Shown piece after piece: positions 1-64,000 of a DNA stretch of 64,000 nt (its first letter is position 1; every line of letters begins with the position of its first letter). This DNA comes from an uncultured Bacillota bacterium. Lineage in GTDB: Bacteria > Bacillota_I > Bacilli_A > RFN20 > CAG-826. The notes beneath the pieces are model-generated. The model saw only the letters and a program-made list of their open reading frames with translations. It had not been told where the DNA came from and made no database searches. Position numbers and translations under genes: made by a program. Location of the stretch: positions 1-64,000 of the forward strand of contig CASEFL010000001.1 in the NCBI GenBank assembly GCA_949287245.1, given 5' to 3'.

Positions 1-1
1 C

Positions 2-94
2 AATCGCCTACAAGAGAAAACTATTGATAAGCCAAACAATTTAATATTAAATGCAGTTAGTTTCTCAACCCATGGGCAAAAGAAATGGGGATAG
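2..94 (+). CDS. 3' end of an unrecognised gene (cut by window edge)
   Basis: One forward frame is open from the window edge to a TAG at 92-94, giving about 30 residues that end in HGQKKWG. A rho-independent terminator follows 15 bases later, which is where the end of a forward transcript is expected. The fragment is too short to assign to any family. It could also be a chance open frame, because only the terminator supports it. Confidence 0.35.
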   Translation, partial: NRLQEKTIDKPNNLILNAVSFSTHGQKKWG

Positions 95-108
95 TCCAGT
101 TTAATTAT

Positions 109-130
109 GCGGATGATATCCGCTTTTTTT
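109..130 (+). terminator. Rho-independent terminator of the upstream gene
   Basis: A six-base stem (109-114 with 118-123, three-base loop) is followed by seven T. The T run is only on the plus side, so it ends forward transcription entering from the left edge and insulates the groES operon. Confidence 0.75.
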
Positions 131-224
131 GTGTCAATTAAAGGGTGAAAAGTTTTAAAAATTATGCTAAATAAAAGTGACATTTACCATGAATAAGTTT
201 GGTGAGGGGATGAAATTTGCATTT

Positions 225-251
225 TTAGCAATCTACACTTGACACTGCTAA
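225..251. promoter_or_regulatory. CIRCE-type operator (HrcA site) of groES-groEL
   Basis: The arms TTAGCAATC (225-233) and CACTGCTAA (243-251) are separated by nine bases. The family consensus is TTAGCACTC-N9-GAGTGCTAA, so spacing is exact and 15 of 18 arm positions agree. The right arm overlaps the promoter -35 hexamer, which fits repression by HrcA at normal temperature. hrcA itself is not in the window. Confidence 0.85.
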
Positions 252-266
252 ATGGTGTTTTATGAT
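239..266 (+). promoter_or_regulatory. Sigma-A-type promoter of groES-groEL
   Basis: TTGACA (239-244) and TATGAT (261-266) are 16 bases apart. Transcription should begin near 273, which places an in-frame ATG at 252 upstream of the message and so supports the groES start at 309. Confidence 0.85.
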
Positions 267-308
267 ATGCCTCGTGGTTCGAATACCAAGGAGGATAACG
301 GTAAAATT

Positions 309-590
309 ATGATTAAACCATTAAACGATTACCTTCTTATTGAGAAGGCTCCTAGTGAGAAAAAAGTCGGTTCGATTATTCTTGCTTCTGAGAAAAAACA
401 AGGAAACATTGCCACAATTGTCGCAATTGGTCCTGGTAAGAAAGATGAAAAAGGAAATCTTGTCACTATTGAGGGGCTCAAGATTGGAGATAAAGTGATT
501 TATCGCGAATATAGTGGGACAGATTATGAAGAAGACGAGCATAAATATCTTCTTATTAAAGCGGAAGATATTCTTGCTGTGATTGAATAA
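309..590 (+). CDS. groES: Co-chaperonin GroES
   Basis: This 93-residue protein is the heptameric lid that closes the GroEL folding chamber in the cytoplasm. It starts MIKPLNDYLL and ends in the typical ILAVIE strand; the segment around residues 17-33 with SIILAS matches the mobile loop that contacts GroEL. The reading frame is open back to 252, but that ATG lies before the predicted transcription start. ATG 309 has AAGGAGG at 288-294; the 14-base spacing is long. groEL follows after 17 bases in the same operon, under the CIRCE operator. Confidence 0.95.
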   Translation: MIKPLNDYLLIEKAPSEKKVGSIILASEKKQGNIATIVAIGPGKKDEKGNLVTIEGLKIGDKVIYREYSGTDYEEDEHKYLLIKAEDILAVIE

Positions 591-601
591 AAGGATGGTG
601 A

Positions 602-2227
<1,626 letters not shown>

Positions 2228-2242
2228 TATAAGAAAAATTAG

Positions 2243-2267
2243 GGAGAGGGTTTCCTCTCCTTTTTTT
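2243..2267 (+). terminator. Rho-independent terminator of groES-groEL
   Basis: Seven-base stem GGAGAGG/CCTCTCC (2243-2249 with 2254-2260), four-base loop, then seven T. Confidence 0.9.
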
Positions 2268-2307
2268 CTTGGAAAAAACGAGTAAAATCGCCATTTGAGG
2301 TTACGTT

Positions 2308-3570
2308 ATGGAAAATATTATCGATGAACTTAATTGGCGGGGATTAATTGAACAATATAGTGACGAGGAAAAGATTCGAAAATTATTCTCTACTCCGCAA
2401 ACAATTTATTGTGGTTTTGATCCTTCCGCTTCCTCCATGCATTTAGGAAATTTTGTCATGATTTCTCTACTTATGCGGCTTCAAAAGGCCGGGCATAAGA
2501 TTATTGCGCTTGTTGGGGGAGCAACCGGAATGATTGGGGACCCCTCTGGTAAAAGCAAAGAACGAAATCTTCAAACAAAAGACACTTTAGCGAAAAATAC
2601 CGCCGCTATTCGCTCCCAACTCGAACGATTCTTAGATTTATCAAACCCAGACAAGGGAATGATTTTAAATAATTATGATTGGTTGGGATCTTTGTCAATG
2701 CTCGATTTTTTACGGGATTATGGGAAATATTTTTCTGTAAATTACATGCTTTCAAAAGAGATTGTTGCTTCTAGAATGGAAACAGGAATTTCTTTTACTG
2801 AATTTACCTATCAAATTTTACAATCTGTTGATTTTCTTCATTTATATGACACTTATGGGTGCCATATTCAAATTGGGGGAAATGATCAATGGGGCAACTT
2901 AACTTCTGGTCTTGAACTGATTCGTAAGGTAAAAGGAGAGGAAGCAGAAGCCTCGGTTATGACTGCAAAACTTATTACTCGCGCCGATGGGAAAAAATTT
3001 GGAAAGTCTGAGGATGGGGCCTTGTTTTTGGATCCTTCTCTTACCTCTCCTTATAAACTTTATCAATACTTTATTAATTGTGCGGATGAAGATGCTGTCC
3101 GTTATTTAAAAGTGTTTACTTTCTTAAACAAAGAAGAAATTGATGCGATTGAGAAAGAACATTTAGCCAATCCAGGGAACCGTTATGCGCAGCGTCGTCT
3201 TGGCGAAGAAGTTGTACGTTTAATCCACGGGGAAGAGGCATGTAAAGACGCAACAAGTTTATCGGAGGCCTTATTCTCTGGTGAAGTTACTCGTCTTAAT
3301 GAAAAACAACTTGAAGAACTTTATAGTGGGGAAGAACCATCCCTTCCTTCGGAAACGCCAATTTTGGACGCTCTTGTTACTATCCATATGGCACAATCAA
3401 AAACCCAAGCAAAAACTTTGCTTACCCAAGGAAGTGTTTCTTTAAACGGAGAACGTATTGATCCTGCAAACTGGTCTTCTTTCAAAGTAACAAAAGAGCA
3501 TGCACTTTTTGGAAAATATCTTGTTTTCCGCAAAGGAAAGAAAAATTATTTCCTTGCAAAACTTGCTTAA
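2308..3570 (+). CDS. tyrS: Tyrosyl-tRNA synthetase
   Basis: This class I synthetase charges tRNA-Tyr. The 420-residue protein has HLGN (HIGH motif) at residues 45-48, the tyrosine pocket segment with GGNDQWGN near residue 190, a KFGKS loop near residue 231 in place of KMSKS, and a C-terminal S4 RNA-binding domain from about residue 350. Only 40 bases separate it from the groEL terminator, so there is no room for a T-box, unlike thrS, pheS and ileS here. In Bacillus tyrS lies near rpsD, as it does here. A GAGG sequence precedes the ATG. Confidence 0.97.
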   Translation: MENIIDELNWRGLIEQYSDEEKIRKLFSTPQTIYCGFDPSASSMHLGNFVMISLLMRLQKAGHKIIALVGGATGMIGDPSGKSKERNLQTKDTLAKNTAAIRSQLERFLDLSNPDKGMILNNYDWLGSLSMLDFLRDYGKYFSVNYMLSKEIVASRMETGISFTEFTYQILQSVDFLHLYDTYGCHIQIGGNDQWGNLTSGLELIRKVKGEEAEASVMTAKLITRADGKKFGKSEDGALFLDPSLTSPYKLYQYFINCADEDAVRYLKVFTFLNKEEIDAIEKEHLANPGNRYAQRRLGEEVVRLIHGEEACKDATSLSEALFSGEVTRLNEKQLEELYSGEEPSLPSETPILDALVTIHMAQSKTQAKTLLTQGSVSLNGERIDPANWSSFKVTKEHALFGKYLVFRKGKKNYFLAKLA

Positions 3571-3590
3571 TTTTGAAAAACCTTAAAAAT

Positions 3591-3613
3591 AAAGCCCTTT
3601 TTGCAGGGCTTTT
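3591..3613. terminator. Bidirectional terminator between tyrS and the XRE gene
   Basis: Eight-base stem AAAGCCCT/AGGGCTTT (3591-3598 with 3605-3612) with T-rich flanks on both strands. The right arm overlaps the stop codon of the convergent minus-strand gene. Confidence 0.8.
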
Positions 3614-4202
3614 ATTTTAGTTTTGAAAAGAGAATTATTCCTACTTGAATCGGAATGCCAACAAGCGACAAGTACCAAAAGTTTTCTCCTTTATAAATCA
3701 TTAAATGGATATAAATCGCAAGAAGAAGAGTCCATACAAAAAGAGAGATTAGAATCCAAAAACCAACATTTCTTCCCCAAAAGCGAAAATCAAGCAATCC
3801 GGTAAGTAGGAAACATATTGGTGCACTCCAAAAGAAATAGACCCATGCTTTTTCATCTTTAACCGTTAATAGGTTATACACATATATAACGATAGCGCAA
3901 AGGAGAATAACGGTGGCTAGAATACAAATAATAATGATTTTATTCGTATTTGCCTTATTTTCCTGAATTTCGTTTTTCTTATGTTTTGCTGCACCATCCG
4001 TAATTAAGAAATCTACCGTCACTCCATAAAAATCTGCGATTTTTTTCAATACATCAATATGTGGCATGGCATAGCCTAATTCCCATTTGGATAAAGATTT
4101 ATCGCTATAACCAACCGCCTCCGCTAATTCCTGTTGTGTAAGCTTTTTTCTTCTTCTAAGTTCCGCAAGATTGTTGCCAATAATGTGTGCTAAGTCGTCC
4201 AT
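3612..4202 (-). CDS. Membrane-anchored XRE-family transcriptional regulator
   Basis: The 196-residue protein has an N-terminal Cro/C1-type helix-turn-helix (about residues 10-62, with QQELAEAVGYSDKSLSKWE) followed by four hydrophobic segments from about residue 88 to the end. This is the layout of regulators tethered to the membrane that may sense envelope state. The frame is open to a GTG at 4208, but ATG 4202 is preferred: TATATT (4209-4214) ends six bases before it and no Shine-Dalgarno is present, the leaderless pattern seen elsewhere in the window. It is transcribed away from the secreted-protein gene at 4561, a possible target. Ligand unknown. Confidence 0.8.
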   Translation of the reverse strand: MDDLAHIIGNNLAELRRRKKLTQQELAEAVGYSDKSLSKWELGYAMPHIDVLKKIADFYGVTVDFLITDGAAKHKKNEIQENKANTNKIIIICILATVILLCAIVIYVYNLLTVKDEKAWVYFFWSAPICFLLTGLLDFRFWGRNVGFWILISLFVWTLLLAIYIHLMIYKGENFWYLSLVGIPIQVGIILFSKLK

Positions 4203-4560
4203 AAGCACAATATAAAACTCTTTTTTCTTCGTTAAAAGTATTTTCTTCAGTCAAGAAGGATAATTATTATCAAAACTATACAGTGACATATAATTAATAA
4301 GCCTATTAAGCCAAATTTATTCAAATTCTCTTGTGATTCTACAGAAAATATTCGTTACTCATTTTAATATCTTGGACAAAATTTATAAGTTGACGAGCAA
4401 TTCAATTTTTATTTTTGATATTGTAAAAACAATCGATTATTACTGATAAAAATAATATTCTCCAAAATGGAGAATTACTCTCTCTAATGCTTTTTAAGCC
4501 TATAGAGGATATTTTGCTTTTCCTTTTCTAGAATGTGTGCGGCCAGGAGGCCATATATTT
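4203..4560. other. AT-rich divergent intergenic region with a palindrome
   Basis: No gene is seen in these 358 bases. The region holds the -10 element of the minus-strand XRE gene, a perfect eight-base inverted repeat with three-base spacer at 4457-4475 (possible operator), and a short hairpin at 4541-4552 whose loop and right arm contain the AGGAGG Shine-Dalgarno of the next gene. No convincing complete forward promoter could be fixed. Confidence 0.5.
4457..4475. repeat. Inverted repeat, candidate operator
   Basis: ATTCTCCA and TGGAGAAT are separated by AAA. No T run follows, so a terminator is unlikely. The site is 85-104 bases upstream of the gene at 4561 and in the same spacer as an HTH regulator gene, so a protein-binding operator is the simplest guess. 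Confidence 0.45.
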
Positions 4561-5475
4561 ATGAAGAAAAGTGTGAAAATTGCATTAATCTCTGTTGGTT
4601 CTGTTTGCGGAGTTGCTTTGCTTACTTTCGGTGGTTTTGCTATTTATGAAGCCTGCCAACCATCAAGAGATTACAACGTTTTAAATCCCGATGGCGGTTT
4701 TAATCGAGATGTTTTAGTTCAAAAATATGATGATTTAGGTTCTGTTTCTGATTATACAGAGCATTTTTCTGCCGCCGAGGCAAGTGTCCTTGCTTATACC
4801 TTATTTCAGGATAATGAATTCTACGCTACAAGGGGTGTTGGTACGGCAAATGCTTCTATTGTCACGCAAAATATTTTCTCAACCCAAATCCGTGCAGGTA
4901 ATGAATTTTTTGAGGAAAGCAACAGCAAAAGTATGTTTGTTAACGTTGCCTTTCGCATGTATGAAGAAGATGGCGAAACGATTCAATACCGCGGGAAAGT
5001 TGGCGATGATTTAGAGGACGGCGTTTTTAGTGATGAAGGCGTCCTTTATGAGAATGATGAATATGCTGAGATGATGGGACGAAATGTTCATAGCGTGGAA
5101 ACATACATCATTTCTAATAAAACTGTGCTTACTGGGGAAAAGGAAGCAAGTTGGTATGGGGAAACCTCTTTTACGAAAACCGCATCTGGATATGCTATTG
5201 AATTGGAATTAGATCCTTATTTATCTGTCGCAAATTATGTTCGACAAATGAAAACAATTTCAAATTTGGCGGAATATCCTTATTTTTATTACGTTCACCT
5301 TTCCTTTACTTTAGATAAGGATTTACATCTTGTTGAATTAACGACTCACGAAAAGTATCGTGCGAAGCTTTCTTCGATTATTGCAAGCGATACTGAAGGT
5401 TCGTTAACAACATCTTTTTATGCTGGACGGGAGGAAGAAATCCCTCTTTTAAATGCTCCCTCCTTCTCCCTTTAA
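4561..5475 (+). CDS. Exported or membrane-anchored protein of unknown function
   Basis: I do not recognise this 304-residue protein. It begins with MKKSVK and a hydrophobic stretch (about residues 6-28), so it is secreted or held by one N-terminal membrane helix; the cysteine in YEACQPS does not fit a lipobox. The remainder is polar and beta-rich, with no obvious catalytic motif. The frame is open to a GTG at 4537, but ATG 4561 has AGGAGG at 4545-4550 and keeps the signal at the N-terminus. A lipoprotein gene follows after 23 bases, so the two are probably one cell-surface operon. Confidence 0.8.
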   Translation: MKKSVKIALISVGSVCGVALLTFGGFAIYEACQPSRDYNVLNPDGGFNRDVLVQKYDDLGSVSDYTEHFSAAEASVLAYTLFQDNEFYATRGVGTANASIVTQNIFSTQIRAGNEFFEESNSKSMFVNVAFRMYEEDGETIQYRGKVGDDLEDGVFSDEGVLYENDEYAEMMGRNVHSVETYIISNKTVLTGEKEASWYGETSFTKTASGYAIELELDPYLSVANYVRQMKTISNLAEYPYFYYVHLSFTLDKDLHLVELTTHEKYRAKLSSIIASDTEGSLTTSFYAGREEEIPLLNAPSFSL

Positions 5476-5498
5476 GTTCATTATTGATGAGGTCTTAT

Positions 5499-8324
5499 AT
5501 GAATAAAAAACAACTAATTCTTACTTTTTCGCTTTTAGGAGTTTTTTCTCTTAGTTCTTGTGACGGGGGAAATGTCAATTCTAGTAGCAGTCATGTTACC
5601 GAAAGCAATTCTTCTTCCTCCTTTATTGAGAAAGAAAACCATGTTGATGATTTAATGGCGAATTTACTTTCATTAAAGAGTTTAAAAAGTACGTTTGTTC
5701 TTAATACGCAAATTGCTTCTTCTACTGGTTTACCAACACTTGGCACAAATACGGTCGAGATTGAGGGAACCTTTGATTTAAATCTTCTTTCTTTAGAAGA
5801 AATTTCGTGTCATTTAGTTGCGGAAGGTGACTATAACGATGCAAAAATTAATCTTGAGGCAACATATGTTGATTCTGTTGCTTATGCGAAAGTGAGTTTG
5901 CCTGAAAACGATGATGCCTTGCGTTATTCCTTAAAAGAAGAAAATTTTTCTGATGTTATCTCTTTCATTACAAAAGTAAGTGGTCTTTCTCTTCCTACTT
6001 TTGATGGGGATTTTAATTCGATTCTTTCTTCGTTAATTATCAAAGAAACAAAAGAAACGTCTACAGGATATGAGTTCTCATTGACTTTCGAGGGCGAAAA
6101 ACCCATCACCCTTACTCTTGAAAGCAATAAAGATTGTGAACTTACAGGTGTTACAGGGAATTTCCTTGTTGATGGTTCTATAGTTTCTTTATCGATGGAT
6201 ATTGAAATGAGCACAACCGAATCTTTAATGGAAATTTCTGCACCTTCTGATGCTTCTTCTTATCAAAATTTTGTCAATACCTTAGAAGTTTTTGATCAAA
6301 TTGCGGACTTAGCAAATAATCAACAATTTGGTTTTTCCTTAGAGATTTCTTCTTTCAGTACACCAAATAGTTCCACACCAATAGTGGGAGATGATTCTAG
6401 CTTACTAATTGATGTAGATGGAGCTTATGACAAGAAAGCAGAAAAAGGAAAGTTCACCCTTACTTGTCAAGAGAAAGAAGGGGATGCCTCGCAACAAGCA
6501 TCCATACTTTTTGATAACGAATATGGCTATCTTGATTATCAAAATTCCTTAAAACTTAAATTTGCTCAAAGCGATTTAGACGAATTTACTTCTCTTTTAA
6601 TGGCGGATTATCCTTTAGAAGAAGGTTTCTTTGAAAATATTTTTGCCTTCCTTTTAGAAACACCCGCGGTAACCGAAATTCTTCTAGGTGACTATTCTTC
6701 CCTACTTGACGCTTTAGTTTCTTTAAAACAAGAGGAAAATGCTGTTTATGTGACTTTCGAGGGAAGAGATTTTGGTTTAGGGAATGATTCTTTGTGTACG
6801 ATTTCTCTTACAAATGAATCTTTGCTGGGAATTTCTTTAGAAAATTTCTCCATTAACGGCTATTCCTTTGGTTTGGATTTTGTTCTTAAAGAGTTTACGC
6901 CTATTGAAATTGAGCAAGAGCAATATGTAACGATTCACGCTCTTCCTACGATGTATCAGCAATTCGCTTCATTAATCGAAAATCCCCGTTTTAATATTGG
7001 AATTGCAGGAATTTTTGAAAATGGCAACTCTTTAAATGGAGTACTTCAAGTGAATGCGAAAACCGAGGAAGTGTCCCTTTCTCTTTCCTATAAGGAGCTC
7101 TATCTTGATCAAAATAATGCCGAAGCTCAAAGCGTGCCATACACCCATAAGGTTCTACTTGATTATCAAAATTCTTTATTCGCCCTTTCTTATAATTTAC
7201 TTGGCGAAAATGAAAGTGAAGTTACTCCGGATGAGCAGTTAAAAGGCGTACTTTCAAAACAAAGCATTAATGATATTGGAAATGTTTTATCTTCTCTAAT
7301 GCAAGGTAGATTGGGGGAATTATTCTCTAATTCCTTAGGGAATATCGCTCTTATTTCTGCTTTAGAACAGGCAGAAAATGGTGATTGGCACGACTTATTA
7401 TCTTTCTCTTTATTCACCGGAGTTTCGCATACGGAAAAAGGGATTCAAATCGCTTTAAATCCTTCCTTATTGGGAAAAGAAGGTTCTCTTTTCCTCCTTG
7501 TTTCTCAAAAAGAAACGGGCGAGATCGAATCAATTTGCTTTAGTGGGGATGTTGTAGGAGGAGAAATCACTTTCTCTTTGGAAGCTAAAGAAGAAAATGT
7601 TGTGCCTGTGACGGATTATGAGACCGCAAGCGATTCTTATCTTGTTCTTGATTCCTTAAGCATTCTTACAAATGCGATTGTCAAGGACACAGAATTAACC
7701 GCCCATCATATTGGCATTTCTTTAGATCTTAACGCTATTATTTCTCATCCCGTTATTGAAGGCGACATTTATATTGATTCTTCCTTAGATCCTGTCATTT
7801 ATGTCGATGTGACAAGAACGATAAAAAGCGAAGTAACGACAATTCAAATTCTTGTTCAAGATGGTTTTGTTATGAGTAAGATTGGTGAGGAGACTAGTAA
7901 AGTTTCTACCGATGAATATTCTGCTAGTTTAATGGATAACATCATGAATATCTTAGGCTTAGAATCCTCTTTAACGAGCATGATGGAAGAAGATACTTCG
8001 CACCCCGTATATGGTGACTCGATTGTTGAATCTTATGCTTATAACGCAGAAAATCGCACATTCTCTCTTAGCATGGATTTAGGGGACCTTTCAAGAATGT
8101 CTGTGATGAATACTGCCTTAGGTTCTTTGCCGCTTAATTTACTCATCGATGAAAATGGTTATTTAAATGAGATTAATTTTGATTGCACACTCCTTTCTAT
8201 TCTTGGTGGTCTTATACAAATTACAGTAAAAGGCAATCTTAATTTACTTGATATTGGAGAAAGCATTCCTCAGGAAATTATTGAAGAAGAAGTCGCTTTT
8301 GCAGAGATTTTCTCTTCCCTTTAA
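5499..8324 (+). CDS. Large lipoprotein built from four ~230-residue repeats
   Basis: This 941-residue protein has a lipoprotein signal peptide with lipobox LSSC (Cys at residue 21), then a Ser/Asn-rich linker, so it should be anchored on the outer face of the membrane. The mature part seems to be four diverged copies of one domain: the local motif appears as GDFNSILSSL (residue 170), GDYSSLLDAL (397), GDWHDLLSFS (628) and GDLSRMSVMN (862), spaced 227, 231 and 234 residues. Alternating polar and hydrophobic residues suggest beta-sheet folds like LolA/LppX lipid carriers, which is only a guess. TTG 5484 and ATG 5487 are alternative starts; GATGAGG before ATG 5499 favours the latter. Confidence 0.85.
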   Translation: MNKKQLILTFSLLGVFSLSSCDGGNVNSSSSHVTESNSSSSFIEKENHVDDLMANLLSLKSLKSTFVLNTQIASSTGLPTLGTNTVEIEGTFDLNLLSLEEISCHLVAEGDYNDAKINLEATYVDSVAYAKVSLPENDDALRYSLKEENFSDVISFITKVSGLSLPTFDGDFNSILSSLIIKETKETSTGYEFSLTFEGEKPITLTLESNKDCELTGVTGNFLVDGSIVSLSMDIEMSTTESLMEISAPSDASSYQNFVNTLEVFDQIADLANNQQFGFSLEISSFSTPNSSTPIVGDDSSLLIDVDGAYDKKAEKGKFTLTCQEKEGDASQQASILFDNEYGYLDYQNSLKLKFAQSDLDEFTSLLMADYPLEEGFFENIFAFLLETPAVTEILLGDYSSLLDALVSLKQEENAVYVTFEGRDFGLGNDSLCTISLTNESLLGISLENFSINGYSFGLDFVLKEFTPIEIEQEQYVTIHALPTMYQQFASLIENPRFNIGIAGIFENGNSLNGVLQVNAKTEEVSLSLSYKELYLDQNNAEAQSVPYTHKVLLDYQNSLFALSYNLLGENESEVTPDEQLKGVLSKQSINDIGNVLSSLMQGRLGELFSNSLGNIALISALEQAENGDWHDLLSFSLFTGVSHTEKGIQIALNPSLLGKEGSLFLLVSQKETGEIESICFSGDVVGGEITFSLEAKEENVVPVTDYETASDSYLVLDSLSILTNAIVKDTELTAHHIGISLDLNAIISHPVIEGDIYIDSSLDPVIYVDVTRTIKSEVTTIQILVQDGFVMSKIGEETSKVSTDEYSASLMDNIMNILGLESSLTSMMEEDTSHPVYGDSIVESYAYNAENRTFSLSMDLGDLSRMSVMNTALGSLPLNLLIDENGYLNEINFDCTLLSILGGLIQITVKGNLNLLDIGESIPQEIIEEEVAFAEIFSSL

Positions 8325-8345
8325 TTTCTAAATACGTGAATAATG

Positions 8346-8372
8346 AAATCCTAGGATGACCCTAGGATTTTT
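8346..8372. terminator. Bidirectional terminator
   Basis: Ten-base stem AAATCCTAGG/CCTAGGATTT (8346-8355 with 8361-8370), T run on the plus side and the matching A run for the minus side. It separates the lipoprotein gene from the convergent ECF-methyltransferase gene. Confidence 0.85.
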
Positions 8373-9528
8373 ATTTTCGTTTTTCTAAGATAATACAATA
8401 AGGGAACTTCACGTCCTTTTCTAAATCTTTTCTCCTTTTAAAGTGGAAAAGAAAGGGAAGAGATTCGATAAACGGGGAAGATAAATTACGCGAAAGATGA
8501 TTTTTGTCCTTTTTGGATAAAAGATGATTTAATTCTTTTGTTTTCTCCTCTTGAACAATGTATATCTTTCCATTCTTTTTTAATAAACGTCGTGCTTTTT
8601 GGGCAAAAAATCGATAATCAAGAAAATGAGGATAGGTATTCAAAAGAAGAAGAACATCATAAGCGTTTTCTTCCTTCATATCCTCAAAAGAAGAAGAAAG
8701 AAATTGTGTTGAAGATATAGGAAAAAATTGCTTGGCCTTCGCGATTTGTTCATGCGCTAAATCGATACCGATAATTTTATAACCTTGCTCACTTAAAAAA
8801 TTTACGGCTTCACCAAGACCAGAACCAACCTCTAAAATGGTATCTTCCTTATTAAAGGGAAGAGAAAGCAAACCTTCTTGAAATTTGTTTTTTCTTTCTC
8901 CTTCTCTTAATTCATCATTTTTTGCTTTTTCATTAAAAAAAGCTGCTTCCTTCCTTAAAATTACGTTTCTTTGTTTGTAGGCGAAGAAGAATCGATCTTC
9001 TGGCGTAAGAAAACCTAAAACACGCAAAATAGAAAGAAGAGAAGGGATTAAGATTACTTGCAAAATGAGACCAGGCCAAGCTTCAATAAAATAAGTTGCG
9101 GAAAAAATGGCCCAAGAATAAGAATTTCCCTCCGATAAATAGAGAAAACAGTCATACATTCCTTTTAATCCTTTTCCTATCAATAAGGAGAGAAATAACG
9201 TTAAAAAGATATCGAATGTTTCGTTTCTTGTTTTCATTAAACGATAGAAAAAGCCTGAAAGAAGGCCATAGGCGCCAACTTCTAAAACCATTCCCGGCAT
9301 ACTTCCTAAAGCAGGCATTCCCGTAAGAAAAGTAGATAAAAGAGGACTCATTGCCCCAACGAATAACCCATAAAACGGTCCAAGGAGGAAGCCTGCAAGT
9401 AATGCTGGGATATGCATAGGCAAAAAGATTCTTCCGCTATTAGGAATCGAATGAAAGGCCATAGGCAATAAAATTCCTAAAGCAAGGAACATGGCAGCAT
9501 ACGTTAGACGGTGAATTTCTTTTCTCAT
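8371..9528 (-). CDS. ECF transporter S component fused to a class I SAM methyltransferase
   Basis: One 385-residue frame joins two unrelated parts. Residues 1 to about 175 are a multi-helix membrane domain like the substrate-binding S components of energy-coupling-factor vitamin importers (segments LPMHIPALLAGFLLGP and PALGSMPGMVLEVGAYG). Residues from about 195 form a Rossmann methyltransferase with motif I ILEVGSGLGEA, acidic motif IIGIDLAHEQ and YDVLLLLNTYPH. The transported compound may be methylated on entry, but this is inference; the substrate is not evident and no ECF ATPase or T component is nearby. ATG 9528 is chosen because TAAAAT (9536-9541) ends seven bases before it; ATG 9537 overlaps that hexamer. 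Confidence 0.8.
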   Translation of the reverse strand: MRKEIHRLTYAAMFLALGILLPMAFHSIPNSGRIFLPMHIPALLAGFLLGPFYGLFVGAMSPLLSTFLTGMPALGSMPGMVLEVGAYGLLSGFFYRLMKTRNETFDIFLTLFLSLLIGKGLKGMYDCFLYLSEGNSYSWAIFSATYFIEAWPGLILQVILIPSLLSILRVLGFLTPEDRFFFAYKQRNVILRKEAAFFNEKAKNDELREGERKNKFQEGLLSLPFNKEDTILEVGSGLGEAVNFLSEQGYKIIGIDLAHEQIAKAKQFFPISSTQFLSSSFEDMKEENAYDVLLLLNTYPHFLDYRFFAQKARRLLKKNGKIYIVQEEKTKELNHLLSKKDKNHLSRNLSSPFIESLPFLFHFKRRKDLEKDVKFPYCIILEKRK

Positions 9529-9535
9529 GTGTGAC

Positions 9536-9541
9536 ATTTTA
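9536..9541 (-). promoter_or_regulatory. -10 element for the ECF-methyltransferase gene
   Basis: TAAAAT on the minus strand lies directly after the rpsD terminator T run and seven bases before ATG 9528. There is no Shine-Dalgarno, so the transcript is probably leaderless. The -35 region would fall inside the rpsD terminator hairpin. Confidence 0.5.
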
Positions 9542-9563
9542 AAAAAGACGCCCGCAGGCGTCT
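9541..9563 (-). terminator. Rho-independent terminator of rpsD
   Basis: Seven-base stem (9546-9552 with 9557-9563) with a four-base loop, followed on the minus strand by six or more T. Confidence 0.85.
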
Positions 9564-9580
9564 ATTTCTATAATCGTTTT

Positions 9581-10183
9581 TTACATGAGACGGTTATAGT
9601 ATTCAATGATTTGAGCTTCGTTAATTTGTAAGGGGAGTTCATTTCTTTCAGGAAGACGAGCAAAGGTGCCTTGCATCTTTTCTGGATCAACCGTGAGATA
9701 GCCAGGAACATTTGGCTTTCCCTCTAAAGATTCTTTTACAACTTTTAAACTTGTATCACGAATCGCGATAACATCGTTAATGGAGCAAAGGTAACTAGCA
9801 ATATCAACTTTCTTACCGTTAACCGTAACGTGGCCGTGATTGACAAGTTGTCTTGCCGCTGCCCGAGTACGAGCAAATCCCATCCGATAGACAAGGTTAT
9901 CAAGACGGCTTTCTAAAATGCGGAAGAAAGCAAGACCGGTAACGGTTTTCTCTTTCTTAGCAAGTTCGAATAAACGACGGAATTGACGTTCGTTTACTCC
10001 ATAAAGTTCACGAAGCTTTTGCTTTTCAAGAAGCTGAGCGCCATATTCGGAAGGTTTTCTTTTCCGATCTTGGCCGTGTTGACCTGGGCCATAAGCCCGC
10101 TTTTTCATTTCATCACCGCTTTCAAGGATACTAAACCCAAAGCGGCGGCTCTTTTTCCATGTGGAGCCGGTATATCTGGACAT
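9581..10183 (-). CDS. rpsD: 30S ribosomal protein S4
   Basis: S4 is a primary 16S rRNA-binding protein that nucleates 30S assembly. The 200-residue product starts MSRYTGSTWKKSRR, has the YGPGQHGQ segment near residue 33 and the S4 RNA-binding domain (about residues 92-155, RLDNLVYRMGFARTRAAARQ). It has no N-terminal zinc cysteines, so it is the zinc-free form. The frame runs 16 codons upstream, but the Shine-Dalgarno AAGGAGG (10191-10197) points to ATG 10183. It is monocistronic, with a promoter at 10329-10357 and a structured leader, and divergent from ezrA, as in Bacillus. Confidence 0.97.
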   Translation of the reverse strand: MSRYTGSTWKKSRRFGFSILESGDEMKKRAYGPGQHGQDRKRKPSEYGAQLLEKQKLRELYGVNERQFRRLFELAKKEKTVTGLAFFRILESRLDNLVYRMGFARTRAAARQLVNHGHVTVNGKKVDIASYLCSINDVIAIRDTSLKVVKESLEGKPNVPGYLTVDPEKMQGTFARLPERNELPLQINEAQIIEYYNRLM

Positions 10184-10322
10184 ATCATTTCCTCCTTGTG
10201 TCCTACGCAAGAAACAAGGGGTCTTTTCCATCCTTTCGGGTGCTATCTCTTCACCTTCGTAGCTAAAGGGTACTTTTTTAAGATAGCGTCAGACAAAGGA
10301 GTATTGACCTGCTGCTCGCGCG
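10184..10322 (-). promoter_or_regulatory. Structured 5' leader of rpsD, probable S4 autoregulatory site
   Basis: The roughly 138-base leader contains two helices. A seven-base stem pairs 10242-10248 with 10281-10287. A six-base stem pairs 10194-10199 with 10214-10219, and its 3' arm includes part of the AAGGAGG Shine-Dalgarno, so translation can be shut by pairing. S4 is known to repress rpsD by binding its leader in Bacillus. Whether this RNA has the S4-binding pseudoknot was not established here. Confidence 0.65.
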
Positions 10323-10328
10323 TTGCGA

Positions 10329-10357
10329 ATTATCATCAAAGGCAATCAACTTGTCAA
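10329..10357 (-). promoter_or_regulatory. Sigma-A-type promoter of rpsD
   Basis: On the minus strand TTGACA (10352-10357) and GATAAT (10329-10334) are separated by 17 bases, close to consensus. Transcription should start near 10322. Confidence 0.85.
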
Positions 10358-10404
10358 GGAAGAGTTGTTTTTCTTCATTCTTTCCACTCTCTTTCCTGGA
10401 CTTG

Positions 10405-10413
10405 TGTTAGAAT
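10405..10413 (+). promoter_or_regulatory. Extended -10 promoter of ezrA
   Basis: TGTTAGAAT has the TGn extension plus TAGAAT (10408-10413), which suits a promoter lacking a good -35. The predicted start point is at or beside ATG 10421. Confidence 0.6.
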
Positions 10414-10420
10414 GCATACG

Positions 10421-12160
10421 ATGAAAAACCCATTGATTTTTGAAGGACTTAGTCCCATCCAAATTATCCTAATTGTTGGAGGAGTGATTCTCCTAATCAT
10501 TCTTCTTATTGTTTTATATTTCACGGCATTCCGACGTTATTTATCGCGTAAAAATGCGAAAGATTTAATTTCAACTTTTGAAAAACATCACGCAATGCTG
10601 GAAGGTGAAATTCAGCAATTTTATGCGCGTTTGGAACGGATTTCACAACTTAATTTAATTTACGCCACTAAGGCGAATGATTGGAAAAGAAAATTAATCG
10701 ACTTCCGTCAAGGTATTGATGCTCAAGCCTATAGTCAAGCGAATTTATTGCAAGAAGAAATTGAACGAGGAACAAGGAAAGAACTTGCACGTGATTTACC
10801 GAATGCAAAAAAGATTATTACCGAACATGCAACCCAGGTGGATCAACTTTATGATGAATTAAAGAAAATTTTGCAAGGGGAGGAGCAAGGGAGAGAAGCT
10901 TTAATTAATGCCCGTGCTTCGCTTCGAGAAGCAAAGCAAGCCTTTTATTCACAAAAAGATTCTTTGGATATGTTAATTGAACCTTTTGAGAAGGTTTTTC
11001 ATCGCTTAGAAGACTTATTAGAAGAGGTAGAAAACACGATTGATAGCGCCAATTATCAAGAAGCGAATAATATGCTACAAAAGCAAATTAATCCGGTGAT
11101 TAAGGAAATTACCAAAACTATCCCCTCTTTATCGGAATTATGTTTAGAAGTGAATCATCTTCTTCCCGAACGTTTTATTTCTTTACGAGCCTCTTTTGAA
11201 AATTTAGCGGCGACAGGTTATCCCTTACAACACTTAGCATCAAATCATGATTTGCAAGTACTTGATGATCGTATAGAGCATTGCCGCGAAGAATTAAAAA
11301 AGTTATCGATTCGCGGAGTGGAAGAAGAATGCCGTCTCATTGAAGAAAAGATGAAAAATCTTCAAGCTTCTTTACAAAAAGAGGTCGAAGCACGGCATAT
11401 TTTTGAAACAACAATCGATGATGCTTACTTACAAGAAACAGAACTTTCTTCTGATTTTATTAATTTGTGTCATGCCCTTCCTAAGGTTCGGGGAATTTAT
11501 TTGCTTGATGAAGAAGACCAAGCGAAAAACGATCTTATTCAAAATGTCGTTAATCAATGTGGGGCTAGTCGACGAGTTCTTGACACTTATATTCATAACA
11601 CCATTAAACAACCTTATACTTTATTGCTTTCCAAAGAAGAACAATTACAAAATCAAGTGAAAGAAGGAAAAGAAGAAATTTCTTCCTTCCGTGCTTATCT
11701 TTCTTCTTTAAAAGTTGATGCTGAGAAAAATCAACACCTTCTTCCGCAAGTTGCCAAAAAAGTGGCAGAAATCGAAGTTATGCTTAAAGAAATCAATAAT
11801 TCTTCTTTAATTAACCAAAAAGAAAAAGATATTCTTCATCTTCATGAATTGCTTGATTCTTTAAATGAAACACTTTCTTCTTTACCAATTGATATTAAAA
11901 AAGCGAATGCTCTTGGGCAAGAATTGAATGAAAAAGCCTCCGCTTTATATGAGGAAGTCCTCTCTTTAAAAGAAAACGAAGAAAAAGCGGCGACAGCAAT
12001 TCTTGAAGCCAATTCTTACCGCAACGATAGAACAGAAAATGAAAATCGTTGTTTGCAAGCGGAGGCTCTTTATCAAAATGGCGAATATGCCAATGCCTAT
12101 GCTTTAGCTTTAGAAGTAATCAAACAAAGTGCACTTCAAGAAGGAAGAGAAACGGAATGA
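10421..12160 (+). CDS. ezrA: Septation ring formation regulator EzrA
   Basis: EzrA is a membrane-anchored spectrin-like regulator of FtsZ ring formation in Bacilli. The 579-residue protein has one N-terminal transmembrane helix (about residues 13-37) followed by a long, mostly helical, Glu/Lys-rich cytoplasmic part. Gene order confirms the assignment: divergent from rpsD and followed by iscS and thiI, as in Bacillus. The frame stays open far upstream through the rpsD region, but that is a chance extension. ATG 10412 lies inside the -10 hexamer, so ATG 10421 is preferred; no Shine-Dalgarno is visible. The family diverges quickly in sequence, so identity rests partly on context. Confidence 0.85.
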   Translation: MKNPLIFEGLSPIQIILIVGGVILLIILLIVLYFTAFRRYLSRKNAKDLISTFEKHHAMLEGEIQQFYARLERISQLNLIYATKANDWKRKLIDFRQGIDAQAYSQANLLQEEIERGTRKELARDLPNAKKIITEHATQVDQLYDELKKILQGEEQGREALINARASLREAKQAFYSQKDSLDMLIEPFEKVFHRLEDLLEEVENTIDSANYQEANNMLQKQINPVIKEITKTIPSLSELCLEVNHLLPERFISLRASFENLAATGYPLQHLASNHDLQVLDDRIEHCREELKKLSIRGVEEECRLIEEKMKNLQASLQKEVEARHIFETTIDDAYLQETELSSDFINLCHALPKVRGIYLLDEEDQAKNDLIQNVVNQCGASRRVLDTYIHNTIKQPYTLLLSKEEQLQNQVKEGKEEISSFRAYLSSLKVDAEKNQHLLPQVAKKVAEIEVMLKEINNSSLINQKEKDILHLHELLDSLNETLSSLPIDIKKANALGQELNEKASALYEEVLSLKENEEKAATAILEANSYRNDRTENENRCLQAEALYQNGEYANAYALALEVIKQSALQEGRETE

Positions 12161-13299
12161 TTTATTTTGATCATGCTTCGACTACTATTTCTTCTTCCGC
12201 GGTTCTTTCTTATTATCAAGAAGTAAGCAAGGAATATTTTGGAAATAGTGGTTCTCTACATAAAGCAGGTTTTCTTTCTACAAATGCATTAGAAAAAGCT
12301 CGACGAGATATCATAAATTCCTTTTCTTTAAAGGATTATTCTTGTGTATTCACTAGTGGAGCGACGGAGGCGAATAACTTAGCTATTCATGGATTCTCTT
12401 ATCGCTATCAAGCACGTGGGAAACATCTTATTACTTCTCTTGGCGAACACCCTTCTGTTTTAGAAACTTTTCGCCATTTAGAAAAAGAAGGCTTTGATGT
12501 GACGTATTTACCTCTTGATTCAAAAACTGGCGCGATTCGTCTAACGGATTTAAAAGATGCCCTTCGTGAAGATACGATTTTTATTTCCATTATGGCCATT
12601 AATAATGAAACCGGTGCCATATCTCCTCTTGAAGAAATAAGAGAACTTCTTTCTTCTTATCCAAAAATTATTTTTCATTCTGATTTTACGCAAGCGGCTT
12701 TTAAAGGGTTGCCACATTCCTTTTATTCCCTTCCTGACGCTCTTTCTTTTTCTGCGCACAAATTTGGGGGACAAAAAGGGCATGGCTTTCTTTTATTTCG
12801 AAAAAAACTTTTTCTTGAGCCACTTCAATATGGAGGAGGTCAAGAATTTTCTTATCGTTCAGGAACGGTTGATGTTCCTGGTGCCTTAACGACCGCCTAT
12901 GCTTTAAAACTCGCGAAAGAATATGAGCAAGAAGGATATCAAAATGTAAGGAAAATCCGTTCTTTTATCGTCTCTTATTTACTTTCTCATCAAGAAGAAT
13001 ATGTTCTACATGAAGGAGAAAAAAATTGCCCTTACCTTTTGAATTTTTCCTTTCAAAAGAAGAAGTCTTCTGTGATTGCTGAAGCCTTATCGGGAAAAGG
13101 GATTTATGTTTCTACGGTGTCCGCTTGTTCTTCAAAGAAAGAGGAAGCTTCTACCGTTCTTTTAGCCATGGGAATAGATAAGGAATTGGCCAAAAATTCC
13201 CTGCGTTTATCTTTTGGGAAAGAAAACACTTTGGATGAAGCACAGTTTTTTATTGAAACTTTAGAAAAATTACGAAAGGAATTAATTAATCGCTCATGA
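12157..13299 (+). CDS. iscS: Cysteine desulfurase (NifS/IscS type)
   Basis: This PLP enzyme takes sulfur from cysteine and, in this context, passes it to ThiI for tRNA 4-thiouridine. The 380-residue protein begins MIYFDHASTT, has the PLP-lysine segment SAHKFGGQKGHG near residue 200 and the mobile persulfide loop STVSACSS near residue 322. The ATG overlaps the ezrA stop by four bases (ATGA), so the long in-frame extension to 12049 inside ezrA is not used. It is followed directly by thiI, the arrangement known from Bacillus (nifZ-thiI). Confidence 0.95.
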   Translation: MIYFDHASTTISSSAVLSYYQEVSKEYFGNSGSLHKAGFLSTNALEKARRDIINSFSLKDYSCVFTSGATEANNLAIHGFSYRYQARGKHLITSLGEHPSVLETFRHLEKEGFDVTYLPLDSKTGAIRLTDLKDALREDTIFISIMAINNETGAISPLEEIRELLSSYPKIIFHSDFTQAAFKGLPHSFYSLPDALSFSAHKFGGQKGHGFLLFRKKLFLEPLQYGGGQEFSYRSGTVDVPGALTTAYALKLAKEYEQEGYQNVRKIRSFIVSYLLSHQEEYVLHEGEKNCPYLLNFSFQKKKSSVIAEALSGKGIYVSTVSACSSKKEEASTVLLAMGIDKELAKNSLRLSFGKENTLDEAQFFIETLEKLRKELINRS

Positions 13300-14507
13300 T
13301 GAAATATTCACATCTTTTACTTCATTTTGGGGAACTTTCTACGAAAGGAATAAACAAAAAAGCGTTTATTACTCGCTTCATGCAGTCTTTAAGACGATTA
13401 GGGAAGAAAGAATTTCCCGAATGTACGATTACAAGTGATTATGCGCATGCATATATCAAACTTGAAGAAAATAGCGATTTTTCTCATATTTTGTCTTTTG
13501 TTCAAGAGCTTCCTGGCATTCAAAGAATTACGCCAGTTGTTGCGACAACTTTATCTCTTGATGACATGAAAAAAGATAGTTTAACGATGGTTAAAGATCT
13601 TTCTTTTCATTCTTTTAAAGTTCGCGTCCGCCGCCCCAACCATCGTTATCCAATTGAAGGATTAGAAGTTGCTCGTCAAATTGGCGGTTATTTATTAGCA
13701 AATTTAAAAGGAATTCACGTTGATGTTCATCACCCTGATCTTTATCTTGATGTCGAAATTCGTGAAAATGTTACGTATTTATCTTCTCTTTCTTATGAGG
13801 GAGCCGGGGGCTATCCTTTAGGAAGCGGTGGTAAAGCTTTGATGCTTTTATCCGGGGGCATTGATTCTCCTGTTGCTTCTTATCTCCTTTTAAAACGAGG
13901 ATTAAAACTTGAATATATCCATTTTGCTGCCCCACCTTATACAAGTAGTGCTGTTATTGATAAATTAGCGGATCTTTTAACTTCATTGTCTTCCTATCAA
14001 GAGAAAATACTTTTGCATGTGGTCCCTTTTACGAATCTTCAACTTTCAATATATGAACATGTTGATGAACCTTATTGCATTACGATCATGCGAAGAATGA
14101 TGCTTCGTATTGCTTCTTCCTTTGCTCGTACTCATCATCTTAGTGCTTTAGCCACAGGGGAATCTGTTGGCCAGGTCGCAAGTCAGACTGTGGAATCCAT
14201 GGAAGCCATAAATGCTGTAACCACGCTTCCTATTCTTCGCCCTCTTGTTGCCGTAGATAAAGTCGAGATTATGAAAATGGCAAAAAAGATTGGGACTTAC
14301 GAAATATCCATACGTCCTTACGAAGATTGTTGTACAATTTTTAAGCCAAAAAAACCTAAGACAAAACCGAAAGAAAAAGAATGTCTTTATTATGAAAGCA
14401 AATGGGACTATGAAAAAGAAATAGAAGAAATTGTTCAAAAGATGAAAACCTACGAGTTAAGCGAAGATGGTTGTTTACTTTTGAAAGAAAAAAAGGAGAA
14501 AAACTAA
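13296..14507 (+). CDS. thiI: tRNA 4-thiouridine synthase ThiI
   Basis: ThiI adenylates U8 of tRNA and transfers sulfur from the cysteine desulfurase to give 4-thiouridine, a near-UV sensor base; in some bacteria it also serves thiamin synthesis. The 403-residue form has a ferredoxin-like/THUMP region (about residues 1-165) and a PP-loop ATPase with [12 protein letters not shown] near residue 187. The C-terminal rhodanese domain of enterobacterial ThiI is missing, as usual in Bacillota. A CC pair near residue 345 precedes a Lys/Pro-rich stretch. Start overlaps the iscS stop by four bases. Confidence 0.95.
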
Positions 14508-14881
14508 TGAAAAGAATTGCCTTAATTGCTCACGACCATAAAAAAGCAGAAATGATTGCTTGGGCTATTGAAAATAAAGAAGTTCTAGCTCCTCATGAAC
14601 TATATGGAACAGGCACGACTGCGCGTCTTGTTTCAAAAGAAACCGGATTAAAAGTAACCCCTTATTTATCGGGTCCTTTGGGCGGGGATCAACAGATTGG
14701 GGCAGCCATCGCGGAAGGAAAAATTGATGTTGTTGTCTTCTTTTGGGATCCCTTAGAATCTCAACCTCACGATCCTGATGTCAAAGCTCTTTTACGCATT
14801 GCGGCTGTTTATGATATCCCTATTGCCACGACAAGAACCGGGGCCGAATGGTTAATTCATTCTCCTTTTTTATCAAAATAA
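14507..14881 (+). CDS. mgsA: Methylglyoxal synthase
   Basis: This enzyme converts dihydroxyacetone phosphate to methylglyoxal and phosphate, a bypass that relieves phosphosugar build-up. The 124-residue protein starts [13 protein letters not shown] and has [13 protein letters not shown], holding the catalytic Asp, and [20 protein letters not shown], both diagnostic. The frame extends 12 codons into thiI, but ATG 14507 overlaps the thiI stop by one base (TAATG) and has AGGAG at the right distance. It is last in ezrA-iscS-thiI-mgsA and fits the glycolytic and glycogen genes in the window. Confidence 0.95.
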
Positions 14882-14896
14882 CGCTTAAAATCAAGA

Positions 14897-14923
14897 AAAA
14901 AAGCCGCGTTTTGCGGCTTTTTT
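14897..14923. terminator. Bidirectional terminator between mgsA and rplT
   Basis: GCCGC (14903-14907) pairs with GCGGC (14913-14917) around a five-base loop; A and T runs on either side extend the stem and supply a T tail for both strands. Confidence 0.85.
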
Positions 14924-14939
14924 AAAGAAAAGAACGCGA

Positions 14940-15314
14940 TTATCGTGCAAGTGCTTTTTTGGCGCTTTCACAAAGTCCTTTAAAGGCGACAGGGTCATGA
15001 ATGGCAAGTTCAGAAAGCATTTTTCTATTTAAGCCATGACCATCTTTTGTGACAATTCCTGCTTTGGTAAGGCCGTTCATAAAAGCGCTATAACTTAAGC
15101 CATTTTGATGACAAGCGGCGTTAATTCTTTTAATCCAAAGTTTACGGAAATTGCTTTTTTCTTGTTTCCGTCCAATATAGGCATATCTCCAACCACGAAG
15201 AACTTGTTCTTTTGCGGTTTTAAAAAGGAGATGCTTTGAACCAAAGTAACCTTCTGCAGCACGTAAAATTTTCTTACGGCGAGCTCTTGTTTGAACACTA
15301 TTTTTTACACGCAT
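14940..15314 (-). CDS. rplT: 50S ribosomal protein L20
   Basis: L20 binds 23S rRNA early in 50S assembly and represses its own operon through the infC leader. The 124-residue protein begins [17 protein letters not shown], with the very basic N-terminal extension and the globular segment [24 protein letters not shown]. It is last in infC-rpmI-rplT, 12 bases after rpmI, with a bidirectional terminator downstream. Confidence 0.97.
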
Positions 15315-15326
15315 TTCCTCTTCCTC

Positions 15327-15521
15327 CTATCGTTGATACATTCCTTCTAAACGGTGCATATCGGTTTCATGCACGAGCGTTCTTTTTGAAAGATGTTTCT
15401 TTTGTTTTGTAGTCTTATTTGGCGCAAAATGGCCCATATAAGCTTTCTTTCTTTTTAATTTCCCAGTGCCGGTTACTTTAATACGCTTGGCAAGCGTACG
15501 GCTGGATTTCATTTTTGGCAT
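15327..15521 (-). CDS. rpmI: 50S ribosomal protein L35
   Basis: The 64-residue basic protein MPKMKSSRTLAKRIKVTG is a typical L35. The frame is open ten codons upstream, but GGAGGA just before ATG 15521 and the conserved N-terminus fix the start. Middle gene of infC-rpmI-rplT; L20 binding to the leader is expected to co-regulate it. Confidence 0.96.
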   Translation of the reverse strand: MPKMKSSRTLAKRIKVTGTGKLKRKKAYMGHFAPNKTTKQKKHLSKRTLVHETDMHRLEGMYQR

Positions 15522-15531
15522 AACTTTCCTC

Positions 15532-16083
15532 CTACTTTTTCTTTGGCCCAATGATTGTTTTTAGCCATTTTCCTTCCCAGAAGGCTGGCTTTTCGATTTG
15601 GCTGACATCGCTTAGCTCTTCTTGGAAGCGAGTAAGGACGGCTTCACCAATTTCCTTATGTGCCATTTGTCTTCCACGGAAGACGACACAAACGAGTACT
15701 TTTGCGCCCCCTTCAATGAGTTCACGAGCTTTTCTTGCTTTGGTCTCAATGTCATGTTGTCCAATGGAAGGGGAGAGTTGAATTTGTCTCAACTCACTAC
15801 CACGATTTCCTCTTTTTGCGGCCCGTTCTTGCTTTTGTTTCTCGAAACGATATTTTCCGTAATCAAGAATTTTGCAAACGGGAGGTGTTGCTTGAGGAGC
15901 AATACAGAAGAGATCAAGATTGTAGTTTTGTGCAAGCTGATATGCCGCACGGCTACTCATTACACCTAGGGAATCTCCTTCAGGAGAGATGACGCGAACT
16001 TCCGGATAATGGATGTTTTCGTTGATGGGGTCGACACGTTTTTGCGGCCGTTTTTGGTCGCGTGGATTGAAATTAGCGATGAT
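15532..16083 (-). CDS. infC: Translation initiation factor IF-3 with a non-ATG (ATC) start
   Basis: IF-3 keeps 30S subunits free and checks the start codon. From the first internal ATG (15960) the frame would lack most of the N-domain. The conserved N-domain continues upstream in frame (RVDPINENIHYPEVRVISPE) to a TAA at 16084-16086, and only two ATC codons follow that stop, at 16083 and 16080. The Shine-Dalgarno AAGGAGG (16089-16095) lies 5 or 8 bases before them, so translation starts at ATC. IF-3 genes are known for AUU/AUC-type starts that let IF-3 repress itself. The full product is 182-183 residues, the normal length. Confidence 0.92.
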   Translation of the reverse strand: MIANFNPRDQKRPQKRVDPINENIHYPEVRVISPEGDSLGVMSSRAAYQLAQNYNLDLFCIAPQATPPVCKILDYGKYRFEKQKQERAAKRGNRGSELRQIQLSPSIGQHDIETKARKARELIEGGAKVLVCVVFRGRQMAHKEIGEAVLTRFQEELSDVSQIEKPAFWEGKWLKTIIGPKKK

Positions 16084-16095
16084 TTAGTCCTCCTT

Positions 16096-16216
16096 ACTAC
16101 GAAAATAGGCGTGGAAGTCCACGCCCGAGTTACCATAAGGATGATTCCTTGGTAGCTTTTTGCCGAGGCTTACTAGCCTCCGGCGAGCCGGGTTAGGGCT
16201 TCTTTCTACTTTCGAC
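16096..16216 (-). promoter_or_regulatory. L20-type leader RNA of infC-rpmI-rplT
   Basis: Between the predicted start point (about 16216) and the infC Shine-Dalgarno lie two strong hairpins on the minus strand: one around 16162-16184, with the core stem 16165-16170/16175-16180, and one of seven base pairs at 16108-16125. The second is followed by TATTTT, so it can act as a terminator. This matches the known attenuation of infC operons by L20 in Bacillota. Assignment rests on position and structure, not on a covariance search. Confidence 0.75.
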
Positions 16217-16222
16217 GTTGCA

Positions 16223-16250
16223 ATGATACGAATTATTTTTTAGAAGTCAA
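16223..16250 (-). promoter_or_regulatory. Promoter of infC-rpmI-rplT
   Basis: On the minus strand TTGACT (16245-16250) and TATCAT (16223-16228) are 16 bases apart. The -35 lies within the last codons of the upstream HAD gene. Confidence 0.75.
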
Positions 16251-16898
16251 TAGCCTTTTATAATCTTGGCTTGCCTGTTTTAGTGATGGATAAACACCTT
16301 TTAACAAGGGAAGCAAACCTTGGGGAGGAAGAGTTAAATCGGGAATAAAAATTGTGGGGATATTTGCTTTAATCGCAGCAATTGCACCAGAGGGCGCGTC
16401 TTCAAAAGCAAGAGAAGTGAAGGGATCAGCATGACTAACATTTAAGGCGAGTTGATAACAATCGGGAAAAGGCTTTCCTCTTTTTGTCTCTTTTGTCGAA
16501 ATAACATCTTTAAATATAGGTAAAAGGCCGACTTCAAAGAGCATTTCGCGAATCGTTTCTTTTTTGGAAGAACTAACAACATATAGCGCAATATTTTGCT
16601 GATAAAAACGATAAAGTCCTTCTTTAGCCCCTTCTTTTAAAGAAAAATGATGGCTCTTTTTCCAATCATCCATCAGAGCGATCCTCCGCTCACGAAGAAG
16701 ATTGGGGTCAATTGAGGGGTAGCGTTCTTGTAAATATAGATTGGCTAAATTACGGTCTAAACTTCGCAAAAGAAGAAAATTGGCACGTTTTGGATCTAAA
16801 GAGAAAGAACAAATCGCTTCCTTCCAAAAATGTTGATAGATTTTTTCGCTATCAAAGATTGTGCCATCAAAATCAAAAAATGCGGTCTTTATGTTCAT
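16233..16898 (-). CDS. HAD-superfamily phosphatase, beta-phosphoglucomutase-like
   Basis: The 221-residue protein has all four HAD motifs: DFDGTIFDSE near residue 9 (nucleophile Asp), VVSSSK near residue 108, GKPFPDCY near residue 145 with its Lys, and FEDAPSG near residue 166. A helical cap lies between motifs I and II, as in beta-phosphoglucomutase and small phosphosugar phosphatases. The substrate cannot be read from sequence; a sugar phosphate is likely. AAGGAAG precedes the ATG. The infC promoter is embedded in its 3' end. Confidence 0.85.
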   Translation of the reverse strand: MNIKTAFFDFDGTIFDSEKIYQHFWKEAICSFSLDPKRANFLLLRSLDRNLANLYLQERYPSIDPNLLRERRIALMDDWKKSHHFSLKEGAKEGLYRFYQQNIALYVVSSSKKETIREMLFEVGLLPIFKDVISTKETKRGKPFPDCYQLALNVSHADPFTSLAFEDAPSGAIAAIKANIPTIFIPDLTLPPQGLLPLLKGVYPSLKQASQDYKRLLTSKK

Positions 16899-16970
16899 CT
16901 TTCTTCCTTCTTTGATAAACTAAGGAAGTAAAATAATCTTAACAAGTTTTAAGGTTTATAGGGAATCGTT

Positions 16971-18464
16971 ATGGCAAAAACTAAATCAGGGAAAGCAACG
17001 GAATCAGCAAAATCAACAAAAACGGCTAAACCATCGAAATTAGATAAATCGATAGGAGAAATGCAAAAGGAATTTGAAAAGATTTGGAATGCTCTTTTAG
17101 TGTCGGAAAAAGACAAAAGGGATTATGTTTTTGTCGATATTAGTAACCGTACTTGCGAAGAAGAGTTAACGGAAGTGGCGAAGAAAAATTCTATATTCCT
17201 TAGTCAATCTGCAAAAGTTTCTGAAACTTTTTTAAAAAAGATGGAAACGGAAATTGCTACATTTTTTCAGAGCGCTGAAAAGAATATTAAAAATAACGAT
17301 AAACAAAACTTTACACAACAGCTCTTCTATTCTTTTGCCTATCTTTTTGTTGTTTATACTCTTGCCCGCCGGGAATCAAGGAAAAAACTTTTAAATCGTT
17401 ATACGTTTGAAAATGATAATAATTGTTCTTATTCTGTAAAAGGGAAATTTTCTTCTACCATTCAAGATTTAATTGAGACACATAAATATGAAGCTTTTGC
17501 CTCTTGGAATGGTTTTTTCTTGCATATGGAATATATGGCGGAAGCCATTATTGAAGGGCCGTCAGAAGAATTGATCGATAAAACGCATGCTTTGTGTCGA
17601 GATTATCCTTCCCAACAAGGCTATGCCAATCATTTTGGGGAACTTGTCGCGAATTTTTATTCTCTCCATTTAGAGAAACTCTTTGTTGCCTATGATGAGG
17701 ATGAAGTGAAGGATAAAAAGATTAAGTTCCATGATGTTGATAAAAGCTTAAATAAAGTTCTTTTTCACTACAAAAAAATGATTGAACCACGGGTGATTTT
17801 TGGCTTAAAAAAGATGCACGACATTGTTCTTGAAGGAAAGGGAAAGAAAAATAGCGGTCCAAACGAAGTAACAAAAGAGGAACATTCTTATGCAAAATTC
17901 CATTTAAATTATGGCCGCTTACTCGCCCTAGTTGGGAAAGCAGATGAAGCAAGAATGCAAATCATGGAGGCCATTAACGGAATAAAGGATAGTCCAACAC
18001 GCGCCTCTACTTTAGCAAGATATGAAGACTATTTACGGGAAATTGTCTCGATTCGTGCTTTTCTTGATATGAAAATGGAATTTTTAACGGTTTCCGAAGC
18101 TCAAGAACAATTGAAAAGCGAAAAAATTACGAATATTGCTTATGTCTCTATTTTCTCTGCTTTAGTTGGTTTTGTCACCGCGACTTTATCTTCGATGGCT
18201 CAGGTGAGTAGTCTTACGCATCTAGCCTTATTGATTTCTCTTGTTGCTTTTGCCTTTGGTTTTGTAATTTCACTCATTCTTCTTTTTATCCTTCTTGTCA
18301 ATCGGAAAAGGGTTAAGAGCAATAAAGGAGCCTATGCCATTGTTGCGATGTCCTTATCAGTATGTCTTATTTCCTTTGTTGTAATTCTTGTTCTTTCCTT
18401 CTTTATGCCATCTTCTCCTCTTGAGGCGGAAGCTCTTTCTTTTATTCTTTTAGGGGCAAAATAA
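16971..18464 (+). CDS. Unrecognised protein with three C-terminal membrane helices, partnered with PP2C
   Basis: I do not recognise this 497-residue protein. The first 27 residues are a low-complexity Lys/Ser/Thr/Ala tail. Residues from about 28 to 385 are soluble and mainly helical; SYAKFHLNYGRLLALVGKAD followed by helices resembles a TPR-like pair. Three hydrophobic helices span about residues 388-475, so the bulk should face the cytoplasm. The gene ends one base before a PP2C phosphatase gene whose Shine-Dalgarno lies inside this frame, so the two are translationally coupled. A role in phosphorylation-dependent signalling is inferred only from the partner. Confidence 0.75.
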   Translation: MAKTKSGKATESAKSTKTAKPSKLDKSIGEMQKEFEKIWNALLVSEKDKRDYVFVDISNRTCEEELTEVAKKNSIFLSQSAKVSETFLKKMETEIATFFQSAEKNIKNNDKQNFTQQLFYSFAYLFVVYTLARRESRKKLLNRYTFENDNNCSYSVKGKFSSTIQDLIETHKYEAFASWNGFFLHMEYMAEAIIEGPSEELIDKTHALCRDYPSQQGYANHFGELVANFYSLHLEKLFVAYDEDEVKDKKIKFHDVDKSLNKVLFHYKKMIEPRVIFGLKKMHDIVLEGKGKKNSGPNEVTKEEHSYAKFHLNYGRLLALVGKADEARMQIMEAINGIKDSPTRASTLARYEDYLREIVSIRAFLDMKMEFLTVSEAQEQLKSEKITNIAYVSIFSALVGFVTATLSSMAQVSSLTHLALLISLVAFAFGFVISLILLFILLVNRKRVKSNKGAYAIVAMSLSVCLISFVVILVLSFFMPSSPLEAEALSFILLGAK

Positions 18465-18465
18465 G

Positions 18466-19287
18466 ATGAAACTTCTTTTAAAAGAGTCTCTTTGTAAAAA
18501 AGGAGGAAAGGTAAAAGAAGATGGTTATCTTGCAAAAGATAATTTTTACGTTGTCATCGATGGGGCGACAGGTCTTGGCCCATCTTCTTTTTTTCCTTCG
18601 GATGCTTCATGGTTAAAAACACAGTTCCAAAAGAAGTTTAAAGCATGTTCTGATTATGATTCGCAATTAGAGGACTTATCGCACTATTTTTATGAAAAAT
18701 TTATAAAAAGAGTGAACTTTTGCGAGGATTCTTCGCTTTTTCCCTCATTAGGTTTAGCATGGGTTGAATTGAAAGAGAGCAAGCTTTGTTTCTATCAACT
18801 TGGAGATGTGGAAATTTATGTTCATAAGAAAAATCATCAAGATATTTCTTTTCGTGAATCGAACCTCCCGACTTTAGATGAAGAATCCCTTTCTCTTTTA
18901 TTAAAAATTGCGAAAGAAAAGAATATAACTCCCTTAAAAGCGCGACCATTTATTCAAGAGAAACTAAGAGAAAATAGACGTCTTGCCAATCAAGCAAACG
19001 GGTATGGGGTTTTCACTTTATACCCCCACCACCATCTTCCTATTCATCGAAAAGAAGTTCTTATCGAAAAGGGTGATGAAATTTATCTTGCAAGCGATGG
19101 CTTTATGCAACTTGTTACAGCCTTTGGTGTTTATCCAAGCCGTTATGATCTTTTCTCTTCAAATAAATCTCTTATTTCCTTATATAGAGAATTAAAAAAG
19201 GCGGCAATAAATGATCCTGAATTTGTTAGACACCCTCGTTTTAAGTTTCTTGATGATGCCACTTGTTTAAAACTTATCGTTTTATGA
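18466..19287 (+). CDS. PP2C-family serine/threonine phosphatase
   Basis: The 273-residue protein keeps the metal-binding framework of PPM/PP2C phosphatases: KEDGYL at residues 17-22, DGATG at 32-36, LGDVEIYV near 107, ASDGF near 207 and DDATCL near the C-terminus. It is shorter than PrpC/Stp and very divergent outside these motifs, and no PrkC-type kinase gene is adjacent, so it is not the usual prpC-prkC pair. It is coupled to the membrane protein upstream, which may be its substrate or anchor. Confidence 0.85.
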   Translation: MKLLLKESLCKKGGKVKEDGYLAKDNFYVVIDGATGLGPSSFFPSDASWLKTQFQKKFKACSDYDSQLEDLSHYFYEKFIKRVNFCEDSSLFPSLGLAWVELKESKLCFYQLGDVEIYVHKKNHQDISFRESNLPTLDEESLSLLLKIAKEKNITPLKARPFIQEKLRENRRLANQANGYGVFTLYPHHHLPIHRKEVLIEKGDEIYLASDGFMQLVTAFGVYPSRYDLFSSNKSLISLYRELKKAAINDPEFVRHPRFKFLDDATCLKLIVL

Positions 19288-19412
19288 AAAAATTTTCTTT
19301 TTTCTTCTAGTCTATTAAAAATTAGTATTTTTTCGCATATTTATTAATTTTTTACGATTTTTCTATGAAAATTTTTTAAATGTGTTATTCTAAAAATACA
19401 TAAGGGGGCAAT

Positions 19413-19928
19413 ATGGCGAATAAAGGGGTAGTTTTGCGGTATGGTGTTTATGATACTGCCGCAGGGAATATAACGATTGTTGTTAACGACGGGGAAGTGA
19501 TAAGAATTCTTTTTGGAAGTTACGACCCACCGGGTATGAGCAATGAAGAAAATACCGTTTTGTTTGATGCCATAATGGAAATTAATCAGTATTTCTTTGG
19601 GCAGCGAAAAAAGTTTGATGTTCCTTTTAAAATTGAAGGGACGGACTTTGCTAAAAAAGTCTATACCTATTTATTAACGATCCCCTATGGTGAAACCCGT
19701 ACAGAAAATGATGTCCTAGAGGCCATTGAAGAGAAGAAATCTCGTAGTACTCTTCGTGAGGTGTTAGAAAATAATCCCATTCCACTAGTTATTCCTTCAC
19801 ATCGAGTTCTTTCCCCTCAACCAAGAAAAAACGATACTTTTGATTTTGATATGACTTCCTTACTTGTTCAGATGGAAAAAGAAGGGAAGCGCTACCGTCC
19901 AGGAAAGTATTTGCATCCCTCTTTATAA
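19413..19928 (+). CDS. O6-alkylguanine-DNA alkyltransferase homologue lacking the active-site cysteine
   Basis: The C-terminal half follows the Ogt/MGMT fold (FAKKVYTYLLTIPYGETR, then NPIPLVIPSHRVL). In active enzymes the last motif is PCHR and its Cys accepts the alkyl group; here it is PSHR, Ser at residue 129 (codon TCA, 19797-19799). The GYxGG-like segment after it is also missing. Alkyltransferase-like (ATL) proteins lack the Cys, usually with Trp, and flag damaged guanines for excision repair; this may be a Ser-type relative. Length (171) is normal and the frame intact, so it is not a pseudogene. A GGGGG Shine-Dalgarno precedes ATG 19413. Confidence 0.82.
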   Translation: MANKGVVLRYGVYDTAAGNITIVVNDGEVIRILFGSYDPPGMSNEENTVLFDAIMEINQYFFGQRKKFDVPFKIEGTDFAKKVYTYLLTIPYGETRTENDVLEAIEEKKSRSTLREVLENNPIPLVIPSHRVLSPQPRKNDTFDFDMTSLLVQMEKEGKRYRPGKYLHPSL

Positions 19929-19932
19929 AAAA

Positions 19933-19957
19933 CCCGAGATATTCTCGGGCTTTTTTT
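19933..19957. terminator. Bidirectional terminator between the alkyltransferase homologue and thrS
   Basis: Seven-base stem CCCGAGA/TCTCGGG (19933-19939 with 19943-19949) with T runs on both strands; the plus-side T run overlaps the thrS stop codon. Confidence 0.88.
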
Positions 19958-21866
19958 AATTAGGTTTTTTTCGAGTATTCTTTTCTTCTTTTATCCTCTT
20001 TAAGAAGTCATCTAAGGATAAATGGACTTGTTTTTCGTTTCCTAATTCACGGTAGGTAACACTTACTTCTTCTTTCTCTTTATCTCCTAAGACAAGGGTA
20101 TAAGGTACTTTTTCAATTTGGCTTTTTCGTAATCGATAAGAAAGTTTATCTTCGCTATCATCGATTTCAGCTACGAGCCCAAGAGCAGATATTTTTTGTT
20201 CCACAACTTTTGCATAATCGCTATGAATGCTAGGACTTACGGGAAGAATTTTTACGGCAACTGGGGCTAACCAAGTTGGGAAAGCACCGCCATAGTTTTC
20301 CGTAATGATACCAATAAAGCGTTCAATTGAGCCAAAGACAACACGGTGTAACATAACCGGTTCTTTCTTTTCCCCTTTTTCATCAATATAAGTACAGGCA
20401 AAGCGGTGGGGTAAATTTAAATCAAGTTGAATAGTACCGCATTGCCAGGTTCGACCCATAGAATCACGTAATTTAAAGTCGAGTTTTGGTCCATAGAAAG
20501 CACCATCACCAGGATTTATCGTATATTCATGATGCGAATCAATACAGGCTTTGGCTAAAGCCTTTTCTGCTTTATCCCAAAATTCAACCGTTCCAATATA
20601 GCCTTCTTCCGGTCTTGTTGATAAAACAATCTTATAAGAAAGGCCAAAAGTTTGATAAACCTCATCAAATAAAGCCATGATATTTCTGACTTCGTCTTCA
20701 ATTTGATCTTCGCGAATAAAAATATGGGAATCATCTTGAGTAAAAGCACGAACACGGAATAAACCATTTAACGCACCAGATGCTTCATGACGGTGAACAT
20801 GGCCAAGTTCTGCGTAGCGTAAGGGGAGTTCTTTATAAGAATGAATGGCATTTTTATACACTAAAATCGCACCAGGACAATTCATCGGCTTAATGGCAAA
20901 ATCCCGATCATCAATTTTGGTGATATACATGTTTTCTTTATAATGATCCCAGTGACCAGAAATCTCCCATAATTCTTTTGATAACATCGTTGGTGTTTCA
21001 ATTTCTTGATAACCATAGCGGGCATGGATTTCGTGCCAATAGGAAAGAAGATTATTTTTCAGTGCCATGCCTTTGGGAAGGAAGAAAGGGAAACCTGGAC
21101 CATATTCACTAATGAAAAATAGGCCTAAGTCTTTCCCAAGCTTTCGATGGTCATTTTTCTTTCTTAGTTCAAGAATGGCAAGATATTGGTCAAGTTCTTC
21201 CTGGGTATAAAAAGAAGTTCCATAAATTCTTGTTAGTTGTTTGTTTTTGCTATCTCCTCGCCAATAAGCACCAGCAAGAGACAAAAGCTTAAAATGTTTG
21301 ATATAGCCAGTGGAAGGAAGATGAGGGCCTCGACATAAATCAGTAAAATTTCCTTGATGATAAAGACTAATGCCTTCTTTTCCATGCTCTTTGATTAATT
21401 CAACCTTATAAGGATCCATCGCGAATCGTTTAAGCGCTTCTTCTTGAGAAACTTCATCACGGATAAAAGGCGCATTCTCCTTTGCCAAGTGTTTCATGAT
21501 ATTTTCAATTTGAGGGAGATCTGTTTCTTTTATTACGTTACCCTCTCCTAAATCAACATCATAATAAAAGCCCTCTTCAATCGCCGGCCCTACCCCAAAA
21601 TGGGCGTTGGGATATAACTCTTTTATTGCCGCAGCCATAAGGTGAGAGGTACTATGATTTAAAAGGTCTTGTGCCTCTTTTGTTCCCATTTTAACAAAAG
21701 AAATTGTGCTTCCTTCCTTTAATGTTTCGCGTAAGGAATGTAAATTTTCGCCATCCTTATAGGCAACAATTTGCTTTTTATCCTCGGGGTTTAACTCTTT
21801 AATTAAATCAAATCCCGTTGCCTTTTCCTTTAATTCAATCTCATTATCGTTGAACAATATTTTCAT
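19956..21866 (-). CDS. thrS: Threonyl-tRNA synthetase
   Basis: This class II synthetase has 636 residues: TGS domain (about 1-60), editing domain with HSTSHLMAAAIKELYP (HxxxH) and CRGPHLPSTG, catalytic domain with MNCPGAI and RHEASGALNGLFRVRAFTQ, and a C-terminal anticodon-binding domain. The frame runs 17 codons into the leader, but ATG 21866 preceded by GGAGGG is the proper start. It is controlled by a T-box leader and flanked by a bidirectional terminator. Confidence 0.97.
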   Translation of the reverse strand: MKILFNDNEIELKEKATGFDLIKELNPEDKKQIVAYKDGENLHSLRETLKEGSTISFVKMGTKEAQDLLNHSTSHLMAAAIKELYPNAHFGVGPAIEEGFYYDVDLGEGNVIKETDLPQIENIMKHLAKENAPFIRDEVSQEEALKRFAMDPYKVELIKEHGKEGISLYHQGNFTDLCRGPHLPSTGYIKHFKLLSLAGAYWRGDSKNKQLTRIYGTSFYTQEELDQYLAILELRKKNDHRKLGKDLGLFFISEYGPGFPFFLPKGMALKNNLLSYWHEIHARYGYQEIETPTMLSKELWEISGHWDHYKENMYITKIDDRDFAIKPMNCPGAILVYKNAIHSYKELPLRYAELGHVHRHEASGALNGLFRVRAFTQDDSHIFIREDQIEDEVRNIMALFDEVYQTFGLSYKIVLSTRPEEGYIGTVEFWDKAEKALAKACIDSHHEYTINPGDGAFYGPKLDFKLRDSMGRTWQCGTIQLDLNLPHRFACTYIDEKGEKKEPVMLHRVVFGSIERFIGIITENYGGAFPTWLAPVAVKILPVSPSIHSDYAKVVEQKISALGLVAEIDDSEDKLSYRLRKSQIEKVPYTLVLGDKEKEEVSVTYRELGNEKQVHLSLDDFLKRIKEEKNTRKKPN

Positions 21867-21877
21867 ACTTCCCTCCA

Positions 21878-22045
21878 AAAGAAAAACGCCCCCAAGGGCG
21901 CTTCCGCGCGGTTCCACCTTGCTTTACAAGATTACCTCTTGTTTCTCTTTCTCCCTTAACGCGGTAGCGCGCTATCTTGCGATAGATGCTCCGGAGTGGT
22001 GCTCCATGAGGACTTCCTCTTGAGTATGTCTCCTTCAATGCGTTT
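21878..22045 (-). promoter_or_regulatory. T-box riboswitch of thrS
   Basis: The minus-strand leader has the T-box motif AAGGTGGAACCGCG (21907-21920), which pairs with the acceptor end of uncharged tRNA, followed by a terminator stem CGCCC/GGGCG (21887-21900) and T run. An ACC codon in the upstream stem is a plausible Thr specifier. The leader is short for the class (about 130 bases before the T-box motif), so the stem II region is probably reduced. Confidence 0.88.
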
Positions 22046-22047
22046 AT

Positions 22048-22075
22048 ATCATAGTCTCTTCTTTTTTCTCTACAA
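22048..22075 (-). promoter_or_regulatory. Promoter of the thrS T-box transcript
   Basis: TTGTAG (22070-22075) and TATGAT (22048-22053) on the minus strand, 16 bases apart. Confidence 0.65.
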
Positions 22076-22105
22076 GAAAAAAAGAGGGATAACCCTCTTT
22101 ATGAT

Positions 22106-22942
22106 TTATTTTTGTTGGAAGCCGTATACTGCCCCACCAAGCAAACCAGCTTCCTGTCCAAGCGCGCAGGCCTCTAAGCGAATACCAGGGACGGCCGCTT
22201 TCATATCCTCAAAGAAAATGTCTTGAGATTTCATTACACCGCCGGTTAAGGCAAAAACATCAGGGGAGAAGGTTTCTTCAATCATTCGGAACCAATCGGC
22301 AAACAAACGAATCCAATCTCGATATACCCGTTCTGCAAGTTCATAACCGTTTTTCTTTAATTCAAAAAATTCACGCGCATCTCCAACATGAAGCCCGTTC
22401 ATATCCGCAAGACGGACAATGCCTGTCCCTGAGGCCATATGTTCGAATTCATGCGTTTCTCCATGATAAGACATCATGGTATGTCCTACCTCGTAGGAAC
22501 TACTTTTTAAAACGCCCTTTTCCGTAAATGCACCCCCAACACCTGTAGAAATAGTGACAAAGTAAAGGGATTTTTCCTTTTTATGGGGGCCGATATTGCT
22601 TTCGGCTAAGGCGGCTGCTTCAGCATCATTAATTACATAAGCAGGTAAGGAAAAGGTTTTTGTTAAATATTCAGCAAGAGGAACATTCACAATATGGACG
22701 TTAGGAAGGGCATAGATATATCCATCATAGCGCACCCGTCCTGGGACGCCCATGGCAAAGCATTTCACCCCCTCAAAGGTGGGTAAGGCTTCTTCAATTG
22801 TTTTTTTAACGTTTTTTAAGAAAAGATCCGTATTTCCTACAACAGTAGGACGAATAAGAACTTTCTCAATTTCGTAATTTTCATTAATTAAAGCAACACG
22901 AGTATTGGTGCCGCCAATATCTAACGAGACAACTTTTTCCAT
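22106..22942 (-). CDS. ROK-family sugar kinase, probable glucokinase
   Basis: The 278-residue protein has the ATP-phosphate motif DIGGTNTR at residues 8-15, INDAEAAALAE with the catalytic Asp near 105, and TISTGVGGA near 130. The usual ROK zinc motif CxCGxxGCxE is absent: after EVGHTMMSYHG comes HEFEHMASGTGI with no cysteines. The His of the GH pair remains. Most ROK kinases with DIGGT act on glucose, and the operon pfkA-pyk-glk favours that. Its ATG overlaps the pyk stop by one base. Confidence 0.85.
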   Translation of the reverse strand: MEKVVSLDIGGTNTRVALINENYEIEKVLIRPTVVGNTDLFLKNVKKTIEEALPTFEGVKCFAMGVPGRVRYDGYIYALPNVHIVNVPLAEYLTKTFSLPAYVINDAEAAALAESNIGPHKKEKSLYFVTISTGVGGAFTEKGVLKSSSYEVGHTMMSYHGETHEFEHMASGTGIVRLADMNGLHVGDAREFFELKKNGYELAERVYRDWIRLFADWFRMIEETFSPDVFALTGGVMKSQDIFFEDMKAAVPGIRLEACALGQEAGLLGGAVYGFQQK

Positions 22943-24399
22943 TAATCAAGCTCCTTTAAAGGTGAAACGTTAATAATGCGCATAAAGTTTGTTTTTCCCA
23001 CACCAACGGGTGTACCACCAGCAATGATAATAGGGGAATTGTCTTTAATTCCTAAATCACGAGCAATTTTCAAGGCTAAAACTTCCATTTCTTCGATAAA
23101 ATCAGGCATTGAGGTTTTTAGTAAAACACTATAAACGCCCCAATTCCACGCGCACTGTAAAGCAGTACGACGATTGTTTGTTACGGATATAACTGGGCAA
23201 GAGGGACGCGCTTTACTAATTCTGCGCGAACTATTTCCTCGAATGGTAAAGTTAACAATTAATTTTGCTCCAATGAGTAAGGCCGTATTCGCAATGGAAT
23301 TGGCAATTGCATCGTTAACAGAATGTTCGCTTGTTTCAAAGGCATCACGCGCTAATTCTTCATATGGAAGTTCCCGTTCCATGGCGCGAGCAATCGCTCG
23401 TTGCATTTTTACGGATTCCACAGGGTATTTGCCGGAGGCACTTTCGCCAGAAAGCATGACACAGTCTGAACTTTCATCGATTGCTGTAGCAACATCGCTT
23501 ACTTCCGCTCTTGTCGGACGCGGATGAGTGGTCATGCTATCAAGCATTTGTGTTGCCGTGATCACTGGTTTTCCCAGTTTCCGACATAAAGAAATAATTC
23601 TTCTTTGAGCAAGAGGAACTTCTTCTGGAGGAATTTCATCTCCCAAATCTCCTCTTGCGACCATAATTCCATCGGCTTTCTGAGCAATTTGTTCAATTTT
23701 TTCTACGCCTTCAGGATTTTCGATTTTGGCAAAAATTGGCATATCAGGGCGCCCATATTTTGCAAGAATTTCTCGCATGGCATCGATGTCTTCTGGACGT
23801 CTTACAAAGGAAGCAAAAATACAGTCAAATCCTTCTTGGCAGCCAAAAGCGAGATCTTTTTCATCTTGAGGAGAAATAAAAGGCATGGAAAGACGGGAAC
23901 AAGGAGCGTTCATTCCTTTTTGGTCTTTTAGATAGTGCGCATTTAATGCTTTGACAACAAGTTCTCTTTTCTCTTCGTCTTTTTCAACAATAAGAAACTG
24001 TAAATTTCCATCGTCCACTAAAAGAGTATCCCCAACTTTTACATCGTCATATAAACCAGTATAGGAACAAGAAAAACGTTCAGAGTTACCTAAACAGGGA
24101 GTCATTTGAACGCGCATGATATGGCCTTCAGGAACATCTACTTTGCCATTTTCCATCATTCCGGTGCGAATCTCTGGTCCTTTTGTGTCTAAGGCGACAG
24201 GGAGCAAGATTCCATATTCTTTTTCAAAATCACGAGCAATTTTTAATTTCTTAAGTTGCTCTTCGTGTGTGCCATGGCTGAAATTTAAACGCATAACATT
24301 CATGCCAGCATCATAAAGCTTAAGAAGCATTTCATGAGTGTCGCTTGCAGGACCAATAGTACAAATGATTTTGGTTTTTTTACTAATATCTAAGCGCAT
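22942..24399 (-). CDS. pyk: Pyruvate kinase
   Basis: This enzyme makes ATP and pyruvate from phosphoenolpyruvate, the last step of glycolysis. The 485-residue protein shows KTKIICTIGPAS at the start, the active-site segment IFAKIENPEGVEKIEQI, MVARGDLGDEIP and VITATQMLDSM, then a C-terminal regulatory domain. The extra PEP-utiliser-like domain found on Bacillus pyruvate kinase is missing. It sits 12 bases after pfkA in the same transcript. Confidence 0.97.
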   Translation of the reverse strand: MRLDISKKTKIICTIGPASDTHEMLLKLYDAGMNVMRLNFSHGTHEEQLKKLKIARDFEKEYGILLPVALDTKGPEIRTGMMENGKVDVPEGHIMRVQMTPCLGNSERFSCSYTGLYDDVKVGDTLLVDDGNLQFLIVEKDEEKRELVVKALNAHYLKDQKGMNAPCSRLSMPFISPQDEKDLAFGCQEGFDCIFASFVRRPEDIDAMREILAKYGRPDMPIFAKIENPEGVEKIEQIAQKADGIMVARGDLGDEIPPEEVPLAQRRIISLCRKLGKPVITATQMLDSMTTHPRPTRAEVSDVATAIDESSDCVMLSGESASGKYPVESVKMQRAIARAMERELPYEELARDAFETSEHSVNDAIANSIANTALLIGAKLIVNFTIRGNSSRRISKARPSCPVISVTNNRRTALQCAWNWGVYSVLLKTSMPDFIEEMEVLALKIARDLGIKDNSPIIIAGGTPVGVGKTNFMRIINVSPLKELD

Positions 24400-24411
24400 G
24401 GAAATACCTCT

Positions 24412-25482
<1,071 letters not shown>

Positions 25483-25484
25483 CT

Positions 25485-26723
25485 ATGCATACTTTAGTAG
25501 GAAACTCTTTATTCACTTCGCTTCGGCTGCGTCCTTTATACGGAAATGACTTTGAAAGTTTATCAAGACTATACGCACCAATCCTTGGATATCGTGCACT
25601 AGGGTTATATTTAACTCTTTATGGTTTCTCAATGAGTCATGAAAGTATTCGTGCAACGGAATTTTTTAAACGTTATGAGTTAACAAAGGGAGAATTTATC
25701 GGGAATATTAGTTTTTTAGAAGCTTTAGCCCTTATTCGAACTTATCAAAACGGGGATCACTATACTTTTCTTCTCCATTCTCCTTCCACTCCAAGAGATT
25801 TTTTCAAAAATGTTTTATTAAGAGGAACACTAGAAAATAAGTTAGGAAAAGAAGAAGTAGAAAAAATCCGTTTATCTTTTAACCCTCCTTCCAAACCAGA
25901 AGGAGAAGATATTTCTGCTGGATTTTCCTCTGTTTATGGTGGGGATTATTCTCGTTCTTCCTTTTGCGAAAATGGAGAAGAAATTCAAAGCGATCGTGCG
26001 CATATTCGTCTTGGCATTGATGAAGGGAAACTGCTTGAAGAATGCGCAAAAGCATTCCCAAATATTAGTAATGTTCGTACCCTATTTTCCGAGCAAGAAC
26101 TTCGTGATGTGGGTCGTTTCATGATGTTATATGGAATCGATGAGATTTCGATGGTCTCTATTCTTAAAGATGCTTATAGCTTTGACGCTCCAAAAGGGAA
26201 ACGGTTGGATTTCCGTTATTTAGGAGATAAATGTTTGGAAATGAAATCATTTCAAAGAAGTGCTGCAAAAAGAAAACGTCGGATTGCTATACCGGGAGAA
26301 AGCACTCTTTCTAGTGAATTACGGTTAATGGAACGCTCTAATCCTGTTGATTATTTATCTCACCTCCAAGGTGGAGGAACTCCTTCCGAAGCCGATGTTC
26401 ATCTTGTTCAGCGTTTAGCTTTGGAAATGGGTTTAGAAGCTCCTGTTATCAATGCGCTTTTATATTATTTAACAACAACAAAGGATGGAAAAATCTCTAA
26501 AAATTTGGCAGAAAAAATAGCCGCATCTTTGCTCCGTGCCCATGTAGAAACCTCTTTAGATGCCTATGATTATCTTCTAACACCAGCAACAAATAAACGT
26601 GAGGATAGGGAAGAAAAAGAAGAGAGAGAAAGCGAAAAATCCACGCAAAAAGCAGATGAAAATGATGATTCTTATGAATATAGCGAAGAAGAATTGAAGA
26701 AAATTATGGGGGTTAAGTCATGA
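25485..26723 (+). CDS. dnaB: Replication initiation and membrane attachment protein DnaB (Bacillus type)
   Basis: This is the Bacillus-type helicase-loading cofactor, not the helicase of that name. The 412-residue protein has an N-terminal winged-helix region (LYGNDFESLSRLYAPILGYRALGLYL), a DnaB/DnaD-like domain (about residues 290-370, VHLVQRLALEMGLEAPVINALLYY) and an acidic Glu/Lys tail ending YSEEELKKIMG. dnaI overlaps its end by four bases, the Bacillus order. TATCAT (25473-25478) ends six bases before the ATG and no Shine-Dalgarno is evident. Confidence 0.9.
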   Translation: MHTLVGNSLFTSLRLRPLYGNDFESLSRLYAPILGYRALGLYLTLYGFSMSHESIRATEFFKRYELTKGEFIGNISFLEALALIRTYQNGDHYTFLLHSPSTPRDFFKNVLLRGTLENKLGKEEVEKIRLSFNPPSKPEGEDISAGFSSVYGGDYSRSSFCENGEEIQSDRAHIRLGIDEGKLLEECAKAFPNISNVRTLFSEQELRDVGRFMMLYGIDEISMVSILKDAYSFDAPKGKRLDFRYLGDKCLEMKSFQRSAAKRKRRIAIPGESTLSSELRLMERSNPVDYLSHLQGGGTPSEADVHLVQRLALEMGLEAPVINALLYYLTTTKDGKISKNLAEKIAASLLRAHVETSLDAYDYLLTPATNKREDREEKEERESEKSTQKADENDDSYEYSEEELKKIMGVKS

Positions 26724-27634
26724 AAAGAGGAGAAAAAACTGCACTTGAAATTTTAAAAAATCAAAAGTTTGAAAGGGAAAACCCACTTAATTTACAAGAA
26801 GAAATTGAAAACGATTCTTCCTTAATAAATGAGTTTTTATCTCTTGGTTTTCTAAAAGAAGAGGTAGATCGCTACTTAATTCCGCTTTCCGAATATCAAG
26901 CTTCAAAACGTATTTGTGCTTCTTGTAAAAATGTGAATGACTGTCTTTCCTCCATTAAGCATTATCGGTATTTTCTAAATGTTGAGGATGATGGTTCTCT
27001 TGGTTTATCTCTTGGACTATGCGAGAAAGCAAAAGGACTTTTCTTAAGTGAACATAATTTTCTTGTTCGCGATTTTCCTTCGGAATGGATTTCTTTATAC
27101 GATAAAGAACCATTTACCCGTAATCGTTTGTTATCCTCTAACTCTTATATGAAATTAACAAAAGAAAAGCCATTTCTTATCCTTCAAGGGGAGATGGGTG
27201 TGGGAAAAACTTTTCAGGCCGCACTTTTATCTTTATATGCGGTTCGTCAAGGAGAAAAGGTTGCCTTTCTTTCTGCACCAAAAAGATTAGAAGAAATGAT
27301 TAAATTAGCCAGTAATTTTCGCGATACGCAGGCATTTGATGATAAATTCGAGGAATGGAGAAGTGTATCTTTGCTTGTTCTTGATGATTTTGGAGCAGAA
27401 TATAAAACGGCAAAATTACGAGATTTATTGCTCCTTCCTTTATTAGAATCAAGGAGAAGAGAAGGCAAAAAAACGATTTTTACGACAAGAGATTCGATAA
27501 ACGTAATCGCGAATGAATATGGACAAATTCAGTATGGGAAAAGACAGGGAACTAGGTTAAAAGAATGTATAGAAGCAGGCACAAGCAAAATTGTTTCTTT
27601 GTCCCCTTCTATTGCCAAAAAATTAGTCAAATAA
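26720..27634 (+). CDS. dnaI: Primosomal protein DnaI (helicase loader)
   Basis: DnaI is the AAA+ loader that places the replicative helicase on DNA together with DnaB and DnaD. The 304-residue protein has an N-terminal zinc-binding-type cluster CASCKNVNDC near residue 64, Walker A GEMGVGKT near residue 156 and Walker B LLVLDDFGAE near residue 218. Start overlaps dnaB by four bases (ATGA). The last 12 bases overlap the 3' end of the convergent mutM-coaE gene. Confidence 0.94.
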   Translation: MKRGEKTALEILKNQKFERENPLNLQEEIENDSSLINEFLSLGFLKEEVDRYLIPLSEYQASKRICASCKNVNDCLSSIKHYRYFLNVEDDGSLGLSLGLCEKAKGLFLSEHNFLVRDFPSEWISLYDKEPFTRNRLLSSNSYMKLTKEKPFLILQGEMGVGKTFQAALLSLYAVRQGEKVAFLSAPKRLEEMIKLASNFRDTQAFDDKFEEWRSVSLLVLDDFGAEYKTAKLRDLLLLPLLESRRREGKKTIFTTRDSINVIANEYGQIQYGKRQGTRLKECIEAGTSKIVSLSPSIAKKLVK

Positions 27635-29017
27635 ATAAGAAATACGATTCACTTTTTCTTTAAAATCTTCTAAGGAATCATCTCCATTTATAAGTAATCC
27701 GCATTTTCTTTTTACTTCATCAAGAGAAAAATGTGGGGCAAAAAGAAGGGATTTATCAGGATCTTTTCCACGTTTTATTAACCGTTCCCGTTGTTTTTCT
27801 TTGCTCGCATAGACAAAAATAATTAAGTCACATTCTTTTTCCAAAGGAGAAGAGAAAAGCAAAGGAACTTCAATGGCCAGTTTATCGTTCTTTTTTGCTT
27901 CATTAATAATTTCTTGCATTTTTTGATAAACAAAAGGATGGACTTTCTCCTCTACTTTCTTTCTAAATAAAGAATCTTTTTGCATATAGTCAAGAAGAAT
28001 AGCGCGATTAACCGTGTTCTTTTTTATCATCAAGGGATAAAAAGAAGAAAAAAATTGCTTCATCTCTTCGCTTTTATATGCCTCATGAACTATCTCGTCT
28101 GCAGAATAAACATGATATCCATGTTTCTTTAAAAGAGTTAAAAGAGTTGATTTTCCTGAGGCGATTGTGCCTGTGATTCCAAGAACAAGGGGATGGTCTT
28201 TTCTTTTTTGACAACAAGGACAAAAAGTTGTTCCTCGCCCACCAACTTCAATTTTCTTTAAGGGAAAGAGACAACATGGACATGGAGTATTGCCTTTTCC
28301 ATATACTTTTAATTTTTGCGCAAAGAGTCCATCAATTCCTTCTTTTGGATGATAGGAACGGATGGTGGTTCCTCCTTGCATAATAGCATCTTCTAAAATT
28401 TCTTGACTGGATAAAAGGAGGGTTGTTGTTTCTTCTTTTGTTAAAGAACAAGCCGGTGTTAAGGGATGAATTTTTGACTTAAAAAGGGTTTCGTCAGCAT
28501 AAATATTTCCTATACCGGCAATGACACTTTGATCCATTAAAACCTCTTTTATAGGTTTTCTTTTATGGTGAATTAGGGAGTAAAAATGATCAGGATTTTC
28601 TTCCCATGGTTGTTTTCCAAGTTTACTTAATGGGGGAGTAAGGAATAAATTTTTCTTTTCTTTGATTTCTAACGTACCAAATTTTCGCACATCTTCATAA
28701 ACAAGGATTTCTCCCGTGTGAAGATGGAAAAGACAAATGTCATATTTTCCTTTTAAACTTCCTTCTTTTCGTATTCGATAACGGCCTTCCATTCGTAAAT
28801 GAGAGAGAAGAATTTTTTCGTTTGTTAAAGAAAAAATGAGATATTTTCCATAATTTGATACGTCTAAAAACGTCTCATTTTCTAAAAATTGACAAAAATC
28901 TTCTTTTTTTGCAAGGATATTTTTTTCGCGAATGATTTCAACATGAATGATTTTCTTCCCTTCTAGTAAAGGGGATAAAATTTTTGCAACGGTTCTTACT
29001 TCTGGTAATTCAGGCAT
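27623..29017 (-). CDS. mutM-coaE: Fused formamidopyrimidine-DNA glycosylase (MutM) and dephospho-CoA kinase (CoaE)
   Basis: One continuous 464-residue frame holds two enzymes. Residues 1 to about 270 are MutM/Fpg: N-terminal PELPEV with catalytic Pro2 and Glu3, the helix-two-turn-helix with GIGNIYADETLF, and zinc finger CPCC...GRGTTFCPCCQ. From about residue 276 comes CoaE, with P-loop GITGTIASGKST and YSADEIVHEAY; it phosphorylates dephospho-CoA in CoA synthesis. In Bacillus mutM and coaE are close neighbours, so loss of a stop and any intervening gene could create this. ATG 29017 is required to expose Pro2; it follows the polA stop by one base. Confidence 0.93.
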   Translation of the reverse strand: MPELPEVRTVAKILSPLLEGKKIIHVEIIREKNILAKKEDFCQFLENETFLDVSNYGKYLIFSLTNEKILLSHLRMEGRYRIRKEGSLKGKYDICLFHLHTGEILVYEDVRKFGTLEIKEKKNLFLTPPLSKLGKQPWEENPDHFYSLIHHKRKPIKEVLMDQSVIAGIGNIYADETLFKSKIHPLTPACSLTKEETTTLLLSSQEILEDAIMQGGTTIRSYHPKEGIDGLFAQKLKVYGKGNTPCPCCLFPLKKIEVGGRGTTFCPCCQKRKDHPLVLGITGTIASGKSTLLTLLKKHGYHVYSADEIVHEAYKSEEMKQFFSSFYPLMIKKNTVNRAILLDYMQKDSLFRKKVEEKVHPFVYQKMQEIINEAKKNDKLAIEVPLLFSSPLEKECDLIIFVYASKEKQRERLIKRGKDPDKSLLFAPHFSLDEVKRKCGLLINGDDSLEDFKEKVNRISYLFD

Positions 29018-29018
29018 A

Positions 29019-31583
29019 TTATTCCTTGCAGTCATACCATGTATGACCGACTCCTCTTTCTACTTTTAATTTCACTTTCAAAGGCAAAGCATGTTCCATA
29101 ATTTCTTCAAGTTTTGGGGCAATTTCTTCAATTTCCTCTTTTCTAATCGCAAAGATTAACTCATCGTGGATTTGTAAAATTAAGCGGCATGACGTATCTC
29201 TTGTGGATAAAAACTCATGAACTTTAATCATGGCTGCTTTAATTAAGTCCGCCGCGCTCCCTTGAATTGGGGCGTTCATCGCGGCTCTTCTTGCTGCTTC
29301 TTTTCTAGGGAAACTAGGATCATGGATTTCTCTAATATAGCGTCTTCTTCCTAAAATTGTTTCAACATAGCCTTTTTCTTCGGCCATATTTACCAAGGAA
29401 TCAAGGAAAGTTTTAATTTCGGGATAGGCTTCATAAAAGGAAGAAATAATTTCTTTTGCTTCGTTAAAAGAAGTTCCGATTTGTTCAGCAAGTCCGTGAA
29501 TGGTAGAACCATAAATAATCGCAAAATTTATAGCCTTTGCCTTTTGTCGTTCTTCATGACTTATATTTTCTTTATGGAAAATTCGTCTTGCGGTTTCGGT
29601 ATGAACATCTCGTCCTTCTTCAAATACTTTTTGATAATTCTTAGAATTTGCCATTTCGGCTAGAATGCGGAGTTCAATTTGTCCATAGTCTAAAGAAAGC
29701 AAGACAATATCTTCATCAGGATAATAAAAGGCTTTTCGCACTTTTCTTCCTTCCTCTTCTTTTGCCCCAATGTTTTGTAAATTAGGGGAAGAACTGCTTA
29801 ATCTTCCTGTTGCGGTTTCGCAATTATTAAAGTAAGTATGAATTTTATAATCATCTTCAATATGTGGTAAAAGACCATCAATATACGTTGATAAAAGTTT
29901 TTGATATTTCCGATATTCTAAAAGACTTTGGATTACAGGATGTTCCTCATATAAGGCTATCAAAGCTTCTCCTGAAGTACTTTTCCCACGCGTCGAAGGA
30001 AGATGCAATTCCTCATAAAGAAAATGCGCGACCTGTGCAGGGCTATTTAAATTAAAAGGAGTGCTTGCATACTGAAGTACATCATTCATTGCCTTCTCTT
30101 TTTTGCTTTGGAATTCTTTTTTATAGCTTTCCAGTACTTCTTGATGAAGGGGAATTCCTTCTTTTTCCATCTCTTCGAGAACAAAGACCAAAGGAAATTC
30201 AATATCTCGATATAATTTTAAGGAACCCATTCCTTTTAAAAGGGCTAAATTTTTCTCGTTTTCCTTGGCGATTAAAAAAGCAAAAAGGGAAGAAAAATCT
30301 TTCTCATTATCCGGTTTTGTGTACCCAAGTTTTGCTAAAAACTTTTCTTGAGTAATGGCACTTCCTGGGTCTAATAAATAACTTGATACCTTAACATCAT
30401 CAACGATGCCTTCGATACTTATACCCTTTTTCATGAATTGATAACATAGTGCTTTTGCATCATAAGTTATCTTTTTTTCGAAAGGATTTTTTAAATAAGA
30501 AGAAAGATCTTCATGAAGGGGAACTTCTTGAAAAGGGATAGTAAAAGTTCTCATGCCATCAGATAAAGTAACATATTCAGGAAATTGTTGATGGTAACAA
30601 TCTTCTTTTGAAGAGAAGGTAATCGTAAGAGGCCTTTCTCGCTTTAATTCATCCCACGAAGAGACGATGAATGGCATGGGAAGTTCATCGCTTTCTTTCG
30701 TGTTAATAAGTTTTTTTGGCAAACGAGTACTTAAGGCACGGAATTCGTATTTTGAAGAAAAAGAAGCCACTTTTGCAAGGGAAAAGCCGTGATAAGTTAA
30801 ATTCTCTAATTGAAAGGGAAGCGGGCAATCGATTTTAATTTTTGCTAAGCGATAAGATAAGTAACCATCCTTTTCACCCAAACGAATTTTTTCTCCAAGT
30901 TTTCCTGGAATTTCGTCTTTATGTTTCATAATTTCTTCAAAACATCCGTATTCTTGAAGAAGTTTAATTGCCGTTTTTTCCCCGATTCCTTTAATTCCTG
31001 GAAGATTATCCGAATCGTCTCCCCGTAGCCCTTTATAATCAATAATTTGTAAGGGAGATAACCCCATCATTTCTTTAAGAGTTTCTTCATTAATTTCTTG
31101 GAGTTCCGAAAGACCTTTTTTTGGCAAAGCAACATGAATATTTTTGTCAATTAATTGGAGATAATCACGGTCAGAAGTATAAAGAAGGACAGGAATTTCC
31201 TTTTGACTTAATTTTTTTGCTAAAGAGCCGGCAATATCATCTGCTTCTACGCCATGTTCTTCATAATGAGGGACTCCTAAAGCATCAAGAAGTTCACGGG
31301 AAATGGGAAATTGCGGAATTAAATCGGTTGGACATGGCTTCCTGGTCGCTTTATATCCTTCGTATTCCTCTTTACGAAAAGTGTGAGAATCCGCATCAAA
31401 GGCAACAAAAAAGATATCTCCTAATTCCACACTTTGAAGAATATGGGCAAGCATATTACTAAAAGCATAAATTGCGTTCGTAGGGATGCCGCTTTTTGTC
31501 CGCATTAAGGGAGTATCCCCATGGGCAGTTGCATAATAAGCGCGAAATAAAAGAGAATTTCCATCAATGATAATTGCCTTCAT
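29019..31583 (-). CDS. polA: DNA polymerase I
   Basis: PolA fills gaps and removes RNA primers. The 854-residue protein has the 5' nuclease domain (IIIDGNSLLFRAYYA at the start, GVEADDIAGSLA, GLRGDDSDNLPGIKGIG), a central 3'-5' exonuclease-like domain lacking the usual carboxylate motifs, so proofreading is probably absent as in Bacillus stearothermophilus Pol I, and the polymerase domain (LSLDYGQIELRILA, QIHDELIFA). It overlaps dnaE upstream by 20 bases and is followed immediately by mutM-coaE, making a replication-repair operon. Confidence 0.97.
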   Translation of the reverse strand: MKAIIIDGNSLLFRAYYATAHGDTPLMRTKSGIPTNAIYAFSNMLAHILQSVELGDIFFVAFDADSHTFRKEEYEGYKATRKPCPTDLIPQFPISRELLDALGVPHYEEHGVEADDIAGSLAKKLSQKEIPVLLYTSDRDYLQLIDKNIHVALPKKGLSELQEINEETLKEMMGLSPLQIIDYKGLRGDDSDNLPGIKGIGEKTAIKLLQEYGCFEEIMKHKDEIPGKLGEKIRLGEKDGYLSYRLAKIKIDCPLPFQLENLTYHGFSLAKVASFSSKYEFRALSTRLPKKLINTKESDELPMPFIVSSWDELKRERPLTITFSSKEDCYHQQFPEYVTLSDGMRTFTIPFQEVPLHEDLSSYLKNPFEKKITYDAKALCYQFMKKGISIEGIVDDVKVSSYLLDPGSAITQEKFLAKLGYTKPDNEKDFSSLFAFLIAKENEKNLALLKGMGSLKLYRDIEFPLVFVLEEMEKEGIPLHQEVLESYKKEFQSKKEKAMNDVLQYASTPFNLNSPAQVAHFLYEELHLPSTRGKSTSGEALIALYEEHPVIQSLLEYRKYQKLLSTYIDGLLPHIEDDYKIHTYFNNCETATGRLSSSSPNLQNIGAKEEEGRKVRKAFYYPDEDIVLLSLDYGQIELRILAEMANSKNYQKVFEEGRDVHTETARRIFHKENISHEERQKAKAINFAIIYGSTIHGLAEQIGTSFNEAKEIISSFYEAYPEIKTFLDSLVNMAEEKGYVETILGRRRYIREIHDPSFPRKEAARRAAMNAPIQGSAADLIKAAMIKVHEFLSTRDTSCRLILQIHDELIFAIRKEEIEEIAPKLEEIMEHALPLKVKLKVERGVGHTWYDCKE

Positions 31584-34500
31584 AGGTATCTTCCTCCAAG
31601 AGGGGAGTTACATCGGTAACGACATAACTAAGTGTATTTAAGTGATAATTTCTTCTTGCCGCAACAAGAATTACTCGATCATTTTTAAGCGAGGCGTAAT
31701 TCTTACTATATACATCATTCCAAAGGGTGAAGGTTACTTCTGCTGTTTCATCCATTAGGTCTAATTTTACATAGCGTGTACCCTTTTTTGATGTTTTAAC
31801 GGTCATGGATTTAATTAAACCATACGTATGAAAAGGGGAATTTGCTGTATCAATTTCGCTTAAAGGGATAGCCCCAAGTCTTTTCGCCATTTTTTCAAAA
31901 GCTTTAAGAGGAGAACCAGAAAGCATAATGCCTAAAGCTTCTTTTTCTGCTTCTAATTTTGTTAATAAACTCTCGTCTCGCTTTTGGAAGATAGGAGTTT
32001 CAATATCAAAATCAAACAAAACCGGTTGTCCATCTTTGCCCACGAACATAGAAGCGTAGTTTAAAGCGGCATAGGCAGTTGCTCTTTTACTCGCACGATT
32101 CTCAGGGAAAATATCGAGGGCTCCACCATCAATTAAGCGAATAAAATAAGGAAGAGTTAAGCCTAAAGGTTTCCCTCTTCTTGCAAAATCGAAATAGTCT
32201 TTATAAGGACCATTTTTCAAGCGTTCATCTAAAATATCATGAGTAAGAGAACTTGGTAGTCCGCGGATAAAGGATAAAGGGGCGCGAATCCCTTCTTTTT
32301 CCACGTGATAAGAAACTTCTGAGGCATTCAAAGAAGGGAGTAGCAGCTCAATTTTTCGTTTTTTCATTTCGCTTAAAACATTACGGAACTTTTCATCACT
32401 AGAAGATAAGGAATCGAAAATAGCCGCATAAAAGGCTTTAGGATAATGAGCTTTTAAATACGCCATCTTCATTGTTAAATAGGCATAAGCAATGGCGTGA
32501 GATTTGTTAAATCCATAATTGGCAAAGCTTTCGATTAAAGAATAAAGCTTTTCTGCCTCCTCTTTCTTCTTCCCATTTTTTAACACACCACGAATAAATA
32601 ATGGCTTTAAGCGGTCAAGCCTCGATTTATCTTTTTTGGAAATTGCCCGACGGAACAAATCCGCTTCTCCATAAGACATGGAGGCTATTTTCCGACATAT
32701 TTCCATGATTTGTTCTTGGTAAACAATAATTCCATAAGTTTCTTTTAAGATTGGTTCTAATTCAGGAATGAAATAACTTACTTTCTCTTTCCCCTTTTTT
32801 CTTGCCGCATAATGGGGAATTTGTTCCGCAGGTCCAGGACGTCCAAGCGCCTCTAAAGCGGCGATATCTTCTAATCTTTCGGGCTTAATTTGGGCAATAA
32901 CTCTTCTCATCCATGCGCTTTCAATTTGGAAGAAGCCCATCGTTTCTCCTTTTGCGATGAGTTCAATGGCCTCTTGATCACGAACAGGAATAGATTCATA
33001 GGAAATTTTCTCTTTTGCTTCTTCTTCGATGTTTCGCAAAATATTGCGCAAAATAGATAAATTTCGGATGGATAAAATATCCATCTTTAAGAATCCTTGT
33101 TCTTCTAGATAATCTTTCTCAAGCTGGGCTACTTGGCCGTTCACTTCCTCTTTTTCAATAGGCAAAACGTGAGCAAGAGGCTCTTCATTTAAAAGAACAC
33201 CTGCAGCATGAATTCCCGATTGCCTTGGCAAACCTTCAATCTTTGAGGCTAAGGAGACAATTTCCAAATAATATTTGTCACTATCGATAATTTTGCGAAA
33301 ATCCGTATCTTCTTTATAATTTTTCCGAAGGCTATCTTTTTCTTTTTTAATAGAGCGACATAAATAGTCAATATCACGAATTGGGTATTCATATACACGC
33401 CCAATATCGCGTAATGCTTCTTTAGCCCCAATCGTTTGTGTTGTTAAGACATGCGCGCAGCGTTCTTCTCCATATTTTTCTTTTAAATAAGTAACAATTT
33501 CTTCGCGTCGAGTATCTTCAAAATCTACGTCAATATCAGGAAGATTTTGCCGTTCGGGATTCAAAAAACGTTCAAAAAGTAAACCAAATTCCAAAGGATC
33601 AGGACTCACAATATCTAAAGCATAGGCAACTAGTGAACCACCCGCGGACCCTCTTCCTGGACCAACAAGAATCCCTTTTCTTTTGGCGTAGTTTACGTAA
33701 TCACCTACGATTAAAAAATAGTCACTAAAACCCATCTTGGAAATAATATGAAGTTCATCGTCGAGTCGTTTTTGATAACGTTCCTCTAGTTTTCCTTTGT
33801 TTTTTAGCCCTTCTAAAGCCTTTTCCTTTAAATAAGTATCCGCGCCGATATCTTTGGCTTCGCGAAAGGAAAGGAGAGTTCCTCTTTTATGAATATATTG
33901 AAAAGAGGAACAATAGGTGAACACTTCATAGGTATTTTCGATTTCTTCTTTTTGATACGATTTTTGCAGCGATTCTTCATTAGGAAAAAAATATCTCCCT
34001 CTTTCTTCTTTCTTTGTAAGTAAAGTTTTATCACGAATTGCCTTGACAATTTCTAAAGCAATCGCGTCTTCTTCCTTCGGGTAATAAATAAGAGGAAAGG
34101 CTAAAATTTTAATTTGATGATTTTTTGCAAAAGTGCGCATTTTATCCACATAATTCTCGGAGTAATCTTGCGTCAATCCCAAATAAAAATGTGGGTATGC
34201 TTTGCTTATTTTTTGATAAAGAGTTTCTTCATAAAGGATTCCATCTTTTAAAATTAAAACCGCTAAAAGACCTTCGTTTGTTTGAAAAAAATCATCAATT
34301 TTTAATGTTTTATTATTTCTTTTTTCTTCTAAAAGAAGGAGGTTTTGATAGCCTTTTTCGTTTTCAACATAAAGATAAAGTTCAGGAAAAAAAGAAAAAT
34401 TAGCCCCAAAAATAGGGACAACATTTTTCTCCTTCATAGCATGATAAAAGGGCGCATATCCTGCTAAAGTATCAATATCCGCGATTGCCCCACCAAAAAA

Positions 34501-34596
34501 GTGATTTTTTTGACAAAAAGAGGCAATCTTTTCGGGAGTTAATGCGCTTTGTAGATAAGCAAAGCTGCTACGAATCGCAAGGGGAATAAACTTCAT
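31564..34596 (-). CDS. dnaE: DNA polymerase III alpha subunit, DnaE type
   Basis: In Bacillota DnaE extends primers beside PolC. The 1010-residue protein contains the polymerase core (GPGRGSAGGSLVAYALDI, NLPDIDVDFEDTRREEIV with catalytic Asp residues), the tau/clamp region, helix-hairpin-helix and a C-terminal OB domain. The N-terminal PHP domain is degenerate: where HVHS is expected the sequence reads LAIRSSF, so it should have no metal-dependent exonuclease activity. TATAAT (34603-34608, minus) ends six bases before the ATG with no Shine-Dalgarno, pointing to a leaderless message. First gene of dnaE-polA-mutM-coaE. Confidence 0.96.
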   Translation of the reverse strand: MKFIPLAIRSSFAYLQSALTPEKIASFCQKNHFFGGAIADIDTLAGYAPFYHAMKEKNVVPIFGANFSFFPELYLYVENEKGYQNLLLLEEKRNNKTLKIDDFFQTNEGLLAVLILKDGILYEETLYQKISKAYPHFYLGLTQDYSENYVDKMRTFAKNHQIKILAFPLIYYPKEEDAIALEIVKAIRDKTLLTKKEERGRYFFPNEESLQKSYQKEEIENTYEVFTYCSSFQYIHKRGTLLSFREAKDIGADTYLKEKALEGLKNKGKLEERYQKRLDDELHIISKMGFSDYFLIVGDYVNYAKRKGILVGPGRGSAGGSLVAYALDIVSPDPLEFGLLFERFLNPERQNLPDIDVDFEDTRREEIVTYLKEKYGEERCAHVLTTQTIGAKEALRDIGRVYEYPIRDIDYLCRSIKKEKDSLRKNYKEDTDFRKIIDSDKYYLEIVSLASKIEGLPRQSGIHAAGVLLNEEPLAHVLPIEKEEVNGQVAQLEKDYLEEQGFLKMDILSIRNLSILRNILRNIEEEAKEKISYESIPVRDQEAIELIAKGETMGFFQIESAWMRRVIAQIKPERLEDIAALEALGRPGPAEQIPHYAARKKGKEKVSYFIPELEPILKETYGIIVYQEQIMEICRKIASMSYGEADLFRRAISKKDKSRLDRLKPLFIRGVLKNGKKKEEAEKLYSLIESFANYGFNKSHAIAYAYLTMKMAYLKAHYPKAFYAAIFDSLSSSDEKFRNVLSEMKKRKIELLLPSLNASEVSYHVEKEGIRAPLSFIRGLPSSLTHDILDERLKNGPYKDYFDFARRGKPLGLTLPYFIRLIDGGALDIFPENRASKRATAYAALNYASMFVGKDGQPVLFDFDIETPIFQKRDESLLTKLEAEKEALGIMLSGSPLKAFEKMAKRLGAIPLSEIDTANSPFHTYGLIKSMTVKTSKKGTRYVKLDLMDETAEVTFTLWNDVYSKNYASLKNDRVILVAARRNYHLNTLSYVVTDVTPLLEEDTYEGNYH

Positions 34597-34602
34597 GCTT
34601 TT

Positions 34603-34608
34603 ATTATA
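34603..34608 (-). promoter_or_regulatory. -10 element of dnaE, start-codon proximal
   Basis: TATAAT on the minus strand with TTAAGA 16 bases upstream (34625-34630). Only AAAAGC separates the -10 from the ATG, so transcription should begin at the start codon. Confidence 0.65.
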
Positions 34609-34631
34609 TTATTTTTCCTATCTTTCTTAAG

Positions 34632-34656
34632 AAAAATTCCGCCATTTGCGGCGGAA
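34632..34656 (-). terminator. Rho-independent terminator of ackA-nrnA
   Basis: Seven-base stem TTCCGCC/GGCGGAA (34637-34643 with 34650-34656), then five T on the minus strand. It sits between the nrnA stop and the dnaE promoter. Confidence 0.85.
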
Positions 34657-34659
34657 CTT

Positions 34660-35652
34660 TTATATAAGATCATCCAGCTCTTTTAAGAAAGCAGGAAGTT
34701 CTTTTAAACTCTTTATTTTCGCACCTGAAGCTTGGGGATGCCCTCCTCCGCCCCAGTGACTGGCGACCTTTGAGATATCGAGTTTTTTACTCCGAATAGA
34801 AATTCGCCAACAAGGCTCTTTTGGGTCATTATCTTCCGTTATGGAACACCAAATATGAATCCCTTTAATATTGGCAAACATATTTACGTGTTCTTTTCCT
34901 CGCTCGGAAGGAATATTAAGTTCTTTTAATCCTTCTTCCGATAAAAGATAGTAAGCCACTCCATGTTCGGTCAGAGAGTAATGGTTTAAAACGTATTTTT
35001 GGAAGGTGAGATCCGCAATATCTTTTTCGTACATCCCAAGGTAAAGCTCAGGAAGAGAAATTCCTTGGTCAAGAAGATAAGAAGCCGCACTAAAAGTTAA
35101 AGGGGAAGTAGAAGAGTAAAGAAAGCGTCCAGAATCCCCAACAATTGCCGTATATAAGTATTTGGCCGCCACAGGAGAAACTTTTGTTTTTGCAAAGCTT
35201 TTCACAAAAGCAGTAACAATTTCTCCGCAAGAAGCAGTACTTTCATCAACAAGAGAAAAATGGGAAACATCCGGAGCACGGAACGGGTGATGATCAAGCT
35301 TGATTACTTCTTTGGCTTTTATAAAACGGGGGTCGGCAATGCGGTCTTTATCCCCAACATCCACAACAATTGCTAAAAATTCGTCATCAAACCAAGAATT
35401 TGAAAGACGTTCTGGTTCGGGGAATAGGCGCGGAACGAAGGTTGGGTGAGTATCGCCGACTTGATGAATTTCTTTCTTAGGAAAATTCTCTTTTAAAAAA
35501 GTAAAAAGTCCGAATTGGCATCCTAAAGCATCGTAGTCAGGCTTAATGTGCCGGAAAATACATATTTTTTGATATTTTTTTACAATATTTCGTAAAGTTT
35601 TAAAAATCGTTTTATGTTCGGCAATATAACCATCAATGGGAGTTTTTTTCAT
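34660..35652 (-). CDS. nrnA: DHH/DHHA1 phosphoesterase, NrnA-like oligoribonuclease
   Basis: NrnA-type enzymes degrade nano-RNA and 3'-phosphoadenosine 5'-phosphate, or hydrolyse c-di-AMP/pApA. The 330-residue protein has HIKPDYDALG near residue 36, VVDVGD near 97, the DHH motif in KLDHHPFRAPD, and the DHHA1 motif WGGGGHPQASGA near the C-terminus. The exact substrate is not visible. ATG 35652 overlaps the ackA stop by one base, with GGGAGGG upstream inside ackA. nrnA and dnaE are also neighbours in Bacillus. Confidence 0.9.
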   Translation of the reverse strand: MKKTPIDGYIAEHKTIFKTLRNIVKKYQKICIFRHIKPDYDALGCQFGLFTFLKENFPKKEIHQVGDTHPTFVPRLFPEPERLSNSWFDDEFLAIVVDVGDKDRIADPRFIKAKEVIKLDHHPFRAPDVSHFSLVDESTASCGEIVTAFVKSFAKTKVSPVAAKYLYTAIVGDSGRFLYSSTSPLTFSAASYLLDQGISLPELYLGMYEKDIADLTFQKYVLNHYSLTEHGVAYYLLSEEGLKELNIPSERGKEHVNMFANIKGIHIWCSITEDNDPKEPCWRISIRSKKLDISKVASHWGGGGHPQASGAKIKSLKELPAFLKELDDLI

Positions 35653-36857
35653 TATAAAGTGCCCTCCCACGCTTTATACGAGTCACGGGCAATCATTAAT
35701 TCTTCATCCGTTGGAATAATCGCAACCATAATTTTGCTATTCGGTGTACTAATAACCCCTTCTTTTCGATTTAGACTTTCATTTTTCTCTTCGTCAAGTT
35801 CAATTCCTAAGGCCTCTTTTACGCGGTCAATAATCATTTTCCGGAAAATTGGTGAATTTTCGCCAATACCTGCGCTGAATACGAGAAGATCTGCCCCGCC
35901 AAGACGAACATAGTATTGACCAATATAATCCGCAATTCTTCTCGCAAATAAATTTGCTGCACGCGTCGCTTTTTTATCGCCCTTCAGCATTGCCTCTTCA
36001 ATGTCTCTTGTGTCATTAGAAAGTCCGCCAGAAACTCCATATAATCCGGATTTTCGATTAAGAATTTCATAAAGTTCATGAACATCTTTTCCTGTGCATG
36101 TGCTGATATAGTCAAGAACGGAGGGGTCAATATCTCCAGAACGCGTCCCCATCATGACCCCACCAAGAGGGGTAAGACCCATCGATGTAGCCACGCATTT
36201 TCCATTTTTAATCGCACATAAAGAGGCTCCAGAACCAATATGACATGTAATGATCTTGCTTTCTTTTTGGTTATTTAAAAAGTCGTGGATTCCTTTGATG
36301 GATAAGTATTGGTGAGAGGTGCCATGGGCCCCATAACGGCGGCAATCATATTTTTCACTCCATTCATCTGGAATAGGGAATAAGTAATCTTCTTCCTCCA
36401 TGCTTTGATGAAAAGCCGTATCGAAAACCGCAATGGCTTTTGCCTCAGGAAGAGCATCATTAAAGGCATGGAAGCCAAGCAAATGAGCAGGGGCGTGTAA
36501 AGGATCTAAGGGAACAAGTTCTTCAATTCGATCTTCCGTTTCTTTTGTGAAATATGCGCTCTTCGCAAAATATTTCCCCCCTTGAACAACCCGATGTCCA
36601 ACAACAGCAATTTCCTTAAGAGTAGAAACAACGCCAGAACTTTCTAAAGCTTCTAAAATAAGTTTAACTCCCGCTCCATGATCAAGAATGGGAAGAATTT
36701 CTTTTTTCTCTTCCTTCCCTCCTTTAAATTTAAAAATCGCATCTTCATGGCCAATACGTTCCACAATCCCAGAAGCAATCACTTTTTCTTCTGGCATTTC
36801 AAATAATTTGTATTTAATGGATGAGGATCCAGCATTGACGGCAATGACTTTAATCAT
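35652..36857 (-). CDS. ackA: Acetate kinase
   Basis: AckA makes ATP and acetate from acetyl phosphate, the main fermentative ATP gain in many reduced genomes. The 401-residue protein starts MIKVIAVNAGSSSIKYKLFE and has FDTAFHQSM, HGTSHQYLS, GSGASLCAIKNGK and FSAGIGENSP, all diagnostic. GGAG precedes the ATG. Phosphotransacetylase is not in the window. Co-transcribed with nrnA. Confidence 0.97.
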   Translation of the reverse strand: MIKVIAVNAGSSSIKYKLFEMPEEKVIASGIVERIGHEDAIFKFKGGKEEKKEILPILDHGAGVKLILEALESSGVVSTLKEIAVVGHRVVQGGKYFAKSAYFTKETEDRIEELVPLDPLHAPAHLLGFHAFNDALPEAKAIAVFDTAFHQSMEEEDYLFPIPDEWSEKYDCRRYGAHGTSHQYLSIKGIHDFLNNQKESKIITCHIGSGASLCAIKNGKCVATSMGLTPLGGVMMGTRSGDIDPSVLDYISTCTGKDVHELYEILNRKSGLYGVSGGLSNDTRDIEEAMLKGDKKATRAANLFARRIADYIGQYYVRLGGADLLVFSAGIGENSPIFRKMIIDRVKEALGIELDEEKNESLNRKEGVISTPNSKIMVAIIPTDEELMIARDSYKAWEGTL

Positions 36858-36979
36858 ATTTTTCTCCTTTTTGCATTTTCTTTAGCGATTCTAAACGTAG
36901 TTTTACTCTTTTTCCATGCGCGAAGTGCGAGTTTGCTATAGACTTATGGCAGTAGAATTGCAAAATAGGAGGCAAAACT

Positions 36980-39022
36980 ATGGCTTATGGCATTCTCTAT
37001 GACTATTTAATGGGGCAATCAATCGACGCCTATAAATATTTTGGTGCGCATTTTGGTTATTGCTCTTTACCAAATGAAAAAGGGGAAATGGAAAATGTAA
37101 GTGGTGTATGGTTCCGTTTATATGCTCCTCTTGCTAGTGACCCTTCTGTTATTGGTGAGTGGAACAACTGGGACCCTCGTGTGAATCCGATGAATAAAAT
37201 TGATGATTCGGGAGTATTTGAAACCTTTGTTCCTAATTTATATAACTATCAAATTTATAAATTCCATTTCCGTAATGCGCGTGGAGAATGGGTTGATAAG
37301 GCAGACCCTTTTGCCTTCTTTAGCGAAGTTGCTCCGGGAAGTTGTAGCAAACTTTACGATATTGAAGGTTTTCCTTGGGATGATGGAAAATGGATGAGAG
37401 AGCGGGATCGTAATTTTGATAAACCGATGTCCATTTATGAGATGCATCTTGGTTCATGGCGTGGAGAAAGAGAGGGAAGAAAGCCTTCTTACGAAGAAGT
37501 TGCGGATGATTTAATCCCTTATTTACAGTCTATGGGTTATACCCATGTAGAGATTATGCCCATTGTTCAGCATCCTTTTGCTGGTTCATGGGGCTATCAA
37601 GCCACAGGATTTTATTCGGTTGACGGGCGATATGGGAATCCAAAACAGTTAATGAGTTTTATTAACCGTCTCCATCAAGCAGGAATTGGGGCAATTTTGG
37701 ATTTTGCTCCCGTTCATTTTGCAACCGATTATTATGCTTTAAGAGATTTTGATGGTTCTCCTTTATATGAATATGCTGATCCTGCGCATACTTATAGTCC
37801 TTGGGGTTCTTGCCAATTTGATTTAGGAAAAGATCCTGTCCGTAGTTTTTTAATGTCGGCAATGAATTATTTCCTTTCTTATTTCCATTTTGATGGAATT
37901 CGCGTTGACGCGGTCAGCAATATTGTTTATTGGGATGGGAATAAGGCTTTCGGAGAAAATACCGGGGCGACAGAATTTATCCGTCGCTTAAACGGCAAAA
38001 TTCATTATGAACATCCTGATGTCATGATGATTGCGGAAGATTCTACCGATTTCACGGGCGTTACAAAACCCTTAGAGTATGGTGGACTTGGCTTTGATTA
38101 TAAATGGGATTTAGGCTGGATGAACGATACTTTAAAGTATTATTCTAAAGACCCTATCTACAAAAAATGGGAACATAATAAGCTTACTTTCTCGATGGCT
38201 TATTTTTATAGTGAGAATTTTCTTTTGCCTTTAAGTCACGATGAGGTTGTTCACGGAAAGGGAACAATTATCAATAAACTTTATGGCGATTATGACACAA
38301 AGTTTGCCTTATTAAGAAATTTATACACTTATCAATATGGTCATCCTGGAAAGAAATTATCTTTTATGGGAAATGAATTAGCCTCCTTTGATGAATGGAA
38401 TGAATTACGTTCCCTCCCTTGGAACCTTCTTTCTTTCCCAAAGCATGACTCTATCCGTCGCTTAATCCGTGATTTAAATCTCATTTATGAAGCGGAAGAT
38501 GCCATGCACGTTGAAGAATATAATCCTGCAAGATTCCAGTGGACAATGGTAGATAATTATGATCAATCCGTTTTTGCCTTTGAGCGGGAATATGGTGATT
38601 CTGACTTGCTTTTTGTCTTCAATATGACACCCAATTATTATGAAGGATATGAAGTTGGCTGCCTTCACGAAGGAGTTTATGAAGAACTCTTTAATAGTGA
38701 TAAAGATGTTTATGGAGGTTGGAATAACTATAACGGCCTTCCTTGCCAAAGTTATGCTGGCGCACCAGAAAATCGTCCTTATCACATTTCAATTAAACTT
38801 GGTGCTTATGCGGCAATGATTTTTAAGCGTCATGTAGAGAAGGCGAAGCGCAGTCCAAATAGCAATATTTCGGAATTAGTCGTTACTCCAAAAGATCCCG
38901 ACCCTATTTTCAAGGGAAAGAAAAAACCACTACGGGTACTTTTACTTACAGAAGAAAAAGAAGCAAGCCAAGAAAAAACACCAAAGAAAAAGGGTGTGAC
39001 AAAAAGAAAAAGCAAAAAATAA
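36980..39022 (+). CDS. glgB: 1,4-alpha-glucan branching enzyme
   Basis: GlgB adds alpha-1,6 branches to glycogen. The 680-residue GH13 protein has an N-terminal carbohydrate-binding module (VIGEWNNWDP), then catalytic regions with FDGIRVDAVSN (nucleophile Asp), MIAEDST (acid/base Glu) and LSHDEVVHGKG. The N-terminus and general layout are closer to eukaryotic-type and some Bacteroides-type branching enzymes than to E. coli GlgB. A Lys-rich tail of about 35 residues after the last domain is unusual. TAGGAGG precedes the ATG, and glgP follows 18 bases later. No glgC or glgA is in the window. Confidence 0.92.
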   Translation: MAYGILYDYLMGQSIDAYKYFGAHFGYCSLPNEKGEMENVSGVWFRLYAPLASDPSVIGEWNNWDPRVNPMNKIDDSGVFETFVPNLYNYQIYKFHFRNARGEWVDKADPFAFFSEVAPGSCSKLYDIEGFPWDDGKWMRERDRNFDKPMSIYEMHLGSWRGEREGRKPSYEEVADDLIPYLQSMGYTHVEIMPIVQHPFAGSWGYQATGFYSVDGRYGNPKQLMSFINRLHQAGIGAILDFAPVHFATDYYALRDFDGSPLYEYADPAHTYSPWGSCQFDLGKDPVRSFLMSAMNYFLSYFHFDGIRVDAVSNIVYWDGNKAFGENTGATEFIRRLNGKIHYEHPDVMMIAEDSTDFTGVTKPLEYGGLGFDYKWDLGWMNDTLKYYSKDPIYKKWEHNKLTFSMAYFYSENFLLPLSHDEVVHGKGTIINKLYGDYDTKFALLRNLYTYQYGHPGKKLSFMGNELASFDEWNELRSLPWNLLSFPKHDSIRRLIRDLNLIYEAEDAMHVEEYNPARFQWTMVDNYDQSVFAFEREYGDSDLLFVFNMTPNYYEGYEVGCLHEGVYEELFNSDKDVYGGWNNYNGLPCQSYAGAPENRPYHISIKLGAYAAMIFKRHVEKAKRSPNSNISELVVTPKDPDPIFKGKKKPLRVLLLTEEKEASQEKTPKKKGVTKRKSKK

Positions 39023-39040
39023 AAGGAGAACAAAATTTTT

Positions 39041-41476
39041 ATGAGCAAAACAAGCGATATGTTTAGCAGCAAAACCGCTTTTAAAGAAGAATTTGCCAGA
39101 CGTTTAGAAGAACGTTATGGTCGGTCTGTTGCGGATTCACATATTACTGAACGTTATGTTGTTTTAGGGGAAATGGTGCGTGACTACGCAGGAAAAGACT
39201 GGCGGATTTGTCGCGAAGACATTTTAAAAAGTGGAAAAAAACAGTGCATTTATTTTTCCATGGAATTTTTAATTGGCCGTTTACTTTTAAATAACATGCA
39301 AAATCTTGGCGTTTATAAAGTGGCCAAAGATGGTTTAAAAGATTTAGGTGTTGATATTAATGAATTGGAAGATCAAGAACCTGATGCTGGTTTAGGAAAT
39401 GGTGGACTTGGCCGTTTGGCGGCTTGTTTCCTTGATAGTGCTGCCTCTTTAGGGCTTCCGCTTCATGGAAACACAATCCGTTATGATTATGGATTTTTCC
39501 GACAAAAGTTTGTCGATGGTAAGCAAGTTGAACTTCCTGATCAATGGCTGTCGGATGGTTTTGTTTTTGAAGTAAGAAAACCAAAACATGCTGTTGAAGT
39601 AAAGTTTTATGGGAATGCGGAAACTTATTTGAAGCCCGATGGAAATTATGCGATTCGTTTGGTGAATGCTCGTGCCATTCGCGCAGTCCCATATGATGTT
39701 TCCGTTGTTGGCTATGAAAATAAAGTGGCCAATACTTTACGGTTATGGTCTGCAGAACCAAGTACAGAAAACTTACCAACAGACTGTTCTTTTAATGAAT
39801 ATTTAAGCACTTTAAAAGAATTAACTTTCGGGTTATATCCTGATGATTCGACAGAACATGGACGTTTACTTCGCCTTCGCCAACAATATTTCCTCGTTTC
39901 TGCTGGTTTACAATCCGCTATGCGCGGAGAAATGCGCCGCTATGGGACACTTGAACACTTCGATGAGCATTATGTTTTTCAATTAAATGACACCCATCCG
40001 ATTCTTGCTATCCCCGAAATGATGCGTCTTTTAATGGATGAATATGGCTGGGGATGGGATGATGCATGGAAAATGGTGCAAAAGACAATTGCTTACACCA
40101 ACCACACCGTGATGCCGGAAGCTCTAGAACGTTGGCCCATTCATTATGTACAAATGCTTCTTCCACGGATTTATATGATTGTTGAGGAAATTGATCGTCG
40201 CTTTAACGCTTGGATGAACGCAAAAGGCATTGATAGCGGGAAACGTTATCAAATGCAAATCATTAAAGACGGGCAAATCCATATGACAAATATGGCAATT
40301 GTTGCTGGTTTTTCTGTTAATGGTGTTGCTAAACTTCATACGCAAATTTTAAAGAATTTTACTTTCCATGCATTCTATGAAACCTATCCTGAGAAGTTTA
40401 ACAATAAGACGAATGGTGTTACCCATCGCCGTTGGCTTTTATATAGCAATCCTGCTTTAGCCGAAATTATTACTTCACGAATTGGGGATTCATGGATTAC
40501 TCATCCGGATCATTTATCGCGTTTTGATGATTATGCAAAAGAGAAAGCGACGATGCAGGAAGTTATGGCCGTAAAAGCGGAAAATAAGAAAAATTTCGCC
40601 CTTTTTGCAAAGAAAACGTATGGATTAGATCTTGATCCGAATAGTATTTTTGATTCACAAATTAAACGATTACATGCTTATAAACGGCAAATTATGAATG
40701 TTTTCCGTTTAATGTATCTTTATAACAAAATTAAGAGTACGCCTGGTTATCAAATTACTCCGCATACTTACATTTTCGGCGCAAAAGCTGCACCAAGTTA
40801 CGAATATGCAAAACGGATTATTGAACTCATTTTAGCGGTTGCTAATGTTGTGAACAACGATGAAGAAGCAAGCAAAATGATGAAAATTTGTTTTGTTGAG
40901 AATTATGGTGTTTCTCTAGCCGAAAAAATCATTCCTGCAACAGATATTTCTGAACAAATTTCTACGGCAGGAAAGGAAGCATCAGGAACTTCCAATATGA
41001 AGTTTATGATGAATGGTGCTTTAACTCTTGGCACTCTTGATGGAGCGAATATTGAAATTGCTAAATTCGCTGGCGAAAATAACGAAATTATCTTTGGTTT
41101 AACAGAGCCTGAGGTGAATGAGTTACTCGCATCAGGAACTTATAATCCTTGGGATTTATATAACAGTGATCATGACATCAAAAACGTGATGGATTCCTTA
41201 TTTAATGGCCCTTGGGCTCTTGGCAAAGGGGACCGTTTCCGTTTAATCTTTGATGAGATTATGAATCATGGTGATCAATATTTGATCTTAAAGGATTTCC
41301 ATGCTTATTTAGAAGCAAGCAAAAAGGCTGATCTCTTTTATCAAGATAAGTCTCGATGGGCAGAGGCTTCGATTCATAATATTGCGAATTCTGGTTTCTT
41401 CTCTTCGGATCGTACCATTGAAGAATATAACCGCGACATTTGGCATTTAACTCCATTTGAGGTTTCCAAAAAGTGA
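39041..41476 (+). CDS. glgP: Glycogen phosphorylase
   Basis: GlgP releases glucose 1-phosphate from glycogen or maltodextrin using PLP. The 811-residue protein has EPDAGLGNGGLGRLAACF, the substrate loop HPILAIPEMMR and the PLP-lysine region EASGTSNMKFMMNGAL. The AGGAG upstream is about 13 bases from ATG 39041, rather far; ATG 39059 is an alternative. It forms a branching/degradation pair with glgB, and its stop overlaps the GTG start of the dUTPase gene. Confidence 0.97.
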   Translation: MSKTSDMFSSKTAFKEEFARRLEERYGRSVADSHITERYVVLGEMVRDYAGKDWRICREDILKSGKKQCIYFSMEFLIGRLLLNNMQNLGVYKVAKDGLKDLGVDINELEDQEPDAGLGNGGLGRLAACFLDSAASLGLPLHGNTIRYDYGFFRQKFVDGKQVELPDQWLSDGFVFEVRKPKHAVEVKFYGNAETYLKPDGNYAIRLVNARAIRAVPYDVSVVGYENKVANTLRLWSAEPSTENLPTDCSFNEYLSTLKELTFGLYPDDSTEHGRLLRLRQQYFLVSAGLQSAMRGEMRRYGTLEHFDEHYVFQLNDTHPILAIPEMMRLLMDEYGWGWDDAWKMVQKTIAYTNHTVMPEALERWPIHYVQMLLPRIYMIVEEIDRRFNAWMNAKGIDSGKRYQMQIIKDGQIHMTNMAIVAGFSVNGVAKLHTQILKNFTFHAFYETYPEKFNNKTNGVTHRRWLLYSNPALAEIITSRIGDSWITHPDHLSRFDDYAKEKATMQEVMAVKAENKKNFALFAKKTYGLDLDPNSIFDSQIKRLHAYKRQIMNVFRLMYLYNKIKSTPGYQITPHTYIFGAKAAPSYEYAKRIIELILAVANVVNNDEEASKMMKICFVENYGVSLAEKIIPATDISEQISTAGKEASGTSNMKFMMNGALTLGTLDGANIEIAKFAGENNEIIFGLTEPEVNELLASGTYNPWDLYNSDHDIKNVMDSLFNGPWALGKGDRFRLIFDEIMNHGDQYLILKDFHAYLEASKKADLFYQDKSRWAEASIHNIANSGFFSSDRTIEEYNRDIWHLTPFEVSKK

Positions 41477-41964
41477 GAGAAGTTTTAGATGATTTGTTTC
41501 TTGCTCAAAAAGAGCTTGATTTAAAAATCCAAGAACAACACGACGCAAGTTATGAAAAAACACTTCATCAACGAGTGCTTGCTTTCTTTGTTGAACTTGG
41601 GGAAATGGCCAATGAAACACGCTGTTTTAAATATTGGTCCTTTAAAGGCCCTTCTCCCAAAGAAGTTATTTTAGAAGAGTGGGCGGATGGTTTACATTTC
41701 TTGCTCTCTTTAGGAGTCGCAATGAAGGTAACTTCTTACACTCATGAAATGCGGAAAGAGGAGTGTACTTTAGTCGATCAAATCTTGAAGTGTTATGTTT
41801 TAACCTCTGATTATTTAATTGATTTTGATCCTAAAAAATATGCTCTTCTTTTCTCTGCTTATTTAAATATTCTCCCTCTTCTAAATAGTGACTTTAAAGA
41901 AGGAAAGGAAGCTTATTTTCATAAACTTGCCATTAATTACGAACGACAAAAGGAGGGTTACTAA
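41473..41964 (+). CDS. Dimeric all-alpha dUTPase (MazG-like)
   Basis: This 163-residue protein hydrolyses dUTP, keeping uracil out of DNA. It has the ExxE and ExxD metal motifs of the dimeric dUTPase/MazG family: FFVELGEMANETRCFKYW and LEEWADGLHFLLSLG. This fold differs from the usual trimeric beta dUTPase and is common in phages and some Bacillota. It starts with GTG inside the glgP stop (GTGA), so it is translated with the glycogen genes, and overlaps the next gene by one base. Confidence 0.9.
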   Translation: MREVLDDLFLAQKELDLKIQEQHDASYEKTLHQRVLAFFVELGEMANETRCFKYWSFKGPSPKEVILEEWADGLHFLLSLGVAMKVTSYTHEMRKEECTLVDQILKCYVLTSDYLIDFDPKKYALLFSAYLNILPLLNSDFKEGKEAYFHKLAINYERQKEGY

Positions 41965-42392
41965 TGGGTTTAACAAAAAAACAGTATTCTCTTCTTGTAG
42001 GAAGCATTTTCACTCTTATTCCGTTTCTTCTTTTTCTTTTGCCTCTTTATTTTCTTATCCCTAGCGGGGAAGAGCGTGGAATCAGTGTCATGCTTTATGA
42101 GTATTTTGCTTATCAAGGGGATATGACGCAGGCCATTGTTTTATTTTCCTTAGGTGGAGCAATGGCAATATGCGGCTTAATTCGACTTTTTTCTCTTCTT
42201 GATAAAAAAGTAGAACATCGCGATAAGTTTTCCTTTTGGACGTATATTGCCTATGTATTTCTAGCAGTGGCTTACGGAATTTGTTGTTATTACTTTCAAT
42301 CATCGATTGTCTTTTTAATTACTCTTATTCCTTCTGCACTCCCGTTGATTCTTCTTTTTTTGGAAGCGCATTTTTATAGTGCTGAACTTTAA
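41964..42392 (+). CDS. Four-helix membrane protein of unknown function
   Basis: The 142-residue protein has four clear hydrophobic helices (about residues 10-32, 50-72, 90-108 and 113-137) and no motif I recognise. Its ATG overlaps the dUTPase stop (TAATG) and has GGAGGG at 7 bases. It is last in glgB-glgP-dUTPase-membrane protein. Confidence 0.75.
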   Translation: MGLTKKQYSLLVGSIFTLIPFLLFLLPLYFLIPSGEERGISVMLYEYFAYQGDMTQAIVLFSLGGAMAICGLIRLFSLLDKKVEHRDKFSFWTYIAYVFLAVAYGICCYYFQSSIVFLITLIPSALPLILLFLEAHFYSAEL

Positions 42393-42435
42393 TTTTAAAG
42401 TTTAATAACACCTATTTTTTTAAATCCTAGAAAAT

Positions 42436-42460
42436 AATTCCCTTTTGCAGGGAATTTTTT
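42436..42460 (+). terminator. Rho-independent terminator of the glgB operon
   Basis: Seven-base stem AATTCCC/GGGAATT (42436-42442 with 42450-42456), seven-base loop, then T run. Confidence 0.85.
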
Positions 42461-42558
42461 CTTTTTAAGAAACAAAAGCGGGAAAGAAAATATTGAATAC
42501 AAAGAACTCTACAAATCGTAGATATTATAAACCGCCTTTCCTCATATATAAAAAAAGC

Positions 42559-42801
42559 ATGTCATATGAACTTTGTCTGGAAGCCTTGGCCGGCTTTGGT
42601 GAACGGATAAGGCGTTTAAGGTTGGAAAGGGAATGGACCCAAGCCCAATTTGCCCAATATTTAAGCGTATCAGATAAAGCGGTGTCGAAGTGGGAATGTG
42701 GTCATGGACTCCCAGATCTTGTTTCTGTCCTTCAAATATCTGCCTTGTTTCACGTTAGTCTCGATTATCTTTTGTGGGGAGAAAGTAAAGCGAACTTTTA
42801 A
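42559..42801 (+). CDS. Small XRE-family transcriptional regulator
   Basis: The 80-residue product is nearly all one Cro/C1-type helix-turn-helix (GERIRRLRLEREWTQAQFAQYL, SDKAVSKWECGHGLPDL). The frame is open to a TTG at 42493, but ATG 42559 is preferred because TATAAA (42547-42552) ends six bases before it, as in other genes here, and the domain begins just after. It converges on the ABC exporter operon and overlaps its stop by four bases; it may regulate those genes, but no operator was seen. Confidence 0.78.
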   Translation: MSYELCLEALAGFGERIRRLRLEREWTQAQFAQYLSVSDKAVSKWECGHGLPDLVSVLQISALFHVSLDYLLWGESKANF

Positions 42802-44741
42802 AGACCTTTTTTCTCAATTTGGGTTTCAAACGTTTGAATTTGTTCTCCCACATCAAGATTTTTAAATTGATTCATATAAAGCCTGTAATAAAGACCTTGC
42901 TTTTGCATTAAGGTAATGTGATTTCCATCTTCAACAATCTTTCCCTTTTCCATAACTAAAATGCGGTCACAGGAAACAATGGTGGATAATCGGTGGGCGA
43001 TAGAAATCGAAGTTCGTCCTTTTAAAAGTTGAAGTAAGGCTTCTTGAACCTTCATTTCGGTCTCAGTATCAATAGAACTTGTTGCTTCATCTAAAATCAA
43101 AAGAGGAGGATTTCTAACCAAAGCACGCGCGAAAGAAAGAAGCTGTTTCTCTCCTTGTGATAAACAACCGCCTCCTTCATCTAAGAAAGTGTCGTAACCT
43201 TTCTCTAAATTCATAATCTTTTCATCAATTCCTACCACTTGTGCTGCTTTTCTTACTTCTTCTAAGGTGGCATCTTCTTTTCCATAGGCAATATTTTCAA
43301 AATAAGTTCCACGAAAGGCAAAGGGGTTTTGCTGAACATAGCCAATTTGGGAATGTAACCATCCCAAAGAACGATCTTTTATGGGAATGTTATCAAGATA
43401 AATCTCTCCTTTTGTAGGTTCATAAAAGCGGCATAAAAGGTTGACAAGCGTTGTTTTTCCTGAGCCAGTTTCGCCCACAATAGCCATAGAGGTACCTTCT
43501 TCAATATGTAAAGAAAAAGGATGGAGAACTTCTTCCTCAGGAAGATAAGAAAACGATACGTTTTTAAAATCGATGGTTCCTTTGATTGTTTCGTATGCCT
43601 CTTTTTTTGGCGCAAAAGGCGTGCCATATTTTCTAATTACCTCAGGGCGATCAACAATTGTTGGCTTTTCATCTAATAATTGTCCCACCTTTTCTGCACC
43701 AGCTTGTGTGGCCATAATTTCACTAGCCACCTCGGAGAAAGTTTGTAAGGGGTTATAAATATTCCCTACAAAAGAAACGAAAAGAACGATGGTCGCGGAT
43801 AAAGAAATAACAACCTGTTCATCGTTTCCTCCTTGAATCATAACAATTCCGACAAGAACCAAAATTGCGGTAGTTAAGCCTGATAGAAGTTGCAAAGAAG
43901 GGGTTAAATAAGCATTCACGCGGCTTGCCTTATATCGTTTTTTCTCAATGTCAGAAATAATTCCTTCGGCTTCATCACCCACTTCTTTTTCAATTGCTAA
44001 GGTACGAATTGTTTTGGCACCATTAATCACTTCGGCCAACCAGCCTACAAAATAGGAATAAGCATTTCTTGCTTGCCGCCACCTTGTTAATAAAAGACGC
44101 TGCAACAAGGGAAGAAGAACCATCACAAAAGGCACAGAAGCAAGAACAATAAGAGAAAATTCCCATGAACGAGAAAACATCGTAATCAAGGTAAAAAGAA
44201 TATCAAACATCGACCATATCATTTGTAAGATTTGATTGGCGATAACATCTCCTAAAGAAGCGGTATCGTTATTCATCCTAGCTATTAGCCAACCAGAATT
44301 CGTTTTATCAAAATAAGAAAAAGAAAGTTCTTGAACTTTTTTAAAGCAATCCCTTCGTAAATCGGTCATGATTTTTAATGAAAGAATATTGCTAAAGTAA
44401 AAGTTTGTGAAAACAGCGCAGGAACGAATAAGAATTGCGACAACTTCTAGAACTAAAAATCCCCAAAAAGGCAAAGTCATGGTAAATACTCCTTCAATAA
44501 AAGTGAGAGTTAAGGGGAGTAAGAGAACACTTTCAGAAGAAGGGGAAAGAGTAGCAAAACTGCTTGTTCCTTCAATAACCGCAGCATTCATAGTGGGAAC
44601 AAGAGCAGAGTCATACCACGAAGTTAAAAGCATGGCAAAAATCGTAAGCAAAATTATTGGCCAATAATGGAGGGCATAGCGGATAATTTTTGCCCATATT
44701 TTAAGATTAAGTTTATTGGGTAATCTTTCTTCTTCTCTCAT
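42798..44741 (-). CDS. ABC exporter half-transporter with canonical ATP site
   Basis: The 647-residue protein has a six-helix type I exporter domain (about residues 30-345) and an ATPase domain with Walker A VGETGSGKTT, signature LSQGEKQ and Walker B LLILDEATSSID, with catalytic Glu present. The partner gene overlaps by four bases upstream. Such pairs form heterodimeric exporters of drugs, lipids or peptides (LmrCD, TM287/288 type). The N-terminal cytoplasmic part and a long extracellular loop near residues 45-90 differ from the partner. Substrate unknown. Confidence 0.92.
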   Translation of the reverse strand: MREEERLPNKLNLKIWAKIIRYALHYWPIILLTIFAMLLTSWYDSALVPTMNAAVIEGTSSFATLSPSSESVLLLPLTLTFIEGVFTMTLPFWGFLVLEVVAILIRSCAVFTNFYFSNILSLKIMTDLRRDCFKKVQELSFSYFDKTNSGWLIARMNNDTASLGDVIANQILQMIWSMFDILFTLITMFSRSWEFSLIVLASVPFVMVLLPLLQRLLLTRWRQARNAYSYFVGWLAEVINGAKTIRTLAIEKEVGDEAEGIISDIEKKRYKASRVNAYLTPSLQLLSGLTTAILVLVGIVMIQGGNDEQVVISLSATIVLFVSFVGNIYNPLQTFSEVASEIMATQAGAEKVGQLLDEKPTIVDRPEVIRKYGTPFAPKKEAYETIKGTIDFKNVSFSYLPEEEVLHPFSLHIEEGTSMAIVGETGSGKTTLVNLLCRFYEPTKGEIYLDNIPIKDRSLGWLHSQIGYVQQNPFAFRGTYFENIAYGKEDATLEEVRKAAQVVGIDEKIMNLEKGYDTFLDEGGGCLSQGEKQLLSFARALVRNPPLLILDEATSSIDTETEMKVQEALLQLLKGRTSISIAHRLSTIVSCDRILVMEKGKIVEDGNHITLMQKQGLYYRLYMNQFKNLDVGEQIQTFETQIEKKGL

Positions 44742-46534
44742 TCCATCATCCTCTGTTGAATCGATGCGATCCTTTGATATAAACCGGGTTGTTTTTGTAG
44801 TTCTTCATGTGTTCCCATCGCGCTTAACTTTCCCTCTTCAAGGACTAAAATCACATCCGCATCTTGGGCTGTGGCCACACGGTGGGTAATGATAAAAATT
44901 GTTGATTTCCCTTGCATTTCCTTAAGATTTTTACGAATTTTTCGGTCCGTTTCGGTATCCACTGCCGACAAGGAATCATCAAAAATATATACTTTTGCTT
45001 TTGTAAGTAAAGTTCTCGCCATGGCTACACGTTGCTTTTGCCCTCCAGATAAAGACATCCCTTTTTCGCCAACTTGTGTTTGATATCCTTCCTGGAAGGA
45101 ACGAATGGTATCGTCAATTGATGCAATTTTTGCCGCTTGATAAAGTTCTTCTTCGGAAGCCTCTTTTCTTGCTAAATGGATGTTTTCTTCTACACTCTTA
45201 CTAAAGAGGAAAGGCTCTTGTAAAACAGGCACAATCTCCTTCCTTAAATAACCGATTTGGTAGGAAGATAAAGGCTTCCCGTCAAGCAGAATTCTACCTT
45301 CTGTAGGTTCATATAGTCTTGTTAAAAGAAGAGAAAGAGTACTTTTCCCTGAACCAGTTTTTCCCATGATAGCCACAGTAGATCCTTCCTTTATATGAAA
45401 AGAAAGATGAGAAAGAATCGGAGTCTGTTGATCATAAGAAAAAGAAACATCTTCAAAGAGAATATCGCCTTTAATTTCGCTAGTGATGCCACTGACTCGA
45501 TCTTCAAAAGGAGCATCAAGAATTTTTCTTAATCGATCACTAGAAGCAAGATATTGCCCCATATTGGATAAACTCGTAGCGCATTGTCTTACTGGCCAAA
45601 CAATCATATTAACGAATAAGAAACTAATCACGATGGTGGAAGAATTAATTTTGCCAAGGTAAGCAAGAAAAATCCCGACACCAAGAGCAAGAGCGTTACT
45701 TCCAAAAGCAAAAATATCGCTACTTGCAAAAAAGAAAGACGACCATCTCCGCCATGAGGTGAACTTTTCCTCATAATCCTTTAAGTAATGTTCGAACTGT
45801 TCAATTTCTTTTTGTTCGGTTCCAAAAGCCCGCACTAAACGTACGCTAGCAAGATTTTCATTAATTCGCTCGGTCATTTTTCCTTCGGAATCATCCGCTA
45901 GACGATATAACTTCCGAACTTTTTTCATTAAGAAGAAACTGTAAAGAATCATGAAGGGCAGTAATCCTAAGCAGGCTAAGGCGAGTTCATAAGAAAGACT
46001 AAAAAGAATTATAGAAACAAATAAAACCATCCATAAGGAGTAGTTAAAGTTTCCTACATCTCCAATCATAAAACGTCTTAAAACATCAACGTCCCTTGTA
46101 CAAGTTTGAATAAGATCGCCCCCTTCTTCTTTTTTATAAAAAGAATAGGACACTCCCTGTAAATGGGTAAACAAAGTACGTTGCATCGCACCATTAATAT
46201 AGGCAATGGCATAACTTCTTAATCCCATACGTAAAAAAGAAAGAAGTGCAGTAATCAAAGCGGATATGGCAAGAGCGGTAGGAAGAATCGTTAAACGATG
46301 TTCCATTAGATAAATGGCACCCCTACCGCCTGTTAAAAGTTCAATGACTGCTTTTTCGATGAATTCCGCTTTATTTAATTCTTCTAATCCCTGAATTGCA
46401 TCAATGAGAACTTTTGTAAGAAAGGTGGTAAAAACTTGAAAGAAAATTTGCACGACTTGAATGGCAAGTTGAGCGATATAAGCTTTATGACGTCCACGCG
46501 AAATTTCTACGCACGTTTTTATAAAATCTTTCAT
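44738..46534 (-). CDS. ABC exporter half-transporter with degenerate ATP site
   Basis: The 598-residue protein has the same exporter plus ATPase layout: Walker A MGKTGSGKST, signature LSGGQKQR, Walker B VYIFDDSLSAVD. The residue after the Walker B Asp is Asp, not Glu, the hallmark of the non-hydrolysing site in heterodimeric exporters. It is the first gene of the pair; TATAAT (46542-46547, minus) ends seven bases before the ATG, and GAAAGG lies in the gap, so leader use is uncertain. Confidence 0.92.
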   Translation of the reverse strand: MKDFIKTCVEISRGRHKAYIAQLAIQVVQIFFQVFTTFLTKVLIDAIQGLEELNKAEFIEKAVIELLTGGRGAIYLMEHRLTILPTALAISALITALLSFLRMGLRSYAIAYINGAMQRTLFTHLQGVSYSFYKKEEGGDLIQTCTRDVDVLRRFMIGDVGNFNYSLWMVLFVSIILFSLSYELALACLGLLPFMILYSFFLMKKVRKLYRLADDSEGKMTERINENLASVRLVRAFGTEQKEIEQFEHYLKDYEEKFTSWRRWSSFFFASSDIFAFGSNALALGVGIFLAYLGKINSSTIVISFLFVNMIVWPVRQCATSLSNMGQYLASSDRLRKILDAPFEDRVSGITSEIKGDILFEDVSFSYDQQTPILSHLSFHIKEGSTVAIMGKTGSGKSTLSLLLTRLYEPTEGRILLDGKPLSSYQIGYLRKEIVPVLQEPFLFSKSVEENIHLARKEASEEELYQAAKIASIDDTIRSFQEGYQTQVGEKGMSLSGGQKQRVAMARTLLTKAKVYIFDDSLSAVDTETDRKIRKNLKEMQGKSTIFIITHRVATAQDADVILVLEEGKLSAMGTHEELQKQPGLYQRIASIQQRMME

Positions 46535-46586
46535 CCTTTCAATTATATTTCATTTTTTCTTTCCTTAGGTATCTCATCCTTTTTTG

Positions 46587-46592
46587 TATAAT
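46587..46592 (+). promoter_or_regulatory. -10 element of the glucosidase operon
   Basis: TATAAT about 18 bases before the ATG, leaving a short leader with AGAGG. The divergent ABC exporter -10 (46542-46547) is 40 bases away; the -35 is weak. Confidence 0.5.
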
Positions 46593-46610
46593 AAAGAAAA
46601 AGAGGTTCAT

Positions 46611-48323
46611 ATGGAAAAACATACAAATCCTTGGTGGCGTGAAGAAGTAGGATACATCCTTTATCCAGAGTCTTTTAAGGATGGAAATAATGATGGGATT
46701 GGTGATTTACCTGGTCTAATTTCAAAACTAGATTATTTAAAAAATCTAGGAGTTGGGATGGTTTGGATTTGTCCTATCTTTTCCTCCCCAATGGAAGATA
46801 ACGGTTATGATGTCTCGGATTATTATGCAATTAATCCTCGTTTTGGGACGATGGAAGATTTAAAAACACTTCTTGAAGAGGCACATAAAAGAGGAATTAA
46901 GATTATTCTTGATTTTGTTTTAAACCATACCTCAAAAGAACATCCGTGGTTTCAAAAAGCATTAAAGGAAAAAGACTCTGAAGAAAGAAAATATTATTTA
47001 ATTCGAAAAGGAAAGTGGATTGATGGGAAGCTTTATCCTCCTTCCAATTGGGGTAGTTTTTTCACCCCTTCTTGCTGGGAACGAATTGGGGATAGTGATG
47101 AATATTATTTTCACTCCTTTGGCACTAGTATGCCTGATGTTGACTGGACAAATCCGAATTTACGAAAAAAATATGTCGAAATAGCGGATTTTTATATTTC
47201 TTTAGGAGTGGACGGTTTCCGTTTAGATGCGGTAGCCCATCTTGCAAAAGATATGTCTTTTGAAGATAGTTCATTGCCTGATGAGGATGGAGATGGTTTT
47301 GTTCTTGACCCATCAAAGTTTTCTAATCGTCCAGAACTACTTTCGTATTTAAAAGAATTCCGTGAAGAAGCCATTCGCGGAAGAAATGTATGCTTAATTG
47401 GCGAAGTTGGTGGTTCTATTCAACCAAGTGAAGGGGTTACTTTTGCCAATCGTCATCATGGACCGCTTGATCTTCTATTTAACTTTGACACAGTTTGGAA
47501 CAATGGAAATTTTGGTTCGATTGGAAAAAAGGATGAAGAAATTGTTACCAATGTGATGCAACTGAAGCATAACTTTACTCGCTGGTATGATGCCTGTCAT
47601 AAGGAATGCGATATGCCTCTTTATTGGTGTAACCATGACCATCCTCGTGTTCTTGGACAATATGGTTCGCGAGAATATCGAAAAGAATCCGCAAAAGCGC
47701 TCTGTTTAACTCTTCTTTTCTTATATGGCACACCCTTTTTCTATCAAGGGGAAGAACTTGCTATGGACAATTTAGTGGAGGGAAGCATTGCTGATTTTGC
47801 GCAGGATGTTGGAACGAAGGACTCAATCCTTGCTTATCGAAAAGCAGGATATACGGATGAGGAAATTCTTTCTTTTTTAAGAAGAAGCGCCAGGATTAAT
47901 GCACGGAGTATCTTTTCTTGGGAGAATGCTCCTTATGGAGGATTTAGTTCGGTGGCGCCTATTTTGCCCCAAGGAAAAGATTATCTTGAAGGATATGATG
48001 CTCATACTGAGGAGTTAGACCCTTATAGTGTTCTTAATTTTTATAAGATGGCAATTCAAATTCGCAAACAAAAATACTATAACGATCTCGTTTTAGATAG
48101 CCAGTTAGAATGGGTCGACTGGAACCATCAGGATGTGATTGCTTATTTACATCGTGGATATCAAACCATTATGGTTGTGACGAATATGCGGCCCTATCAA
48201 GTTTATTTCACATTTAATTTCCAAATCGCGGATATCTTACTTCATAACTATGACGGGGTATTGCTAAATAATCATGTCTTAACCCTTCGTCCCTTTGAAA
48301 GTTTTCTTTTTGTGGTGAAATGA
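46611..48323 (+). CDS. GH13 alpha-glucosidase (oligo-1,6-glucosidase/dextran glucosidase type)
   Basis: The 570-residue cytoplasmic glycosidase cleaves glucose from isomalto- or malto-oligosaccharides. It starts MEKHTNPWWREEVGYILYPE and has FVLNHTS, GVDGFRLDAVAHL (nucleophile Asp), CLIGEVGG (acid/base Glu) and WCNHDHPR. Trehalose-6-phosphate hydrolase is a close relative and cannot be excluded. The frame is open to 46584 but the Shine-Dalgarno AGAGG and TATAAT at 46587-46592 point to ATG 46611. Its stop overlaps the PucR-type gene, and an MsmX-type ATPase lies downstream. Confidence 0.9.
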   Translation: MEKHTNPWWREEVGYILYPESFKDGNNDGIGDLPGLISKLDYLKNLGVGMVWICPIFSSPMEDNGYDVSDYYAINPRFGTMEDLKTLLEEAHKRGIKIILDFVLNHTSKEHPWFQKALKEKDSEERKYYLIRKGKWIDGKLYPPSNWGSFFTPSCWERIGDSDEYYFHSFGTSMPDVDWTNPNLRKKYVEIADFYISLGVDGFRLDAVAHLAKDMSFEDSSLPDEDGDGFVLDPSKFSNRPELLSYLKEFREEAIRGRNVCLIGEVGGSIQPSEGVTFANRHHGPLDLLFNFDTVWNNGNFGSIGKKDEEIVTNVMQLKHNFTRWYDACHKECDMPLYWCNHDHPRVLGQYGSREYRKESAKALCLTLLFLYGTPFFYQGEELAMDNLVEGSIADFAQDVGTKDSILAYRKAGYTDEEILSFLRRSARINARSIFSWENAPYGGFSSVAPILPQGKDYLEGYDAHTEELDPYSVLNFYKMAIQIRKQKYYNDLVLDSQLEWVDWNHQDVIAYLHRGYQTIMVVTNMRPYQVYFTFNFQIADILLHNYDGVLLNNHVLTLRPFESFLFVVK

Positions 48324-48883
48324 TGAAAGAAATATTGCTTTGTACGAATGGATTATTCCCGGAGAAAGAGTTTCTTTCTTTCTTAAAAGCCAGCAAGATC
48401 CCGCATCAAAATTTATCGGTGAAAGGAGATCGGGCAAGTCTTCTTCTTGAAGAAAAAGATGCCATGCATTTTATTGCCGCATTCCCTGCTTTTGCCGAAG
48501 ATTTCCCCACCCCCATTGCTGGGGTTTTTGGGGAAGAAGGAACTCCTTATTTAGTGCGTTTTTTAAAAAGTGCACTTTTTGTTTTGCCAGGACAAATTTC
48601 TTCCTTAGCTGCGCTTCTTTTAAAAACTTTTTCTTTCGGTGATTTTTCTCTTCTTCCCGAACTCAATTTTATTTTTCGTGGTTTAGATCCTGAATTAATA
48701 AAAACGGGAAAAGAGTTTTGCCTCGCTTCTTTACGGGGGGATTATGCCTCCGAATCTTTATATATTCACAGAAACACCCTTTTATACCGTTTAAATCGTT
48801 TTGAAGAAGAAACACACCTTGATTTACGCAATTTTCAAGACGCTTTGCTTTTTACTCTTTTTCTTTATTACGGACATGCTTAG
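48320..48883 (+). CDS. Short PucR/CdaR-type regulator
   Basis: Of 187 residues, only the last 45 are recognisable: SLYIHRNTLLYRLNRFEEET matches the C-terminal HTH of PucR/CdaR sugar-diacid and purine regulators. The N-terminal part (about 140 residues) is not recognised and is shorter than the usual sensor. The start overlaps the glucosidase stop by four bases, so it probably senses sugar status and acts on this operon or the ATPase gene behind it. Confidence 0.75.
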   Translation: MMKEILLCTNGLFPEKEFLSFLKASKIPHQNLSVKGDRASLLLEEKDAMHFIAAFPAFAEDFPTPIAGVFGEEGTPYLVRFLKSALFVLPGQISSLAALLLKTFSFGDFSLLPELNFIFRGLDPELIKTGKEFCLASLRGDYASESLYIHRNTLLYRLNRFEEETHLDLRNFQDALLFTLFLYYGHA

Positions 48884-48889
48884 TATGAA

Positions 48890-48906
48890 TTGTGCACAAT
48901 GCACAA
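48890..48906. promoter_or_regulatory. Inverted-repeat operator upstream of the MsmX-like gene
   Basis: TTGTGCA-CAA-TGCACAA is a perfect seven-base inverted repeat with a three-base spacer, ending 20 bases before the -10. Its position over the -35 region suggests a repressor or activator site; the adjacent PucR-type protein is one candidate. Confidence 0.6.
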
Positions 48907-48919
48907 GACAGCGCTTACA
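48906..48919. promoter_or_regulatory. cre-like site (possible CcpA operator)
   Basis: AGACAGCGCTTACA agrees with the catabolite-responsive consensus TGWAARCGNTTNCA at 12 of 14 positions. It joins the operator above and lies just before the -10. ccpA is not in the window. Confidence 0.5.
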
Positions 48920-48923
48920 TTCC

Positions 48924-48932
48924 TGCTATAAT
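48924..48932 (+). promoter_or_regulatory. Extended -10 promoter of the MsmX-like gene
   Basis: TGCTATAAT is a perfect extended -10; there is no good -35, which fits control by factors binding at 48890-48919. Confidence 0.7.
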
Positions 48933-48955
48933 CCTCTCAGAAAAAGGAGGGAGTT

Positions 48956-50308
48956 ATGCCCTTAATTAAGAAAAAGAAAGTTGCAGAGGAAGAAATTCAA
49001 CCTGCAAAAGAAGAAACCCCAACTCCAGTAAAAGAAGAAAGCAAGCCTGTTCATGATAGCAACATGGCTTATGTTTCTCTTCGTCATGTTGACAAGATTT
49101 ACGACAATGGTGTTCAAGCTGTTTTTGATTTCTGTTTAGATATTCAAAAGCATGAATTTATCGTTTTTGTCGGTCCTTCTGGATGCGGTAAATCCACAAC
49201 TCTTCGTATGATCGCTGGTCTTGAAGATATCACCAATGGTGAACTTTATATTGATGGTAACTATTCCAATGATGTTACACCAAAAGATAGAGATATCGCC
49301 ATGGTCTTCCAAAGCTATGCGCTTTATCCTCACATGACGGTTTATGACAATATGGCTTTCGGATTGAAGATTCGTCATCTTCCTAAAGCGGAAATTGATA
49401 CTCGTGTCCATCGTGCGGCGAAGATTTTACAAATTGAAGAGTATTTAGACCGTAAACCAAAGGCTCTTTCTGGTGGTCAAAGACAGCGTGTTGCTTTAGG
49501 AAGAGCGATTGTTCGTAACGCTAAACTCTTCTTAATGGACGAACCTCTTTCTAACCTTGACGCGAAACTTCGTGTTCAAATGCGTTCAGAAATTATTAAA
49601 TTACATGAGGCTTTAGGGGCAACGACAATTTATGTTACCCATGACCAAACCGAAGCTATGACCATGGCAACAAGAATTGTTGTTATGAAACTTGGTTACA
49701 TCCAACAAATTGGTTCTCCTATTGAAATTTATAACAATCCAGCTAACATTTTCGTTGCTACCTTCATTGGTTCACCAGCAATGAACATGATTAAAGCTAC
49801 ATGGGAAAAAGACAAAGTTGTTCTCCATGATGGCGAACGGAACTTTGAAGTAAAGACAACGGAAGAAGTAAGAAAATCTCACGATAACTTCTATAAAGCT
49901 GAAATTGAGGCGGATCAAGCAAAGGTTTCTGAACTTGCAGAAGAAAATCGGATTAAGCACGATCCGAAAATTGATGAACAAATTGCTGCCATTGAAGAAC
50001 GAATTAGCAAGCATCAAGCTGCTTTAGAAGGAAAGCATGACATTATCTTTGGCATTCGTCCAGAAGACATTCATGAATATTCAAAAGAAAGAGAAGAACG
50101 TTATGGTATAAAGCCTTATTCGATTAAGGTTGAAGTTGCTGAGCTTCTTGGACACGAATATTACATCCACACCACCTTTGGGGCGGGCGATTTGGTTGCA
50201 AAAATTCCTCTTGTTAAAGAAATTAAGATTGGTGATGATTTAGACATTCTCTTCAATGTCAAAAAGGCTCACGTTTTCGATCCCATTACCGAAAAGAGAG
50301 TGTATTAA
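48956..50308 (+). CDS. Sugar ABC importer ATPase, MsmX/UgpC family, with N-terminal tail and C-terminal insert
   Basis: MsmX-type ATPases energise several carbohydrate importers at once. The 450-residue protein has Walker [10 protein letters not shown] at 73-81, signature LSGGQRQR and Walker [13 protein letters not shown], then the regulatory OB domain. Family members have about 365 residues; the excess is a charged Lys/Glu/Pro tail (residues 1-36) and an insert of about 65 residues (292-358) predicted to be coiled-coil. ATG 48956 has a strong AGGAGGG, while the internal ATG 49064 has none, so the tail is real. No permease genes are adjacent. Confidence 0.93.
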
Positions 50309-50323
50309 TCGATTATCCTTTCT

Positions 50324-50351
50324 AAAGGCTAGGGTTTTCCTAGCCTTTTTT
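50324..50351 (+). terminator. Rho-independent terminator of the MsmX-like gene
   Basis: Ten-base stem AAAGGCTAGG/CCTAGCCTTT (50324-50333 with 50339-50348), then T run. Confidence 0.9.
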
Positions 50352-50369
50352 CTTTTGTAAAATAGAGGC

Positions 50370-50546
50370 ATGAAAAAATCGCTTATTTATTTTCATTCCT
50401 CTTGGGCATTTCTGCTTTTATCGACAACTTTATATCTTTTTTCTCATGGTGTATGGGGTGAAATTTCCGCATCTATTTGTGTATTTCTTTCTTTGCTCTT
50501 CTTTTGTTTGGCGCTTCATTTTCCTAAAGAAAAAGACCTGCATTAG
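50370..50546 (+). CDS. Putative 58-residue membrane protein
   Basis: A short frame starting MKKSLIYFHSSWAF encodes two hydrophobic segments (about residues 4-27 and 31-52) and a charged tail KEKDLH. TAAAAT (50358-50363) ends six bases before the ATG, the leaderless pattern of other genes here, and a terminator-like hairpin follows its stop. It overlaps the stop of the convergent DUF523 gene by four bases. No family recognised; a chance frame cannot be excluded. Confidence 0.5.
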   Translation: MKKSLIYFHSSWAFLLLSTTLYLFSHGVWGEISASICVFLSLLFFCLALHFPKEKDLH

Positions 50547-50560
50547 GCAGATCTTTTTTT
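50535..50560 (+). terminator. Probable terminator overlapping the DUF523 gene end
   Basis: Stem 50535-50541 with 50547-50553 (one A-C mismatch), loop ATTAG, then seven T on the plus strand. It lies over the stop of the small membrane gene and inside the last codons of the minus-strand gene. Confidence 0.6.
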
Positions 50561-51337
50561 TGATGAATAGGAGGAGCGGCCTTTTTTGAATCGTCCGCGC
50601 CCAAAAGACTTTTTCTTCCGATTATTCCTATCAAAGTATGGCTTTCTAGATTCGCTTTTCTTATGAGAAGAAAAAGAAGAATCTTTTTTATTGGAGGAAG
50701 AATGAGAATCTTTCTTTCGTAAAAAGGAGGAAGGATGTCCACTTTGCTCTCTTCTTGACGTTTTTTCTCTTTTTCCAGAGGAAGGAAGAGAATCTTTTTT
50801 TCTTTTCTTTCCTTCGCGTGCTAACAGAATTTGCTTCGCACGTTCACTTTTTATTACGCCATAACGCTCTTCTTCCCGTTCAGGAAGAGTAAGATCACGG
50901 TCTTCGACAAGAAAATTTAGCTCATCAATATCCGCGTAAACTTTTATCCCTGCTTGAATAAGGGCCCGCGCGGTAACGCCAAGGCCAGCAATTTTATTTC
51001 CAGAAAATTTCCCATCATGGATAGTTCTAGAACCGCAGGCGGGAGACCCGTCTTTTAAAATTGCTATAGAAATATTAAGTAATTTACAAAGACGAACAGC
51101 ACCTTCCGCGGCCATTTGGTATTTCTTTGTTAGATTCTCACCATTTTTGTTAATCACTTGCCCATTTTTAATTTCAGCAGGAACTCTAGGGATAGGAAGA
51201 CCACACTCTACCTCAGGGCAATATGGAACGAGCTCATATTTTTCGCGGAGCTTACTTAAGAGGGGAAAAGGAGAACTTTTCGCGTCATATCGACAATTTT
51301 CTCCCAGCAAACATGCACTTATCAGTATTTTTTCCAT
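50543..51337 (-). CDS. DUF523 protein with a long basic Ser/Lys/Arg-rich tail
   Basis: Residues 1 to about 145 are a DUF523 domain: ISACLLGENCRYDAKSS, CPEVECGLPIPR and LKDGSPACGSRTIHDGKFSG, with paired conserved cysteines; its function is not established. From about residue 172 to 264 the sequence becomes a disordered, strongly basic tail rich in S, K and R with FGRGRFKKGRSSYSS, resembling RNA-binding tails of helicases. TAAAAT (51345-51350, minus) ends seven bases before the ATG and there is no Shine-Dalgarno. Confidence 0.85.
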   Translation of the reverse strand: MEKILISACLLGENCRYDAKSSPFPLLSKLREKYELVPYCPEVECGLPIPRVPAEIKNGQVINKNGENLTKKYQMAAEGAVRLCKLLNISIAILKDGSPACGSRTIHDGKFSGNKIAGLGVTARALIQAGIKVYADIDELNFLVEDRDLTLPEREEERYGVIKSERAKQILLAREGKKRKKDSLPSSGKREKTSRREQSGHPSSFLRKKDSHSSSNKKDSSFSSHKKSESRKPYFDRNNRKKKSFGRGRFKKGRSSYSSKKRSA

Positions 51338-51425
51338 CTTTTTTATTTTATGGCAAATTGAGGTATTTCTCCAATAAAAGCAAGATTTTTTCTCGTTTTC
51401 TTTTATAATTTTATGGGAGAAGTGA

Positions 51426-52073
51426 ATGAAGGTAACCTACGAAAATGTTATGATTCATGGCGAAAATTTCCCCGTTCGAATTGAAAGACGAAAAAATTTG
51501 CGACGTTTAACGCTTCGTTACGACTGGGAACATTCTTCTTTTCTTTACCGTGTTCCTTATCAACTATCCAGTAACGAAGCAAAAGAACGTTTTCATTCCT
51601 TATTAGAGAAATATTTATCTTCTTTAGGAAATGAAAAAAATCTACGCCCCTATCACGGAGATCGAGTTTATCTTTTTGGGGAAGAAGTTTTAATTACTGG
51701 TTGGTCCTTAATGAGCGATAAAGCACGTTTTCTCTTTTTAAAGGAAAAGCTTCATCATTATTTAGAGGAAAAACTTCCTTATTGGGAACAGGAATTCCAA
51801 AGTAAAAACCATCCCTTTGAAATTAATTATTATCCGTCTTATTACGGACAAAATCGCGGAAAGGGGAATCTTTTACGTTTTTCTATTATGCTTGTCCATT
51901 ATCACCCAAGAATTATTGATTCGGTGATTGCCCATGAAATAACCCATGACTTCATTTCCAATCATAGTAAAGATTTTTATTCCCTTCTTCTTACTCATTT
52001 CCCTGATTATTCCTTACGTGATCACGAGTTACGTACCAATCAATATAAAGGAGAAAATTATGGAACGAATTGA
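51426..52073 (+). CDS. YgjP-type zinc metallopeptidase
   Basis: The 215-residue protein has the zinc motif HEITH at residues 170-174 with a further His in DYSLRDHELR, and an N-terminal strand region typical of the YgjP/WLM-like family (DUF45). Its biological role is not well known; SprT-like DNA-protein crosslink repair is one suggestion for relatives. GGGAGAAG precedes ATG 51426. It overlaps the next gene by 14 bases. Confidence 0.85.
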   Translation: MKVTYENVMIHGENFPVRIERRKNLRRLTLRYDWEHSSFLYRVPYQLSSNEAKERFHSLLEKYLSSLGNEKNLRPYHGDRVYLFGEEVLITGWSLMSDKARFLFLKEKLHHYLEEKLPYWEQEFQSKNHPFEINYYPSYYGQNRGKGNLLRFSIMLVHYHPRIIDSVIAHEITHDFISNHSKDFYSLLLTHFPDYSLRDHELRTNQYKGENYGTN

Positions 52074-52785
52074 TAGCCCGCAAAATTCTTTTTTAAAACA
52101 AGTTAAAAAAGAGGCAAACGGCAAAGGGGATACTTTTCTTGTCGAGGGTTTTCATCTTGTAGAAGAAGCCATTCGTTATCGGGCTGTTGATCTTATTTTT
52201 TCACAAAAACCGTATTCATCTCCTTACAAAAATATTTTGCTTTCCGAAAAAGCCTTTCTTTCTCTTTCGAATCAAAAAACTCCCGAAGGCGTGATTGCCA
52301 TGTGCCATAAAAGAAAAGATAACAAGATTGAAGGAGAAAGAATTTTATATTTAGATGGGGTACAAGATCCAGGAAATGTAGGAACGTTAATGAGAACGGC
52401 GTTAGCTTTTTTATTTGCTACCGTAATTATTCCTTCTGGTACTGCTAGACCCTACTCTCCAAAGGTTATTCAAGCTTCTCAAGGAGCAATTTTTGCTTTG
52501 AACGTAATTGAGACACAAAATGATAGGGAAGAGGACTTCTCTCTTTTAGAGAGAAGAAACTACCAAATATTTACTACATCTTTACAAGGAAACGACTATA
52601 AGGACTATTCAACGTTTAAAAATATTGATTCTTTATGTTTGGTGTTAGGAAATGAAGGCGAAGGAGTAAGCAAAGAAGCGATAAAGCATGCAAAATATTT
52701 AGCTAAACTTCCTATTTCGCATATTGATTCTTTAAATGTAGGGGTTGCTGGGGGTATTTTTATGTATCTTCTTAAGCGTCATTAA
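52060..52785 (+). CDS. SpoU/TrmH-family RNA 2'-O-methyltransferase
   Basis: The 241-residue protein has an N-terminal substrate-binding part (DSPQNSFLKQVKKE) and the SPOUT knot motifs: DGVQDPGNVGTLMRTALAF, LVLGNEGEGVSKE and SLNVGVAGGIFMYLL. It is probably an rRNA methylase; a homologue precedes pheST in Bacillus. The open frame reaches back to 51946 inside the protease gene, but AAAGGAG before ATG 52060 and the conserved N-terminus settle the start. Confidence 0.9.
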   Translation: MERIDSPQNSFLKQVKKEANGKGDTFLVEGFHLVEEAIRYRAVDLIFSQKPYSSPYKNILLSEKAFLSLSNQKTPEGVIAMCHKRKDNKIEGERILYLDGVQDPGNVGTLMRTALAFLFATVIIPSGTARPYSPKVIQASQGAIFALNVIETQNDREEDFSLLERRNYQIFTTSLQGNDYKDYSTFKNIDSLCLVLGNEGEGVSKEAIKHAKYLAKLPISHIDSLNVGVAGGIFMYLLKRH

Positions 52786-52829
52786 CTTCCCTTTCTTTAA
52801 AAGTCGTCGCATAATTCTCTCGTCTTATG

Positions 52830-53030
52830 AGTAAGGAGTAGTAACTAAGAGGAATTTCCTTCGTGGGAGAAGCGAAAAGAGTGACCGCTTCAGGATATGC
52901 TTAGTGAATTCACCTTTGAGGACGCAAGGAAACTTGCCCCATCCTAGGGTTAAAGGAAAAAAGCAGCGAACAATATTGCTCGAATCGGGATGGCACCGCG
53001 GAGATTCTCCGTTCCCGGCCGTCCCTTTTC
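52830..53030 (+). promoter_or_regulatory. T-box riboswitch of pheST
   Basis: The leader carries the T-box motif GGGATGGCACCGCG (52987-53000). The segment 52987-52994 can also pair with 53018-53025 to form a terminator followed by TTTT, giving the usual choice between antiterminator and terminator. TTC codons in the 5' stem are candidate Phe specifiers. The start point was not fixed. Confidence 0.88.
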
Positions 53031-53047
53031 TATTGATTGGAGGTAGT

Positions 53048-54094
53048 ATGGAATCTTTGATTGCAAAAGCAAAAAGTATTCAAGAAGAAGCATTAACAGC
53101 TATCGAAGAAAGTAAGGATTTATCCGCTCTTCTTGAAGTACGGAATAAGTATCTTTCAAAAAAGGGTCTTGTTTCATCTTTGATGAGCGAATTAAAAACA
53201 GTGGATGCTAGTGCGCGTGGAGAAGTTGGCGCGACGCTTAATATGACACGCTCAACTGTTTTAAAAGCATTTGAGGCAAAAGAAACTTTGCTCCACGAGG
53301 AAGAGATTGAAAGAAAGCTTGAAAGTGAACGTGTTGATATTACTTTACCAGGGCGCTCGTTATCTGTGGGCTCGATTAATCCCTTCTATTTAATTCGCGA
53401 TGAAATTTGTGACATTTTTGCCTCCTTAGGTTTCCATATTGTGGAGGGTGATGACATTGAAAGTGAGCGTTATAACTTTGAACTTTTAAATATGCCTCAT
53501 GATCATCCTGCTCGTGACATGCAAGATACTTTTTATTTGACTAATGGTCTTTTATTACGAACGCAGACTTCTGCTGCGCAAGCTCATACCTTAGAAGAAG
53601 ATTTATCGAAAGGTCCATTACGCATTGTTTCTCCTGGAAAATGTTATCGAAGAGACGATGATGATATGACGCATAGTCATCAATTCGGACAAGTGGAAGG
53701 CTTGGTCGTGGGAAAAGGAGTTTCCATGGCAGATTTAAAGGGAACTCTTGCTTTATTTGTGCGAAAAATGTTTGGAGAAAAAAGAAAAATTCGTTTACGT
53801 AGTTCTTATTTCCCTTTTACCGAACCTTCTGTTGAGGTCGATGTTAGTTGCGCAAAATGTGGGGGGAAAGGCTGTTCGATGTGCAAAGGAACAGGTTGGA
53901 TAGAAATTTTAGGCGCTGGTGAGGTCCATCCTAATGTTTTAAAGATGGGCGGATATAACCCAAAAGAAGTTTCTGGTTTTGCTTTTGGGGTAGGTATTGA
54001 GCGTGTAGCTATGCTTCGTTACGGAATTGATGACATTCGGCGTTTTTATCAAAATGACGCGCGCTTCTTAGCAGGATTTCACAAGGAGGATTAA
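53048..54094 (+). CDS. pheS: Phenylalanyl-tRNA synthetase alpha subunit
   Basis: The 348-residue catalytic subunit of the class II alpha2-beta2 enzyme has an N-terminal coiled coil, then motif 2 KCYRRDDDDMTHSHQFGQVEGLVV and motif 3 FAFGVGIERVAMLRYGI. A four-cysteine segment CAKCGGKGCSMC near residue 277 is of the kind seen in other Bacilli. The open frame extends back through the T-box, but GGAGG before ATG 53048 is decisive. pheT starts at its stop (TAATG). Confidence 0.97.
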   Translation: MESLIAKAKSIQEEALTAIEESKDLSALLEVRNKYLSKKGLVSSLMSELKTVDASARGEVGATLNMTRSTVLKAFEAKETLLHEEEIERKLESERVDITLPGRSLSVGSINPFYLIRDEICDIFASLGFHIVEGDDIESERYNFELLNMPHDHPARDMQDTFYLTNGLLLRTQTSAAQAHTLEEDLSKGPLRIVSPGKCYRRDDDDMTHSHQFGQVEGLVVGKGVSMADLKGTLALFVRKMFGEKRKIRLRSSYFPFTEPSVEVDVSCAKCGGKGCSMCKGTGWIEILGAGEVHPNVLKMGGYNPKEVSGFAFGVGIERVAMLRYGIDDIRRFYQNDARFLAGFHKED

Positions 54095-56478
54095 TGATGA
54101 AAGTTTCTTATTGCTGGTTATCGGAATACGTTGATTTGACTGATATCACTCCAGAAACAGTCGCTTCTTTATTAACTTTTGCGGGAGTAGAAGTGGAAAG
54201 CATTACTCCACTTGCAAAAGGAACTGGGCTTGTTATTGGCGAAATTATTTCTTGCAAACCCCATCCTGATAGTGACCATCTCCATATCCTTGAAGTAAAT
54301 GAAGGGGAAAAATATGGCATTGTTCAAATTGTTTGTGGCGCGCCAAATGCAAGAGTAGGTTTACGCGTTATTGTGGCAAGAGCTGGCGCAGTTTTGCCTG
54401 AGATTACCATTCATCCTTCCAAAATTCGTGGTGTAGAAAGTAATGGCATGTGTTGTTCTTTATTAGAACTTGGAGTGGAAAGAAAATATTTAAGTGAAAA
54501 ACAAATTTCAGGTATTGAAGAACTTCCTGTGGATGCCCCCATTGGCGAAGAGCGAGTACTGGAATATTTAATGCTTGATGATGTGACTTTAGATTTAAAG
54601 CTTTTAGCGAATCGTCCAGATTTAAATTCATTAATGAATGTAGCAAAAGAGGTTTCTACCCTTGTCCATCGTTCGCTTCATCTTCCTTCTGTGCCATCTT
54701 TTGGCACTTCTACACCTGAAGTTCAGCCTGTCATTGAATGTTCTTCTTGCATGCGTTTCTCTTTAGCGGAAGCTTATGGAGTAAAAGTGGCTCCTTCTCC
54801 TTTATGGTTACAAAGGCGATTAATGGCCTCAGGGGTAAGAAGCATTAACAATGTTGTTGATGTTGGTAATTACGCCATGATTCTTACTGGTCAGCCTTTT
54901 AATATGTACGACAAAGATTTACTGCCAGGAAATACTCTTGTGGCAAGAGAAGACATCACCGGTCCTTGGCTTGCTATGGATGATAAAGAGTATGTTTTAG
55001 AAAAAGGAGATCTTTCTATTGCTTCAGAAGGAAGAACGATGTGCTTAGGAGGCATTATGACTTCCAAAGAATGCGCAGTCAGTGAAAATAGCAAAAATAT
55101 CGTTGTGGAAAGTGCTTTATTTTCTGGAGTCCAAATTCGTCACACTTCTTCGCGGCTTGGTTTAGCAAGCGAATCAAGTGCACGCTTTGTTAAAGGGTTA
55201 AGCGATACGCAGGAAGAGTCTCTTGCTTACGCTATGGTTTTATTGGGTGATTTAACAAATGCGGATCATTTATCAAAAATGGCTTTTGTCGGGCAAAAGA
55301 AAAAGGAGGAAAAAATCATACAAACCTCTCTTGAAGCGATTAATCGTCGTTTAGGAACAAGTTTTTCTCTTGATGAAGTGATTTCCACCTTGGAATCTGA
55401 ACAATTTTTTGTCGAAAAGAAAGAAGAAAAATTGTTTGTTCATGTTCCACGAACAAGAATTGATGTTGATGGTGAGGCCGATATTAGTGAAGAAGTCATT
55501 CGTTTACGGGGCTATGAAGAAGTTCCTGAACATGAAATTTCTTTACCAGGAAGCGGTGGATATAGCGAAAACCAAAATAAAGAGCGGGCAATACGTCGCT
55601 ACCTTCGTCATATTGGGTTAAATGAAGTTCTTACTTATAGTTTGCTTAGCCAAAGCGAGAATGAAACTTACCCTTATTTAATGTCTGGGACATCTTATCA
55701 AGTAATGAATCCTCTTACCGAGGAACGTGCCTATTATCGTCATAGTCTTGCTCCATCTTTGCTTTCTCTTCTTTCTTATAATGCTTCTCGTCAACAAAAT
55801 GATTTTTCATGTTTTGAAATTTCTGAGGTTGCTGTTGAAGGAAAAAGGGAAAAACATTTAGGCATTGCTTTAATGGGGGAAGAAGAGATTGTTCGTCTTT
55901 TGTCGACAAGAAAAAGAGATTTTTATGACGCAAAAGGCATATTAGAAGGAATTCTTTCTTTATTAGGAGTGAAAGAAAACCGTCTTCGTTATGAGCCTAT
56001 TGTTACGACAAGAAAAGAATTTCATCCTGGGAGAAGTGCGCTTTGTTATTTAGGGAAAGAGCTAATCGCTGTTCTTGGGGAACTTCATCCTGCTGAAAAG
56101 AAAAAACGGGGAGTAAAGGATGCGGTTATGATGGAAATTCGTCTTTCTACTGTTCTTTCAAACAAAGGAAGTACTTCTAAAGCGATAATCCCTCCTCGCT
56201 ATCCCATGACAAGACGTGATCTTGCCTTAGTTGTTGATGAGAAAATTAGTTTTAAGGATTTAAAGGAAGTCATTTCAAAGTCTTCTTCTTTAGTGAAAGA
56301 GGTTGTTCCTTTTGATGTTTATCGTGGAGTTGGGGTAGAGAAAGGGAAAAAATCAATTGCCATTGCCTTGTTTATTCAAAACGAGAATAAAACAATGACC
56401 GAAGAAGAAATTCAAACTGTTGTTGATGAAGCTTTATTGCTATTAAAAACAAAACTTTCTGCGGAGATTCGTCAATGA
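54094..56478 (+). CDS. pheT: Phenylalanyl-tRNA synthetase beta subunit
   Basis: The 794-residue beta subunit contains the tRNA-binding OB domain (about 38-150, GLVIGEIISCKPHPDSDHLH), B3/B4 editing region, B5 domain and C-terminal ferredoxin-fold anticodon-binding domain (RYPMTRRDLALVVDEKISF). Length and order are normal. Two Met codons open the frame (54094 and 54097). It is coupled to pheS and overlaps the next gene by four bases. Confidence 0.97.
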   Translation: MMKVSYCWLSEYVDLTDITPETVASLLTFAGVEVESITPLAKGTGLVIGEIISCKPHPDSDHLHILEVNEGEKYGIVQIVCGAPNARVGLRVIVARAGAVLPEITIHPSKIRGVESNGMCCSLLELGVERKYLSEKQISGIEELPVDAPIGEERVLEYLMLDDVTLDLKLLANRPDLNSLMNVAKEVSTLVHRSLHLPSVPSFGTSTPEVQPVIECSSCMRFSLAEAYGVKVAPSPLWLQRRLMASGVRSINNVVDVGNYAMILTGQPFNMYDKDLLPGNTLVAREDITGPWLAMDDKEYVLEKGDLSIASEGRTMCLGGIMTSKECAVSENSKNIVVESALFSGVQIRHTSSRLGLASESSARFVKGLSDTQEESLAYAMVLLGDLTNADHLSKMAFVGQKKKEEKIIQTSLEAINRRLGTSFSLDEVISTLESEQFFVEKKEEKLFVHVPRTRIDVDGEADISEEVIRLRGYEEVPEHEISLPGSGGYSENQNKERAIRRYLRHIGLNEVLTYSLLSQSENETYPYLMSGTSYQVMNPLTEERAYYRHSLAPSLLSLLSYNASRQQNDFSCFEISEVAVEGKREKHLGIALMGEEEIVRLLSTRKRDFYDAKGILEGILSLLGVKENRLRYEPIVTTRKEFHPGRSALCYLGKELIAVLGELHPAEKKKRGVKDAVMMEIRLSTVLSNKGSTSKAIIPPRYPMTRRDLALVVDEKISFKDLKEVISKSSSLVKEVVPFDVYRGVGVEKGKKSIAIALFIQNENKTMTEEEIQTVVDEALLLLKTKLSAEIRQ

Positions 56479-56873
56479 AATTAAGAAAAAGCACAATTCC
56501 TTATTCTCCCATTAATATTAAAGGGGATGATGTGCCTGCTTCTTTGCCACGTTACCCTGTTCTTGAAATTAAACAACTTCAATATGAAGGGGAAGTAGAG
56601 CGAGTAGCGGCTACATGTTATCGCTTCTTTATGAATATCAAGGCTAAGCTTCTTGTTGAAGACGCAGAAGATATGACCCCCTTTATTTTTCCTTACGAAA
56701 TAGAGGAAGTAATTTATGTTTTTGATCAGGAAGATAGCAATTTAGAGGAAGAGTTGGTTCATGAGGAAAATAGTGTATGTTACATACTTCCTGGAAAAGA
56801 AATTGATCTTTCTGAACTTGCCTATCTTGCTTTACATACAGAGTTACCAAGTCATTTGGTAAAAAATATTTAG
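56475..56873 (+). CDS. YceD/DUF177-like protein
   Basis: The 132-residue protein ends with IEEVIYVFD..., CYILPGKEIDLSELAYLALHTELPSHLV, resembling the DUF177/YceD family linked to 23S rRNA and L32 expression. The family cysteine motif in the middle is not kept (RVAATCYRFFMNIKAKL), and rpmF, which normally follows, is missing; a terminator comes instead. Start overlaps pheT by four bases. Family membership is moderate. Confidence 0.6.
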   Translation: MKLRKSTIPYSPINIKGDDVPASLPRYPVLEIKQLQYEGEVERVAATCYRFFMNIKAKLLVEDAEDMTPFIFPYEIEEVIYVFDQEDSNLEEELVHEENSVCYILPGKEIDLSELAYLALHTELPSHLVKNI

Positions 56874-56963
56874 AAATATACCATTTTTAAAAAACCAGAT
56901 TTTTGCTAGTTTGTATCGAGATATTTATATTACCGAAAAACTACTAAAATAATACTATTTCAT

Positions 56964-56990
56964 AAAAAGGCCTTTCCTTGGCCTTTTTTT
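56964..56990 (+). terminator. Rho-independent terminator of the pheST transcript
   Basis: Nine-base stem AAAAAGGCC/GGCCTTTTT (56964-56972 with 56980-56988), seven-base loop, T run. Confidence 0.88.
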
Positions 56991-57007
56991 CTTACGCGCG
57001 AAACTTC

Positions 57008-57036
57008 TTTATTCTTTTTGCAAAAAGGTTTATAGT
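57008..57036 (+). promoter_or_regulatory. Promoter of the mraZ operon
   Basis: TATAGT at 57031-57036 with a weak TTTATT 17 bases upstream. The MraZ boxes start three bases downstream. Confidence 0.5.
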
Positions 57037-57038
57037 TT

Positions 57039-57063
57039 TGGCACGAGGTGGGAAAAAGTGGGA
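57039..57063 (+). promoter_or_regulatory. MraZ-binding direct repeats
   Basis: TGGCA (57039), TGGGA (57049) and TGGGA (57059) recur at exact ten-base steps. MraZ is known to bind TGGGN boxes with five-base spacers upstream of its own gene. The third box includes the GTG start codon. Confidence 0.78.
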
Positions 57064-57495
57064 ATTTATTTTGGAACCTATCGCAGAAACTTAGATGCCA
57101 AAAGACGTCTCTTGTTGCCATCGCGCCTTCTTACCGTTAAAGAAGGGGACTCTCTTTACGTGCTTCGCGGTTTTGATGGCTGCTTGGCCGTTTATGATGA
57201 GGAAGGCTTTCAAAAGAAAGTTACCGAACTTCTATCTCGTGACACACTCAATCCTGCTGCCCGTGATTATGTCCGGATAAGCGCTAGTAGTGTTGAAGCA
57301 CTAGTTGTTGACGGACACGGGAGAATTGGTCTTCCTGCGGAACTCCTTTCGCGAAGAAATATTGGTTTTGATGTCACTATTATTGGTGCTCTAGATCACT
57401 TCGAGATTTGGGATACTTCTGCATATGAAAACTACTTGCTTAATCGCGGTCCTCAATTTGAGGAATTGGCGGAAAGGAGTAGGAATCATGAGTGA
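57058..57495 (+). CDS. mraZ: Transcriptional regulator MraZ
   Basis: MraZ controls the division and wall cluster that it heads. The 145-residue protein has two AbrB-like units with the family motifs LDAKRRLLLPSRL and DGHGRIGLPAEL. It starts with GTG 57058, preceded by GAGGTGG. It overlaps rsmH by eight bases. Retention of mraZ is notable since most of the wall genes it usually controls are not in this cluster. Confidence 0.94.
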   Translation: MGIYFGTYRRNLDAKRRLLLPSRLLTVKEGDSLYVLRGFDGCLAVYDEEGFQKKVTELLSRDTLNPAARDYVRISASSVEALVVDGHGRIGLPAELLSRRNIGFDVTIIGALDHFEIWDTSAYENYLLNRGPQFEELAERSRNHE

Positions 57496-58408
57496 GCATC
57501 AACCTGTTCTACTTCATGAAGCAATTTCTTACTTGGATATTAAACCTGAGGGGGTCTATGTGGATTTAACCTTCGGAAGAGGTGGACATAGTAAAGAAAT
57601 TCTTCGCCATCTATCTCCAAAAGGAAAATTAATTGCCTTCGATGTCGATGATGAGGCAATCAAAGCAGGGGAAACTCTCAGCAAAGATTCGCGTTTCCTT
57701 CTTATCCGTGAGAATTTTGCAAACTTTCTTTCTTCTCTAAATGAGATTGGGGTGAAAAGTGTTAATGGGATTCTAGCGGATCTTGGCGTCTCCTCTCCAC
57801 AATTTGACGAAGCATCTCGCGGTTTCTCTTATCGAATGGACGCTCCACTTGATATGAGAATGGACAAAAGAAATTCATTAACAGCGGAGATTATCGTTAA
57901 TGAATATAAAGAAAGTGCCCTTGCGAAAATTCTCTGGGAATATGGGGAAGAAAAAGATGCGCGAAAAATTGCTTCACTTATAGTTAAAGAAAGAGAAGAG
58001 ACACCAATTCGTACGACAACCCAACTTGCTGAGCTTGTTAAGAAGGCGAAAGGGCCAAAATGTCGTCATCAAAAAGGACATCCAGCAAAACAAACTTTCC
58101 AAGCCTTAAGGATGGAAACAAATGCTGAGTTATCTTCCTTAGAAAAAATGCTTCATGACCTTCCCGAAGCCTTAGCGATAAAAGGAAGAGGTGTCGTCAT
58201 TACTTTCCATTCTTTGGAAGATCGAATGGTAAAACAACATTTCCGCCTTTTAACTCGAGTAGAAGGATCGCGTTATTATCCCGTTAATGAAGAAAGAAAA
58301 TTCATTGATTTAACGAAGAAGCCGATTGTTGCTTCAGAAGAAGAAATAGAACATAACCACCGCGCACATAGTGCAAAACTTAGAGCAATAGAAAGGAGCC
58401 GTTTATGA
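57488..58408 (+). CDS. rsmH: 16S rRNA m4C1402 methyltransferase RsmH (MraW)
   Basis: RsmH methylates N4 of C1402 in the decoding centre. The 306-residue protein begins MSEHQPVLLHEAI and has the SAM motif VDLTFGRGGHS, ADLGVSSPQFD and RVVITFHSLEDR-like GVVITFHSLEDRMVKQHF. The open frame runs 21 codons upstream in mraZ, but AAGGAG before ATG 57488 fixes the start. It is followed, with four-base overlap, by a small membrane protein in the ftsL position. Confidence 0.97.
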   Translation: MSEHQPVLLHEAISYLDIKPEGVYVDLTFGRGGHSKEILRHLSPKGKLIAFDVDDEAIKAGETLSKDSRFLLIRENFANFLSSLNEIGVKSVNGILADLGVSSPQFDEASRGFSYRMDAPLDMRMDKRNSLTAEIIVNEYKESALAKILWEYGEEKDARKIASLIVKEREETPIRTTTQLAELVKKAKGPKCRHQKGHPAKQTFQALRMETNAELSSLEKMLHDLPEALAIKGRGVVITFHSLEDRMVKQHFRLLTRVEGSRYYPVNEERKFIDLTKKPIVASEEEIEHNHRAHSAKLRAIERSRL

Positions 58409-58656
58409 TTTTGATGAAAGACAAACTAGAAAAAACTGGTCATAAGAAACTTTATTATCGAGCAAAAAGTGTATTTACTGCTTCTTTGATTGCTTTAGGC
58501 GTTTTAGGGGTTGCTGCTATTCCTGTAGGAATCTCTTATCAACTTGCTCAAGCAAAAGAGCGTGAATTAGAGGATTATTCTTATCAAGACGAAAACTTAG
58601 TAGAAGAAGAAAACGAACTTCTTTCTTATAAAAACAACGAATCTTCGAAGTCCTGA
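58405..58656 (+). CDS. Small bitopic membrane protein in the ftsL position
   Basis: The 83-residue protein has a basic N-terminus (KTGHKKLYYRAKS), one membrane helix (about residues 23-47) and an acidic 30-residue tail. FtsL has the same topology but a coiled-coil outside domain of 50-80 residues, which is absent here. It could be a reduced FtsL, or a different anchor for the division ring. ATG 58414 is an alternative start. Confidence 0.7.
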   Translation: MILMKDKLEKTGHKKLYYRAKSVFTASLIALGVLGVAAIPVGISYQLAQAKERELEDYSYQDENLVEEENELLSYKNNESSKS

Positions 58657-58696
58657 CGCCTTTAGTTTATCTCCTTGCTAATGCGCAGGCAGAATT

Positions 58697-58720
58697 GGTG
58701 CCAGGTTACTGGCACCTTTT
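58697..58720 (+). terminator. Rho-independent terminator between the ftsL-position gene and ftsA
   Basis: Perfect eight-base stem GGTGCCAG/CTGGCACC (58697-58704 with 58709-58716) with loop GTTA, then TTTT. It separates mraZ-rsmH from ftsAZ. Confidence 0.85.
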
Positions 58721-58764
58721 CTCTTTAGAATAACTCCAAAAAATCTACTAATTTTTTACAAAAA

Positions 58765-58806
58765 GGGCCATTGAAAGAAATGGGGCCCTATCATAAGATA
58801 GGGAGG
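58765..58806 (+). promoter_or_regulatory. Alternative hairpins in front of ftsA
   Basis: CCCTATC (58786-58792) pairs with GATAGGG (58797-58803), covering part of the ftsA Shine-Dalgarno GGGAGG (58801-58806). The same CCC can instead pair with GGG at 58765-58767 in a hairpin whose arms are 58765-58772 and 58779-58788. The two forms exclude each other, as in translational switches. Confidence 0.5.
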
Positions 58807-58813
58807 TACAATT

Positions 58814-60028
58814 ATGGCAATCACAAAATACACTTCCGTTGTTGAAATTGGCTCTGGTTCAGTCAAGTTTATGATTGGCTACGCAAAAGACAATCATCCA
58901 ATTCCTGTTTACTATGCAAAAAAGCGTTTGGAACGCCCATTATTTGGTCGCAAATTGACGGATGAAGATAAAAAAAGCACAATCAATGCCTTATCGTTTT
59001 TTCATCATCTTGATAATGAAACTTTAGCTGTAAAGGTATCTCTTGATAGTGCTGTTTTATTGCTTCCTCCTTTGAATCTTCGAGTTTATCAAAGTGGCAA
59101 AGCAACAAACGTTGTGGCACCAAATGACATTATTAGCCAAGTGGATGTTTCAAACGTTCATACTCTTATTAAGAAAGAAAGTTTGCCAAACGGAACAGGG
59201 CTTGTCGACATTGTCCCTGATCGTTTTTCTTTAGATGATGGAACCTCAACAAGTATTCCTCCTATTGGAAGAAAATCTCATCTATTAAGAATGGAAGCGA
59301 AATTACACTGTTTGCCAGAAGATATAATCACTGGATATCGTCAACTTTGTGAGGGTGCTTCTTTTCGGATTGAGCAACAAATCGTTGAAACGTATGCCTC
59401 TTCCACTTTCTTTACCTCTCTTCCTAACTTTCCAGAAACTTATTTTTATATTGATATTGGAGCAAATATTACTTCTGTGGCCTTTATTGGTCATCATCAG
59501 CCTTTTGCCTCTAGTTATATTGAATTAGGGGGCGAAACTTTGACTAGTTATATTGCAAAATCTTTAAATTTATCGATTAGCGAAGCGAATTATTTAAAAG
59601 AAAAATTTGGGATACAGCGTGATGATTATCACTACCAAATTCCTCTTTTTGTTAAAGATGGAAGAAAAATTTATCAAAAAGAACTGAATCGAGTGATTAG
59701 CGAATTTCTGGAAATCTACATTGAGAAATTAAAAGCCCCAATATTCAGTGTTTGCCAAGCCGTTCATCTAAATTCATCAAGAAAAGAAATGGCAATTTTA
59801 GGAGGAGGAGGTTCTCTTCTTTCCGGTTTAACAAAAGTTCTTGAAACAAAAAATCTTCCCAATATTTCTTCTTTTCAAGCGATTCTTCCTTCTGTGCCAG
59901 GGGCAAATGACCCCGCAGCGATTAATTTATTAGGAGCCATATCTGCTAGAAGCACATATCGCGGAACGTTAGAAGATAACTATGCGGGAGTTAGTACCTT
60001 AAGTCGAGATTTAGGGAGAGGAGAATAA
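58814..60028 (+). CDS. ftsA: Cell division protein FtsA, divergent
   Basis: FtsA is the actin-like protein that tethers FtsZ to the membrane. The 404-residue protein has the phosphate-1 loop VVEIGSGSVKFMIG, YIDIGANITSVAFI, and the adenosine motif AILGGGGSLLSGL. It ends STLSRDLGRGE, without the basic-hydrophobic amphipathic helix that normally binds the membrane. ftsZ starts one base after the stop region, confirming identity. GGGAGG precedes the ATG within a hairpin. Confidence 0.9.
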   Translation: MAITKYTSVVEIGSGSVKFMIGYAKDNHPIPVYYAKKRLERPLFGRKLTDEDKKSTINALSFFHHLDNETLAVKVSLDSAVLLLPPLNLRVYQSGKATNVVAPNDIISQVDVSNVHTLIKKESLPNGTGLVDIVPDRFSLDDGTSTSIPPIGRKSHLLRMEAKLHCLPEDIITGYRQLCEGASFRIEQQIVETYASSTFFTSLPNFPETYFYIDIGANITSVAFIGHHQPFASSYIELGGETLTSYIAKSLNLSISEANYLKEKFGIQRDDYHYQIPLFVKDGRKIYQKELNRVISEFLEIYIEKLKAPIFSVCQAVHLNSSRKEMAILGGGGSLLSGLTKVLETKNLPNISSFQAILPSVPGANDPAAINLLGAISARSTYRGTLEDNYAGVSTLSRDLGRGE

Positions 60029-60029
60029 C

Positions 60030-61202
60030 ATGAGCGAAATTTATAATGAAATGGATATTGACGATTTTGGTCCTACAGCCCGAATTGTGGTCATAGGTGT
60101 TGGAGGAGCAGGAAATAATGCGGTTAACCGCATGATTGATGATCATATTGAGAATGTAGAATTTTATGTATGTAATACGGATCGTCAGGCTTTAGCCACC
60201 TCCAAAGCTCCACATCGCATTGCTCTTGGGACAAATGTTACCAATGGATTAGGAGCAGGGGGTGATCCTCAAAAAGGAGAGGAAGCTGCAAAACAAAGCG
60301 AAGCAGAAATTCGGGCGATTATTCATGGCGAAGAAGGAAAAAGTAGAAAAGCCGATATGGTCTTTATTGCCGCTGGTTTAGGAAAGGGAACGGGAACGGG
60401 AGCTTCTCCTGTAGTAGCAAAGATTGCAAAAGAAGAAGGCGCTTTAACCGTTGCTATTGTTACACGTCCTTTTGGCTTTGAGGGGCCTCAACGGAGTGCG
60501 AATGCGATTTCTGGTCTTACAAAATTAAAAAATGCTGTTGATTCGATTATCATTGTTAGTAACGATAAACTCTTAATGGATTCAGGGAATGCGCCAATTG
60601 ATAAAGCATTTTCTTTAAGCGATGACATTTTGTCACGTTCAGTGAAAACGGTTGCAGATTTAATTCAAATTCCTTCGATTATTAATCTTGATTTTGCTGA
60701 TGTAAAAACAACCTTAGAAAATTCGGGGATTGCTTTAATTGGTTATGGACAAGGTTCCGGTCCGCAAAAGGCCCAAGAAGCCGCGAATAGTGCTTTAAAT
60801 TCTCGTCTTCTAGAGGCCTCTGTTTCTGGAGCAAGAAGAGCCATTTGCGCCGTCACTTGTGGAAACGGAGTTACCTTATATGAAGCGCAAGAATGTGTTA
60901 GAAGAATAAGCGAACAAGCAGGGGGAGCCATCGATATTAAATTCGGGGTATCGCTAAATCATAATTTTGATGACACGTTAATTGTTGCGGTTATCGCAAG
61001 TGACTTTAGTGCCGAATACGATTTTACTTCTCCACCCCAAATTCAAATTCCTCATGATTCGGAACAAGTGGGGAATGGAAACTTCTTCCCACAAAATCAT
61101 CAAGACACGGTTGAAGAAGATGAAAAGTCGGAAGAAGACTATGCCGATTCTTTACTTCCTGATTTTTTGCAAGGGACTTTTGGAAATAATGAGGAGGAAT
61201 AA
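60030..61202 (+). CDS. ftsZ: Cell division GTPase FtsZ
   Basis: FtsZ polymerises into the division ring. The 390-residue protein has [12 protein letters not shown], the tubulin signature, the T7 loop [11 protein letters not shown] and a C-terminal peptide LPDFLQ that binds FtsA or EzrA, followed by GTFGNNEEE. The signature reads GKGTGTG (residues 118-124) where nearly all FtsZ have GGGTGTG; Lys119 is encoded by AAG at 60384-60386. Before it, a five-residue insertion (GEEGKSRK region) is seen. Last gene before the ileS T-box. Confidence 0.96.
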
Positions 61203-61209
61203 CCTCTTT

Positions 61210-61447
61210 TACTTGTAAGTCAGAAGATGATATTTTAAACTCGACACGGCGAAGAAACGGACAACGCTTAGTAAGAAATAAGAGCGAGCCTCTTGGATGA
61301 AAACGAGGCACCTGAAAAGTTATCACCGTTGAGCTAGTAACTTGAAGGAAGAGTAGAGTTACCGCACCCAGCGTTATCGGGCTAGAGCGCGAGAGAGATT
61401 CTCTCGAAGAAGGTGGCACCGCGCGAAAGCGCCCTTCGGGGCGTTTT
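61210..61447 (+). promoter_or_regulatory. T-box riboswitch of ileS
   Basis: The leader ends with the T-box motif AGGTGGCACCGCG (61411-61423) and a terminator stem CGCCC/GGGCG (61430-61434 with 61439-61443, loop TTCG) followed by TTTT. Long helical segments lie upstream. The Ile specifier codon was not fixed. The element begins within a few bases of the ftsZ stop; no separate promoter was identified, so it may lie inside ftsZ. Confidence 0.88.
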
Positions 61448-61467
61448 CCTTTTGTAAAGGAGCAAAT

Positions 61468-64000
61468 ATGGGCGAGATGAAAGATACCTTAAAAATGGGC
61501 GTAACTTCCTTTGAAATGCGAGGAAATTTGCCAATAAAAGAACCAAAACTTTTAAACGAATGGGATGAATTATCTTTATATGACACGGTTTTAAAAGAAA
61601 GAGAAGGCGCCGAAGAATACGTACTTCATGATGGTCCTCCTTATGCTAACGGGGACATTCATTGTGGTCATATGATGAATCGTCTATTAAAAGATTTTGT
61701 CGTTCGTAGCAAAAGCATGGAAGGATATAAAACTCCTTTTGTTTTTGGTTGGGATACGCATGGTCTACCCATTGAAGTTCAGGTGACCAAATCCGGTGTA
61801 GACCGTAAAAAATGTACAACGGCAGAGTTCCGAATGAAGTGTCGCGAATATGCCTTAAAACAAGTTGAACATCAAAAAGCGCAAATTCATCGTCTCGGTT
61901 TACTTGGTGATTTTGCCCATCCTTACGTGACCTTAGATAAAGATTATGAAGCGGATCAAGTTCTCCTTTTTGGTGAACTTGCGCGTCAAGGAATTATTTA
62001 TAAAGGAGTGAAGCCAGTTTACTGGAGTCCTTCAAGCGAATCCGCTTTAGCAGAGGCGGAAGTTGAATATAAAGACGTTCCGGCTAGGACATTATATGTT
62101 CGCTTTGCTTTAGAAAAGGACGAACGAATTCCTGAAAACTCTTATGTAATTATTTGGACAACGACTCCTTGGACAATTCCTGCGGATTTAGCGATTACGT
62201 TAAATCCTCGCTTTACCTATGGATTTTTTGCTACCGATAGTGGAAATTATCTTTTCTTAGCCGAAAGAAAAGAGGATTTAGAAAAAGAGTTTGGGTGGAC
62301 AAAATGTGAATGTCTGAAATTAATGAAGGGAAGTGAACTCGAAGGACTAAAGGCCGTTCATCCTTTATATCCTAATCGCACCTCTTTATTAATAACGAAT
62401 ACTTATGTTACTTCGGATACGGGTACAGGATGTGTCCATACCGCCCCTGACCATGGTGTTGATGATTTTAATGCGTGTTTGCCTTATGGGATTAAACCTT
62501 TTTGCCCAGTAGACGAGGAAGGAATTCTTCATTTGGAAGAAGGGGATCCGTTAAATGGTCTTTTTTATGAAGAGGCAAATGATAAAGTTTGTGAGTTACT
62601 AAAAGAGAACGGTTCTTTATTAAAGGAAATTGATATTGTTCATAGTTATCCTCACGATTGGCGGACACATAAGCCAGTTATTTTCCGTGCAACACCGCAA
62701 TGGTTCTGTTCAATTACACCTTTAAAAGAAAAGCTTTTAAAAGCGATTGAAGAAATTAATTGGACTCCTAAATGGGGAGAAGAAAAGATGCGGAATATGA
62801 TTAAAGACCGCAATGACTGGTGTATTTCTCGTCAAAGAACTTGGGGTGTTCCTCTTCCTATTTTGTATCGAGAAGATGGTTCGCCAATTCTTGAAAAAGA
62901 GGTTTTTGAAAAAATTGCTTCTATTTTCCGAAAAGAAGGAAGCGATGTATGGTTTTCAAAAGAACCATCTTACTTCTTACCCGATAGGTATGAGGCAAAT
63001 GGCGTAAGTAAAGAAAAAGACATCATGGATGTATGGTTTGATAGCGGCTCTTCTTGGCTTAGTGTTTTAAAAAGAAGAAACTTGAAAGAACCATGTGATT
63101 TATATTTAGAAGGAAACGATCAATATCGTGGCTGGTTTAATAGTTCGTTAACCCTTTCAGTCGCTGTAAGCGGAAAGCCCTCCTTTAAATCTTGTCTTAC
63201 TCATGGTTGGGTCATGGATGAATCGTGGAAAAAGATGTCCAAAAGTGCCGGAAATGGAATTGATCCTTCCAAAGTTGCCTCGGAATACGGCGCGGATTTA
63301 TTGCGTCTTTGGTGTGCAGGCGTCAATTATCAAAGCGATGTAAGAATAGGGGAAACGGTCATGAAGGCAGTAAGCGATCAATATCGAAAAATCCGAAATG
63401 TTCTTCGATTCTTATTAGGGAGTCTAGACACTTGGAAAGAAGAAAAGAATATTCAATACTCTCTTGTTGATACTTGGATTTTAAACGATTTTGCTCGTTT
63501 AAAAAAAGAGGTCATTCGTAGTTATGACACCTTCGCTTTCCCAACGCTTTTGCAAAATATTTTAAATTTCCTTGTCGATTTATCTGGTTTTTATCTTGAT
63601 ATTAGCAAGGATGTTCTTTATTGTGACGCTTTATCCTCAAAAAGAAGAAAAGCACGCGTTGAGGTTTTCCATAAAATTGCTCACGAACTTATTCTTCTTC
63701 TTACACCGATTCTTCCTTTTACCATGGAAGAAGCCTATCGCGCTTTGCCGTTGAAAGAAAAGAAAAGCTCGGTTGCTTTAGAAACTTTCCCTGTTCTTGA
63801 ACCTGTTGATGAGAAGAAAATTCATGAATATCGTCTTTTCCGCTTGCTTCGTGATAAAGCGTTAAAAGCTTTAGAAGAGGCTCGCGCCCAAAAAGTTATT
63901 GGTTCTTCTCAAGAAGCATCCCTTTCTATCCAGGAAACGAAAGAAAACTACGACTTCTTAATGAATATTCATGATGATCTCATCGAATTATTTGGTGTCA
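61468..64000 (+). CDS. ileS: Isoleucyl-tRNA synthetase (5' part, runs off the window)
   Basis: The frame is open from ATG 61468 (AAAGGAG upstream) to the window end, 844 codons. It has the HIGH motif in DGPPYANGDIHCGHMMN near residue 57, GWDTHGLPIE, the editing domain (TTTPWTIPADLAIT) and the KMSKS loop WKKMSKSAGNGIDPSK. About 70-80 residues, including any C-terminal zinc finger, are missing because of the window edge. It is regulated by the T-box before it. Confidence 0.97.
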   Translation, partial: MGEMKDTLKMGVTSFEMRGNLPIKEPKLLNEWDELSLYDTVLKEREGAEEYVLHDGPPYANGDIHCGHMMNRLLKDFVVRSKSMEGYKTPFVFGWDTHGLPIEVQVTKSGVDRKKCTTAEFRMKCREYALKQVEHQKAQIHRLGLLGDFAHPYVTLDKDYEADQVLLFGELARQGIIYKGVKPVYWSPSSESALAEAEVEYKDVPARTLYVRFALEKDERIPENSYVIIWTTTPWTIPADLAITLNPRFTYGFFATDSGNYLFLAERKEDLEKEFGWTKCECLKLMKGSELEGLKAVHPLYPNRTSLLITNTYVTSDTGTGCVHTAPDHGVDDFNACLPYGIKPFCPVDEEGILHLEEGDPLNGLFYEEANDKVCELLKENGSLLKEIDIVHSYPHDWRTHKPVIFRATPQWFCSITPLKEKLLKAIEEINWTPKWGEEKMRNMIKDRNDWCISRQRTWGVPLPILYREDGSPILEKEVFEKIASIFRKEGSDVWFSKEPSYFLPDRYEANGVSKEKDIMDVWFDSGSSWLSVLKRRNLKEPCDLYLEGNDQYRGWFNSSLTLSVAVSGKPSFKSCLTHGWVMDESWKKMSKSAGNGIDPSKVASEYGADLLRLWCAGVNYQSDVRIGETVMKAVSDQYRKIRNVLRFLLGSLDTWKEEKNIQYSLVDTWILNDFARLKKEVIRSYDTFAFPTLLQNILNFLVDLSGFYLDISKDVLYCDALSSKRRKARVEVFHKIAHELILLLTPILPFTMEEAYRALPLKEKKSSVALETFPVLEPVDEKKIHEYRLFRLLRDKALKALEEARAQKVIGSSQEASLSIQETKENYDFLMNIHDDLIELFGV

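Follow-up and report, generated by a model that had tools for sequence, protein, structure and literature searches.

Does a gene of a small, uncultured gut bacterium of the Bacillota join an ECF S-component to a SAM methyltransferase, and what would its product do? The gene lies on the minus strand at 8371-9537 of the window, which is the whole 64,000-nucleotide stretch of DNA analyzed here. A sequence-only reading had described an S-component and a full SAM methyltransferase in a single intact frame and had called for a domain search. The frame from 9537 to 8371 was uninterrupted and codes for 388 amino acids; the start is possibly the internal Met4 at 9528, which agrees with the orthologs. 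Pfam matched ECF_trnsprt (PF12822) to residues 10-167 of the product (62.6 bits vs. a cut-off of 30.7) and Methyltransf_11 (PF08241) to residues 235-327 (49.8 vs. 21.2 bits), both over the curated cut-offs. These matches, the 388-residue frame and the orthologs bear out the description. The AlphaFold2 model of the fused protein (pLDDT 91, pTM 0.85) had no low-confidence break along the chain, and the gene was single copy in the source genome. The fusion is real, and the S-component and the methyltransferase are made as one protein.

The S-component and methyltransferase halves

The S-component domain (residues 10-167; 9037-9510, minus strand) is placed among the S-components by its PF12822 score, its fold, its AxxxA motif and the ECF module in the same genome (EcfT at C12:9780-10469, with an adjoining ECF ATPase). 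The model of this domain had a pLDDT of 92.6 and its 20 best PDB matches were exclusively ECF S-components (RibU, FolT, ThiT, HmpT, and PanT), with TM values of 0.5-0.7 for most of ranks 1-20 and a best E-value of only 1e-3. A PDB sequence search with the S family found no close solved relative and a weak similarity to RibU. Helix 1 carries the AxxxA motif (A15 and A19; 9481-9495, minus strand), which has been tied to docking on the ECF module (PMC11109136); the motif was invariant in alignment A1, and across 45 S sequences alanine occupied position 19 in 44 and position 15 in 33, with glycine or serine in the remainder at position 15. The superfamily has two branches, FH and FLTGQ. Nine residues (F28, H29, P40, H42, P44, M74, M83, E86, and Q160) were invariant in the 45 sequences of the FH branch, the first five of them within the signature FH...G..F.PMHIP (residues 28-44; 9406-9456, minus strand). 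The FH branch carries the methyltransferases; no methyltransferase was present in the FLTGQ loci seen, and H29 is missing from the FLTGQ subfamily.

The fold agrees with the earlier description of the S-component as vitamin-type, whereas the genomic context of the family, described below, favors nickel or transition metals over a vitamin. Two other S-components of the source genome (L029 and L030; contigs C5:49296 and C12:5517) directly adjoin coaX and folC and are presumably PanT and FolT, so S genes next to trapping enzymes recur in this genome. Identity with FolT was not supported, as the TIGR04518 score of 50.1 bits fell below the cut-off of 60, and since other S-components adjoin folC and coaX, folate is an unlikely cargo. 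The nickel/cobalt S family CbiM/NikM (PF01891) was absent from the Pfam matches to an E-value of 0.1. Riboswitches ahead of orthologs had been suggested as a way to name the ligand, but Rfam found none in the window or ahead of any S ortholog looked at; a THF riboswitch in L121 precedes another S gene. The ligand is not named by any riboswitch.

The methyltransferase half (residues 195-388; 8374-8955, minus strand) was delimited by Pfam, fold matches and alignment A3, in which it belongs to a single family whose GxG and PHF residues are invariant. The SAM-binding motif I, LEVGSGLG, occupies residues 235-242 (8812-8835, minus strand) and the PHF signature residues 303-305 (8623-8631, minus strand), its proline and histidine being invariant in 28 of 28 sequences. 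Class I features were present, with the GxGxG of motif I as GSGLG and an acid, D259, at the end of beta-2. Its fold matched N- and O-methyltransferases, and in both sequence and fold this half resembles small-molecule enzymes of that kind such as phosphoethanolamine N-methyltransferase. The near-invariant acid after beta-3 (26 of the 28 family members, Asp in nearly all relatives) is Ser283 in the window protein, and the conserved histidine of the AHS..R..IN..H motif is replaced by glutamine. Because of these two changes, methyltransferase activity of the window protein cannot be assumed.

Conservation of the fusion and its locus

Five of 24 further genomes from the genus had the same fusion, with 35-54% identity and each time adjoining rpsD (ribosomal protein S4), which is the upstream neighbor in the window too (9581-10231, minus strand) and keeps this place in those fusion genomes of the genus that were examined. 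With the alignment as query, a profile scan covering 84,980 species genomes added more fused species, among them uncultured Clostridia of a second lineage (L042 and L043); a scan of genome contigs with the single fused protein as query had given no matches. On a tree built from 113 S domains, the fused members all fell into one clade (SH-aLRT 90), together with L044. Methyltransferase association required 17 changes on this tree, so the pairing was often gained or lost. The fusion genomes of the genus had no second methyltransferase copy, and the fused methyltransferases shared a clade (SH-aLRT 89) with the unfused ones from FecCD-type operons of the genus. Values of dN/dS for close pairs were 0.01-0.14 in the S half and 0.10-0.29 in the methyltransferase half, indicating that purifying selection acts on both.

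The sequence-only reading had named two outcomes that would undo it, a join created by sequencing error and separate genes in all close relatives. Most fused members do come from metagenome assemblies, one of which (L039:5914-6999) has a frameshift near protein residue 325 that truncates the methyltransferase half, and the frame of L044 departs close to a contig end. Against an assembly or sequencing artifact stand twelve fused rows, two distant lineages among them, that share one junction and, within the genus, keep their synteny. The recurrence of the fusion beside rpsD across five more genomes of the genus and its presence in further species rule the artifact out, and we regard its chance as negligible. 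Close relatives do not uniformly have separate genes either, as some are fused, and in others the methyltransferase belongs to the operon of an ABC importer.

A terminator-like hairpin (gacgcc-tgcg-ggcgtc followed by a T-run; 9540-9562, minus strand), read from the sequence by eye, ends about 3 bases ahead of the fused gene's annotated start; for transcription from rpsD to reach this gene, read-through would be required. Two large adjacent proteins at 4537-8324 of the window had no Pfam match, the second having a lipoprotein-like start, and their synteny beside the fused gene is kept in relatives.

Partner enzymes and metal genes in relatives

In Clostridia, the S and methyltransferase families are mostly separate, adjoining genes, and the methyltransferase was a separate gene next to S in 30 unfused loci. 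At other S loci the neighbor was a P-loop kinase (12 loci), DUF3842 (22 loci) or both, and the methyltransferase never accompanied them. Among FH-type S rows, 42 were flanked by the methyltransferase, 27 by the kinase or DUF3842 and none by both (Fisher 3e-9, a value that ignores kinship); on supported branches, there were too few independent pairs for a contrast test of this exclusivity. In several operons, EcfA-EcfA-EcfT-S precedes one of two enzymes, the kinase or the methyltransferase. The two look like alternatives that serve one cargo, and such mutually exclusive partners are compatible with the earlier suggestion that the fused enzyme may modify the imported compound. The kinase resembles uridine kinase/phosphoribulokinase, lies directly beside an FH-type S in L049, L050, L064, L073, L091, L099, L105, and L153-L157, and in some cases has an N-terminal domain of about 170 amino acids without a Pfam match. 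DUF3842 (PF12953) is a frequent immediate neighbor of S, usually directly upstream (L057, L067, L071, L074, L075, L079, L086, L089, L093, L095, L096, L103, L108, and others). In L046 and L063, the S-methyltransferase pair has as its neighbor a MerR regulator that carries a TipAS antibiotic-recognition domain.

In fusion-free species of the genus, the methyltransferase is the last gene of an ABC operon encoding a FecCD-type permease, an ATPase and a binding protein (L008, L024, L013, and L014); such operons with the methyltransferase were also detected in L012 (same taxonomic order) and L171 (Clostridia). The methyltransferase is the constant part, and the type of importer, ECF S or FecCD-type ABC, swaps within one genus. 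When 398 genomes of the phylum were sampled, the neighbors included NikR directly before the S-methyltransferase pair, HypA and HypB, Nik-type ABC proteins, and Znu-type, FmdE-like and TupA-like proteins. By locus, NikR lay beside S or the methyltransferase in L190 (181 bits vs. a cut-off of 105), L191 and L195, HypA or HypA-HypB in L098, L148, L170, L180, and L187, and a NiFe hydrogenase in L148. Nik/Opp-type ABC genes were neighbors in L055, L053, L183, L193, L199, and L203. Further metal neighbors were ZIP (L090/L101), a Znu-type permease (L203), a metal-responsive repressor and, assigned by eye, TupA-like (L186/L201) and FmdE-like proteins.

Among 64 non-redundant loci without the fusion, about 24 had a metal-type gene, from families chosen post hoc, no more than 2.5 kb away or in their operon, and over half of the unfused loci had none within reach. 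Pfam counts of near vs. far neighbors in the first 80 loci were too sparse to be decisive, and the metal signal came from the methyltransferase-centered samples. HypA was present in 8 of 12 genomes of the genus with the methyltransferase and in 1 of 13 without (p 0.004), and in the Clostridia sample in 5 of 10 vs. 24 of 138 (p 0.025), both comparisons ignoring kinship. With regard to corrinoids, cobT lies three genes further on in L171 (by eye) and cobalamin riboswitches follow the S-methyltransferase pair in L053; no cobalamin riboswitch lay ahead of any S gene looked at. Searches for LarA and CODH in relatives were negative, and a putative CooC in L042, taken as a hint of CODH, was dropped as its best NCBIfam matches were MinD-like and under cut-off. 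The linkage to nickel genes was found in relatives, whereas HypA, LarA and CODH/prismane proteins were not found in the source genome; these searches identified no nickel enzyme there, which weakens the nickel reading for the source species. Given this and the partly degenerate methyltransferase motif, the present cargo of its protein is uncertain.

Proposed role and known systems

Metal is the common theme of the methyltransferase's neighbors, which include FecCD-, Nik-, and Znu-type importers and HypAB. We judge it about an even call that the fused protein serves nickel or transition-metal acquisition as an S-component tethered to its partner methyltransferase. The N-terminal half would capture the cargo, plausibly nickel or a nickel chelate, at the membrane and dock on the shared EcfAA'T module. 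The C-terminal enzyme would be a standing partner of Firmicutes metal importers, tethered here to its own importer, and would methylate an organic ligand, releasing or retaining the metal; the tether would set product release by the S domain and the enzyme side by side. The module would consist of an importer of the ECF S, FecCD or Nik type and a SAM enzyme for uptake of a metal or metal chelate. A wider form of the proposal, which we hold tentatively, is that the methyltransferase family is a general, so far undescribed component of Firmicutes nickel import, acting on the organic ligand of nickel with any type of importer, and that FH-type S proteins are a new class of nickel-chelate importers. 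The window protein would then combine capture of the chelate at the membrane and its processing in a single polypeptide. Two further observations count against the nickel or metal reading: tungstate, zinc and iron genes also lie nearby, so the identity of the metal is not fixed, and the kinase and DUF3842 beside methyltransferase-free S relatives fit an organic cargo equally well.

One alternative is an S-component that imports a metal-free, vitamin-like micronutrient, which the fused enzyme methylates and thereby traps as the kinase would in relatives. The vitamin-type fold, the either-or flanking of FH-type S genes, the source genome's own S-components beside coaX and folC, which encode enzymes that trap pantothenate and folate, and the published precedent of BtuM with btuR (PMC6072759) all suit this explanation. 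We nevertheless consider it rather unlikely, as the same methyltransferase accompanies FecCD-, Nik-, and Znu-type importers and HypAB, and the either-or pattern has few independent pairs on supported branches and could arise where a single neighboring slot fits just one gene. Service to cobalt, a corrinoid such as cobinamide, zinc, tungstate or another metal instead of nickel is improbable. The FecCD-type operons are BtuCDF-like, and the cobT of L171, the riboswitches after the pair in L053, and the TupA-like, Znu-type and ZIP neighbors point that way, but those markers with the highest specificity (NikR, HypA/HypB and the NiFe hydrogenase) are nickel proteins, and cobalamin riboswitches do not precede the S genes looked at.

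The sequence-only reading had also raised use of the S domain as a sensor or anchor, with an unrelated target for the methyltransferase. The 5TMR receptor family PF07694 does pass its cut-off on the fused protein (31.0 vs. 24.6 bits), and 5TMR receptors share the membrane fold and have a C-terminal soluble domain. Those domains are signaling outputs, however, and the paper describing them (PMC11109136) makes no mention of methyltransferases. The PF12822 score is double that of PF07694, the protein retains the AxxxA docking motif, its genome encodes an ECF module, and the S gene of Clostridia is separate, in several loci within an EcfA-EcfA-EcfT-S-methyltransferase operon. A mere anchor or sensor is thus very improbable.

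In the open-access literature, we found no methyltransferase-fused S-component and no report of such a methyltransferase in nickel uptake, in keeping with the earlier remark that this architecture, now seen to be conserved, is unusual and has no described counterpart. The metal-acquisition reading gives a testable role, linked to nickel, to two orphan groups of proteins in anaerobic and gut Firmicutes, a large subfamily of S-components and the methyltransferase family. If the enzyme modifies the imported ligand, metal uptake would include a new chemical step, and because the two parts are fused, capture and chemistry could be measured jointly on one protein that can be purified.

The fused protein shares the six-helix fold, the AxxxA motif and an ECF module encoded elsewhere in the genome with FolT/RibU/ThiT-type S-components (PF12822, group II ECF), but forms its own subfamily with an invariant FH...PMHIP, scores under the folate-family cut-off and is fused to an enzyme. 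Like BtuM with BtuR, it pairs an S-component with an enzyme that might act on the imported compound; BtuM, in contrast, is solitary, needs no ECF module and has a separate btuR, whereas the enzyme here is a fused SAM methyltransferase in a metal context. With the Cbi/NikMNQO nickel/cobalt transporters (PMC2667541), it would share ECF-type metal uptake if the nickel reading holds, although CbiM/NikM is a different S family. Among the neighbors of 988 IsrA homologs, no S-component and no such methyltransferase were named (PMC10134865). That study described isr-type IsrA-HypA-HypB operons in Acetobacterium, and L098, L170, and L180 appear to contain operons of the same kind, with an oxidoreductase of about 900 amino acids, joined by the methyltransferase or the S-methyltransferase pair.
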